Origin: a virus
Length of the DNA stretch: 44,021 bases
Virus record (IMG/VR): IMGVR_UViG_3300005663_002624
Span: 1-44,021 of that record
Strand: one strand, 5' to 3'
In this document: positions 1 to 44,021 of the stretch, one piece after another
How positions within the stretch are numbered: the stretch's first letter is position 1
Layout of the letters: the number at the start of each line of letters is the position of its first letter
Made by a program: the position numbers and the translations under genes
Notes under the pieces: generated by a model
What the model saw: only the letters and a program-made list of their open reading frames with translations
Databases searched by the model: none
Told to the model about the DNA's origin: nothing

Positions 1-54
1 ACATATGACTTTCCACCAGCACCAGCACCAGCACCAGCGCCAGCTGTTAGCTAG
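1..54 (+). CDS. 3' end of a Pro/Ala-tailed protein (partial)
   Basis: Frame 1 is open from the window edge and stops at TAG (52-54). The visible tail ends in alternating Pro-Ala (PPAPAPAPAPAVS), encoded by a CCAGCA-type hexanucleotide repeat. Similar Pro-rich tails occur on several virion-like proteins in this window (for example 7257-9230 and 21121-25356). The rest of the gene is outside the window, so its function cannot be given. A strong terminator follows 31 bases later, which supports this being a real gene end. Confidence 0.6.
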   Translation, partial: TYDFPPAPAPAPAPAVS

Positions 55-84
55 CTTAACTTAGCTTAATCCCGTTAATTAGTT

Positions 85-111
85 AGCCCCGGAGAAATCC
101 GGGGCTTTTTT
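85..111 (+). terminator. Rho-independent terminator
   Basis: Perfect 9-bp stem AGCCCCGGA / TCCGGGGCT with a GAAA tetraloop, followed directly by six T. It closes the upstream Pro/Ala-tailed gene and separates it from the resolvase operon. Confidence 0.93.
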
Positions 112-126
112 GTTATATCTTATGGT
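112..126 (+). promoter_or_regulatory. Promoter-like motif directly before the start codon
   Basis: Between the terminator and ATG 127 lies GTTATATCTTATGGT with no Shine-Dalgarno sequence. The TATATC hexamer (114-119) ends 7 bases before ATG, the normal distance from a -10 box to the transcription start, so the transcript may be leaderless. The same motif at the same spacing precedes the aminotransferase (17325) and, more loosely, the terminase (13319). No -35 box is visible. Confidence 0.45.
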
Positions 127-702
127 ATGAAGAAAATTATGGCTCTTGATGCTAGTTCTACGACAATTGGCATATGCTTATTATCTTATGATGACAAAAA
201 AATTACATTGGATTATGTATCTTATTACAAGCCGCCTAAAAAAGGAAACATCTTCGAGAGACTAGATGTGGTGCGCAAGTATATTCAGACCAAGATTGAT
301 GAGCTGAAACCGGATGCTGTTACGATAGAAGATATTGTGTTGTTTATGAAGAATAAAAGTTCGGCTAATACTATAACAACGCTAGCTGTTGTAAATAGGG
401 TAATTGGTTTAACTGTATTTGACAAAATCGGCAAGGCGCCTTATCTTTATAATGTCATGCGTGTGCGTCATGCAATAAAGAAAGGAAAGGACTTACCATC
501 TAAGCAAGACGTTCCAGAGCTTGTCGCGGATATTCTAGATGTGAAATTTCCTTATGTCAAGAAGAATGAGAAAATGGTCAAAGAAAATGAAGATATGGCT
601 GACGCAATAGCTGTTGGTATTTGTCATATCTACATGGATAGAGCGGGCAAGGCCGATCAATTGCAAATTAAAAAGAAGAAAAAGAAAGTGAAAAAGAAAT
701 GA
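127..702 (+). CDS. RuvC-like Holliday junction resolvase
   Basis: 191-aa protein with the RNase H-like arrangement of RuvC resolvases: ALDAS with D8 on strand 1, TIED with E68, and a C-terminal EDMADA helix with D156 and D159. These four acidic residues are the expected metal-binding catalytic set. Phage RuvC-like enzymes resolve branched DNA, either recombination intermediates or junctions that must be cleared before packaging. The protein ends in a very basic tail (KKKKKKVKKK) that probably binds DNA. The start follows a terminator and has no Shine-Dalgarno site. The stop overlaps the start of the dnaJ-like gene (ATGA), so translation is probably coupled. Length fits RuvC (about 170 aa) plus the tail. 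Confidence 0.85.
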   Translation: MKKIMALDASSTTIGICLLSYDDKKITLDYVSYYKPPKKGNIFERLDVVRKYIQTKIDELKPDAVTIEDIVLFMKNKSSANTITTLAVVNRVIGLTVFDKIGKAPYLYNVMRVRHAIKKGKDLPSKQDVPELVADILDVKFPYVKKNEKMVKENEDMADAIAVGICHIYMDRAGKADQLQIKKKKKKVKKK

Positions 703-1628
703 ATCGTGCCGAGGCATTAAAAATTCTTGGTCTCCAGGCTTCGGCTACGGAGAAAGAGATTAAAAAGAAGTTTAAAAAATTAGCGTTTGAGAAGCATCCT
801 GATAGGAACAACAATCCTAGTGCAGATGAGGAGTTTAAGAAAATCTCTTCAGCCTTTGATTGTCTAATGAATCCGCAGCCTCAGCGACAGCAATTTCATG
901 GTCCCCCTATTAATCTTAGAGATTTTTTCGGCGGACATACAATATTTAGGCCTAAGCCTATTAACGTTTCAGTATCGATAACCTTTAAGGAGTCGGTACT
1001 TGGGTGTAAAAAGAAATTGTCATTTAATAGGGATGGTCCTTGTGAAGAGTGTGGAGGTCGAGGCCATGAACCGTGTGAAATATGTATGGGTGCTGGTTTT
1101 GATGAGGTAATGACGAAACATGGTAACATGATTTTCTGTCAAAGAACGATTTGTGATACCTGTAATGGTTTGGGTCATAATGGTACAGTTTGTTCTGAAT
1201 GTTCTGGGAACAGATCTCAGAAGGAACACATAAATGTTGATGTTACTATTCCTGGTGGCGTGCATAATGGCCAAATTATAAAACTTAGGGGTGGGGGAAA
1301 TGTTGTTGTTGTCAGTAATAGTATAGCTCATGGAGACGTATTCTTAAAAACAACCGTTGCTAGCGACCAAGATATGAGAATTGTAGGTAGAGATGTTATA
1401 TCTAATATAGAGCTTTCTTTATATGACGCTCTTCAAGGCGTCAAGAAGAAGGTTAGAACAGTTAAGGGTAATACTACCTTAATGATTGAGAAAGGATCAA
1501 GGCATAAAGACCAGATAAAACTTTCTGGCTATGGTGTTGAGGGTAAAGGAGATCATATTTTTACGGTAGAAGTTAGTTATCCTAAAAATACTGATAAATT
1601 GATTGAGTTTTTAGAAAATAAGGAATAA
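699..1628 (+). CDS. dnaJ: DnaJ-type co-chaperone
   Basis: 309-aa type I Hsp40. The J domain (residues 1-60) has the HPD triad at 33-35. A short linker replaces the usual long Gly/Phe region. The zinc domain (about 112-172) has four CxxC repeats of the CxxCxGxG type: CEECGGRG, CEICMGAG, CDTCNGLG and a last, degenerate CSECSGNR. The C-terminal beta-sandwich includes the typical VTIPGGVHNGQIIKLRGGG strand. It would stimulate DnaK and deliver clients. No DnaK is encoded here, so it probably recruits host DnaK, for instance to remodel replication complexes as lambda P/DnaJ/DnaK does. The start overlaps the resolvase stop by 4 bases. At 309 aa it is shorter than E. coli DnaJ (376), mainly from the reduced G/F and C-terminal regions. 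Confidence 0.9.
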   Translation: MNRAEALKILGLQASATEKEIKKKFKKLAFEKHPDRNNNPSADEEFKKISSAFDCLMNPQPQRQQFHGPPINLRDFFGGHTIFRPKPINVSVSITFKESVLGCKKKLSFNRDGPCEECGGRGHEPCEICMGAGFDEVMTKHGNMIFCQRTICDTCNGLGHNGTVCSECSGNRSQKEHINVDVTIPGGVHNGQIIKLRGGGNVVVVSNSIAHGDVFLKTTVASDQDMRIVGRDVISNIELSLYDALQGVKKKVRTVKGNTTLMIEKGSRHKDQIKLSGYGVEGKGDHIFTVEVSYPKNTDKLIEFLENKE

Positions 1629-1629
1629 T

Positions 1630-1989
1630 ATGGGATTTTCAATGCAATGTGATAACTCTGGATGTAGGCAATACCAAGACCCAGAGCTTGATATGAAAGA
1701 TAGTCAGAACCCGAATGACTGGGAAGCTCTTTGTGCTGAATGTGGATTGCCGATTCAGGGCGTTACATATTTTGCTAAGGTACAGATGAGGCATATGGGC
1801 CAGCTATATCGTCATAAAAAGCAACAACAAGCCTTTGTGGTTAAGTGTGGGGACTGTTCAAAAGAGGGCAGGCCTCGACTAGGCCCAAATAGTGGCTTGC
1901 TTTGTTTCCATTGTGGAAATGAGCACACTACTCTTGGTGGCCCATTTAAGCAGATGCTTTTGACAATGCTTAGAAATAGTCAGGATTAG
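1630..1989 (+). CDS. Zinc-ribbon-like protein with four Cys pairs
   Basis: 119-aa protein with eight cysteines in four pairs: C7/C12, C35/C38, C73/C76 and C92/C95. This suggests two zinc sites of the ribbon or treble-clef kind. No enzyme motif was recognised. It begins one base after the dnaJ stop (TAATATG), and its stop overlaps the GTG of the primase gene by one base, so it is translated as part of a tight replication operon. The downstream primase lacks its own zinc domain, so this protein might supply a zinc-binding partner function, but it does not resemble the CHC2 finger of DnaG and this is only inference. Confidence 0.65.
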   Translation: MGFSMQCDNSGCRQYQDPELDMKDSQNPNDWEALCAECGLPIQGVTYFAKVQMRHMGQLYRHKKQQQAFVVKCGDCSKEGRPRLGPNSGLLCFHCGNEHTTLGGPFKQMLLTMLRNSQD

Positions 1990-2783
1990 TGAATATTACC
2001 GAATTATCAGACAACATACACTGTCGATCGGAAATGTTTGCCGACGTTGTAAGTGCATGTAAGTCATTACTGTATCATACCCCTGAGGCTGAGGAGTCCA
2101 GGAAGTATATTAGTGGTCGTTTATCGCAATACAGTATAAACAAATACAACATTGGATATTTTCCAAGTAATGACGATCTTCATTTGTTAGAGAGCATGGT
2201 AGATAAGAAGTATCTTGAGCAATTACGACTTACCTATACGAAACGAATACAGAAAAGAGGATATATAGAGGAGGCATCTAGAGGGCTATTTAACAGTCAT
2301 AATATCATTTTTCCTTTTATTGGAGAATATGGTAATATAATAGCATTAGCTGGCAGAACTTTATCTAGTGATGCGAACCAGAAAGAGCTAGGTATATCGA
2401 AATATAAGAATACCTTTTTCAACAAGTCTTTACATCTGTTTGGGCTACATATAGCTAAGAGCGCAATTGAGAGAGTCAATTGTGCTTTTGTCGTAGAGGG
2501 ACAAATGGACTGTATAAGCTGCCATGCCAACGGACATTACAATACGGTGGCAATGACTGGTTCTTACCTTTCTCGTTATCAGGTATACTTGTTGAAAAAA
2601 ATGGCTGACAAACTGTATTTATTATTCGACAATGATTCCGCTGGAGACAGCGCATTTAATAAGGCCTATAAGCTTTATTCAAGTGAAATCAAGATTGAAA
2701 GATTGAAAGTACCAGAAGAGTTTAATGATATCGACCAATATTTGCGTGAAAGTGGTGAGTGTAGAGTGTTTGATATGTGCTAA
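1989..2783 (+). CDS. DnaG-type primase catalytic core, no zinc domain
   Basis: 264-aa protein covering the DnaG RNA-polymerase core. Residues about 36-125 match the N-terminal subdomain of that core, including the NIIFPFIGEYGNIIALAGR segment, which corresponds to the VMFPI...GRVIAFGGR stretch of DnaG. The TOPRIM part has EGQMD (E170, D174) and FDNDSAGD (D214, D216, D220), the metal-binding residues. The CHC2 zinc finger that starts ordinary DnaG and the C-terminal helicase-binding domain are both missing, which explains the short length (DnaG is about 580 aa). Start: GTG overlapping the upstream TAG by one base. The next Met is residue 16, which would leave the core intact, so the start is moderately sure. 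It should make RNA primers at the phage fork. Confidence 0.8.
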   Translation: MNITELSDNIHCRSEMFADVVSACKSLLYHTPEAEESRKYISGRLSQYSINKYNIGYFPSNDDLHLLESMVDKKYLEQLRLTYTKRIQKRGYIEEASRGLFNSHNIIFPFIGEYGNIIALAGRTLSSDANQKELGISKYKNTFFNKSLHLFGLHIAKSAIERVNCAFVVEGQMDCISCHANGHYNTVAMTGSYLSRYQVYLLKKMADKLYLLFDNDSAGDSAFNKAYKLYSSEIKIERLKVPEEFNDIDQYLRESGECRVFDMC

Positions 2784-2807
2784 TGTTTAATAATCAATAG
2801 GAGATCT

Positions 2808-3272
2808 ATGGCTAAAATTAAAATTGATCGGGATTTTACAAAGAATAGGAGCGACAGATACCAACATGTACTAGTAGAGGCCTCATGCTCTCCAGATATG
2901 CTTGCTGAATTCTCAGATTCACGAGGAATGTCTGGAATAATTAATAATGCCTTTTACGATGAAGAGCTTTTCGACCTTAAAGATCAGCTTAGAAAAGAGC
3001 TTTGGCGTATTATTAGGACTAAACTAACAAAACGTCAATGTCAGGTTATCGAGCTGTATGCCCAAGGGCTGACTCAGATAGAAATCGCGAAGAAGTTAAA
3101 AGTAAATCAATCCAGTATCACGAAAAGTATAAATGGAAATTGTGACTACCGTAATGGCAAGAAGGTATATGGTGGTGCAAAAAAGAAACTACGCCGCTTA
3201 GCCGGTCAAGATACTAAAATACAGGGCATATTGACTAGGATGCATGAGCTTCAAAACGAAAAACCCTATTAA
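2808..3272 (+). CDS. Sigma-70 region 4-like HTH protein
   Basis: 154-aa protein. Residues about 73-110 (LTKRQCQVIELYAQGLTQIE onward) form a helix-turn-helix like sigma-70 region 4 or LuxR-type DNA-binding domains, in which the second helix reads -35 DNA. A charged helix precedes it, and the C-terminal 45 residues are basic. Regions 2 and 3 of a complete sigma factor are not obvious, so it may be a minimal phage sigma or a transcription activator. It has a good Shine-Dalgarno site (AGGAG at 2799-2803). As last gene of the replication operon, before a terminator and the virion genes, it is a good candidate for switching on late transcription. Confidence 0.6.
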   Translation: MAKIKIDRDFTKNRSDRYQHVLVEASCSPDMLAEFSDSRGMSGIINNAFYDEELFDLKDQLRKELWRIIRTKLTKRQCQVIELYAQGLTQIEIAKKLKVNQSSITKSINGNCDYRNGKKVYGGAKKKLRRLAGQDTKIQGILTRMHELQNEKPY

Positions 3273-3289
3273 AGACAATTAGGCTAAAG

Positions 3290-3331
3290 AACCAACCATG
3301 ATGGATATATTCCTGACTGGTTGGTTTTTTT
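3290..3331 (+). terminator. Rho-independent terminator after the replication operon
   Basis: AACCAACCA (3290-3298) pairs perfectly with TGGTTGGTT (3318-3326), with a 19-base loop and a T run to 3331. It lies 18 bases after the stop of the sigma-like gene and marks the end of the 127-3272 transcription unit. Confidence 0.85.
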
Positions 3332-3447
3332 ATTTTGGACAATATAGGCATATGCATAAACCACTATTTTATAGACACTAGTGAAATCATGTAATTATAC
3401 GGTATACTAGTGATAAAGTATGTAGGTCATCTACCTAGAGGTTAATA
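3332..3447 (+). promoter_or_regulatory. Promoter region of the first virion-like gene set
   Basis: Non-coding region between a terminator and the next gene. It holds a TATACT hexamer at 3403-3408 with a weak GTGAAA (3381-3386) 16 bases upstream. It also has a near-repeat, CACTAGTGA at 3377-3385 and TACTAGTGA near 3406-3414, flanking the putative -10, which could be an operator or activator site. A Shine-Dalgarno GAGG precedes ATG 3448. Confidence 0.35.
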
Positions 3448-3936
3448 ATGGACAAATTTTCTGTTAATTTCGGCGCTTTGCAAGAACGTCTAAGGCCACA
3501 AGCGCCAGTTTATAGATATGAGGATGTTAAGCATCGGCTTAGAAAAGTTGCTTTCGATATTGTCAGGTTTGTTGACACAGATAATATTGACGGCTTATGG
3601 CAGATCCAACAGACAGATGAAGGCGATGTAATTGTTGCTATGTATTCTGAGGAGTCACCAGAGGTCGAGAAAATGGCATCTTCTAATTGGGGAGCCGTTG
3701 CAGATCGGGCAGGAAATATTAACTTATTTTACAAAAACGATCCTGTTACTAAGGTCTCTTTAGCAAGCCTGGGGATGGCAGGTAGCACCCCTGATACTGT
3801 ATGTTCTGTATTAGCTGAAAAACTTGCTTCTAACACAAAACTTTTGAGCGGGCTATTGTCATCGCTAAGTTCTGAGGAAAGAAAGGATCTACTTGACGCC
3901 CATCCTGAGTTAGCCGAAACTGTAAATGGGAGTTAA
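3448..3936 (+). CDS. Hypothetical protein, first gene of virion-like cassette
   Basis: 162-aa protein I do not recognise. It begins MDKFSVNFGALQERL and is mixed alpha/beta by eye, with no signal peptide, membrane segment or enzymatic motif. The last third (SVLAEKLASNTKLLSGLLSS onward) looks helical and ends in an acidic SSEERKDLLDAHPEL segment. It has a Shine-Dalgarno GAGG. It is followed 14 bases later by the 549-aa gene and probably shares its transcript. Its position at the head of a long run of virion-like genes makes a structural or assembly role possible, but this is inference from context only. Confidence 0.6.
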   Translation: MDKFSVNFGALQERLRPQAPVYRYEDVKHRLRKVAFDIVRFVDTDNIDGLWQIQQTDEGDVIVAMYSEESPEVEKMASSNWGAVADRAGNINLFYKNDPVTKVSLASLGMAGSTPDTVCSVLAEKLASNTKLLSGLLSSLSSEERKDLLDAHPELAETVNGS

Positions 3937-3950
3937 GATACAAGGATATT

Positions 3951-5600
3951 ATGAGCCGTCACGATTATAACAGAGTTGCTGATATTGTCATGAAGACCGC
4001 TAGGGGCCTTCATGAGAATGAGAAGTTTTTTGTAAGTCAATTAGCTACCAGAGCAGAAATAGTTGCTCAGGCATTTCCGCACGATCCAACATCTGTGGCA
4101 TTTGCTAACTTTTTGAAACAGCGTTCTGCTGTCAATGGTGTTGTGTTTATTACACGTGCTGAGCTAAAAGACGTATATAACAAACTTTATTACCCTAGAA
4201 ATAAATTTGCAGAACATTTTAAGAATGAACTGGATATTGAGGAAAATACAAAAACAAATGTAATGCTAAGAGACCCCCGCGAAGGAGAGAACTTAGTTGA
4301 TGCCGCATATGAAAAATGCGCTGATTCATTCTTATCAGAGCAGCTTACGGCAGCATTTGACAATAAGCCTCATAATACCTATTCTAGTGAGCTTGCTAAG
4401 GATGCACAAAGAACATGTGCCCGTGAGCTGAACTTGTGTGGATTATTGCCTAAGAGAGTTGATGTGGTAGCAGGTCAAAAAGATTTATTGATCTGTAGAG
4501 CTACATATGACACCCCTAAAGGCCATTGCCATGTATTAATTCCAGTGGAAGTACAGAACAATAAGGCTTTGATTCCTAGTTTCTTCTTAACAACTGCTGG
4601 ATTTACGGATCTAAATGCTAAGTTCATTAAAGACCATCTTATGCGCACAGCCGGTAAGACCTATCAAGTAGATGTACAACAGCTACTGACGGCAATTTCT
4701 GCCGCTAAGAATGATACTGGCGTTAAACCAATGAGCGATGTTGAGCGAATTGTTATGAAAACAGCATCGGCTAAAGAAACCCCTGCTACTCATACACTTA
4801 ATGGTATCCTTTATAAGGAAGTCAACCCAATTGATCCTCCATCTCCAAACCTAGAGACTCCTCAACTTCCAGATACAGAGAAGTTTGCTGCAAGATTGTC
4901 ATCTAATATTGGCGTAGCAGAGTTTACATTTGGAAAGATGGCAGTTCATATGGGCCGCGGGCTTATTGAACAGGAGCTAAAGGCTGCTGGACATAGAAAT
5001 TCTCAGATTTCAGTATCAGGAGTAACTGATAGTTCTGTTACTTACTCAGTTTCTGTTGATGGTGGATTTGGATTTACCGTTCCAATTATGATTGTGAAAG
5101 GAAAAGCAGAAGCACCTAAGGTTATTGTATCATCTGGAAGAGCATTTGAATTTTCTCCAGTTGGAATTAGCGAACTACTTAGCACATCTGAGACAAATCC
5201 AGTAGCATCAGCTCAAGCATCACCTTTGAATTCTCTTAAGCCAAGCAGCTTAGTAGAAGAAGTTAGGCAGGCATTAGCCGCCGGCAAGCATGCTCAGGCT
5301 GAGGAAGCTCTTCATGTGCTTAAAAATTCTAGAGATATGGTCGCATATCAGGCAGGTTATGTTGCTTTCGTAGATAGTCTTTCTGGTCGAACTATGCAGA
5401 AGCAAGCTGCTGCCAAGTCTAAGTGTTCTGCACCTGTGCAGACTCAAACCAGTAAATATGTGCATTGTAGCCATACCGGACTTCCACTTCATAAGGTTTA
5501 TCAGGATGTTGAGGGGCATTGTCTTCCGCTCTATCGTAAGCAAATGAAGGAATCATCTGAGGGAGCATCCTTCTTACACTCTAAAATCTTTCTTGACTAA
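3951..5600 (+). CDS. Hypothetical virion-like protein with internal duplication
   Basis: 549-aa protein, family unknown. Two segments, about 152-232 and 333-412, share a layout: R/QEL..G, then V...D, a Tyr-containing strand, IPV or VPI, and a closing hydrophobic helix. This suggests a duplicated alpha/beta domain. The C-terminal 60 residues hold a Cys/His set (KCSAP, VHCSHTGLPLH, GHCLP) that could bind zinc. The start has a clear AAGGA site. The stop is 2 bases before the next ATG, so translation is probably coupled. No catalytic motif was found. A virion role is inferred from neighbours. Confidence 0.6.
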   Translation: MSRHDYNRVADIVMKTARGLHENEKFFVSQLATRAEIVAQAFPHDPTSVAFANFLKQRSAVNGVVFITRAELKDVYNKLYYPRNKFAEHFKNELDIEENTKTNVMLRDPREGENLVDAAYEKCADSFLSEQLTAAFDNKPHNTYSSELAKDAQRTCARELNLCGLLPKRVDVVAGQKDLLICRATYDTPKGHCHVLIPVEVQNNKALIPSFFLTTAGFTDLNAKFIKDHLMRTAGKTYQVDVQQLLTAISAAKNDTGVKPMSDVERIVMKTASAKETPATHTLNGILYKEVNPIDPPSPNLETPQLPDTEKFAARLSSNIGVAEFTFGKMAVHMGRGLIEQELKAAGHRNSQISVSGVTDSSVTYSVSVDGGFGFTVPIMIVKGKAEAPKVIVSSGRAFEFSPVGISELLSTSETNPVASAQASPLNSLKPSSLVEEVRQALAAGKHAQAEEALHVLKNSRDMVAYQAGYVAFVDSLSGRTMQKQAAAKSKCSAPVQTQTSKYVHCSHTGLPLHKVYQDVEGHCLPLYRKQMKESSEGASFLHSKIFLD

Positions 5601-5602
5601 TT

Positions 5603-6376
5603 ATGAAATACGTAAAAATCAGAGATATAGCCGATCAGCTTAGGAAAGTTTCCGATATTGTCGATTATGATGGCAATTTGGATGAACACCCAGTGTTGGT
5701 CGCAGCTAGTGAAATTAACAGTGATATTGTGCTACGTACGGCCGCTACGGCCCTTATAACAGCCCAGACCGCTATTAAGAATGCTGTAGATAGTCTTGAG
5801 TTATTGGCTGATAAAGCGGCTTCTGAGCTTGATGAAGAGGATATAGACTTAATGGCTGCATTAGCTTCAGAGTTTGATGCTGATGGTGATCCTATACTGA
5901 AGAAGCAAGCATCTGTACTTGATCAGGTTTTACTTAACTTTGCTCAGAAGGGCGAATTAGTAAAAGCAATTAAGCAGGCAGAGGCAGAGGTTGATAGGCT
6001 TCGCGAGAAGTATAGGCAAGAAGCTATGGAGCGCGATTATAAAGAACCTAGCGAAACTCATGAGAAAGATATTAAAGCCGGTGATAGCGCTAAAGAAATA
6101 GCAAATCAGGTTAAGAAGTATCGCCCAATGGAAGCCGCATTAAGTACTCGTTATTGTCCAGATCATCCTGGTGCTCAGTTTGCAAGAATTGCAGATGGTT
6201 TGTATCAATGTGAGCTTGATAAGAAGATATACAATTTTAAAGAAGGGTATACGACCATGAAGGGCAATAAGGTTCCTGGTGGTGACGTTTCAGAGCAGAC
6301 CAGATCTCTTGGTGATCGCGCATTAGAGCAAATGCATTTCTCTAATCGTGAGAGCCGATTGCAGGATAATAAGTAA
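5603..6376 (+). CDS. Hypothetical protein, helical, small Cys/His C-terminal motif
   Basis: 257-aa protein, not recognised. The first 90 residues are helical. A KKQAS site near residue 95 is followed by a long charged coiled-coil-like stretch (LNFAQKGELVKAIKQAEAEV onward) and then a compact end with CPDH...YQCELDKK, which looks like a small zinc-ribbon-like knuckle with one Cys replaced. It starts 2 bases after the previous stop without a Shine-Dalgarno site, so it is probably translated by coupling. Function unknown. Confidence 0.55.
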   Translation: MKYVKIRDIADQLRKVSDIVDYDGNLDEHPVLVAASEINSDIVLRTAATALITAQTAIKNAVDSLELLADKAASELDEEDIDLMAALASEFDADGDPILKKQASVLDQVLLNFAQKGELVKAIKQAEAEVDRLREKYRQEAMERDYKEPSETHEKDIKAGDSAKEIANQVKKYRPMEAALSTRYCPDHPGAQFARIADGLYQCELDKKIYNFKEGYTTMKGNKVPGGDVSEQTRSLGDRALEQMHFSNRESRLQDNK

Positions 6377-6481
6377 GCCTGATTGCTTGAAAGGCAAGAG
6401 TTTAAACGATTTTTATAAGAGTTGTTTAAATCTTAGACCATTAAGCGCAAAAGAAAACTTAATAAAACATAATAAGACCCA
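6377..6481 (+). promoter_or_regulatory. Intergenic region with possible promoter
   Basis: 105 non-coding, AT-rich bases. TTTAAACGA and TTGTTTAAA can form an imperfect hairpin (about 6401-6430). ATAATA (6469-6474) lies exactly 7 bases before ATG 6482, which has no Shine-Dalgarno site, the same geometry seen before the resolvase, terminase and aminotransferase genes. Weak evidence by itself. Confidence 0.3.
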
Positions 6482-7210
6482 ATGTCTGACTTTAGCATAA
6501 TAGCAAGCCATCCTAATGTACAAGAAATTATTACGAAGCTTATGTCAGGCTCATCGCCCAAGGCGGTGGCACAATGGCTAAAGCTTAAGTATAATAAGCC
6601 TGAACAGTCGCATTTACGTATAACACAAAAGCTTCTTAAAGAATTTTCAGATAGCCCACTTACTGATTTATACAAACAAGTTCAGAAAGATCGCTCAGCA
6701 TTAGCACATGGTGGAAATATATCAGCCGCCCTAGCTAACAATAAGCCTTACCGCGAGCGCATTCTAGAGACTGTAGGTAAAGAAGTAGATATTATAAATC
6801 TAATTACGAATTTAGTAACAATGTGTTATCAGCGAATGGAGCAGGTATTTGATGTTATTCAAGAAGACCCAAGAAGCTTCAAGGGTGACAACTATTTGCT
6901 TAGATATTTGACTGAGCTTTCGGCAGCAGCTGAGAGGTTAGAAAAGTTGCGTCTTGGCTCTGGAGATCAGCTTGTCCAGCACAATGTGACAATGGAAGCG
7001 GTAGCAGAAACTTCGGTATTATTACAAGAGGTCGTTCGCGAAGTTCTTGCTGAGATTGATCCAGATGCATCAATGCTATTTATGGAAAAGCTTAACAATA
7101 AATTGGCACGAATGAGCGCTCCACAGCCTATGACCCAGAGTGATAGGCTAAAAGAGGCCCATATTCTTGAAGCTAAAGTTGTAGAAGAAGACGAAGAAGA
7201 CGAAGAATAA
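6482..7210 (+). CDS. Hypothetical protein with N-terminal HTH-like segment; small-terminase candidate
   Basis: 242-aa, largely helical, acidic-tailed protein (ends EEDEEDEE). Residues 12-55 (EIITKLMSGSSPKAVAQWLK, then LRITQKLLKEF) look like a helix-turn-helix, and the middle is coiled-coil-like. DNA-binding HTH plus oligomerising helices is the layout of small terminase subunits, and TerL is 6 kb downstream, so TerS is one reasonable idea, but no sequence signature proves it. There is no Shine-Dalgarno site. Alternative: a virion or regulatory protein. Confidence 0.5.
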   Translation: MSDFSIIASHPNVQEIITKLMSGSSPKAVAQWLKLKYNKPEQSHLRITQKLLKEFSDSPLTDLYKQVQKDRSALAHGGNISAALANNKPYRERILETVGKEVDIINLITNLVTMCYQRMEQVFDVIQEDPRSFKGDNYLLRYLTELSAAAERLEKLRLGSGDQLVQHNVTMEAVAETSVLLQEVVREVLAEIDPDASMLFMEKLNNKLARMSAPQPMTQSDRLKEAHILEAKVVEEDEEDEE

Positions 7211-7256
7211 TAATTTGTTGGTACTTTCAGGCTGCCAATTAAATGATATACTTACG

Positions 7257-9230
7257 ATGAATAAAAAGCCTGTAAATATTGAGAAAAAAGACCGTCTAAC
7301 TGCCTATGTTAGTGGAATGTTAAGTGTTCGCTTGCCCGGCTTGCCAGAAAGCATGCGCGAAGACATGATAAGAGGAGCAGAAGCCATGTCTGCAATTGGA
7401 GTAAGCTCTGAGGAAGATCATAAAGATTTCATATATGTATCATTACATACCAAAAAAATTGCTGAAGATATTTCAGGACAAAAACTATCACAAGAAATTG
7501 CCGCTAAATTATCAGATATAGTTTTTACAAATAGAGTGGGGCGCCCAATAGATACGATTTTTAACTTTTATCGAGCAGTAGGTAATGGGCTAAATGAGAT
7601 GGGTATCCCTATTAAAAAAATGGCATACCCTTTAGGGCAGTCAGGAATTCGCGCTGAAAATCCACGTAATACAAGAAAGTGGATGAAGATAATGCGCGAG
7701 ATATATCTAATGGTTCATCACGGAATACGCTATACTGATGCGCTTAACAATGTGACCGCAGAATGGGATGTTATGGAAAAGAAGGATTTTGAAAACTGGA
7801 TGAGATTTTATCAGGAAGGAGCCCATGAGAAGTATAAGACAGCTAAGGATGATGATATGCAGTATCTTCAGCTTGGCGGTGATGGTGCGCCAATGATTCC
7901 TTTTAGCGCTTTAAAGGGCAAACTAGAAACAGCCCCTAGCGGCATGCCAAATATGAATCGCTATCAAGGAACTAAAGAGCAGGATGATGAAGATGCTGAA
8001 GCTGCCGCAGAAGTAGAAGCTGAAAGATTAGAAGCGAGAGATAAAAAGGTAATATCTATAGGCGGAAGATTGCGATCCGTATTAAAATTATTGTCCGACG
8101 GAGATGTTCAGAAGCTACTTGATGGTAAATTAGATATAAGCATTTCTGATTTTGTCAAACAAATTCAAGATTTACAACGATACATTTTCCTTTTCCCACT
8201 AAAAAATAAGAACTCTTCAACTGTAGAGGATGTTATTATTCAAAGGGGCAACAGGCTAACTGCCCAAGGACACCCTCGTGCCGGTGAACTATTAAGAAAA
8301 ATTGCTCAAGGCGTACCAGGAGCACCACCAGAAGCGCCACCAGAAGGACCACCCGATGCGGCACCAGAAGGCACACCTCCAATGGAAGATGTTGGAGCGC
8401 CTCCACCAGTAGAAGAATTAAAAGGTTTAGATCCTGTGGATATGGACGAAGGATTTGAGGATGAAAGTGATGACGCCTGGGTGCGGCAGTTCAAGAATAA
8501 TTTGAACTTTAATAATGACAATGTAAAAGATGAAGATAGTGTTATTGATGACATGGCCGAAATCACAGTAGAGGCGCAGGCTCTCCCTATAGAAGAACCG
8601 ACTCCAGAATTGCCACCAGAGGAAGAAGCCGCTATTGAGGTAGGAGAAGAACCTGACATTGAAGTAGGAGAAGAACCTGATATGTTACCTGATATGGCCC
8701 CTGATAAAGCTAAGCCCGGGGCCGATATGAATAGTCTTGAAAATGTCACAGTTGCAGATGTAGTTGAGAGATTGGAACGCGTATCTAATATTTTGAAGAA
8801 TCGTGAGATTCCAAGAGAATTGGCATGGATTGATTTCATGCTTGATAAGATTGGATTGGCAAGTTACTTCCCCGCATTAGCAGAGGCAACCAAGTCAGCC
8901 CTTGAGTCAAATCAATATATGTCTACTCGTGTTGAAGATATTCTATCCAGACTACGAGGGTCTATCGAGCCAGAGTCCCCTCTTAAATTAACAACTACAG
9001 AGGAGGAAGAAGCAGTAACGGATGATACGCTTAAGCGGGTCAGACAAAACCTTGATACGGTAGAGCAAAAAGACCGCGCTCGAAAGGAACAAAAAGAAAA
9101 AGGCATGCCAGAAGAGGAATCCACCGTTCCGATAGAAGAACTAGCTCAGCCAGTTAATGTGGAAACCACACCTCCTGCACCAGTCAGAGCACCGAGGCCC
9201 GTACCGGCCAGACCAGCACCGGTTAGGTAA
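7257..9230 (+). CDS. Large hypothetical virion-like protein, Pro/Glu-rich middle
   Basis: 657 aa from ATG 7257. An upstream TTG at 7215 would add 14 residues but is less likely. The N-terminal 200 residues look like a folded helical domain (basic, with RNTRKWMKIMREIYLMVHHG). They are followed by acidic segments, a Pro/Gly/Ala-rich linker (about residues 353-385, PPEAPPEGPPDAAPEGTPP), a duplicated EVGEEPDI repeat, a second helical domain (about 495-580) and a Pro/Arg C-terminus. There are no enzymatic motifs. The multi-domain layout with disordered linkers resembles internal or scaffold proteins of large phages; that role is inference. Confidence 0.6.
   Translation: MNKKPVNIEKKDRLTAYVSGMLSVRLPGLPESMREDMIRGAEAMSAIGVSSEEDHKDFIYVSLHTKKIAEDISGQKLSQEIAAKLSDIVFTNRVGRPIDTIFNFYRAVGNGLNEMGIPIKKMAYPLGQSGIRAENPRNTRKWMKIMREIYLMVHHGIRYTDALNNVTAEWDVMEKKDFENWMRFYQEGAHEKYKTAKDDDMQYLQLGGDGAPMIPFSALKGKLETAPSGMPNMNRYQGTKEQDDEDAEAAAEVEAERLEARDKKVISIGGRLRSVLKLLSDGDVQKLLDGKLDISISDFVKQIQDLQRYIFLFPLKNKNSSTVEDVIIQRGNRLTAQGHPRAGELLRKIAQGVPGAPPEAPPEGPPDAAPEGTPPMEDVGAPPPVEELKGLDPVDMDEGFEDESDDAWVRQFKNNLNFNNDNVKDEDSVIDDMAEITVEAQALPIEEPTPELPPEEEAAIEVGEEPDIEVGEEPDMLPDMAPDKAKPGADMNSLENVTVADVVERLERVSNILKNREIPRELAWIDFMLDKIGLASYFPALAEATKSALESNQYMSTRVEDILSRLRGSIEPESPLKLTTTEEEEAVTDDTLKRVRQNLDTVEQKDRARKEQKEKGMPEEESTVPIEELAQPVNVETTPPAPVRAPRPVPARPAPVR
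8635..8682 (+). repeat. 24-bp in-frame tandem duplication
   Basis: Two adjacent copies of a GA(G/A)GTAGGAGAAGAACCTGA-type unit encode IEVGEEPD twice inside the Pro/Glu-rich linker. The copies differ by a few bases. Confidence 0.8.
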
Positions 9231-9233
9231 TAA

Positions 9234-9980
9234 ATGAAACTTAGCGATCTACTTTATGCAATTGAACAAATTGCTGAAACTAAAGGGATATCTACTCCCT
9301 ATATTGTGGGTGGGCTTGCGCGCGATCGATTACTTGATAGATTAGAAGAAATTAATGATGTAGATATCACCACAGGAGATGCCGGCATCCATTCTCTTTC
9401 AAGAGAAATGGCTGCTAGGCTTGGCGATCAAATTGTCTATAATGTTATGTCTGATGGTCACTCTACTATAAAAATTGGTGAATTGAAGTTAGATTTTTCA
9501 AGCAACTTTAGGATACCAGGTATAGTTGAGATCTTGGAAAAGGGGGGAGTTCCCAACCCAACCGAGATGAAAAAGGAACTTTATAGCAGAGATTTTACTT
9601 GTAATACCGCTCTAATGTCATTGGATTTGAAAACTATAACGGACCCAACGGGGTTGGCTATAAATGACATAAATCAGAAAATATTAAAAACCTGTTTGGA
9701 TCCCGATATTACACTTGGTTATGATAATATGAGGATTATTCGTATAGTATATTTATCGGCCAAGCTTGATTTTGATGTTGATCCGGAAATTATTGACTGG
9801 GTAAGGAAGAGACCGGAATTGGTTGCGAATGCAAGAGATAAGTATCTCATCAAAAAGATCAATAAGTCTTTATTATACAACAAAGACCGTACCATTGAAA
9901 TGTTGGATGCGATGAATTTATGGCCCCACATTCCCCCAACAAAGGAATTGATACCATATATGGATAATAGGAGAATGTAA
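9234..9980 (+). CDS. CCA-adding enzyme / poly(A) polymerase-like nucleotidyltransferase (short form)
   Basis: 248-aa protein with class II tRNA nucleotidyltransferase head motifs: IVGGLARDRLL (GG at 26-27), DVD (D42, D44) with the third carboxylate D87 in KLDFSS, and RDFTCNTALMSL (RD at 119-120), the motif that contacts the nucleotide. Part of the neck helices follows (NMRIIRIVYLSAKLDFD). Cellular enzymes are about 400 aa and this one stops after the neck, with no HD domain. It may repair or mature tRNA 3' ends during infection, or modify another RNA. It starts 3 bases after the previous stop, and its stop overlaps the next ATG (TAATG). No tRNA gene is visible in the window. Confidence 0.82.
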   Translation: MKLSDLLYAIEQIAETKGISTPYIVGGLARDRLLDRLEEINDVDITTGDAGIHSLSREMAARLGDQIVYNVMSDGHSTIKIGELKLDFSSNFRIPGIVEILEKGGVPNPTEMKKELYSRDFTCNTALMSLDLKTITDPTGLAINDINQKILKTCLDPDITLGYDNMRIIRIVYLSAKLDFDVDPEIIDWVRKRPELVANARDKYLIKKINKSLLYNKDRTIEMLDAMNLWPHIPPTKELIPYMDNRRM

Positions 9981-10267
9981 TGGCTAAAAAGGAAAAGAAG
10001 AAAGATCAAAAGCGTGTTGATATGGATGTAAGGCCATTTCCAAATCCAATTTTTGATAACTATGATTTGTATGGGCCATCGGAAGGTGGCGAAGTTAGTC
10101 CCGGGACGGGCCTGTATAATGGCAGGATGGCTGATAAGCCTAAAAGCGTTAAAGAGTTTATAGACAAAGCACGTAAACGGCGGCATAGCGCTCATAGTAG
10201 AAAAAAAGCGCTCATGTATATAGTTGAATTAATTGCTCGCGGTGAAGCTGGTGGCAAAGAAACCTAA
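9980..10267 (+). CDS. Small basic hypothetical protein
   Basis: 95-aa protein with a lysine-rich start (MAKKEKKKDQKR), a Pro/Gly/Tyr-rich middle and a basic helical end (KARKRRHSAHSRKKALMYIV). This could bind nucleic acid. No family was recognised. It overlaps the nucleotidyltransferase stop by one base, and the start of the next gene overlaps its 3' end, so it belongs to the same translationally coupled string. Confidence 0.55.
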   Translation: MAKKEKKKDQKRVDMDVRPFPNPIFDNYDLYGPSEGGEVSPGTGLYNGRMADKPKSVKEFIDKARKRRHSAHSRKKALMYIVELIARGEAGGKET

Positions 10268-10727
10268 AAAAATTGTTAAGCTAGCGGTTATAAGATCCAA
10301 TGACGACACTCCTTGTCCATTTGGTTTATCCATACCATATGCATGCAGGTCGGCCGGTGAGTTAATTACTCAGATGGCGCCCGTAGATGTATTGGAAGAT
10401 ATGACCGAAGAGGAGAAGGCTCTAATAGAAAAAGCTAATAAACATCTGCTGATGTGGAAAAACCCAGAAACAAGATGTATTTATGCAGGAAAGCTATTTA
10501 AAGATAATGATGTCGTAGAGTGTAACTGGCTAGCAAGTGATGCCGGTACATCTCAGCGTGGAGCATTAGTGGGTTCGCCATTTTATTATAAACATTACTC
10601 CGGCATAGGGCTGGATGGGCTGTATAGCTATCCACTTGGATATTATACTGATAATTCTATAGACCGTGGAATGTATTATGGAATGTACAGCCTTGAATCC
10701 GCAGGTAGCAAGGAAGATGATGAATAA
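10251..10727 (+). CDS. Hypothetical four-Cys protein
   Basis: 158 aa from GTG 10251, chosen because GGTGA lies 7 bases upstream. In-frame TTG 10233 and GTG 10242 are alternatives. Four cysteines lie in two clusters: CPFGLSIPYAC near the start, and RCIYAGK / VECNW in the middle. A metal or Fe-S site is possible. The C-terminus is rich in Tyr and Gly (YKHYSGIGLDGLYSYPLGYY). I do not know the family. Its 3' end overlaps the start of the homing endonuclease remnant. Confidence 0.55.
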   Translation: MAKKPKKIVKLAVIRSNDDTPCPFGLSIPYACRSAGELITQMAPVDVLEDMTEEEKALIEKANKHLLMWKNPETRCIYAGKLFKDNDVVECNWLASDAGTSQRGALVGSPFYYKHYSGIGLDGLYSYPLGYYTDNSIDRGMYYGMYSLESAGSKEDDE

Positions 10728-11167
10728 GCTAACCGTAGAACAGTGTTTAGATAAATTAAAAGAAGTCCATGGTAATTATTATGATTACTCTTTTTTTACA
10801 ATTTATAATGGAAATAAGCAATTAATAAACATTGTCTGTAAAAAACACGGCAAGTTTAGGCAGTCTTATGCCAATCATGTTAGAGGGCATGGATGTCCTA
10901 AGTGTAAGTGTGAAAAATTAAACAATATACACAAATCCAATTCTAAAGAATTTATAATTAAGTCTCAAAATATACATAATTTATGAATTTTATGGTGATT
11001 TTTGGCATGGCAACCCTGTTGTTTATAAGTCATCTGATATAAATAGCGTTAATAAAAAAACATTTGGCAATCTTTATAAGGGCACAATTGATAGAGAAAG
11101 TCTTCTTAAGATTGCTGGATTTAAAATTATATCAATTTGGGAAAAGGATTTTGATGAACAATATTAA
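10720..11167 (+). pseudogene. Decayed homing endonuclease (zinc-ribbon + Vsr-like nuclease)
   Basis: The first part (from ATG 10717 or 10720, after AAGGAA) encodes the phage endonuclease zinc domain: LKEVHGNYYDYS, IVCKKHGKFRQS, HGCPKCKC. It runs into TGA (10984-10986) after what looks like the start of a second copy of that domain (EFIIKSQNIHN). From 10982, in a different frame, the sequence encodes YEFYGDFWHGNP, KKTFGNLYKGTIDRE and AGFKIISIWEKDF, ending at TAA 11165-11167. This is the C-terminal half of the Vsr-like (EDxHD) nuclease found in homing endonucleases such as I-Bth0305I. The middle of the protein is missing, so a deletion with a frame change has inactivated it. Confidence 0.8.
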
Positions 11168-11178
11168 AAAGGAGTCAG

Positions 11179-11613
11179 ATGACGAAAAATAACAAACGAC
11201 CGATATGGAAAACTTACATGTCGGGAGATGTAGGCGATATAGGATTTTACATAAAAGACAGTAAGGGGCCGAGGGATATTTATTATGGCCCATTTAAGAC
11301 GGAAGAATTTGCTGAGTTTTTTAATTTTATAGCATTTGGGTCGCCGCGAGAATTAGATGCCAGATTGGAAGCTGCCAAAGGAATTGTATATTGTGAGGAA
11401 AGCCCTGAGTTTGTTGAGCATCCAAAGATAATGTTTGCATCAAATTCTAGATGTGGATTATGGGTTAGTGATACTTACGGACAATCGTTAACTACAAAGC
11501 TTATTTTAGAAATAGCGAAAGAGTCCGGGGCAATGGGGTATAAATCATTTGCAAATTGGATTGTTGAGGGAAGTAAGATTAATGGATCTCATTTGGGGTC
11601 ATACTGGCAATAA
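11179..11613 (+). CDS. Hypothetical protein
   Basis: 144-aa soluble-looking protein with Trp and Tyr spread throughout and three Cys not in pairs. The sequence (GDIGFYIKDSKGPRDIYYGP, then FAEFFNFIAFGSP) suggests a small alpha/beta fold. No family was recognised. A strong AAGGAG site (11167-11174 region) precedes ATG. It lies directly after the endonuclease remnant, whose last bases abut the ribosome site, so the insertion left this gene intact. Confidence 0.6.
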   Translation: MTKNNKRPIWKTYMSGDVGDIGFYIKDSKGPRDIYYGPFKTEEFAEFFNFIAFGSPRELDARLEAAKGIVYCEESPEFVEHPKIMFASNSRCGLWVSDTYGQSLTTKLILEIAKESGAMGYKSFANWIVEGSKINGSHLGSYWQ

Positions 11614-11626
11614 AAAGCAATATAAT
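11598..11626 (+). promoter_or_regulatory. Putative sigma-70-type promoter GTCATA-N17-TATAAT
   Basis: GTCATA (11598-11603) and TATAAT (11621-11626) are 17 bases apart, and the next gene starts at 11655. The identical pair with identical spacing lies before the portal gene (21001-21029). A small inverted repeat, ATAGAA-AAC-TTCTAT, overlaps the expected start point (11625-11639) and may be an operator or weak hairpin. The -35 half falls inside the end of the preceding gene. Confidence 0.5.
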
Positions 11627-11654
11627 AGAAAACTTCTATGTTTTAAAGGATAAT

Positions 11655-12620
11655 ATGAATCTTACTAAAAAGTCACAATTGGATTTCGATGGTGTTAGCA
11701 GGCCGGTAAGGCCTGAGCCGCCTGAGTTGCCTGAGTTTCCGTTTAAGCTACCTGAGCTGCCTGAAAATCCATCCGTAATCCAAAAGAAACCGGATACGCT
11801 TCCTATATATTCTGATAAAGCACAGCCATTAGATGTTGATGATGGTGGAGATGATTGCGTTTTATTAGAGATTGATGAGATTGATGAGATTGATGAGCAA
11901 GATGGTCTTCTTTTCGAATTATCGCTTGTACCGGGCGGTGTATATCAAGGTGAAATTGATGAGCCGGTGGAGATAGAGGTTGAGGAAGATGAGGCATTAG
12001 AGGTTGTAGACGATCCTTGGGGATGGCAGATAAGCACATTTCCTGATTGGCTATCTCATAAGATGCAAGGAGTGCCTCAGCATTCAGGACGCGATTCTGC
12101 AGGCCTTGAGCGTGCAATATCGTATTTAGAAGAAGTTGATAGACATATTTCAAAAGCTGTAAGGTCTGATAAGGATGGCGCTATTGATATCTCCAGGATT
12201 GAGAAAGCAAGGACCTCTCTTTATGATGGCCTTGTTCGTTTACAAGATAGGCTTGAAAAGATTCAATCAAATACACATCCAAAGAAGAAAAAGAAGAAGG
12301 CTGATGAGAATCCTGACATGGTAAAAGAAGGACAGAAGTCTACACATGTTGGTGGAATTATCGTAACCGTTCCTCTTTTGATTTCTACTATTGCTCGAAC
12401 ATGTCTTAACTCAATGATTAGCGCAGGAAAAGACATTGAAGATGTTTTTGATAGGCTTGCTGATAAGTACGACCTAACTCCTCGCGAAGAAATGGAGACC
12501 ATGCAGCTTCTTGCTGATATGGGTTATCCACTGCGCAGACCGCGCGGATACAATCGCGATGAAGAAATAGACTATACATCAACTGACAATTTCGATTGGG
12601 CTCAAAACTTCCCTGCATAA
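11655..12620 (+). CDS. Hypothetical virion-like protein, Pro/Glu-rich N-terminus
   Basis: 321-aa protein. Residues 15-40 are a Pro-Glu-Leu repeat (PPELPEFPFKLPELPENP). An acidic stretch with EIDEIDEIDEQ follows (three copies of GAGATTGAT-like DNA at about 11868-11897). A helical domain (about 150-195), a KKKKKK run and a final folded domain (VGGIIVTVPLLISTIARTCL onward) follow. No enzyme motif was seen. AAAGGA precedes ATG 11655. Role unknown; probably structural or assembly from context. Confidence 0.6.
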   Translation: MNLTKKSQLDFDGVSRPVRPEPPELPEFPFKLPELPENPSVIQKKPDTLPIYSDKAQPLDVDDGGDDCVLLEIDEIDEIDEQDGLLFELSLVPGGVYQGEIDEPVEIEVEEDEALEVVDDPWGWQISTFPDWLSHKMQGVPQHSGRDSAGLERAISYLEEVDRHISKAVRSDKDGAIDISRIEKARTSLYDGLVRLQDRLEKIQSNTHPKKKKKKADENPDMVKEGQKSTHVGGIIVTVPLLISTIARTCLNSMISAGKDIEDVFDRLADKYDLTPREEMETMQLLADMGYPLRRPRGYNRDEEIDYTSTDNFDWAQNFPA

Positions 12621-12650
12621 CCAAAATATAATTAAAAGTGGTGAATTATT

Positions 12651-13268
12651 ATGAGTAGAGGCGGATTTAAAGTAAACAAGAATTCTTATGAATACGCTCG
12701 CAGTGAGCGAGTTGATTGGCTTGATACATTTGCTGATGAGTATGCTAAGACTACTAAAGGCAAATCAGCCGTTGAGGTTGCTCGTGAAAGAAGTCAGATA
12801 TCTATACATGATCAGGTTTCTTCTATTGTTAGCGATACACAACATGCTACTGTGGAAAGTAAAGTTCAGGATATGCAGGAGCGAGCCGGACTTACTGATT
12901 ATCTAAAACGCATGGCTGCTGACGATACTGACGATCAGGAAGATGTTGTTGTTTTTGCTAAGTTTGGACCCAAGATGCAGGACGATATTTTAAGTTTCAT
13001 TAAGCATAAGATTTCCGCATATAGAGGGCAGACAACTGTTCCTGCCTTACAGCATGATGTACTTGATACATTTAGCCAGCATGGTATTCAGCCGCAAGAT
13101 GTGAATAATGAAGACGTTGCTTGTTGCATTAGTGCCCTTATTGTGGATGAATTAAAAATGAATCCACCAACAGATGTTAGCAGCCCAGATCTTGGGAGAG
13201 TTGACAATTTTGAGAGTGATGATAACGAGGTTGACTTTTTCGAAGGCATCATGCCGGCAACTGGTTAA
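12651..13268 (+). CDS. Hypothetical protein upstream of terminase
   Basis: 205-aa acidic, mostly helical protein (SRGGFKVNKNSYEYARSERV start; tail DNEVDFFEGIMPATG). No HTH or catalytic motif is clear. It is directly upstream of the large terminase gene, so a small-terminase or packaging role is possible but unproven. A weak GTGG site precedes ATG. The 63-base gap that follows holds a T run (13269-13275) without a convincing stem and then the terminase promoter-like motif. Confidence 0.55.
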   Translation: MSRGGFKVNKNSYEYARSERVDWLDTFADEYAKTTKGKSAVEVARERSQISIHDQVSSIVSDTQHATVESKVQDMQERAGLTDYLKRMAADDTDDQEDVVVFAKFGPKMQDDILSFIKHKISAYRGQTTVPALQHDVLDTFSQHGIQPQDVNNEDVACCISALIVDELKMNPPTDVSSPDLGRVDNFESDDNEVDFFEGIMPATG

Positions 13269-13315
13269 TTTTTTTATGTGGGCAATATCCAAAAAAGCCG
13301 CAGTTCATGGTAATT

Positions 13316-13331
13316 ATGTAATATTATTGAT
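13316..13331 (+). promoter_or_regulatory. Promoter-like motif before terminase
   Basis: TAATAT (13319-13324) ends 7 bases before ATG 13332, and no Shine-Dalgarno site is present. The geometry matches the motifs before the resolvase and aminotransferase genes, which points to a leaderless or very short-leader transcript. Confidence 0.35.
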
Positions 13332-16300
13332 ATGATAGAGAATTTATTTGAAGAATTAAAAAGTAGTTTATTATCTTTGGATCCTGTTTATTATTGTGAG
13401 AACTATCTTACTTTAGATGGTTCCCCTTTTCGGTTGCATGGGAACGGATATCGTCCTTTCGCTGATATCTATAGATACATCGGAATAAAGGCACTAGAGA
13501 AAGATGCCAAGCCGGTCATTATTGTGAAAGGGCGCCAGGTGGGAGCTACCACGATGGCAGCAGCCCTTGAATTATTCTTTATGACATCTGGGATATTCGG
13601 CACAGCTAACAGAGCCCCAATGCGTGTTATGCACGCATTTCCACTTTTGGACCTGTCATATACGTATACTAAGACCAAGCTAAACACTATGATTTCTACT
13701 GCTGTTCTTGACAAGAATCAAAAGAAAGGCGTTAGACCGAAGACATATGTTGAAGCTAGAATTGACAGATCAGCCACTGCTAGTGAGTCTCTTCAGTTCA
13801 AACAGTTTTTATTTGGTAACCATATATTAATTGAGTCAACGGGACTTACAGGAGATAGAATCAGGGGGCGTCAGCTTTGTTTAAAGACAGAACTACCAAC
13901 GCCCACTGGTTTTGTTAAACTAGAAGATCTTAAAGAGGGTGATAGGCTTTTTGATGAAAAAGGAGAAATTTGTAAAGTTACTAAATTACACCCCATTCAA
14001 AAAAGCCCTGAGTCTTATAGGGTAACTTTTGATGATGGAACTACTGTTGATGCTTGTGCCGAGCACCTTTGGTTAACTTATACTAAAAAAGATAGAAGAA
14101 AGCTTGCTAAAGGGGAGGAAGTAGAACCTTCAATTAAAAATACTAAAGAAATTTTAGAAACTTTGCAGGTATTAAAAGAGAATAATCATTCAATACCTAA
14201 CTGTCTCCCACTGCAATATGAGAAAAAGAATCTTTTAATTGATCCTTATCTTTTAGGATTGTGGCTTGGTGACGGGAATAGACAGGCTCAGACTAGTAAT
14301 TGGGGGATATCTAAGTCTTGTTCTTATGGAATAGCTGGATTAGCTACTGATTTAAGAAAACTCGGTTTAGTTTATAATCCAGGACCTAGTAAAAGAAATA
14401 TTGAAGATGGATATTATCACAAATATATTCCTGAAAATTATTTACATGCTTCTGTCAAACAAAGACTTTCTTTGCTCCAAGGCTTAATGGATTCAGATGG
14501 TTGTTGCTATAAGGATGGCCGTTGTGAATTTGTACAAGTTAGAGAAAAACTTGCCTATGATGTGTATAATTTGATTATCAGTTTAGGTATAAAGGTAAAA
14601 ATTCGTAAAAGAGATAGTTATCGTTATGGTGTTAGATATAAAGATAAGTATCGTATTACTTTTTCAACTGATTTATCAGTTTTTAAGCTTAAAAGAAAGT
14701 TAGAAAGAATTCGCTCACAACACTCTAGGGTTAGGCAAAGATTTATTGTTTCAATTGAGCCAATAAAATCAAAACCAATGAGATGTATTACTGTTGATAG
14801 CCCATCTTGTTTATATCTTGTTACCAGGACATGTATTCCGACACATAATACTGTAGATTGTATCTTCTTTGATGAATGTTTTCCATATAGGCAGTATATA
14901 GAAACAGATTGCGGAAAAGAAAAAATAGGAAAATTATATCAACTTTATAAAGCCAATAAAAAGCTACCACTAGTTAAGACATATAATGAATATGAAGATA
15001 AATTTGAATATAAAAAAATATTAAATGTTTGGAAGCGAGATAAGAGAAAACTTGTAGATATTCATTGCAGTCATAAGCGTATAAAATGCACACCAAATCA
15101 TAGATTTTTAACATCTGATGGTTGGAAGCGTGCAGATGAATTAGTTGCTGGAGATTTACTTAAAAGCTCTATAGGTACTAATTTACATATAAGAGCGCTT
15201 AATGATGATCAGTTTCAAATTATTTTAGGTTCTTTTTTGGGTGATGGGCATTTGTCTACTCACAAACTAGGGCGATATAGAGTTAAGATTATACACTGTT
15301 TGGAACAAAAAGAATATTGCTCTTTCAAGGCCTCATGTTTAGGAGTAGATGTTTTAAAATTTATTCCCCAAAATGGATATAGTAAAAAACCTGCTGTTAG
15401 ATTTTCTACTAAAAACTTTGGAATATCGGAAACTTTTCCTAAAAATAAATCTACCTGTCCACAATGGGTTTTAGACAAACTAGACGAACGTGGTCTGGCT
15501 ATTTGGTTTATGGATGATGGTTCTGTAAATAAAAATAACGCCTGCATATCAACATGTTCTTTTGATGAAGATTCTCACAAGCGAATGGTGGTAAAACTAA
15601 AATCTATGGGAATAGATTGCCATTATGCTTTCTATTTTAAATCTGATAAAAACAAAGGATATTACTCAATATATATAAATAAAAATGGTTATCAACAGCT
15701 ATGTAAATTAATTGCACCATATGTATGTGACAAGATGGGCTATAAGATTAATTTTAATAAGGAAGAGATTTCATCCTATACTTGGAACAAATCTTTTAAA
15801 GGTTATGGATATTCTGTAGTAGACAAAGTTTTACCTACTGATAAAGAAGAATTTGTTTATGATATAGAGATTGAAGATAATCATAATTTTATTACAACAA
15901 CGGGCAGAAAAAGCAAAAGTTTAGGTGGCCCAATTGCTCATAATTGCCAGGATATCCCCGGCATAGCAATGGCTAATACCATTAAGACGCTCGCTCAGGC
16001 CCATTACGGCCCTGCTGGTAGCGGCATACAGGTATATTTTGGAACCCCTAAACAGAAGGGCTCAGACTTCTGGAATATTTGGCAAGTATCATCGCAGCAG
16101 TATTACTATCTTGGATGTGAGAGCTGTGGAGAGCATTTCCCCCTTTATACTCCTGAATCTAATGATTGGGAGAGCGTCTGGATTGAAGACAACATCCCAG
16201 CTGGGTATGTGGATCCAAAAACTGGATTGATGCCACATGGCTTTATAGTTAAGTGTATGCATTGTGATCATGAGCAAGACAAGCGTCCGGCAGCTGAGCG

Positions 16301-17297
16301 TGGGAAGTGGGTTTCTTCTAAGCCAGAACCAGATGATTGCAAATTCATTGGTTATCATATTAATCAATTATATATGCCTAATTTTACCAGGGAAAGAGTC
16401 CTTGCCGAAAAGCCAGAATTCAATCCGATTAACACTGAGCGTGCATATCAGAATGAGGTTCTAGGAGAGTTTTTTGCAGGCGATGCATCCCCAATTACTC
16501 CAGAGGAGATGCGCGTTCTTTGTGCCGATGAGACAAGATCTTTTAGGCGTAATATTTCGCTAGCAGAAGGTAAGAAAATCTATATGGGCGCTGACTGGGG
16601 ACAGAAAGTAGATATGGATCAGTTAGTAATTGGTGATAGGGAAAAAAAGCAGCGAGGACAGTCGTACAGTGCGGTAGTTGTATTATCTGCAGAAGGTCCA
16701 CATATTTTATCGGTTGAGTTTGCCAAGCTGCTGAAGCGTAACGATATGGAATATAAAAGAGCCTTTATTGATGAAACTTTTAGGCGGTACAGTGTAACTA
16801 TGGGTGTGGGCGATATTGGCTATGCCAATGACCTAACCGAGGTGTTACAGCAGGACTATGGTGACAGATTTTTGGCCAGCCGAGCCGTTCCTAAAATAAA
16901 ACACCATGCTAGATTTAATACCGATATATTTCCTAAGGAGATTGCATTTGAAAGGAACTATTATATATCAGAGCTATATGATTTAATGAAAAAACAACAA
17001 ATCAGATTCCCTTATGGCAGCTATGAACAAATCGGCTGGTTAGTTCAACATTGCTGCAGTATGGAAATTCAGCCAAAGATGAGTCGTACCGGCAATATTG
17101 AAATAAATTACATAAAAGGATCGACCCCTAACGACGGATTTATGGCTTTGTTAAACGCATATATAGCATATAAATTCGACATTACAAATGGATTTACCAT
17201 TCAAAATCCAAATAGCATGATGGATGACCCCACAAAGCGTCGCCCAATTATGGCGGTGACGGGATATGTGCCGAGAATGAATCCACTAAAAAGATGA
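13332..17297 (+). CDS. terL: Terminase large subunit with two inteins
   Basis: 1321-aa precursor. Removing the two inteins leaves about 640 aa, normal for a large-phage TerL. ATPase: deviant Walker A KGRQVGATT (66-74) and Walker B CIFFDE, whose Glu is the last residue before intein 2. Nuclease (RNase H fold): ADWG with D1088, GDIG with D1161, NDGF with D1268. A CxxC pair, YLGCESCGE, and a second, VKCMHCDHE, between the domains may bind zinc. The enzyme pumps DNA into the prohead and cuts the concatemer. Intein 1 is inserted between the RIRGR and TVDCIFFDE segments and intein 2 between FFDE and CQDIPG. Both host junctions read as a continuous terminase when the inteins are removed. No Shine-Dalgarno site; see the motif upstream. 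Confidence 0.93.
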   Translation: MIENLFEELKSSLLSLDPVYYCENYLTLDGSPFRLHGNGYRPFADIYRYIGIKALEKDAKPVIIVKGRQVGATTMAAALELFFMTSGIFGTANRAPMRVMHAFPLLDLSYTYTKTKLNTMISTAVLDKNQKKGVRPKTYVEARIDRSATASESLQFKQFLFGNHILIESTGLTGDRIRGRQLCLKTELPTPTGFVKLEDLKEGDRLFDEKGEICKVTKLHPIQKSPESYRVTFDDGTTVDACAEHLWLTYTKKDRRKLAKGEEVEPSIKNTKEILETLQVLKENNHSIPNCLPLQYEKKNLLIDPYLLGLWLGDGNRQAQTSNWGISKSCSYGIAGLATDLRKLGLVYNPGPSKRNIEDGYYHKYIPENYLHASVKQRLSLLQGLMDSDGCCYKDGRCEFVQVREKLAYDVYNLIISLGIKVKIRKRDSYRYGVRYKDKYRITFSTDLSVFKLKRKLERIRSQHSRVRQRFIVSIEPIKSKPMRCITVDSPSCLYLVTRTCIPTHNTVDCIFFDECFPYRQYIETDCGKEKIGKLYQLYKANKKLPLVKTYNEYEDKFEYKKILNVWKRDKRKLVDIHCSHKRIKCTPNHRFLTSDGWKRADELVAGDLLKSSIGTNLHIRALNDDQFQIILGSFLGDGHLSTHKLGRYRVKIIHCLEQKEYCSFKASCLGVDVLKFIPQNGYSKKPAVRFSTKNFGISETFPKNKSTCPQWVLDKLDERGLAIWFMDDGSVNKNNACISTCSFDEDSHKRMVVKLKSMGIDCHYAFYFKSDKNKGYYSIYINKNGYQQLCKLIAPYVCDKMGYKINFNKEEISSYTWNKSFKGYGYSVVDKVLPTDKEEFVYDIEIEDNHNFITTTGRKSKSLGGPIAHNCQDIPGIAMANTIKTLAQAHYGPAGSGIQVYFGTPKQKGSDFWNIWQVSSQQYYYLGCESCGEHFPLYTPESNDWESVWIEDNIPAGYVDPKTGLMPHGFIVKCMHCDHEQDKRPAAERGKWVSSKPEPDDCKFIGYHINQLYMPNFTRERVLAEKPEFNPINTERAYQNEVLGEFFAGDASPITPEEMRVLCADETRSFRRNISLAEGKKIYMGADWGQKVDMDQLVIGDREKKQRGQSYSAVVVLSAEGPHILSVEFAKLLKRNDMEYKRAFIDETFRRYSVTMGVGDIGYANDLTEVLQQDYGDRFLASRAVPKIKHHARFNTDIFPKEIAFERNYYISELYDLMKKQQIRFPYGSYEQIGWLVQHCCSMEIQPKMSRTGNIEINYIKGSTPNDGFMALLNAYIAYKFDITNGFTIQNPNSMMDDPTKRRPIMAVTGYVPRMNPLKR
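13872..14849 (+). other. Intein 1 of terminase, class 3 type, with LAGLIDADG endonuclease
   Basis: About 326 aa inside TerL. It ends THN followed by T507. It carries the class 3 triplet: Trp in block B (EHLW, W247), Cys in block F (RCITVDSP, C485) and Thr in block G (PTHN, T504). Taking Q181 as residue 1 puts the Trp at intein position 67 and rejoins the host as RIRGR-TVDCIFFDE. The alternative start, C183 (13878), would make it class 1-like and leave an extra QL in the host. LAGLIDADG motifs are LLGLWLGDG and LLQGLMDSDG. Family knowledge: class 3 inteins start splicing from the block F Cys instead of residue 1. Confidence 0.9.
14877..15944 (+). other. Intein 2 of terminase, class 1, with LAGLIDADG endonuclease
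   Basis: 356 aa, C516 to N871, followed by C872. Block B has CTPNHRFLTSDGW, and the end is GGPIAHN-C. Endonuclease motifs are ILGSFLGDGHL and LAIWFMDDGSV. It is inserted directly after the Walker B glutamate. Block A is unusual: a 60-residue stretch rich in Lys and Tyr separates C1 from the TPNH motif. Both His-Asn and the flanking Cys are present, so splicing should be competent. Confidence 0.93.
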
Positions 17298-17324
17298 TTT
17301 CATTTTTCGAGTACTAGACTTGGA

Positions 17325-17339
17325 GTTATATTACTCTGT
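17325..17339 (+). promoter_or_regulatory. Promoter-like motif directly before aminotransferase
   Basis: GTTATATTACTCTGT, with TATATT (17327-17332) ending 7 bases before ATG. It matches the pre-resolvase motif (112-126) in seven leading bases and in spacing. GGAG at 17322-17325 is too far from ATG to be a good ribosome site. Confidence 0.45.
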
Positions 17340-18593
17340 ATGCTCAATAAAAATATTGTGAACCTAAATGAGTCCGCAACTTTGGTCATTAATAATAATG
17401 CCAAGAAATTAAGACAGAAAGGAATTAAAGTTTATAACATGGGATTGGGGCAGTCTCCATTTCCATTGCCTAAACAAACTGTTAAGGCGCTTCAGGCCAA
17501 CGCTGATGTAAATGTCTATTTGCCAACTAATGGGCTAGAAGCATTAAATAATAGTATTGTAAAGTTCTATAAGAATTATCACGATTTAGATGTAAGCCCT
17601 GAGCAGGTATTGGTCGGTCCGGGGTCTAAAAACTTGTTATTTTTATTGCATCTAATTTGGGATGGGCCAACTATACTGCCAACGCCTTGTTGGGTTTCAT
17701 ATGGTCCTCAATCAAGGATTTTTGGCAAAGAGCCATATCTTCTACATACCAGAGCTGAAGATGAGTGGAAAATGGCCCCTCAAGCGTTAGATGATTTGGC
17801 CAGGGGCATAGAGGGTGATATTCTTTTGGTTTTTAGTTCTCCAAGCAATCCCACTGGCAAGACTTACACAGATAAAGAATTACAGGCGCTATCCGAGGTA
17901 ATGCGTTCGCATAAGATGCTTGTTGTTTCTGATGAAATCTATGCGCTAATGAACTTCTATCACAGTTGTTCATCTCTTGTTAAATATTATCCTGAGGGGA
18001 CTATTATAAGTTCAGGTCTTTCAAAATGGTCGGCTGCTGGTGGCTGGCGTTTAGGAACATTTATATTTCCAAAATCAAAACTGGATTTACGTAAAGCTAT
18101 GGTGGTAGTTGGTAGTGAATCTTTTTCATCTGTTTGCACGCCGATCCAATATGCGGCTGTTACCGCATTTACAGAAGTTGATAAAAAATATATTAGTGGA
18201 TGTAAAAAGATACTTGCAGACTTATCATTTTACGCTTATGACAAATTAGAGAGCGCCGGCCTTATCACTGCAAAGCCAGATGGTGGTTTTTATATTTTTG
18301 TTGACTTTGCTAATTTCAGAGGCAAACTTGAGAATATGGGAATAACTGGTTCCAGCAGTCTTTGCAAGGCACTGTTAGAAAAGTTAAAGATAGCAGCCCT
18401 TTCTGGTGAAGCGTGTGAGCGAAATTCAGATGAGTTATCTATTAGATTGGCTTATGTTAATTTTGATGGAGCTGCGGCCCTTAAGGCCGCCAAAAACTAT
18501 GACGGTCCTTTGAATTCAGAATTTATTCAGCGCTATTGCAAGGAAACGATAGCAGCAATTGATTTGATTGCAGATTGGGTTAAAAACTTATAA
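17340..18593 (+). CDS. PLP-dependent class I/II aminotransferase
   Basis: 417-aa fold type I aminotransferase with the family landmarks in order: YLPTNGLEAL near the N-terminus, SSPSNPTGKTY (cofactor-contacting Asn), VSDEIYALM (Asp and Tyr that hold PLP), SGLSKWSAAGGWRLG with K229 as the Schiff-base lysine, and SIRLAYVNF with the Arg that normally binds the substrate carboxylate. Length is normal, and the gene looks intact and catalytically complete. It would transfer amino groups between an amino acid and a 2-oxo acid; the substrate cannot be read from sequence. A complete aminotransferase is rare in phages. It lies between terminase and PhoH, has a promoter-like motif of its own, and its stop overlaps the PhoH stop tail to tail. 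Confidence 0.9.
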   Translation: MLNKNIVNLNESATLVINNNAKKLRQKGIKVYNMGLGQSPFPLPKQTVKALQANADVNVYLPTNGLEALNNSIVKFYKNYHDLDVSPEQVLVGPGSKNLLFLLHLIWDGPTILPTPCWVSYGPQSRIFGKEPYLLHTRAEDEWKMAPQALDDLARGIEGDILLVFSSPSNPTGKTYTDKELQALSEVMRSHKMLVVSDEIYALMNFYHSCSSLVKYYPEGTIISSGLSKWSAAGGWRLGTFIFPKSKLDLRKAMVVVGSESFSSVCTPIQYAAVTAFTEVDKKYISGCKKILADLSFYAYDKLESAGLITAKPDGGFYIFVDFANFRGKLENMGITGSSSLCKALLEKLKIAALSGEACERNSDELSIRLAYVNFDGAAALKAAKNYDGPLNSEFIQRYCKETIAAIDLIADWVKNL

Positions 18594-20918
18594 GATATCT
18601 GCCGCATAAGTAGCAAGAGGACTTCTCTCTCCCTGTGTTAGGTTTATATGTCCTGACAGTGGAGAGTCTTTGAACTTGTTTATTATGTAAGTTAATCCAT
18701 TATTCATAGCGTCTAAATGATTGCTATCAATTTGTTCGATATCGCCTGTTAATATAATCTTAGTTCCGTATCCAACCCTTGTTAGGATCGTTTTGATTTC
18801 TTCTTTAGAAACGTTCTGAGTTTCATCCATCAATATGAATGAATTGGCAATACTTCTTCCCCTTATATAGGTCAGCGCTTCCATGCGTACTTTATCGCTA
18901 TATTGTGAAGATCTCCATCCGTATCCATTGCCGTTACCATTTTTTCTGTGTTTTTTAGAGCGGGAAGCAAGGTAATCCATACTGTCATGGATTGCTGACA
19001 TCCATGGTTCTAGCTTATCTGCAAGCTCACCAGGAAGATATCCCATATCAGTACCAACAGGCTGAATTGGCCTGTAAATAATTAGATTGTTATATTGTTT
19101 ATCACTGATAACGGCCTCAAGGCCACATGCTACAGATAAAAGCGTGTTGTGTGTTACAATAAAATTATCAGTTATATATAAGTGATCTGGCGAATCTATA
19201 TAAATACATTTAGCATCCATATCTCCAGCATATTCAATTTTATCAATATATTTTGTTGGTAGGTATTTTGTCCTTTCTGTAAATCTTTCTGTTTTGCGAG
19301 GCAGTGTGAATAATTGTAATCCAGGAGGCGGCGAAATATAAACAGCAAAACTAGGCCTGCCTTGTTTTTTTTCATTTTTATAAACAAAACTGGTTTGCTT
19401 GTTTGATATTGTAGCTTTACATCCTAAAGATTGGGCTAGGAATTGTACGTCATTTGCTAATCTTGATGATGTCGTATAAAAAACATTTTCGAATTTATTT
19501 TTATTTTTATTTCTACAAAATCCATCTGTGTCCATTAGGCCTTGCAAAATTTCAGTTCTAGTCTGAATGTTGTTTATTTTGTAAATGTGTGGGATATATT
19601 TTTCATATGATTTCAACCCACTTAATTCTAGTGTTCGTAATGCAGTAATAATTTGATTTTCTTTATTTGACCTGTACCCCTTTGTAATATAGTAATCATA
19701 TTTATTATTTGGCTTTTTAATTAGCTTTATGTTTTCGGGTAATAATTTAGCACATTTTTCTACTATAAAGGCGTCGCTTGAACAGCCATCTCCTAACAGC
19801 GCGCCTAATAAATATGGTTTAATTGGAACTTCTTTATGGGCAAATTCTACAGGTAAAACCATTGGAATAGAATGATTTCTCTTATTATATTTACCATATC
19901 GTAAGGTTTTGCGTATTTCTTTTAATGACTTTACAGTTCCGTTTTTATTATTCCACCTATCTTGACATGTTTTAGTTTGCCACAAATGATCGTCACAGCA
20001 CTCTGTAAATGTCTTATCGGAAAAATAGACACGATAGATTTTCTTAATTCCTTGTGGGTGTACTGAAGTTATTTTTTTACATTTTCCATTTTGGCCTATT
20101 ATAAGATCGTTTGGCAGTATACTGCCCATAGAAACAAAACCATTTGGCGTTAATATTTTAGCTGTTAACGGTTGAGCCTTGCCAGTTCCTGCTTTTCCTG
20201 ACAGGGTTACTAGTGGCACCTTGGGGTCTAATAGTAGGTCCATTGCATATGCCTGCTCTATATTTTTAGAATCGAGCCCCCATGGCTTTTGACTATTGAT
20301 AATCTTGATATTATTCCCGATTTTTCTTCCTAGCGCAATGCCTTCATCGTTTTCATCTTTAAAGAGAATACACTCATTGGGCGCCATGTCTTTTAGCTCA
20401 GAGCTTGCGCAAAGCATTTTGCTTTTTTTCAGCTTGTTTCCTAGGCTTGTGTCATGAATTATTCTTGCTCCGCTATATAGTTCATCGCTAGCTTTATTTT
20501 CATCGTTATGATCCTGAGAGCCCATGCCAAAAGCTCTAGCTCTTATTCTCATATTAACATCGCCACTCAAGACGATGACGCGATTATTATTATTCAAGTG
20601 AGCTGCGCAGGCAAGTATTTTATTGTCTACATATGATGCATCCCCAAAATTTGATGTGTCATAATTTTTCACATCTATTTTAATGTTTGTATTTTTATCC
20701 GTTTTAACGCCTTTACTTATATCGCCTTTGTCGGATAGCTCATCCAATAGTCGTATGAAGACTCTGGCATTTCTACCAGTGTCACCTGAATGTGTTTTTA
20801 TTTTATCAAGCTCATTTAAGACGCTTGCTGGAATAACAATATTTTCATTCGGAAAGCCATTAATGCAATATGGGTTAGAGATTATTACGGACGTGTCCAG
20901 TACGTATAATTTTGCCAT
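18588..20918 (-). CDS. phoH: PIN-PhoH family protein with one intein
   Basis: 776-aa precursor, about 432 aa after intein removal. The N-terminal PIN-like ribonuclease domain has LYVLDTSVII (D8) and later acidic residues including LSGDVNMRIRARAFG. The C-terminal PhoH ATPase has Walker A SGKAGTGK-T (240-247 plus T592), Walker B FILMDETQN (D698, E699) and ILTGDIEQID. Cellular PIN-PhoH proteins (PhoH2/YlaK type) couple RNA unwinding to cleavage, so a role in phage or host RNA turnover is likely. PhoH genes are common in large phages. It is the only intact gene on the minus strand. It is convergent with the aminotransferase (shared TTATAA, 18588-18593) and divergent from the portal. Confidence 0.92.
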   Translation of the reverse strand: MAKLYVLDTSVIISNPYCINGFPNENIVIPASVLNELDKIKTHSGDTGRNARVFIRLLDELSDKGDISKGVKTDKNTNIKIDVKNYDTSNFGDASYVDNKILACAAHLNNNNRVIVLSGDVNMRIRARAFGMGSQDHNDENKASDELYSGARIIHDTSLGNKLKKSKMLCASSELKDMAPNECILFKDENDEGIALGRKIGNNIKIINSQKPWGLDSKNIEQAYAMDLLLDPKVPLVTLSGKAGTGKAQPLTAKILTPNGFVSMGSILPNDLIIGQNGKCKKITSVHPQGIKKIYRVYFSDKTFTECCDDHLWQTKTCQDRWNNKNGTVKSLKEIRKTLRYGKYNKRNHSIPMVLPVEFAHKEVPIKPYLLGALLGDGCSSDAFIVEKCAKLLPENIKLIKKPNNKYDYYITKGYRSNKENQIITALRTLELSGLKSYEKYIPHIYKINNIQTRTEILQGLMDTDGFCRNKNKNKFENVFYTTSSRLANDVQFLAQSLGCKATISNKQTSFVYKNEKKQGRPSFAVYISPPPGLQLFTLPRKTERFTERTKYLPTKYIDKIEYAGDMDAKCIYIDSPDHLYITDNFIVTHNTLLSVACGLEAVISDKQYNNLIIYRPIQPVGTDMGYLPGELADKLEPWMSAIHDSMDYLASRSKKHRKNGNGNGYGWRSSQYSDKVRMEALTYIRGRSIANSFILMDETQNVSKEEIKTILTRVGYGTKIILTGDIEQIDSNHLDAMNNGLTYIINKFKDSPLSGHINLTQGERSPLATYAADIL
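19146..20177 (-). other. Class 3 intein in PhoH Walker A, with LAGLIDADG endonuclease
   Basis: 344 aa, A248 to N591, inserted between GK and T of the P-loop. It starts with Ala (AQPLTAKILTPNG), so it lacks the usual first nucleophile. The W-C-T signature is present: W313 (DDHLW), C571 (AKCIYIDSP) and T589 (VTHN). The next host residue is Thr. Endonuclease motifs are LLGALLGDG and ILQGLMDTDG. It resembles terminase intein 1 in several blocks (GLMDxDG, LANDV/LAYDV, the block F to G ending), so the two are probably related. Confidence 0.93.
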
Positions 20919-20962
20919 TTATATTTTGTCTCTTTTAATAGTTGGTTCCTTAATAATGTGAG

Positions 20963-20990
20963 GTTATATATTCTAATGTGTAAGATTCAA
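20963..20990 (-). promoter_or_regulatory. Putative phoH promoter
   Basis: On the minus strand, TTGAAT (20990-20985) and TATAAC (20968-20963) are 16 bases apart, 45 bases before the phoH ATG. Both boxes are near consensus. Confidence 0.4.
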
Positions 20991-21000
20991 TTGTAATTGT

Positions 21001-21029
21001 GTCATAATTTTCCTATAGAGGTTTATAAT
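21001..21029 (+). promoter_or_regulatory. Putative promoter GTCATA-N17-TATAAT for portal
   Basis: A consensus TATAAT with GTCATA 17 bases upstream, identical in both boxes and spacing to the 11598-11626 element. It leaves a leader of about 85 bases before the portal start. Confidence 0.5.
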
Positions 21030-21120
21030 ATTATGCCGTCTTATTAGATGAATTATTGTGATATGCCAATAAAACCACCTCTTATTACGAAGATTGTTGA
21101 GTTTTTTCAAATAGGAACCG

Positions 21121-24100
21121 ATGTCAAAAACTGGAATAGAAAAATTTTTAAGCAATAGGGGCACTACCAATGTAGCCTCCAATCATATGTCTAAGGTAGT
21201 TTCTCAATATCGACGAGAAGTAATGCAAGACGAAGTGTTCAGAGGCGATTTTAGAGAAAAGGGAAGTACCGGGTATGACCTGCCAAGGGGGTATGAAGAT
21301 AATATTAAAACCTCGGCCGGCAATGTGCTTTCGAACTATTCAGGGTTTAGAAAGGACGCCCAAGTAAGCCCAGGCTCTGGTACTGGTGCGGGCGCAGGAT
21401 CCTATAGAGGGTCTGGAGGGTCTTTACGACAGATTCCAGAAATTTATAGCCCTCTTTGGCTAAATAGCAATCTTAATCTACCAAGAGATAGAGCCACTAT
21501 AAATGCGTGGAGCAGAGCGTTTTTTGCCTTGAACCCTGTTGTACATAATGCTATTTCTTTACATTCAACATATCCAATTTCCAAATTAAACATTAAATGT
21601 AAAGATCCAAAGATTCAAGCCTTTTTTGAGGACATGGTAGAAGAAACCGATCTAATGAACATTTGTGTGCAGATGGCTCAGGAGTATTGGCTTCTTGGTG
21701 AAACATTTGTATATGGTGAGCTTGATGAGCGATCTGCTAAGTGGAGTAGATTCTTAATTCAAAATCCAGACTACATGGTTGTTAAACATAGCGTAGTAGC
21801 TGGTGAGCCAATTCTAAGCTTGCGCCCTGATGAAAATTTAAAGACCATAGTAACTTCAAATAGACCATCAGACGTACAGCAGCGCCAGAGACTTGACCAA
21901 AGCATTATTGAACATGTAAAGCGTGGCGAAAATATCCCATTAAGCAATTTTTACGCTTCACACCTAGCTAGACGAATTAGCCCATATGAAACAAGGGGCA
22001 CAGGTTTGGTAGTATGTTGTTTCAGACATCTGATGTTGTTCGATAAACTCCGCGAATGCTATTCGACTGATTGCGAGGTTTTAACTAAAGACGGTTTCAA
22101 AAAAATCACTGATTTAATTACTACAACTGATAATTTGGATATAAGTCCTAATTATGTCAGTGGTGCTGTCGCGGATGATAATGGCAATTTAAAACTTCTT
22201 ACGCTTAAAGATAATGTAGAAATAGCCTGTTTTAATCAAGAGACTGGCGAGATTGAATATCACATTCCTGAAGAATTTCATATGTCTTATTATAAAGGCA
22301 AGATGTTACATTTTAAAGGGAAAAAGGTAGATACTCTTGTAACTCCCAATCATAAGCTTTTAGTAAAAGAGAGTAAAGGTGAAGGGTGGACAGATTTTAG
22401 TTTACGCAGGGCGTCAGAACTTTTAGAAAAGAAAACTTATTATAAGTTTAAGTCTCATGCCAAGTGGAATGGCGAGCAGCGTTTAGAGGACATTGATGTA
22501 GCTGGACATAAAGTGCCAATTGGTTTGTATTTAAAGGTCCTTGGTTATATGGCGTCCGAAGGTTGCGTTTATAAAAACTATAAAAAAGGAAGATATGATG
22601 CAAAGATAATTACAAGCCAGCTTACTAGCAATAGATGCTATGAAGAGATGCGTGAAACATTTAATAAATTTGCATCATGTCTTAATAGAAAATGTGGCCA
22701 CTATGTTGGAATAAAGGGTTCTGGTTATTCAAAGAATGCCCCCAAAGAAAAGTGGGAGGGAATAATTCATGGTAAAGAAATCGTAGAGCATTTTTTGAAT
22801 GAGATTGGCAATGGAGAGAAGGCCGGTTCTTATGAAAAGAGATTGCCTCGTTGGGTTTTTGGTCTACATTCTGAATTATTACTTATTTTGCTTCAATCAA
22901 TGATGCAAGGAGACGGAACGACTGTAACTAGTAAATATGGAACAAAGTCTAAACTTTTTAAATATTCAACTGTATCTAAACACCTTGCTGATGATGTTTA
23001 TGAGCTTGCATTTAAATTAGGCCACGTTCCAACTATATGTACAAGTGTTGCGAAAAAGACTGATGGTAGAGTTGTAACCGAGTATATTGTATGCTGGTCT
23101 ACAACTAACTATGGCAGAGAGCCTCTCGTTTATACGGGTGTTAAAAAGGCTAATAACAATGGTGGCGGAGCAACTGTAAATGAAGTAGATTATGATGGAG
23201 TCGTTTGGTGTTTCACAGTCCCTACTGGTGCATTTATTACTAGGCGGAATGATAAAATTTCTATACATGGGAATTCGAAGTTTGCACAAGCAGATAATAT
23301 GATTAATCCACTAACACTCGTTAAGATTGGCGGGGCTGGTGAGAATTATAAGCCCACACCAGTAGATCTTGAGGCATGGCGTCAAATCTTTGAGGAATGT
23401 CATGATGAAGAAACTGAAGTTTTAACAGATAAAGGGTTTAAAAAATATGATGAAGTAATTGAAGAAATTATGGTAGCAGATGGTACAACTGGATCATTTC
23501 ATTCCGTTGGGGCTAGAACGAGAACAGGTTTTAAGATTGCTTGTTTTAATTCCGATAATGAACAGTTAGAGTATCATGCGCCTTCTGCCGCTCATATTTA
23601 TGATTATGATGGAGAAATGTATCACATACATAATAATAAGATGGATATAAAAGTTACTCCTAATCATAAAATGTGGGTACAACATAAGAAGTTTACCGGA
23701 ACAGGAAAAGGCCGTACCTGGAAGTGGGATAATTGGGACAAAGTTCGAATTAAGGATATGAAGTTTTGGGATCGTAGATTTAGATCGCAAATTAAATGGA
23801 AAGGAAATGATTCTATTAAGGAGGTTAATGTAAATCAAAAGAATGTTCCTATAGAATTATATTTAGAGCTACTTGGGTACATGATAAGTGAAGGTTGCCT
23901 ATATACGAATAATAAATCACAAAACACAATAGGCGTTTGTCAAAATATAACAAACAAAGACGGTTCTAAAAATCCGCATTTTGAGACCATGCGAAAATGT
24001 GCTCATGATTTTGCTGTAATTATAGATAAGACGTTTTCTGAAAGGTTTTTTAAGAGAGACGGGGCAAAGGGTTGGGACATTACTTTTTGTGGTAGAGAAT

Positions 24101-25356
24101 TATTTAATCATTTTGTGAATGAAATAGGTAGTGATGAGGGTTATAAATCTTATAATAAAATAATTCCTAAATGGGTTTTAAACTTGAGTCCGCGATTATT
24201 GAAAATATTGTTAGCCGCTATGGTGGTCGGTGATGGAAGCAATTATGTAAGGCCAAAAAACAAAGATTTGAATGGCTTTTTCTATTATACATCTTCGAAG
24301 CAATTAGCTGACGATGTATATGAGATGGTTTATAAGATCGGCTTTGTTCCTACCATGTTCTCGCGTGAAAGTGAAAATCATCATCACCATGAACTATATA
24401 CTGTACAATGGTCCAATTCTAACATTGGCAATAAACCATTTGTTAACAAATACAGTATAGACCCTAGAACAAAAGAGAAAAAAGAAATAGTTTCTAAGGT
24501 TCCGTATCAGGGGAAAGTATGGTGTTTTACTGTGCCAACAGGTTTATTCATAACAAGACGAAATGGGAAAATAACAATACAGGGGAATTCTCAATATGAT
24601 AAAGATTTCAAGATCTTCACTCATGAGGCCGTTACAGTTGAACGTGTAGGCCATAATGCCGGAATCATTGATATTGCTAATGATATCACACAGCTTCTTA
24701 AAGAGATTTATATAGGGCTAATGATTCCTCAGGTATTAATGGATGGCGGTGCGGATGTAACCTATGCGAATGGTGGAGTAACACTAGATGTTCTAAAGCA
24801 GAGATATTTACAGTTTAGAAATATGCTCGGCTCTTGGCTTAGAAGAAAAGTATTTGCCCCAATATCAAAGATTAATGATTTCTATGAACGAAAGGAAGGC
24901 GAGAAGGTACTTATCGTTCCTGAGGTTGAATGGAATCATATGTCATTATTTGATGCCGGAGATCATATTCAGACATTAGTACAGCTATCTCAAGGGCAGG
25001 GGCCAGATAAGAGAGTGGCCACTCAAACGGTTTATCGATCTCTTGGTCTTGATTGGGAAGATGAAGTAAGAAAGATGAAGGTTGAAGCTATTCAAGACGC
25101 TATTAATGACAGAGAGAAGGTTGCGCTAGCTAAAATTCCTCTTAATGAGCTTCGTTCTTTGGGGCCTGATGATGCCATTGATGAGCCAGATGAGGGTCTA
25201 CTTCCAGGTGAAACCGAAGAAGGTGCAGGTGAAGGCGGTCCTGAGCTTCCAGAGCTGCCAGGATTAGGACCACCTCCAGGTGGTCTAGGTGGACCTCCGG
25301 GTGGAGCCCCGCCTGAGGGCGAATTACCGGAGGCAGGACCGCCGGCTGGGCCATAA
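21121..25356 (+). CDS. Portal protein with two inteins
   Basis: 1411-aa precursor; removing inteins of 406 and 397 aa leaves 608 aa. Host parts: an N-terminal region leading to IPEIYSPLWLNSNLNLPRDR and RAFFALNPVVHNAISLHSTY, a stem/wing region (MAQEYWLLGETFVYGEL), then KFAQADNMINPLTLVKIGG and FKIFTHEAVTVERVG, and a GIIDIANDITQLLKEIYIGL helix. This is the pattern of large-phage portal proteins (upper-collar type). The last 60 residues are Pro/Gly-rich and probably disordered. The protein forms the dodecameric DNA gate of the prohead and the dock for terminase. It has a TAGGAA ribosome site. The gene is one open frame despite two insertions. Confidence 0.85.
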   Translation: MSKTGIEKFLSNRGTTNVASNHMSKVVSQYRREVMQDEVFRGDFREKGSTGYDLPRGYEDNIKTSAGNVLSNYSGFRKDAQVSPGSGTGAGAGSYRGSGGSLRQIPEIYSPLWLNSNLNLPRDRATINAWSRAFFALNPVVHNAISLHSTYPISKLNIKCKDPKIQAFFEDMVEETDLMNICVQMAQEYWLLGETFVYGELDERSAKWSRFLIQNPDYMVVKHSVVAGEPILSLRPDENLKTIVTSNRPSDVQQRQRLDQSIIEHVKRGENIPLSNFYASHLARRISPYETRGTGLVVCCFRHLMLFDKLRECYSTDCEVLTKDGFKKITDLITTTDNLDISPNYVSGAVADDNGNLKLLTLKDNVEIACFNQETGEIEYHIPEEFHMSYYKGKMLHFKGKKVDTLVTPNHKLLVKESKGEGWTDFSLRRASELLEKKTYYKFKSHAKWNGEQRLEDIDVAGHKVPIGLYLKVLGYMASEGCVYKNYKKGRYDAKIITSQLTSNRCYEEMRETFNKFASCLNRKCGHYVGIKGSGYSKNAPKEKWEGIIHGKEIVEHFLNEIGNGEKAGSYEKRLPRWVFGLHSELLLILLQSMMQGDGTTVTSKYGTKSKLFKYSTVSKHLADDVYELAFKLGHVPTICTSVAKKTDGRVVTEYIVCWSTTNYGREPLVYTGVKKANNNGGGATVNEVDYDGVVWCFTVPTGAFITRRNDKISIHGNSKFAQADNMINPLTLVKIGGAGENYKPTPVDLEAWRQIFEECHDEETEVLTDKGFKKYDEVIEEIMVADGTTGSFHSVGARTRTGFKIACFNSDNEQLEYHAPSAAHIYDYDGEMYHIHNNKMDIKVTPNHKMWVQHKKFTGTGKGRTWKWDNWDKVRIKDMKFWDRRFRSQIKWKGNDSIKEVNVNQKNVPIELYLELLGYMISEGCLYTNNKSQNTIGVCQNITNKDGSKNPHFETMRKCAHDFAVIIDKTFSERFFKRDGAKGWDITFCGRELFNHFVNEIGSDEGYKSYNKIIPKWVLNLSPRLLKILLAAMVVGDGSNYVRPKNKDLNGFFYYTSSKQLADDVYEMVYKIGFVPTMFSRESENHHHHELYTVQWSNSNIGNKPFVNKYSIDPRTKEKKEIVSKVPYQGKVWCFTVPTGLFITRRNGKITIQGNSQYDKDFKIFTHEAVTVERVGHNAGIIDIANDITQLLKEIYIGLMIPQVLMDGGADVTYANGGVTLDVLKQRYLQFRNMLGSWLRRKVFAPISKINDFYERKEGEKVLIVPEVEWNHMSLFDAGDHIQTLVQLSQGQGPDKRVATQTVYRSLGLDWEDEVRKMKVEAIQDAINDREKVALAKIPLNELRSLGPDDAIDEPDEGLLPGETEEGAGEGGPELPELPGLGPPPGGLGGPPGGAPPEGELPEAGPPAGP
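22057..23274 (+). other. Intein 1 of portal protein
   Basis: 406 aa, C313 to N718, followed by S719. Block A is CYSTDCEVLTKDGFKKITDL, block B has TLVTPNHKLLV, and block F/G is WCFTVPTGAFITRRN ending IHGN-S. The residue before the final Asn is Gly rather than His. The endonuclease core has LGYMASEGCVY and LLQSMMQGDGT, LAGLIDADG-type motifs with Glu in the first. Host joins as FDKLRE-SKFAQADN. Confidence 0.9.
23398..24588 (+). other. Intein 2 of portal protein
   Basis: 397 aa, C760 to N1156, followed by S1157. Block A is CHDEETEVLTDKGFKKYDEV, block B has IKVTPNHKMWV, and block F/G is WCFTVPTGLFITRRN ending IQGN-S. Endonuclease motifs LGYMISEGCLY and LLAAMVVGDGS line up with those of portal intein 1 throughout, so the two are homologous. 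Host joins as WRQIFEE-SQYDKDFK. As in intein 1, Gly replaces the penultimate His. Confidence 0.9.
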
Positions 25357-25419
25357 TTGACAGGCATATTACAATATATTACTGAATCTATAGTAGCGCT
25401 CTAAGGGTGGAGATTTGGT

Positions 25420-26550
25420 ATGCAAAATAATGTGTTTGACGACATTGCTGTAATTATTGAGGAAAGTCCATATCTATGGTCTAGGAAGGTTATTTCTGTG
25501 AACAAATGGACCTTGGGGTCTTTTCTTAATGCTAAAATAGCTGATTCTTCTGATTTAGAATTGCTTAACTTTATAAACGATAATATTGATATTAAGATTC
25601 ATGACTTTGCAGAGCGTCTAAACAGTATGGTTGGCGCTATTGAGAAATTATTGGACCGCCGCGATATAGCCTCTGACGATATACAGCTTAAAGTTGTAAT
25701 GTTTCTGAATGAGATCTATGAAGCATTAAGTGGTATTGTTGATGCCGGTAAAGAGCTAGATGAAAAATATGATGTTGAACTTGATGAGTTTAATAAAAAC
25801 ACGCCACCTCTTAAAATATCTACGGCGGATCAAACCGAGTTTTTATCGAATTTTCATGAAGCTTGGCATTCTGCCAACTTGGAGCCGGCAGAAAAGGAAG
25901 AGAGGCTCCGCGCTATAATTTCACTATATAATTCAGCGACGGCAACCGCGAAAATTGTCACTCATATGGTTGAGAAGCTAAAAAAAGCTAGAAATGAGAA
26001 TGATATTGTAACATATATTAATACACTGAAGATGATCGGATTAAGTCAACAAGGTTTTGAGCATTCGTTTAAAAAGGTATATAAAGCATATATAGCAGAT
26101 CTTGTTCCAGATATAGAAAAAGAACCAGAAACGATAGATACAGAGATAGATACAGAGATAGATACAGAGATAGATAAACCAGAAAAATCGTCAGAGCCGA
26201 TACTGCTTGAGCGACCTCTTGCGGAAGAGCCAATAGAGGAAGAAGAGCCGGCACCACAAACGCAGCGCACCCCATATGGTGTTGGTGGTGGTGACACAAC
26301 CCCTCGACCAGGGAGAAAAGAAGTGGAATGGAAAATAGATCCTGAATCAGGAACAGAGGAATTAAGATATGCAATGCTTAAATTGCAACATATGCGATTT
26401 GTTGATGAGCTTAAAAAGGCTTCATCAATGAATGACCCATATTTGTTAGCGGCAATGATTGCCAAGTATTCTGGACAGATTGAAGAAAATGATCCAGAAA
26501 GCAGCCTTAGGCTTATTGCTATTACAGAAGGAATTTTGGAAGAAAACTAA
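25420..26550 (+). CDS. Hypothetical virion-like protein downstream of portal
   Basis: 376-aa helical, acidic protein, not recognised. The N-terminal 230 residues are helical bundles. A disordered linker follows with TEIDTEIDTEID (a 12-bp repeat, three copies), EPIEEEEPAP and a PTPR-like turn, then a helical C-terminal domain of about 70 residues (ELRYAMLKLQHMRFVDELKK onward). GGTGGAG precedes ATG. A TTGACA at 25357 has no good -10 partner. It sits between portal and glucosaminidase, so a connector, neck or internal role is possible. Confidence 0.58.
   Translation: MQNNVFDDIAVIIEESPYLWSRKVISVNKWTLGSFLNAKIADSSDLELLNFINDNIDIKIHDFAERLNSMVGAIEKLLDRRDIASDDIQLKVVMFLNEIYEALSGIVDAGKELDEKYDVELDEFNKNTPPLKISTADQTEFLSNFHEAWHSANLEPAEKEERLRAIISLYNSATATAKIVTHMVEKLKKARNENDIVTYINTLKMIGLSQQGFEHSFKKVYKAYIADLVPDIEKEPETIDTEIDTEIDTEIDKPEKSSEPILLERPLAEEPIEEEEPAPQTQRTPYGVGGGDTTPRPGRKEVEWKIDPESGTEELRYAMLKLQHMRFVDELKKASSMNDPYLLAAMIAKYSGQIEENDPESSLRLIAITEGILEEN
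26137..26172 (+). repeat. 12-bp tandem repeat, three copies
   Basis: GATACAGAGATA repeated three times without mismatch, in frame, encoding the TEID tetrapeptide repeat of the linker. Identical copies point to a recent slippage event. Confidence 0.95.
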
Positions 26551-26552
26551 TC

Positions 26553-27650
26553 ATGACTAATGCTCTTAGAAAATATTCTACTTTACTAAAAGGTGCCAAT
26601 ATGGTGCCCCGTAACAAAGTTGTAGTGTCCGATTTGAAACTGGCCGAAGCCATGAGAGAAAGTTATAATCTGGTTTTTAAAGAAGATCCTTCGGCTGAAG
26701 TGTTAGCGGGTGGTTGGGCGCAGGCTGTGCACGAAAGTGGCTGGCCAGTCGAGATTCCAAATAACAACATTGGAAACATTAAGGCAGCTAAAGGCTGGAT
26801 GCAATCAAATAACTATTTTGTTAAAGATACCGTTGAGTTTACTCGTGGGGGCAAAAAGTATATAGAGGCGGGGACTAAATGGAGATCTTATCCAACTCTA
26901 GTTCAAGGGGCAGCCGGATATTGGTCGTTCCTTAATGGGCAGAGATATAGCGGAGCGCTTGATTGGATGGCTGCAGGAGACCCCGAAAGCGCATCTGTAG
27001 TATTAGGTGTAAATAGTTATTACACGGCTAGTATTAAAAGCTATGCCAAACGCTCTAATGATCTATATGGGCGCTTTATGAAAAATGTGGCCCCTAAAAT
27101 GGCCAATTTAAAGTCAAATCCCGTCGCGGCTCCTGGAGAAAAACTAGCCATTAAGAATTTGGCTAGTGACTATTCTGACGAAGAAAAGATGACTATAAAC
27201 CAAAATCCCTCAAACGACGTTGATATGTTAACTCGGCGATTATATGCAAAGAATAAACTTACTAAAATAGTAAAGAATAGCATATTACGCGAAAAGCTTC
27301 CAATAAGCGATGTCTTAGTTTGTGTTAGCGGAGATTGTAATTATAATAAACTTGAATATGCAAGAGTAACCGCCAGCATTTTGAAGCGCTTTATAGATGC
27401 AGATGTTTCTGTCTGTGGCGAGAATAATGAGGTAGAGATTCAGTGCTCAGCAGTTGGTAATGAAAAAACCCTAACTGGGGCTACCGAGGAATTATGTAAG
27501 CTTATTGCTAATGAAATGAATAAGCGGGTACAATCTAAGATTTCAGTAATTATGTTGCCCGGCTTATTATCTAAGTATAGTTGTATTAAAGATAGTGTGC
27601 TTATAAAAAATCGTAAACATTTTAATATGAACAGGATACTACATGGCTAA
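26553..27650 (+). CDS. Glucosaminidase-like peptidoglycan hydrolase with C-terminal Cys domain
   Basis: 365 aa. Residues about 25-175 match the GH73/lysozyme-like glucosaminidase pattern: GGWAQAVHESGWP with E61 as the likely acid, NNNIGNIKA, KWRSYPTLVQGAAGYWSFL, and SYYTASIKSYAKRSNDLYGR. It would cut glycan strands of the cell wall. The position in the virion cassette and the absence of a signal peptide or holin partner favour a virion-associated, entry-stage lysin over an endolysin. The C-terminal 150 residues (DVLVCVSGDCNYNKLEYA onward, five cysteines) are a separate domain I do not recognise, perhaps for virion attachment. It starts 3 bases after the previous stop and overlaps the next gene by 8 bases. 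Confidence 0.78.
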   Translation: MTNALRKYSTLLKGANMVPRNKVVVSDLKLAEAMRESYNLVFKEDPSAEVLAGGWAQAVHESGWPVEIPNNNIGNIKAAKGWMQSNNYFVKDTVEFTRGGKKYIEAGTKWRSYPTLVQGAAGYWSFLNGQRYSGALDWMAAGDPESASVVLGVNSYYTASIKSYAKRSNDLYGRFMKNVAPKMANLKSNPVAAPGEKLAIKNLASDYSDEEKMTINQNPSNDVDMLTRRLYAKNKLTKIVKNSILREKLPISDVLVCVSGDCNYNKLEYARVTASILKRFIDADVSVCGENNEVEIQCSAVGNEKTLTGATEELCKLIANEMNKRVQSKISVIMLPGLLSKYSCIKDSVLIKNRKHFNMNRILHG

Positions 27651-27981
27651 GGCTAAGGCTAACGGTTTTGCGGCAGCCGCATTAGAGATGTATAAGGATA
27701 AGCTTGTCGAAATAAACACCGGTGAGGTCGCAACTTCTCTTCAGTTTGCTGATCATACTGTTGGGCAAAAACATGTTATCCGTGGTCATCTTAGAGAGGT
27801 TATTGGTGATGGTATTGTTATTGAATGTAATGTTGGCAGTCATAAACAGCAAGTTCTAATAAATGCCTGGTCGGTTGTGTCTATTATGGAACTTCAGGGC
27901 AAGGGCAATATTAGCGATATTTATATTGATGAGTATAAAGAGAGAAACAATATTCGCAATCTGAAAAGACAGAATAAATAA
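27643..27981 (+). CDS. Small beta-rich hypothetical protein
   Basis: 112 aa, with an AGGA site before ATG. A helical start is followed by strands (HVIRGHLREVIGDGIVIEC, VLINAWSVVSIMEL) that could form an SH3-like or small-barrel fold, and a charged helical tail. It overlaps both neighbours (8 bases upstream, 1 base downstream), so it is coupled. Function unknown. Confidence 0.58.
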   Translation: MAKAKANGFAAAALEMYKDKLVEINTGEVATSLQFADHTVGQKHVIRGHLREVIGDGIVIECNVGSHKQQVLINAWSVVSIMELQGKGNISDIYIDEYKERNNIRNLKRQNK

Positions 27982-28496
27982 TGGATAGAAAAAGTGAACT
28001 TCTAACAATTCTAGCATCTACTGAAGAATCTGTGGATACCTATTCTTCCACCATGCGAGAATTAAATAAGAATGATCCTAAAAAGATCCAGCTATTCATG
28101 AAAAAATTCAAAGATGCTTTTGATAATGTATTAGATCAAGGATTAGAAGATAATCATCAGGACATTGCGCTTGAAGAGGCTAGAGCATCATATCATTCAC
28201 GTTTTGTAAAATTAGCACAAGCAGCGGTAGGAACAAGTAACAATCCAAATGAGGTTGGAAAAACCGTTGCTGAAATCGTAAGGGTTATACTAGCAAGAGT
28301 GCCGCAGGAAAAAGACATAACTTACGACACTATGAGAAAAAAAATTCTTAGCATGAATGTTGCAGAAATATCTGGAACCACATTGCCTGATACTGCAGCA
28401 TATGGCCAAGCGTTAACACTAATCAAAACTCTTCTAAGCGGGTACGCAGCAGAGTTTGTACAACAAGTACTAGTAAGTGCTTCTAACAATTTGTAG
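27981..28496 (+). CDS. Hypothetical helical protein
   Basis: 171-aa helical protein with no Cys and no recognised motif. Heptad-like stretches (FMKKFKDAFDNVLDQGLED) suggest coiled-coil contacts. ATG overlaps the previous TAA by one base (TAATG). The next gene starts two bases after its stop. Probably a small virion or assembly protein, from context only. Confidence 0.55.
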   Translation: MDRKSELLTILASTEESVDTYSSTMRELNKNDPKKIQLFMKKFKDAFDNVLDQGLEDNHQDIALEEARASYHSRFVKLAQAAVGTSNNPNEVGKTVAEIVRVILARVPQEKDITYDTMRKKILSMNVAEISGTTLPDTAAYGQALTLIKTLLSGYAAEFVQQVLVSASNNL

Positions 28497-28498
28497 AT

Positions 28499-29344
28499 AT
28501 GATAGATAGATTTGATAGAGTTTCGGGCGAGATTTATAGGGGAGGCGCTCCTAGTGATAGCGATCTTGAATTATTGTCTGATGTTTTTAACATGAAGACT
28601 ATTTTAAGTCTTGATGGGAGTATTGCATCTAATATTTCGTCTAAAGTAAAAGAACTTGGTATGCGTCATATTGTAATACCAATTAGCGGAAGTGACTCAT
28701 TTAGCTTAATGAAGTATTTACAAAATCATATTGTATCTATACTAAATAGACATCAGCCTATTTATGTGCATTGCCGGCATGGCAGTGACAGAACAGGAAT
28801 GGCTATCGCTCTTTATCGTACTGACCATGATGGTTGGAGTGTTGATAAGGCACTGAGTGAAGCTGAAACATATGGGTTTGGCAATAAATTAGATAACAAC
28901 ACAGAAGCGCTTTATAGGAAGATTATAACAAAAGAAGCTCAAAGTAGTGTTGATCAGATGAGGGATCATTTTGATATGGGCAGAGTTCCTCCCGCTTCTT
29001 CTTTTTCTCTTCAGCAGTCGTTTGCTCCTGAGGTTCCTATTGAAAACACTCCCATTGAAGATACTCCTCCTGCATTTAGAGATCCAAACGCATTTAATTT
29101 AAAGATGCAACATCCCGCATCTGAGAAAGAAAAAAGGGTTCGAAAGTTAAGGGCGCTATTATTAGAAGAGTTAGCAGCCAACATGGCCCCTCAAGTTGGT
29201 CAGTATGATAATTTTGAAGGAATACGTGGTGCTGGACCACTTGCTGGTGATGATGAAAATACTGGTGGATTTTCTTATGATGAAGGTGGCGGATTGCCGG
29301 GAGGCGTGGGGCCTTCAGGAACTGGCGGGTCTAGCAATCTTTAA
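28499..29344 (+). CDS. Tyrosine / dual-specificity phosphatase-like protein with disordered tail
   Basis: 281 aa. Residues 1-150 form a cysteine-phosphatase domain: an IYRGGAPS opening typical of this superfamily, a central TILSLDG strand, and the P-loop VHCRHGSDRTG with C92 and R98 (HCx5R). GMAIALYR and a following helix complete the fold. The Asp of the acid loop is less certain (the PISGSDSF loop has D66). Tyr/Ser/Thr phosphate or another phosphomonoester may be the substrate. Residues 155-281 are Pro/Gly-rich, ending in GGVGPSGTGGSSNL, like other virion proteins here. It lies between small virion-like genes and starts 2 bases after the previous stop. Confidence 0.82.
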   Translation: MIDRFDRVSGEIYRGGAPSDSDLELLSDVFNMKTILSLDGSIASNISSKVKELGMRHIVIPISGSDSFSLMKYLQNHIVSILNRHQPIYVHCRHGSDRTGMAIALYRTDHDGWSVDKALSEAETYGFGNKLDNNTEALYRKIITKEAQSSVDQMRDHFDMGRVPPASSFSLQQSFAPEVPIENTPIEDTPPAFRDPNAFNLKMQHPASEKEKRVRKLRALLLEELAANMAPQVGQYDNFEGIRGAGPLAGDDENTGGFSYDEGGGLPGGVGPSGTGGSSNL

Positions 29345-29412
29345 TGTACGCAGGGGATAATAAGAACTACTAATAGATAACCATTTCAAGTAGATGTAAC
29401 TTGTGAGATATT

Positions 29413-30165
29413 ATGATGTTTAGACGCATAGCAAATGATATACAAATGTCTTGTGATATACCGGATAACGAAAAGGAAGATGTTTTACAGGCCAAGATGC
29501 AGTTTGAGGCGGCTGCAAAAGCTTTAAACGTGGCAGTGGAACATTTAGATCATATTTATGATCCTTTTGTCGCGCAAACAGATATCTCTACAGAATCTGT
29601 TGTAAATAACAGGGGTGTATTACAAGGAAGGTATAGCACCAGAGTTAAAGATAATTTTAACGAGGTAAAGACTCATGCATTGATGGGCATTAGAAAGCTA
29701 AATAAATTCACCACCGGTGATAATGTTGTAAGAGAACTTATCAATACTTTTGTTGATAGCATTGGAGATGTAGAGGGTTTTGTAGAGGCATTTCTCAATA
29801 CATTAAAGAACGACATTCAGTCTTCTGATTTTAGAGATAAGGTTATTAGTACGATTGATCAAATAAAAAAGCAAGCAGCAGAATTAGATGAATTTATATA
29901 TGATACAATAATTGAACATATAGATAGGGATTTTTTAACAAAGACTTGGATGAATGAAACTGGTGATGAATTGTCTATTGATATAAATAAGACCGAACTA
30001 CCGCTAGTTACACGGTTGCGTGAAGAGAGAGAAAAGGCACTGAACCCAGACGCATTTCCAGCACCTGAGGCACCAGGACAATCATTAAATATGAGCGATG
30101 CTCAACGAATGCTTTATCCTAATCGAATGCCTGGAGATACAAATATGGGAAACTTTGGAGAATAA
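29413..30165 (+). CDS. Hypothetical helical virion-like protein
   Basis: 250 aa, helical, acidic, no recognised family. The start has two tandem ATGs (29413 and 29416) with only a weak upstream GTGAG. The 68-base gap before it holds AT-rich sequence but no clear promoter. The C-terminus is Pro/Asn-rich (PNRMPGDTNMGNFGE). A 48-aa gene follows directly. Confidence 0.55.
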   Translation: MMFRRIANDIQMSCDIPDNEKEDVLQAKMQFEAAAKALNVAVEHLDHIYDPFVAQTDISTESVVNNRGVLQGRYSTRVKDNFNEVKTHALMGIRKLNKFTTGDNVVRELINTFVDSIGDVEGFVEAFLNTLKNDIQSSDFRDKVISTIDQIKKQAAELDEFIYDTIIEHIDRDFLTKTWMNETGDELSIDINKTELPLVTRLREEREKALNPDAFPAPEAPGQSLNMSDAQRMLYPNRMPGDTNMGNFGE

Positions 30166-30166
30166 A

Positions 30167-30313
30167 ATGGCAATAGTTAAATATGGCGAAGGCGAGATAC
30201 TTGATATAGTCAGCGGCGCAGAAGAAGCTGATGACGAAAAAACCAAAAAAGCCCTTAAGGCAGCTCAGCAAGCTGCTAAAAATATTGGCAAAGATGGTAA
30301 GGAACTAAAATAG
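30167..30313 (+). CDS. 48-aa hypothetical protein
   Basis: ATG 30167 is one base after the previous stop, with GGAG 6 bases upstream, and gives a 48-aa charged helical peptide (MAIVKYGEGEILDIVSGAEE start; AALKAAQQAAKN-like Ala/Lys helix). A longer reading from 30098 lies inside the previous gene and is unlikely. Function unknown; the good ribosome site supports expression. Confidence 0.55.
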   Translation: MAIVKYGEGEILDIVSGAEEADDEKTKKALKAAQQAAKNIGKDGKELK

Positions 30314-30391
30314 TGTGTACTATAAATTCCAACAATTTCCTGGTAATAAAACTTTATCTAATAAAGAATCAGTCTAGGTTTGGTGACAAAT

Positions 30392-33300
30392 ATGTCTTTT
30401 AGAAAAATAGGCGAAGCATTAGTGGTTTCCCCGGAAGATTTACGCCCCTTAAGCGCAATTCTACCAGCCCAATTTAATATTGTTGAAGAGAGATTTACTA
30501 AGATTGCTGAGGAGTTAAAAACCATCGCTCCCAAAGCTAAAGACTTTTTATATTTTTCAGCAGTAATGATGCACGCCGCAGAGGCTGCATTGCTGGATGA
30601 TAGTGGGGTTCTTAGAAAAGACGCAAATGGCGATGTGCTTGTCGCAAGCTGGACAAAAGAAAATGATTCATGGAAATGGGTCTGTTCAGATATAAACATT
30701 CTACCATACAAAAATTCAAATAATGATATCTTCCCCGAGGAAGAACTGGTTAAGGCTCATAAAGATTGGGTTGGAAAACCATTATGTCTGGATCATAAAT
30801 CAAATTCTGTTGACATGATACGAGGCGTCGTTGTAGATACATATTATGACTGGCCACGTAGACGTGTGGTTGCATTATGTGCTCTTGATAAGATTACTTA
30901 TCCAGATTTAGCCCGGAAGGTCTCCTCTAAGTATGCAACGTCTGTTTCTATGGGGACTGCCGTTGGCAGAGCAATCTGTACTGATTGTGGTAATGTTGCA
31001 AGGGCCGAGATGGATTTCTGCGATCATATGCGCAATAAGAGCTGTTATGGCGAAATAAATGTAGATTTAAAGCCTATTGAATTGTCAATTGTAGTCAACG
31101 GAGCAGATCCTAATGCTAGAATTAGACATATTGTTGCTTCGGCCGCAGATAGTATAGCAGGCTATGTTGCTGATAAGGAAAAAGAAGTTTCTAAGCTCGT
31201 ATTACACGAAATTACTTCTGAATCGACCATTTCTGCCATTAAAAAGGACTTAGAGAGTGCGGTGGAAAGACTAAAAGCTCTTGCAGAAACTGTAGAAGAA
31301 GTTGAAGAACATGAAGAAGCCGAAGTAAGTGGCGAAGAACCAGATGAATATAAAGAATTATCTGGCGATAAAGAGGCATTTAAGAACGAGATCAATATAA
31401 AACTTGCTAGTATTTCACAACAGTTGAGCAGACTACAAAATAATGTGGACCAACTAGCAAATAGTGAGGAAACAAATATGACTATGAAATCAAAAGCTTA
31501 TCATCAAGGTGGTGGAGGGGTAAACGATCCTTCAACTCTTCCTTACGAGAAGGAAGACTACCAGACTAACCGTGACAAGAACGATAAGCAAATGGTTGGT
31601 CAGGGCGTAGATAATACTGGTCCCGTCGATGGCATGCATCTAGGCTACTCCAGTTATGGAGAAACCGAGGAAGCACGTAAAAAGAGACTACAGCGTATGG
31701 CTGAGGATCGTGCTCTTCGTCGTAAGCAGGCTGTTGATCGAGCAAAGACTGCTTATCATCAAGGTGGTGGTGGTGTAAACGATCCTTCAACTCTTCCTTA
31801 CGAGAAAGAGGATTACCAGACTAATCGTGATAAGAATGATAAGCAGATGGTAGGCGCCAAGCCTTTTCCAGATGTTGGTCCGGTTGATGGTCTATATCCT
31901 GGCGATAAAGAAACCAAGGAAAAGCTATCCCGCGCTACACTTACTGCAAAGTTCATTAAGTCTGCTCATCCTGATGGAACTGATAATTTAGGCCAATGTC
32001 GTTGGCAGGTTTATGCCGCCGATAAGCTTATCCTCACCGCAACTGTAGATGAACTTACCAATGGTAGGTCTGATCTTCATTATGACTCTGTAGCAAGCAA
32101 GGTCTTTGGCAAGAAGATTCTTGGTATGCTTCGTACAGATAGCTTTGACAAGGTTAAGGGTATACTTAAAGGTGCGCAAGGCGCGCCGCCAGAAGCACCT
32201 ATGCCAGAAGCACCTATGCCAGAAGCAATGCCAGAAGCGCCTATGGCTGGTGAGCCAGAAGTAGATGCAGGCGGATCAGGAGATCCAAAAGAGCAGCTTC
32301 CTGAGCTTCTAACTCAGGCAGAGAATGTTCTTGCCGATATTCGTAGGGCAGTTGATGCCCTAATCGAAGAGCCAAGCGAAGAGCTTGAGGGCTTCGATGA
32401 GTTGGCAGAAGAAATGCCCACTAAGGCAAAAGAGCTATTAACCTTCCAAAAGAAGGTTGGCGGAGCCATTACTGTAGGTATGAAGAATGCCGTTAAGGAG
32501 CTTACCGATCATGTCGAAGAGCTTCGTATGTCTAAGCATATTTATGATAATAGTGAAAAGGTATCCGCAGAAAAACTTAATTATGTTGACAAGTTAACTG
32601 TTGACGCTTGCGAAGAGACCAAGCAGACACTTGCTAATTGTTACAAACTAATGGAGGCGTTTGTGAAGTACGCTAATGGAACAAAGGCCCTACTTAAGCG
32701 CGCGCAGCCAATGCTATCTGATCCAGATGTAGGAGCTGGCGGACCTGGCGCAGGAGTACCTGTGGATGTTGAGACCACACCTTCCCAGGAAGTACTGGAA
32801 TATGGTGGATTGGGCAGCACAGAAGAAGAGCCTGTAACTTTCCAGGAGATGCTACAAGAGCGACCAGACAGTGTAACATCAAAGGGTCCTGTCGCTAGGA
32901 TGGCACCGCTACCTGTTCCACCGGGAGCGGGAGAGGGAGTGACATATGATGCTCCTGAAAAGGCAGCGCCAAAGTCACGCGAAGAGCTGGCTAGAGATGT
33001 TGTAGGCGATATGGTTCCAGAAATGCCGGAAGATCTACCACCATTAGAGATGGAGCCACCATCCGCTGATGATACGAACTATGCAGAGATCGGACAGGAT
33101 GGCAGTCTAACCCTATCCAAGGAAGAGCTTGCAGGTGGCGCTTTGGCAAGTATAGTTAATGAACTTACTGTAGAGTCCGAGGCTACTGCTCCTAATCTTT
33201 CCACAAAAGAAGGACGTGCGGCATATCGTGAGAAGCTAGCACAGAAGGGACTTAAGTTTAGCCCAATGCTGCAGGAAGCACATCCAGGTGGTGGCGAGAC

Positions 33301-33928
33301 CACTCAGCTTGATAATAAGCCACAAAAGGATCTTGCCAAGGTTGAGACTCTTGAAGAGGCCCATAAAACCCATATGGATGTAGCAACAGCTCCTCCAAAG
33401 GTTCGTCAGGCAGCAGAAGAGATTCATAGACTTGTTGTTTCTGGTCGTATCGATCCTGAAACTGACTTTGATGCGCTTATTGCAAATGGTCTAGATTCTG
33501 ATGCAGTTAAGTACTGGAAGCAGTATTATGCACAGGGTGACTCTGACTCCTCACAGTTCGCTGCTGAGCTTGTCAAAGAGCATCACGCAAAGAAGGCTGC
33601 TGTTGATCAGCAGGCATACGAAGTAAAGATCTCTAGATCATACGAATTAGCATATGACATGGTTAGCCGTGGTATGATTTCGGGTGAGCGCTCTGCTGTA
33701 AGTGAGCAGGTTAAAGAGATCATGAGTTTCGATGATAATGGTTTTGAGAGCATGAAGCGTTTTGTTGAGCGTCAAGCAGTGGCAAAGCAGGCATCAATGC
33801 CGCGTGTTGGCATCCTAGATGCTAATAACGTCACTCTTCCAGCACCACCAGGTACTCAGAATGATCTAGCAGACGAACTTGCCGGATTGTGGTCTGGTGA
33901 TAATGTGTCACGAAGGATGAGCTTCTAA
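30392..33928 (+). CDS. Putative prohead protease fused to a long scaffold-like region
   Basis: 1178 aa from ATG 30392, chosen for the GGTGA site 5 bases upstream; TTG 30380 and GTG 30383 are alternatives. Residues about 105-240 fit a phage head-maturation protease: GKPLCLDHKSNSV with H135, a VVALCALDK strand, and YATSVSMGT with S184/S186, followed by a zinc-like CTDCGN...CDHMRNKSC and ELSIVVNGADPNA. The His...Ser order matches U35/S78-type prohead proteases. The remaining 900 residues hold acidic coiled coils, a duplicated 35-residue YHQGGGGVNDPST motif, Pro-rich linkers and helical segments, which is scaffold- or core-like. It would assemble inside the prohead and process virion proteins. 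Protease call moderate; the scaffold role is inferred. Confidence 0.65.
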   Translation: MSFRKIGEALVVSPEDLRPLSAILPAQFNIVEERFTKIAEELKTIAPKAKDFLYFSAVMMHAAEAALLDDSGVLRKDANGDVLVASWTKENDSWKWVCSDINILPYKNSNNDIFPEEELVKAHKDWVGKPLCLDHKSNSVDMIRGVVVDTYYDWPRRRVVALCALDKITYPDLARKVSSKYATSVSMGTAVGRAICTDCGNVARAEMDFCDHMRNKSCYGEINVDLKPIELSIVVNGADPNARIRHIVASAADSIAGYVADKEKEVSKLVLHEITSESTISAIKKDLESAVERLKALAETVEEVEEHEEAEVSGEEPDEYKELSGDKEAFKNEINIKLASISQQLSRLQNNVDQLANSEETNMTMKSKAYHQGGGGVNDPSTLPYEKEDYQTNRDKNDKQMVGQGVDNTGPVDGMHLGYSSYGETEEARKKRLQRMAEDRALRRKQAVDRAKTAYHQGGGGVNDPSTLPYEKEDYQTNRDKNDKQMVGAKPFPDVGPVDGLYPGDKETKEKLSRATLTAKFIKSAHPDGTDNLGQCRWQVYAADKLILTATVDELTNGRSDLHYDSVASKVFGKKILGMLRTDSFDKVKGILKGAQGAPPEAPMPEAPMPEAMPEAPMAGEPEVDAGGSGDPKEQLPELLTQAENVLADIRRAVDALIEEPSEELEGFDELAEEMPTKAKELLTFQKKVGGAITVGMKNAVKELTDHVEELRMSKHIYDNSEKVSAEKLNYVDKLTVDACEETKQTLANCYKLMEAFVKYANGTKALLKRAQPMLSDPDVGAGGPGAGVPVDVETTPSQEVLEYGGLGSTEEEPVTFQEMLQERPDSVTSKGPVARMAPLPVPPGAGEGVTYDAPEKAAPKSREELARDVVGDMVPEMPEDLPPLEMEPPSADDTNYAEIGQDGSLTLSKEELAGGALASIVNELTVESEATAPNLSTKEGRAAYREKLAQKGLKFSPMLQEAHPGGGETTQLDNKPQKDLAKVETLEEAHKTHMDVATAPPKVRQAAEEIHRLVVSGRIDPETDFDALIANGLDSDAVKYWKQYYAQGDSDSSQFAAELVKEHHAKKAAVDQQAYEVKISRSYELAYDMVSRGMISGERSAVSEQVKEIMSFDDNGFESMKRFVERQAVAKQASMPRVGILDANNVTLPAPPGTQNDLADELAGLWSGDNVSRRMSF
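31496..31855 (+). repeat. Duplicated 105-bp motif, copies 255 bp apart
   Basis: Copies at 31496-31600 and 31751-31855 encode almost the same 35 residues (AYHQGGGGVND, PSTLPYEKEDYQ, NRDKNDKQMVG). Weaker similarity continues after each copy (GPVDGMHLGY and GPVDGLYPGD). Differences are mainly at third codon positions, so the protein motif is under selection. It may bind the capsid or be a processing site. Confidence 0.92.
32189..32245 (+). repeat. 15-bp tandem repeat in a Pro/Glu/Ala linker
   Basis: CCAGAAGCACCTATG occurs twice exactly, then a 12-base shortened copy and one near copy, encoding PEAPM units. It forms a flexible linker in the 1178-aa protein. Confidence 0.9.
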
Positions 33929-33948
33929 ATTCCCAGAAAAACTAATAA

Positions 33949-33970
33949 TGGGGCAAGTTAACTTGCCCCA
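33949..33970. terminator. 22-bp perfect palindrome between genes
   Basis: TGGGGCAAGTTAACTTGCCCCA reads the same on both strands and lies 21 bases after the 1178-aa gene. As RNA it forms a GC-rich hairpin with a very short loop. No T run follows, so it may be a weak terminator, an RNA-stability hairpin or a dimer-binding operator. Confidence 0.5.
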
Positions 33971-33991
33971 AACTTTATGTGAAGGATTTAC

Positions 33992-34549
<558 letters not shown>

Positions 34550-34565
34550 GTCAACGTAGGAATTT

Positions 34566-35603
34566 ATGTTCAGCAAACTAGGCACATCAGTAGCTCTTGA
34601 AATGGAAGAAATTTTGAGCAGCGACGCTCATAATCATTTATTTTATAAACAAGCTGCAGATAAATGTGATTGTCCGAAGAATTGCGCATGCAAACAGGAT
34701 GGTAAGTGTGAAGGCGCATGCCCCTGTGATAAGAAGAAATGCAAATGTCCCAAAGGCTGTGATAAATGTGACTGTACCGAGACTAAAGGTAAATGTCCGT
34801 GCGTTAAGGTAGAGAAAAAGGCCGCCGCAAAATGTAAGTGTTGTACAAAAGGTTGTGACAAATGTACTTGTGAAGGGAAAGATGAATGTGAGTGCAAATG
34901 TAAATGCGCTAAGAAAGCTGAAGCTTTACAAGATCTATCTTATACTTTGAGCAAGGTTTCCGCAGACCTGGATGATGCTGGATATGTAAAATCATCCATT
35001 GCAGTAATGCGTGCGCTTGATGGGCTAATTTCCGAGGCAGATCCATTAGGCATTTCCGAGCCGATAGAAGAGTTACAGCTACCATTGCCCGAACCAGACC
35101 CAGTTCCTCATGAGGGAATAAGGGGCATTGTATCCGATGAAACAGAAACAGGACCTCAAATGGATCTTGAAGACATTGGAGCAGAGACGGTTGATGAATT
35201 AATTGATAAAATTCATGCCCTATTGCAGGGTGGAAAATATAGAGAAGCCGATAAGATGATGGAAACTCTATCTACTCTTTGGGAAGAAGATGATGATATA
35301 CCACCACCACCTGTAGAAGACTTAACAGAAGAGGAGATGGGTGTACATGAACCGATGACTGGTAATGCACCAGAAGGCGCTCCTGAAGGATTAGGACTTG
35401 GAGAGCTTGAGAATGTGCACTCTGAACTTGATGCATGGCTTGAGAAGAATGCTAATGTGGTACACAGATTTGACGATCCGATGAACCCAGAGCTTGCACT
35501 TGACTTAGACTTGAAAGACTTATTAACCGTTGAAGATGGTGTTGATGTGAATTTGATCGATGCATATCTTTCGGAGTTGGATGGCTCATTTGAAGATGAA
35601 TAA
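34566..35603 (+). CDS. Virion-like protein with metallothionein-like cysteine block
   Basis: 345 aa. Residues 1-31 are a helical leader ending at KQAA. Residues 34-114 hold 24 cysteines in 81 positions, as CxC, CxxC and CC motifs with many Lys and no aromatics (KCDCPKNCACKQDGKCEG start), the composition of a metallothionein. Residues 119-153 are the two-helix module shared with neighbours (LSKVSADLDDAGYVKSSIAV). The rest is acidic with a second helical unit (LLQGGKYREADKMMETLSTL). The block probably binds several Zn, Cd or Cu ions. AGGAA precedes ATG. It lies between the poly-Asp gene and two small members of the same group. The metal binding and the virion location are inferred. Confidence 0.7.
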   Translation: MFSKLGTSVALEMEEILSSDAHNHLFYKQAADKCDCPKNCACKQDGKCEGACPCDKKKCKCPKGCDKCDCTETKGKCPCVKVEKKAAAKCKCCTKGCDKCTCEGKDECECKCKCAKKAEALQDLSYTLSKVSADLDDAGYVKSSIAVMRALDGLISEADPLGISEPIEELQLPLPEPDPVPHEGIRGIVSDETETGPQMDLEDIGAETVDELIDKIHALLQGGKYREADKMMETLSTLWEEDDDIPPPPVEDLTEEEMGVHEPMTGNAPEGAPEGLGLGELENVHSELDAWLEKNANVVHRFDDPMNPELALDLDLKDLLTVEDGVDVNLIDAYLSELDGSFEDE

Positions 35604-35928
35604 TAACGAACCATATGACTATGCTGCGGCAATGGATCAATATCTTAATCCTAACAAGATTACGAAAAATGCCAATAATAACGCAGTGGATGAAGCGCTT
35701 CAAAACTTAAATAAGGCGGCTGAACTACTAGATGCTATGGGCAAATTTGGTGCGTCTGAAGTTATTACAAAGATGATGGAGCATATTCCGACTGCAGTAC
35801 ATACGGCCGAAAATACTCAGGTAAATATTGATTTTGTAAAAGAAGCATCGGCAGATGAACAAAACCAACAGCAACTAAATGAAGAAATGCTTCAAGCGCT
35901 TTTAGGACCAAGAAATGTTTCTAGATAA
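35596..35928 (+). CDS. Small helical protein of the virion cluster
   Basis: 110 aa from ATG 35596, which overlaps the previous stop (ATGAATAA). An upstream in-frame Met at 35560 lies within the preceding gene and is unlikely. It has a leader with DYAAAMDQYL, then the two-helix module (LNKAAELLDAMGKFGASEVI) and a Gln-rich end. No enzymatic motif. It overlaps the next gene by 14 bases. Confidence 0.58.
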   Translation: MNNNEPYDYAAAMDQYLNPNKITKNANNNAVDEALQNLNKAAELLDAMGKFGASEVITKMMEHIPTAVHTAENTQVNIDFVKEASADEQNQQQLNEEMLQALLGPRNVSR

Positions 35929-36301
35929 AACTTCAGAAGAAGAGTTTTTTGCTTCATTAGAAAGCAATCTCCATAAGCAGCATTCATTCGAAGATGACTT
36001 AAAAAGCAATCGTGTATCTGATGTGCAGGCTTATCTTAAGCGTGCCGCTTTAGCTTTAGCCAGAGCAGGCTTGCGCAAAGAGGCAGAATGTGTAGTAATG
36101 GTTTCTGAAGATGCTATGAAGGACTTAACCAGCGAGAAAATGCTTAAAAACCTAGAGCAAAAAGGTTGGGTATTTAATGCAGATGACGGTCATAGCCAAG
36201 ACGCATGTATGGCTGAAGATTGTGCCCAGTGTTCAGAAGGCAGTCAAGCACAGCTGAGCCAACAAGAACTAAAAGATCTAAGAGCCTTACTAAATAAATA
36301 A
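35915..36301 (+). CDS. Small helical protein of the virion cluster, Cys near C-terminus
   Basis: 128 aa with an AGGA site. It has an acidic leader (SEEEFFASLESNL), the two-helix module (LKRAALALARAGLRKEAECV) and a short Cys motif (DACMAEDCAQC). It is the last gene before a terminator and the inverted homing endonuclease. Function unknown. Confidence 0.58.
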   Translation: MFLDKTSEEEFFASLESNLHKQHSFEDDLKSNRVSDVQAYLKRAALALARAGLRKEAECVVMVSEDAMKDLTSEKMLKNLEQKGWVFNADDGHSQDACMAEDCAQCSEGSQAQLSQQELKDLRALLNK

Positions 36302-36321
36302 AAAATAAACAATCATTATCG

Positions 36322-36349
36322 AGCCTCGGGAATATTTTCCGGGGCTTTT
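36322..36349 (+). terminator. Rho-independent terminator
   Basis: AGCCTCGGGAA / TTCCGGGGCT stem (one bulge, one G-T pair) with a short AT loop and TTTT. It ends the 33992-36301 gene cluster. It resembles the first terminator of the window in its AGCCcCGG...CCGGGGCT arms. Confidence 0.8.
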
Positions 36350-37284
36350 CTATTTGAAAGACTGTTTTAATTCTATGAACTTATCGTATTTGCGTTGAAT
36401 ATAAATCGTGGCGTCTTTGTATAGCCATTCCATAAACTTATAGACCTGGCGATTGCCTCCGAACGAAAGCTCTGTTGTTATCTTATTAACCTTACGAGTA
36501 TATAGGTTTGGGTTTATGCTAAGCTCTTTTTTGATTATTTGTTTAACAGAAAAACAAAAATTCTTAGCAGATGCCAAAGAGGCCGAATAAGCCTCATAGC
36601 CATTTTTTTTTGTTGAAGATGAAATACAACCATCACCATCAAAGTATCCTCGGATCCAATGATGAACTAAGTTCTTAGGGATGTTCTGAGGCGGTTTTAA
36701 AATCAACCATTTTCTAGGGACAACTCCTTTGTCTACCAGATCCATGCACAGTTTCTTCGATCTGATGGCAGTTCGCCTTTAATAAAATTAGGAAATTCTA
36801 GTTTTAAACTTTTAGCAGGAATACAGCCAAGTTTAATGAGCTGCTCGCTTATTATCTTGCTGCTGAACAGTAGTTTATATTGGTTTTGTTGAGGATACGG
36901 CTTATTAACAATATATAATTTATGATTTGGTGCAATATAGTTCTTAAATATCTCTACAATTTTTTTATCACGCTCTTGTAGGCATAGAGATATTGAGTAG
37001 TAGTTTCTAGTCTTGCTTTTAATATATACATTACCATCAGCATACATCAGCCCTAGGAAGTATGCCTTCTCTTCGCTGTCAATATTGTTAAAGAAATCAG
37101 TATTGATTGTATGACTTTTATCTATGTCCTCTTTATAAATTTTACGAACACCAGCTTGGCGTAATATCTTCCTGACCGTTGGTCTAGATATATTTAATTT
37201 TCTTGAGATCTGAGCTAGATTTTTATTATGGGAGTTATATAGATCAATGATATTGTTTTTGGATTCGTCTGATATCTTAGGCAT
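36350..37284 (-). pseudogene. Broken, chimeric HTH-LAGLIDADG homing endonuclease
   Basis: Read on the minus strand. The first part (37284 to 36733) has an N-terminal HTH (LAQISRKLNISRPTVRKILR) and the first LAGLIDADG motif (AYFLGLMYADGNVY), runs to LGCIPAKSLKLEFPNFIKGE, then goes out of frame to a stop. The second part, another frame (from about 36760 to 36350), reads SKKLCMDLVDKGVVPRKWL, then HHWIRGYFDGDGCIS (second LAGLIDADG motif). The G-x-x-P-x-K segment before the second motif is therefore present twice in different versions. This suggests a junction between two related endonucleases plus a frame change. It probably no longer makes an active enzyme. It sits between two plus-strand virion genes. 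Confidence 0.8.
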
Positions 37285-37330
37285 ATCTAAGCATATAACA
37301 GCAATGACACATATTAATCAGAAAAACATA

Positions 37331-37344
37331 AGGAGTTCGTTATT
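37331..37344 (+). promoter_or_regulatory. Ribosome site that sets an AUU start
   Basis: AGGAG (37331-37335) lies 6 bases before ATT 37342-37344. No ATG, GTG or TTG exists in this frame between the upstream stop (37315-37317) and TTG 37438, 32 codons into conserved-looking protein. Confidence 0.6.
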
Positions 37345-38040
37345 TTAAGGATCGTACAATCGGGTAATTCTTTACCATTTTCATTTGCAGTAGACCCAAA
37401 CGCAGAATTTGAACCTGGTCAAATTGCTCAGCTAACTTTGATCGGAAATCAAATTGTTTGTGGTATTTCAGATGGTACGGCCCCAATGGGGGTCATTGAC
37501 GACATTAAGAAGAATGCTTTTTCCGCTGCATCTATTGATGAGACCGTTATTGCTCCAATTCCAGATGCGATTGTTGCCGGCTCTGGAGCCAATTTAGTAA
37601 CGACCGTAGATGTTAAAGCGGAGCTAAGAAACCCAAACATTATTGATAGCTCATTTGTGTCAAGAAATGTAGACGCTGTATTAAATGCTAGAAATGGAGT
37701 AATTACATTATTGGCTGGCACTCAGCTTAATCACGATCAGGATGGTGATGGTGTTCCTGACTCAGTAAGAACTGTAGTTAGTTATACGTATCAGATTCCC
37801 AATGTTCCTGGCGATGATTCTACAGCTGCAAGCGGTAGAATTACAGTATGGTTTCAGCGCATGATCGCGGCGACTGATGCTTTTGAGACCAATCAAAGAT
37901 ATCCTGTCAACGCTCCATTATTCGTTAATGAGTCTGGATTATTAACTACTAGGCAGATATCTGCTGATTATCCATCAATAGCTTTTACAACGGCCCCTCC
38001 AACGAGTATTCATGGTAGCCTCGAATTTCTCTGGTTATGA
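37342..38040 (+). CDS. Decoration-like virion protein with AUU start
   Basis: 232 aa from ATT 37342. The N-terminus would be (M)LRIVQSGNSLPFSF, followed by beta-rich sequence with EFEPGQIAQLTLIGNQ and SDGTAPMGVIDDI. A middle loop, DQDGDGVPDS, is a thrombospondin type 3-like calcium motif. The C-terminal RYPVNAPLFVNESGLLTTRQ and final LEFLWL match the end of the next intact gene (38325-38699) in layout, so the two are probably paralogues of a beta-barrel capsid decoration or fibre family. The start was moved upstream because the ribosome site and residues before TTG 37438 look like part of the protein. Function by context only. Confidence 0.65.
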   Translation: MLRIVQSGNSLPFSFAVDPNAEFEPGQIAQLTLIGNQIVCGISDGTAPMGVIDDIKKNAFSAASIDETVIAPIPDAIVAGSGANLVTTVDVKAELRNPNIIDSSFVSRNVDAVLNARNGVITLLAGTQLNHDQDGDGVPDSVRTVVSYTYQIPNVPGDDSTAASGRITVWFQRMIAATDAFETNQRYPVNAPLFVNESGLLTTRQISADYPSIAFTTAPPTSIHGSLEFLWL

Positions 38041-38072
38041 GATCTTCACCAAATTACGCATACTTAGATAAT

Positions 38073-38340
38073 ATGTATTTATATAAAATAACAAATAAAA
38101 TTAATAATAAGCATTATATAGGTCAAGCTGTGGAGATTGCCAGAAGGTGGAGTCAACATAAATCTGGGGCCAGATCGATTATCAATGGTACCAAGAAGAT
38201 GGGAGATAATGGTATCCAAGTAGTCCATCTAGCTATAGCTAAATACGGGGCTGAAAACTCGCTCTTTAAGAAAGATAGCTAAAGATTTTGGCGTAAGCAC
38301 TACGGTAATTCGTAGGATTAAGAAATGTTCAAAATTATAG
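38073..38340 (+). pseudogene. GIY-YIG homing endonuclease remnant
   Basis: From ATG 38073 the frame encodes MYLYKITNKINNKHYIGQA and ARRWSQHKSGA, the start of a GIY-YIG nuclease (YLYKIT...HYIGQ, then the catalytic Arg helix). It stops at 38280 after 69 residues, before the catalytic Glu region. In another frame, 38281-38340 encodes KDFGVSTTVIRRIKK, a typical C-terminal HTH of such enzymes. The middle is deleted. The remnant overlaps the start of the next gene. Confidence 0.75.
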
Positions 38341-38699
38341 ATGTCGTTGCAGGCCCTATAAGGCTTCCGGCTTATGATGATAAACTTGATTTAGGCAATA
38401 TTGTTAGCATCAAAACGGTTGATGGCGATATAGGTTTTACTTTAGGTAATAGCCTGAATCCGTTTGGTATTATTGCTAAGGCTGATTGCTCTGGCATTCT
38501 ATCTGTATTTTGCAGTATGATTATCTTCCAAACTGACAAGTTTGAGCACGATCAAAAGTACGATAAGGGAGATTTATTGTATTCGAATGATTGTGGAATT
38601 TTTACAAACCGCAAAGTGGATGATAATGCATTACTTTTAGGGGCTGTTAATGATAACTATTTTAATGAAAATAGCTATATAGAAATTAGGCTCATTTAG
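38325..38699 (+). CDS. Decoration-like virion protein, paralogue of the upstream gene
   Basis: 124 aa, beta-rich. N-terminal MFKIIDVVAGPIRLPAY and NSLNPFGIIAKA line up with LRIVQSGNSLPFSF and GTAPMGVIDDI of the 232-aa protein. FEHDQKYDKGDLLYSNDCGI and the final YIEIRLI line up with its C-terminus. The calcium-loop middle is absent. It probably forms the same small barrel on the virion. ATG 38325 lies within the endonuclease remnant, so the ribosome site (AGGATTAAGAA region) is weak or rebuilt. Confidence 0.6.
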   Translation: MFKIIDVVAGPIRLPAYDDKLDLGNIVSIKTVDGDIGFTLGNSLNPFGIIAKADCSGILSVFCSMIIFQTDKFEHDQKYDKGDLLYSNDCGIFTNRKVDDNALLLGAVNDNYFNENSYIEIRLI

Positions 38700-38751
38700 G
38701 AACGCATAAATTAATATTATAGTGACTATTATCAACGGTATGGGTGCATTT

Positions 38752-39051
38752 ATGGCATATAGCAAAGAAGACTGGAACGCAGCAATGGATTCAGAGGTAT
38801 TCAGAGAGTATCTCAAGGCCGAATTACAGAAAGAGGCCATGCCGAAGCCAGAGCCACAACCAATTGACAAGGCGCAAGTACTTGAAGAGTTTGTGGAATT
38901 TGAGAAGAAAGTGCTTTCAACGCCAAAAATGAAGATGGCATTTATGGCATTGCAACAGAAGTTTAGAACCGATCCAGAGTACACAGCAAAGGTTGATCCT
39001 TCATTTGTAGAGGGAGTCATGTTGCTCAATCTTAGTGGCGAACAGGAATAA
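38752..39051 (+). CDS. Small helical protein of the virion cluster
   Basis: 99 aa from ATG 38752 (GGGTG 5 bases upstream). GTG 38722 and ATG 38740 are alternatives. The leader SKEDWNAAMDSEVFREYL ends at KEAM and resembles the leaders of the 33992-36301 group. The rest is a charged helical domain. It ends 2 bases before the next ATG, which has an AGGAA site. Function unknown. Confidence 0.55.
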   Translation: MAYSKEDWNAAMDSEVFREYLKAELQKEAMPKPEPQPIDKAQVLEEFVEFEKKVLSTPKMKMAFMALQQKFRTDPEYTAKVDPSFVEGVMLLNLSGEQE

Positions 39052-39053
39052 TC

Positions 39054-42000
39054 ATGACATTTAAGCATATCACATTTGGCGAGAGCCCAGTTATGCGCAG
39101 CCTTGAGAAGGTTGCAATGGAGAGAGGGATGTTTGAGCCCGATCCGGTAGTAAAAGAAGCATCCGTTGAAAAGCTATATGAGCCAACTGAGAGCCTATTA
39201 AATGACATGTTTTTGTTAGCTAATGGATTAAGAGAGAATGGTTTCATTGTAGAGGCAGACGCTTTAGAAGATAAGATATTAGAACACAAGCAGGCAGCAA
39301 AGGCTGCCGAGAAAGCCGTAAAAGATCAGGGCGAAAAGATGCTTGATGATGCTCATCCTGAGGGAGATGTTGAGGTAGCTCCATCTCAAAGTGGTTATGG
39401 CAAGATGTTAACTCAGAAGACCACACAGGACGAGATCAAGAAGATTATAAACAAGATGCCTACTGGAAAGCTAGCTAATAAGCAGGCACAGTTGGGTGCA
39501 CATATTCTAGCACCTAAGGTTGGCTATGAAATGGCAGTTGCATTTGGCAAAGCCATGGGTCCATATGTTGGCAGCGGATATGATGCTGATGATATAAAGG
39601 ATGCGGTAAGAGATCATCTTTCTAGAATTTTGGTTACGGATCTAAAAGACTATCAACCAAATCAGATGCAAGTAGTTGCAGATTTGTTCACAAAGATGGT
39701 TAATGCTGAAGCTGTAGATTGGGCTCTTAAGATGCAAGAAGATCAAGAGAGACTACCCGATTACGACATGGAAGAAGGTCTAAGGAATGTTGCCGGGAAT
39801 ATTTTTGCCACAGCAACGGGAAGGATGCAGTCTATGAATCGGGGAGCGAGTCCTGTAATTGAGAACATTATAAAGGCCGCTGAATACGCATTAAATGTAA
39901 ACGCTCAAGAATCAGCTAGCGTTCAAGATTTATCAGCTAACATTCCATCTATAGAAGCGATAACACAAAATCATACAAATCTTGCACTTCGTATTGGGCA
40001 AAAAGAAGCTGTTGGAGATGTTGTTTTCAGATTTTGGGGTGGTGAGGTATCTACACTTTTTCGTTTCGAAGAAAATGAGGCAAAGCAGGTTGGCGAGCTG
40101 GCAGCTCCTAAAATTCGGGACTACTTATTAGACAAAGCAAAACAAGGCTATGACCCAGTAGACTTAAATAATATAATCACAGATAATATTAATGAATATT
40201 GGGGTAGGTATTTAGGAAAAAGTCCAGCAGGACAAGATCTTGGATTGAATGAGCTTCCAGAGCTAGACTATAGCTTTATGTTACATAATATACTTTATGC
40301 CGACCCAGAGATGCATACACTATCAAAAACACAAAAGTTCATAGCCGATGAGCGAGCGAAAAAGACTAAAAAGCGTACTGAAGAAGAAGAAAAGTCTATA
40401 CTAGCAGGTATATATACGTGGGAAAAAATCTATAATGGATTAGTTTCTCCGCTTAACAATGTGGTGCGCGAATTAATAGCTTTTAATCAAGACACTAGTA
40501 AAGATGAAACGGCTGGCGCGAATGCTCTCAAACAGGCAAGATATTGGAAAAGTATTGTATCAAAAATTGAACAAGAACAAGGGAATTCACTCCAATGGTC
40601 TGTCATTCATAACAAATTTAATGGGACCAAATTTTATCAATACAAGACCTGGACAAGTTTAATTGTTGCTATTTCTAGTTTTGAAAGTGCCGTAGTTGAA
40701 TGGGTAAAAAAGCCAGGTACAAAAGAAGGATCAGAAAAGGTAGAATTAAGAAAGGCTGGACAGCAGAACGTACCAGAGCCTGGAGAGCCAAAAGAAACGC
40801 CAGAGAAGACCGCGCCAAAGCAAGTTGGAGTTGGCAGTGGCTACAATGTTGTAACCAAAATGCAGGAAGCGCTAAAGGCGTTGTCAGATGAATATGCAAA
40901 GTCACAGCCTAAAAGAGCCTCTGCTTTAAAACAAGGTGGCATTGATGGAGACTGGCAGAACCTTACTCAGGCAGCCCTTGTAGAGGCAGAGAAGGTTCGC
41001 AATGAGATGGGCGGCACAGGCACAGCACTTGTTTCTTGGCCATCATCAGTCCAGGCAGCGAACGCCAATACTACATCTTTAACTGCGCTTATTAAGCAGG
41101 TTAAGACGGGTGCCGGTAGTGCTTATCAAGGCAAAGGCGAGTCTCTTGGTGAATATAATCGTCCAGTAAGTAAGGAGATGGTAGAGGTCTTTACAGGCGA
41201 TCTTAGAACGCTTTCTACATTCCTCAGATTTTTAGAGAATACTGGACTCATTCATGAGGTTGGTAATTTTGCCACCCCGCCCGGCATGACTGTTACTGAC
41301 CTTCGCGTTGGAGATGAAGCTTTAGCCCCAGAGCCAACAGAGACGCCAACAGAGACAAGTTTAACTGCGAGTAGAAAAGAAGAACTTTCTAAGATGTCGC
41401 AGAACACAAAGCGAACTATAAAGACTGAGCTTTTCGATCCTGAGCCTGGGCCTGATCCTGAGCCTGAGATATCAAGAGCAATTGGCTTAACATACAATGT
41501 ATGGGCTGGAATTTTAAAGCATTTTGAGGACGAGGCAGCCGGCACATATTGGGATGAAAGTATCAAAGATAAGACTGGTTCAAAGAGATTGTATAATGGA
41601 ATTCTAAAACTAAAAGAACTTCTTGATCGTGCCAAGACAGAACAAAATATTACACCAGAACAAGCTGCAACTAAGGTTATCAATCTTGGTGAAGGCACGC
41701 CATACAATGCGCCTTCAGGCAGGAGAACAATTGTAGAAGATGGTAAGACTTATTATGTAGTTATAGATCCAAGTGGTAAACGTTGGAGAATTGCGCTAAC
41801 CGAAGCCCTTCGGCCTGGTTACCGTTATGAGGGTTCCAGTTATAGCCTTGGACCGTCAGCGCTTAGGCCTCCTGTAAGCCATATTCTTGATCTTAGAAGT
41901 AAAGAGTTTGGAATGCCGCAGGCATTTAAGAGACGATTAACTTTTAATTCATTCTCCAACACTCCTGGAGCAGATATCATTGGTATGTTTAGCCATATGG

Positions 42001-42362
42001 GCCCAACTCCTTTGAGGGAAATTCAGGCTCAGTTTGCTCTAGTTCATAATATTGAATTGGTAAAGTGGTACGATAAGTATAAGACTTATCACGTTAAGCA
42101 CCCTCAAACAGGCAAGGCCGCTTGGTTATCAGCTCTTAAACTGCCTGGCTATAACAGCTTTGTCAAAGAACTTACTGGAACGCCTAAAGATAAAGCAATG
42201 GGCTTCTTGAAGTTGGCACTCAGTCGCCTGTCAAAGGCTTATGCAGAATGGGAGCAGAGCGTCCCAGAGGCAGAGTCCGAAAGAATGACTAAGACTGAAA
42301 CTTGGTTTAATAAATGGAGACAGCTTCTTAGGATTAAGTACGGAAAAGTTGAGAATAGCTAA
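39054..42362 (+). CDS. Very large hypothetical virion-like protein
   Basis: 1102 aa, mostly helical. Residues 1-37 form a leader ending KEAS. Residues 48-75 carry the two-helix module (LLANGLRENGFIVEADALED). A middle of about 400 residues is helical with no enzymatic motif. A Pro/Glu linker lies around residues 565-585, then a GSGYNVVTKMQEALKALSDE region, a second linker (DPEPGPDPEPE near 802) and a basic C-terminal domain. No peptidase, kinase or polymerase motif was seen. Candidate internal virion or tail-related protein. AGGAA ribosome site; next gene 8 bases downstream. Confidence 0.6.
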   Translation: MTFKHITFGESPVMRSLEKVAMERGMFEPDPVVKEASVEKLYEPTESLLNDMFLLANGLRENGFIVEADALEDKILEHKQAAKAAEKAVKDQGEKMLDDAHPEGDVEVAPSQSGYGKMLTQKTTQDEIKKIINKMPTGKLANKQAQLGAHILAPKVGYEMAVAFGKAMGPYVGSGYDADDIKDAVRDHLSRILVTDLKDYQPNQMQVVADLFTKMVNAEAVDWALKMQEDQERLPDYDMEEGLRNVAGNIFATATGRMQSMNRGASPVIENIIKAAEYALNVNAQESASVQDLSANIPSIEAITQNHTNLALRIGQKEAVGDVVFRFWGGEVSTLFRFEENEAKQVGELAAPKIRDYLLDKAKQGYDPVDLNNIITDNINEYWGRYLGKSPAGQDLGLNELPELDYSFMLHNILYADPEMHTLSKTQKFIADERAKKTKKRTEEEEKSILAGIYTWEKIYNGLVSPLNNVVRELIAFNQDTSKDETAGANALKQARYWKSIVSKIEQEQGNSLQWSVIHNKFNGTKFYQYKTWTSLIVAISSFESAVVEWVKKPGTKEGSEKVELRKAGQQNVPEPGEPKETPEKTAPKQVGVGSGYNVVTKMQEALKALSDEYAKSQPKRASALKQGGIDGDWQNLTQAALVEAEKVRNEMGGTGTALVSWPSSVQAANANTTSLTALIKQVKTGAGSAYQGKGESLGEYNRPVSKEMVEVFTGDLRTLSTFLRFLENTGLIHEVGNFATPPGMTVTDLRVGDEALAPEPTETPTETSLTASRKEELSKMSQNTKRTIKTELFDPEPGPDPEPEISRAIGLTYNVWAGILKHFEDEAAGTYWDESIKDKTGSKRLYNGILKLKELLDRAKTEQNITPEQAATKVINLGEGTPYNAPSGRRTIVEDGKTYYVVIDPSGKRWRIALTEALRPGYRYEGSSYSLGPSALRPPVSHILDLRSKEFGMPQAFKRRLTFNSFSNTPGADIIGMFSHMGPTPLREIQAQFALVHNIELVKWYDKYKTYHVKHPQTGKAAWLSALKLPGYNSFVKELTGTPKDKAMGFLKLALSRLSKAYAEWEQSVPEAESERMTKTETWFNKWRQLLRIKYGKVENS

Positions 42363-42370
42363 GGCTAAGA

Positions 42371-43435
42371 ATGAGAAAAGATGAACTGCAATATTTATCT
42401 GATACCATACTCATTGAACAATTGGCATCAGACCCTGAGCTTTTAAAGCAGGCCGGTCTTTTTGAAGATATCGGTTTTGGTAGCATTGCGGAAACCGTCA
42501 AACAATTTGCTAAAGAACATATAAGTGCAGACGCTCCTGGTGGATACGCTGGGAGCATTGTAAGCCTTATGGCTCCTGCCATTCTTTGGAGAATTCATCC
42601 CATATTAGGTATAGCTGGCGCTGCTGCATATGCGCTTGGTTTTGATATAGTTACCATTGTTAAGGGTATTTTAGGCAGCGTATCTGGCAAAATCGATAGT
42701 GGTGAAGGTGTAGATCTTTCAGAGATAAGCTCGCTTGGTAAGGGCGCTGTATCTGGAGAGATTGGTGATGTGTCTGAAGCCGATGATATGCTTCTTCCTA
42801 TTAGAGAGGCTTTCGAGGTAAATGCTCAAAGGCGGAGAAAGCCTTTTGGTAGATTACCACAGACTCCTTGGGGTCGTGAAAAAGGCGCCCCACTATTAAG
42901 AAGGATTTTTGGAACCTTATCAAGGTCGAGGGGTAAATGGCTGGTTGGTGGTATCATTATATGGTTTCTTAAGACGCTGCTTGTTGGTGCTGGCTTGGTA
43001 GCTGGCGCTGGGCTAGTCAAGAGCCTTATATCCCCTAAGAAGGCTCCTGAAACAGCTCCTGTGGCCCCAGTAGCCCCAGCAGAGACAACCGTACCCACAC
43101 ACGCACCAGCTCCAAAGGAAGTTCAGCGTCCAGACCCATTTGTTCCAAGTGGCAGTGGTAAGAAAGATTTTGCAAATGATGCCAATAATATATGGATTGT
43201 TCCGCTTATAAATAGAAGCATTGATGATACATTAGCTATTTGGGCGGTTGATGTGTATCCAGAGTTGAAAGGCAGAGAATTTGATATACAAATGTCACCA
43301 GCTTTTAGTGCCACTGTAAGTAGGCTTAAAAGAAACTTTAGCGCCAGACAACCTGGCAGTTTAATTATGCCAATTGGATTGCATAATAGAAAACAGGTTG
43401 TGGATTTATTTTCCAGGGATGTTAAGAAACATTAA
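42371..43435 (+). CDS. Hypothetical virion-like membrane protein
   Basis: 354 aa. The leader ends KQAG (26-29). Two hydrophobic regions stand out: about 55-95 (IVSLMAPAILW, HPILGIAGAAAYALGF) and about 193-218 (WLVGGIIIWFLKTLLVGAGL). A Pro/Ala linker (APVAPVAPAETTVP) leads to a soluble C-terminal domain. There is no signal peptide. A protein carried in the virion that inserts into the host membrane during DNA entry would fit, but this is inference. AAGG precedes ATG. Confidence 0.6.
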   Translation: MRKDELQYLSDTILIEQLASDPELLKQAGLFEDIGFGSIAETVKQFAKEHISADAPGGYAGSIVSLMAPAILWRIHPILGIAGAAAYALGFDIVTIVKGILGSVSGKIDSGEGVDLSEISSLGKGAVSGEIGDVSEADDMLLPIREAFEVNAQRRRKPFGRLPQTPWGREKGAPLLRRIFGTLSRSRGKWLVGGIIIWFLKTLLVGAGLVAGAGLVKSLISPKKAPETAPVAPVAPAETTVPTHAPAPKEVQRPDPFVPSGSGKKDFANDANNIWIVPLINRSIDDTLAIWAVDVYPELKGREFDIQMSPAFSATVSRLKRNFSARQPGSLIMPIGLHNRKQVVDLFSRDVKKH

Positions 43436-43444
43436 AGGTATAAA

Positions 43445-44021
43445 ATGAGCGAAATTTTTGAAGAATATGAGGCCATCTTAGTTGAAAAGGGCATCGTCAA
43501 AGAGGCCCAGAAGGAGCCCAATAAGCCAAATCCAAGATATGATTCTTTGGATTTAGAAGCTATTGAAAAACTTTATGGCGTAAAGCCCAATGGAGAAGAG
43601 GATCATATTGTTGAAATAGCTCATCCAGATCCTGTTGTTGTAGCTCCGGCTTATGATAGGATCAATGGATTAGTAGAAAACCTACTTGAGCGTCAAGACA
43701 TAATTGCCGCCATTGCATTAAGGCCCAATGATGGCAAATTAGTTCAGAGACGATATGTTGTAGCTCATGACGATCTTCTTAATGAGCTTTTAAAGACAGC
43801 CTTCATGCTTGACAAGAAGGGCAGAGACGATTTGATGAAGCTCGCTGATGATTGTGCGGGCCGTCTATTAAAAAAAAAATTAGTTAAGATTGCATATTCG
43901 TGGACGGATATTGGTGAGGCATTAGGCGTTGCTGGTGGTGCCGCGGCTGCTGTAGCTATTCTTGGCACTGGACCGGCTGGATGGATTGTTGGTGCGGGCA
44001 TTTTAGGCGTAGCGGCATTGG
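43445..44021 (+). CDS. Hypothetical virion-like protein, hydrophobic segment (5' part)
   Basis: Open from ATG 43445 (AAAGG site) to the window edge, 192 codons seen. The leader FEEYEAILVEKGIVKEAQ matches the K-x-A pattern of its neighbours. Residues about 149-192 are hydrophobic and Gly/Ala-rich (ALGVAGGAAAAVAILGTGPA onward), like the membrane-type segments of the preceding protein. A run of ten A (43870-43879) within the gene encodes Lys. The 3' end is outside the window. Confidence 0.7.
   Translation, partial: MSEIFEEYEAILVEKGIVKEAQKEPNKPNPRYDSLDLEAIEKLYGVKPNGEEDHIVEIAHPDPVVVAPAYDRINGLVENLLERQDIIAAIALRPNDGKLVQRRYVVAHDDLLNELLKTAFMLDKKGRDDLMKLADDCAGRLLKKKLVKIAYSWTDIGEALGVAGGAAAAVAILGTGPAGWIVGAGILGVAAL

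Follow-up and report, generated by a model that had tools for sequence, protein, structure and literature searches.

infC and pcnB of Escherichia coli start with AUU, a start codon that to our knowledge has been described for few genes of bacteria and phages. The AUU starts of pcnB and of cvfC1 in Staphylococcus aureus reduce expression, and that of cvfC1 has a strong Shine-Dalgarno (SD) sequence (PMC13009471). In phage T4, free-standing endonucleases of the Seg/Mob type (SegG, SegH/Hef, MobE) target the neighbouring gene and are inherited together with flanking sequence, and co-conversion by such enzymes is established (PMC2988022). The same phage carries a defective free-standing homing endonuclease, mobA, beside gene 60, which contains a 50-nt bypassed insert proposed to have given protection from cleavage (PMC5009743, PMC3014915). 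Huge phages are known to encode the translation factors IF1, IF3, rpS1, and rpS21 (PMC7162821). A limited literature search turned up no account of non-AUG starts linked to homing.

Here we describe a phage gene that appears to start with AUU next to a broken homing endonuclease gene. The window, which is the whole stretch of 44,021 nt analysed (IMG/VR record IMGVR_UViG_3300005663_002624), lies within a head and packaging module with terminase, portal, and protease-like genes. The features around the start are as follows.

35915–36301, plus strand: conserved upstream gene, the left flank of the endonuclease insertion
36350–37284, minus strand: LAGLIDADG homing endonuclease gene, divergent to the decoration-like gene and split by a frameshift
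37292–37299, plus strand: CATATAAC, a candidate promoter element ~50 nt upstream of the start
37304–37348, plus strand: short overlapping ORF (MTHINQKNIRSSLF), whose stop TAA overlaps codons 2–3 of the decoration-like gene
37330–37335, plus strand: Shine-Dalgarno AAGGAG, 6 nt before ATT (best SD core match 7 nt, TAAGGAG, spacer 6)
37342–37344, plus strand: probable ATT start codon; relatives carry ATG at the homologous position
37342–38040, plus strand: coding sequence of the decoration-like protein, 232 aa from ATT (orthologue alignment, all-beta model, PDB fold matches)

The reading frame of the decoration-like gene is open from a TAA at 37315–37317, and the codons ahead of the ATT are TCA GAA AAA CAT AAG GAG TTC GTT, with no ATG, GTG, TTG, or CTG in frame between the two. 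The initial annotation had pointed to an AGGAG 6 bases before the ATT and to 32 codons free of conventional starts, and both statements hold: AAGGAG is separated from the ATT by the spacer TTCGTT (37336–37341), and the first in-frame NTG on the 3' side is TTG 37438 at codon 33. The N-terminal stretch ILRIVQSGNSLPFSF.VDPNAEFEPG is conserved across orthologues, and R3, G8, N9, P12, S14, D18, F23, and G26 show no or almost no variation in 51 relatives, the majority having ATG at the same codon. It had also been suggested that the residues after the ATT belong to the protein and align with the N-terminus of its paralogue. The first part is supported by the conservation among orthologues, but the second is not, as sequence alignment of the paralogue at 38325 covers just the C-terminal half (residues ~111–228), and this argument was dropped as support for the start. 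The gene has the features expected of a genuine AUU gene, namely no usable in-frame NTG, conserved residues after the AUU, and an SD at normal spacing. Taken together, the sequence comparisons make it very probable that translation begins at AUU 37342, driven by the SD AAGGAG.

The decoration-like label itself is plausible. AlphaFold gave an all-beta model (pLDDT 87, pTM 0.60), and the best PDB matches (8pkh, 9gb0, 5wk1, and 8hdt) are consistently capsid outer-shell, decoration, or cement proteins of phages BB1, phiCD508, TW1, and Pam3, but none reaches E ≤ 0.001, so that the original naming stands only in this qualified form. The protein matched no Pfam or PHROG family.

The gene family was gathered from IMG/VR by four scans and a fifth added afterwards, and comprises 97 distinct relatives from large environmental phages. 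No relative was found in the INPHARED collection of annotated phages at the DNA or protein level, and a scan of bacterial genomes returned a single one, which lies on a contig of 383 kb from a Chitinophagales bin. At the homologous codon, 72 of the 97 loci have ATG, and another 8 have ATG one codon earlier; the codon is ATT in 11, ATC in 3, ACG in 1, and TTG in 1, and one locus is truncated at its end. A further ATT locus with an endonuclease (L303) lies beyond this count. In six ATT/ATC/ACG loci (the window, L004, L029, L135, L153, and L224), no NTG occurs from the upstream stop to codon 25, whereas L001, L003, L047, L212, L227, and L303 are weaker cases because an alternative in-frame NTG lies nearby. 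All non-NTG codons found differ from ATG by one base, as expected if they are decoded by initiator tRNA. The sister locus L001 (71% protein identity) has ATT at the same codon and an intact endonuclease. On a gene tree built from codon 25 onward, leaving out the first 24 codons, the start type is scattered, with 14 changes. Comparison across the family thus indicates many origins or acquisitions of non-AUG starts at this codon, and the AUU start first proposed for the window is corroborated by orthologues with ATG at the same codon as well as by independent relatives with ATT, ATC, or ACG there.

Non-NTG starts are not a habit of these phages, because a gene-by-gene comparison of three phage contigs (358–480 kb; 352–390 kb of each read) yielded no other convincing gene without an NTG start. 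Each comparison covered 66–124 SD-ATG starts with an orthologue, and just one antisense-looking ORF lacked an NTG in the partner. Under looser criteria, the decoration-like gene stood out in L004, most other flagged loci look antisense, and we read one further locus as a probable product of −1 frameshifting; we therefore rejected the idea that these phages tolerate non-NTG starts in general. An ORF containing NEPEHRF, at L275:3552 (+), L297:1717 (+), and L255:16083 (+), has no NTG in two phages; the A7 run before it (CTAAAAAAATAA) would fit −1 programmed frameshifting.

The sequence in front of the near-cognate starts follows two layouts. In the first, represented by the window, L001, L004, L135, L224, and probably L212, the ATT occupies the usual place of the ATG after an SD (AGGAGG in L135, GGAGG in L212, AAGGA in L004 and L224). 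In the second, a leader ORF or part of one stands in front (L003, L047, L029, L032, L040, L042, L134, L153, and L303), and in most of these loci its stop adjoins or overlaps the near-cognate start. True-looking leader ORFs in this position are found in L003, L047, L040, and L042. A hairpin, GGCATTG...CAATGA, is kept in most loci of the second layout and in the ATG relatives L161, L305, and L457; in L029, L032, L040, L042, L134, L153, L161, L303, L305, and L457, it lies in the last ~50 nt before the gene, and its upper stem covaries, changing while staying paired. TATATA-type boxes similar to CATATAAC occur ~35–53 nt upstream in many relatives. Leader ORF and hairpin together look like a mobile leader module of the endonuclease cassette, and termination-reinitiation may operate in the second layout. 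Because the phase of the leader stop differs among relatives, we discarded the possibility that ribosomes generally enter the gene from the leader ORFs by frameshifting or bypass.

The report of a broken homing endonuclease just upstream proved correct. In the window, the gene is split into two overlapping ORFs, an N-terminal part at 36733–37284 and a C-terminal part at 36350–36745, whereas it is intact at the same place in most relatives carrying it. The ORFs match phrog_4645, which is an endonuclease family (E 4e-34 and 6e-30), and PF14528 (above cut-off), and helix-turn-helix (HTH) matches are below cut-off; the predicted product would combine the LAGLIDADG domain and DNA-binding HTH of a free-standing homing endonuclease. 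A homologue of the 35915–36301 gene ends ~124 nt before the start in L002, which is without the endonuclease. Among the best 18 endonuclease matches with usable flank, 17 are head-to-head with the decoration-like gene and one is on the other side. Matches of ~40% identity or less sit elsewhere, except for sister L001 and one copy downstream in the phage of L227. These comparisons indicate that the closest relatives of the endonuclease are nearly confined to this site, in head-to-head orientation immediately upstream of the gene.

Other mobile elements are found nearby. A GIY-YIG endonuclease fragment (38037–38282) lies directly 3' of the decoration-like gene and overlaps its stop, so the gene is flanked by two endonuclease remnants, LAGLIDADG upstream and GIY-YIG downstream. 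Related plus-strand endonucleases lie just downstream of the gene in two ATT phages (L224:693–1520 and L227:769–1593 after the gene start). The head module of the window is dense in mobile elements, with internal intein or LAGLIDADG domains in terminase, PhoH-like, and portal genes (13332–17297, 18588–20918 on the minus strand, and 21121–25356).

Where the flank was long enough to judge, 9 of the 13 non-NTG loci have an endonuclease upstream, compared with 10 of the 80 NTG loci (Fisher p 4e-5, uncorrected for kinship). L032, counted among the four non-NTG loci without the endonuclease, retains an apparent decayed remnant. Endonuclease presence changes 15 times on the tree built without the first 24 codons.

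A close pair of relatives shows how the start codon can move. L134 (ATC, with endonuclease) and L141 (ATG, without) differ at 25 positions in 690 nt of the gene, with 19 mismatches in nt 2–58 and none in nt 59–625 (p about 5e-16). The differences in nt 2–58 are mostly at third codon positions and include the start codon, and mismatch also climbs toward the boundary in the left flank. The L134 junction is present in two metagenomes (L134 and L138), and the pair L140/L151 has a similar 5' tract. At the site of the L134 endonuclease, L141 carries a gene of ~110 aa, about 408 to 55 nt before the decoration-like gene. Homing repair that carries flanking DNA along with the endonuclease would be expected to leave such a footprint, whichever allele is the older. 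The tract includes the start codon and shows that a start codon can be exchanged by co-conversion. The preference for one site in the endonuclease scan and the mobility with co-conversion seen in the L134/L141 tract are as expected of a homing endonuclease. Silent divergence in the first 19 codons is 0.68 against 0.44 for the rest in endonuclease-bearing non-ATG alleles and 0.56 against 0.44 in ordinary alleles; this excess is a hint only because the pairs are not independent.

Based on these results, we consider it likely that the non-AUG start is linked to homing, and we favour as the probable explanation that intronless homing, directed at the start of the gene, has both preserved the AUU start and moved it. 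In this scenario, alleles lacking the endonuclease would be cut near the gene start, and donor-templated repair would bring in the endonuclease together with the 5' leader and ~60 bp of the 5' end of the gene. Near-cognate starts would spread because donor repair copies the start codon along with the endonuclease, and they would persist because initiator tRNA can still use AUU or AUC on a good ribosome-binding site or behind a coupled leader ORF. In the window, the endonuclease would have broken later while the AUU stayed. Several observations count against homing: ten endonuclease-bearing loci keep ATG, L004 and L135 have ATT without an endonuclease, the kinship-corrected count of independent pairs points in the right direction (6.2 together versus 1.0 against) but is not significant (median p 0.125), an alternative in-frame NTG lies near some non-ATG starts, and the L134/L141 pair does not reveal the older allele, with L141 having another small gene at the site. 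A speculative extension, less likely than not, is that the AUG is part of the endonuclease recognition site, and the change to AUU, AUC, or ACG confers immunity or escape because AUG has no synonymous codon. If so, a selfish nuclease would repeatedly drive a conserved gene to non-AUG initiation.

An alternative is a pure insertion scar, in which the endonuclease, inserting at the start codon, destroyed the ATG once and a fortuitous near-cognate codon took over, with no co-conversion or immunity involved. The association of non-ATG starts with the endonuclease is in its favour, as are L003, L047, L040, L042, and L134, which have ~57–66 nt and a leader ORF between an ATG and the near-cognate start. 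However, the ATT of the window, L001, L004, L135, and L224 occupies the ancestral place of the ATG behind a normal SD, some endonuclease-bearing loci have ATG, and the converted tract of L134/L141 extends 58 nt into the gene, which makes this reading unlikely. The initial annotation had offered loss of the original ATG during endonuclease insertion as one of two explanations. Involvement of the endonuclease is the better of these ideas, but the start is probably not a simple insertion scar, because the ATT sits with its own SD where the ancestral ATG was, ten endonuclease-bearing loci keep ATG, and the close pair shows co-conversion of the 5' end.

The other explanation was IF3-dependent control as in infC and pcnB. 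IF3 is the factor that proofreads start codons, and a weak, IF3-sensitive AUU might be retained to limit or time the structural protein, perhaps under a phage-encoded IF3. Of the 15 relatives' records searched, eleven, all of large viral relatives, encode a full-length IF3, including those of the ATT phages L004, L054, and L224, and AUU lowers expression of cvfC1 and pcnB (PMC13009471). However, IF3 co-occurs with ATG and ATT versions of the gene alike, ATG predominates in the family (80 of 97 loci) and alternates with ATT between relatives rather than AUU being conserved as in an infC-like case, and the association with the endonuclease is left unexplained. Regulation is thus a rather improbable reason for the AUU, and the earlier proposal gains no specific support. 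The IF3 loci (L231–L241, in phages G001, G002, G003, G004, and G008–G014) mostly start with ATG, so we rejected AUU as the start of the phages' own infC genes. The window record, a 44-kb fragment and the sixteenth searched, yielded no IF3. Phage IF3 is interesting context, not evidence for IF3 control of this gene.

It is quite unlikely that ribosomes finish the short ORF at 37304–37348 and re-initiate at the overlapping AUU. The overlap of its TAA with the gene start and the relatives with a clear leader ORF, whose stops lie between −9 and +7 of the near-cognate start and whose hairpin is kept, would fit such coupling, but the window ORF, with neither SD nor hairpin, is probably fortuitous, a strong SD directly serves the AUU, and a chance uORF is found by the same test in 19 of 71 ordinary ATG loci. 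Finally, a base-call error in this single metagenomic contig or a true start at TTG 37438 is extremely improbable, because sister L001 and many independent relatives share a non-ATG codon (ATT or ATC) there and the TTG start would lose the conserved residues among the N-terminal 32.

The homing-linked start thus favoured would provide a testable explanation for odd start codons beside mobile genes. Non-NTG starts are missed when gene calling allows only ATG, GTG, and TTG. A structural gene that flips between AUG and AUU, AUC, or ACG in many lineages, largely in step with a homing endonuclease beside its start codon, is a natural series for the cost of non-AUG initiation and for how a selfish element can fix non-AUG starts.

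Like infC, pcnB, and cvfC1, the decoration-like gene appears to use AUU as its start, and like cvfC1 it has a strong SD. Those are cellular genes, and the cvfC1 start is conserved among staphylococci, whereas the structural phage gene described here switches between ATG and AUU, AUC, or ACG from one relative to another. IF3 occurs in relatives of the window as reported for huge phages (PMC7162821), and in the relatives' records searched, phage IF3 showed no association with non-AUG starts. As in T4 intronless homing, the endonuclease lies next to the targeted gene and flanks are co-inherited; unlike Seg/Mob, the enzyme is of the LAGLIDADG type, the hosts of the element are uncultivated large phages, and the target of the predicted cleavage is apparently at the start codon. 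By analogy, the closest precedent is T4 mobA with gene 60, which shares with the window a free-standing, defective homing endonuclease adjoining a phage gene with unusual translation. The mobA endonuclease is HNH, whereas that of the window is LAGLIDADG, and gene 60 involves bypass of an internal insert whereas the oddity here is the initiation codon, the window having no upstream coding exon of the kind that gene 60-type bypass requires along with matched take-off and landing codons. Gene 60 is a single case, whereas the apparently homing-linked start described here recurs in many lineages.
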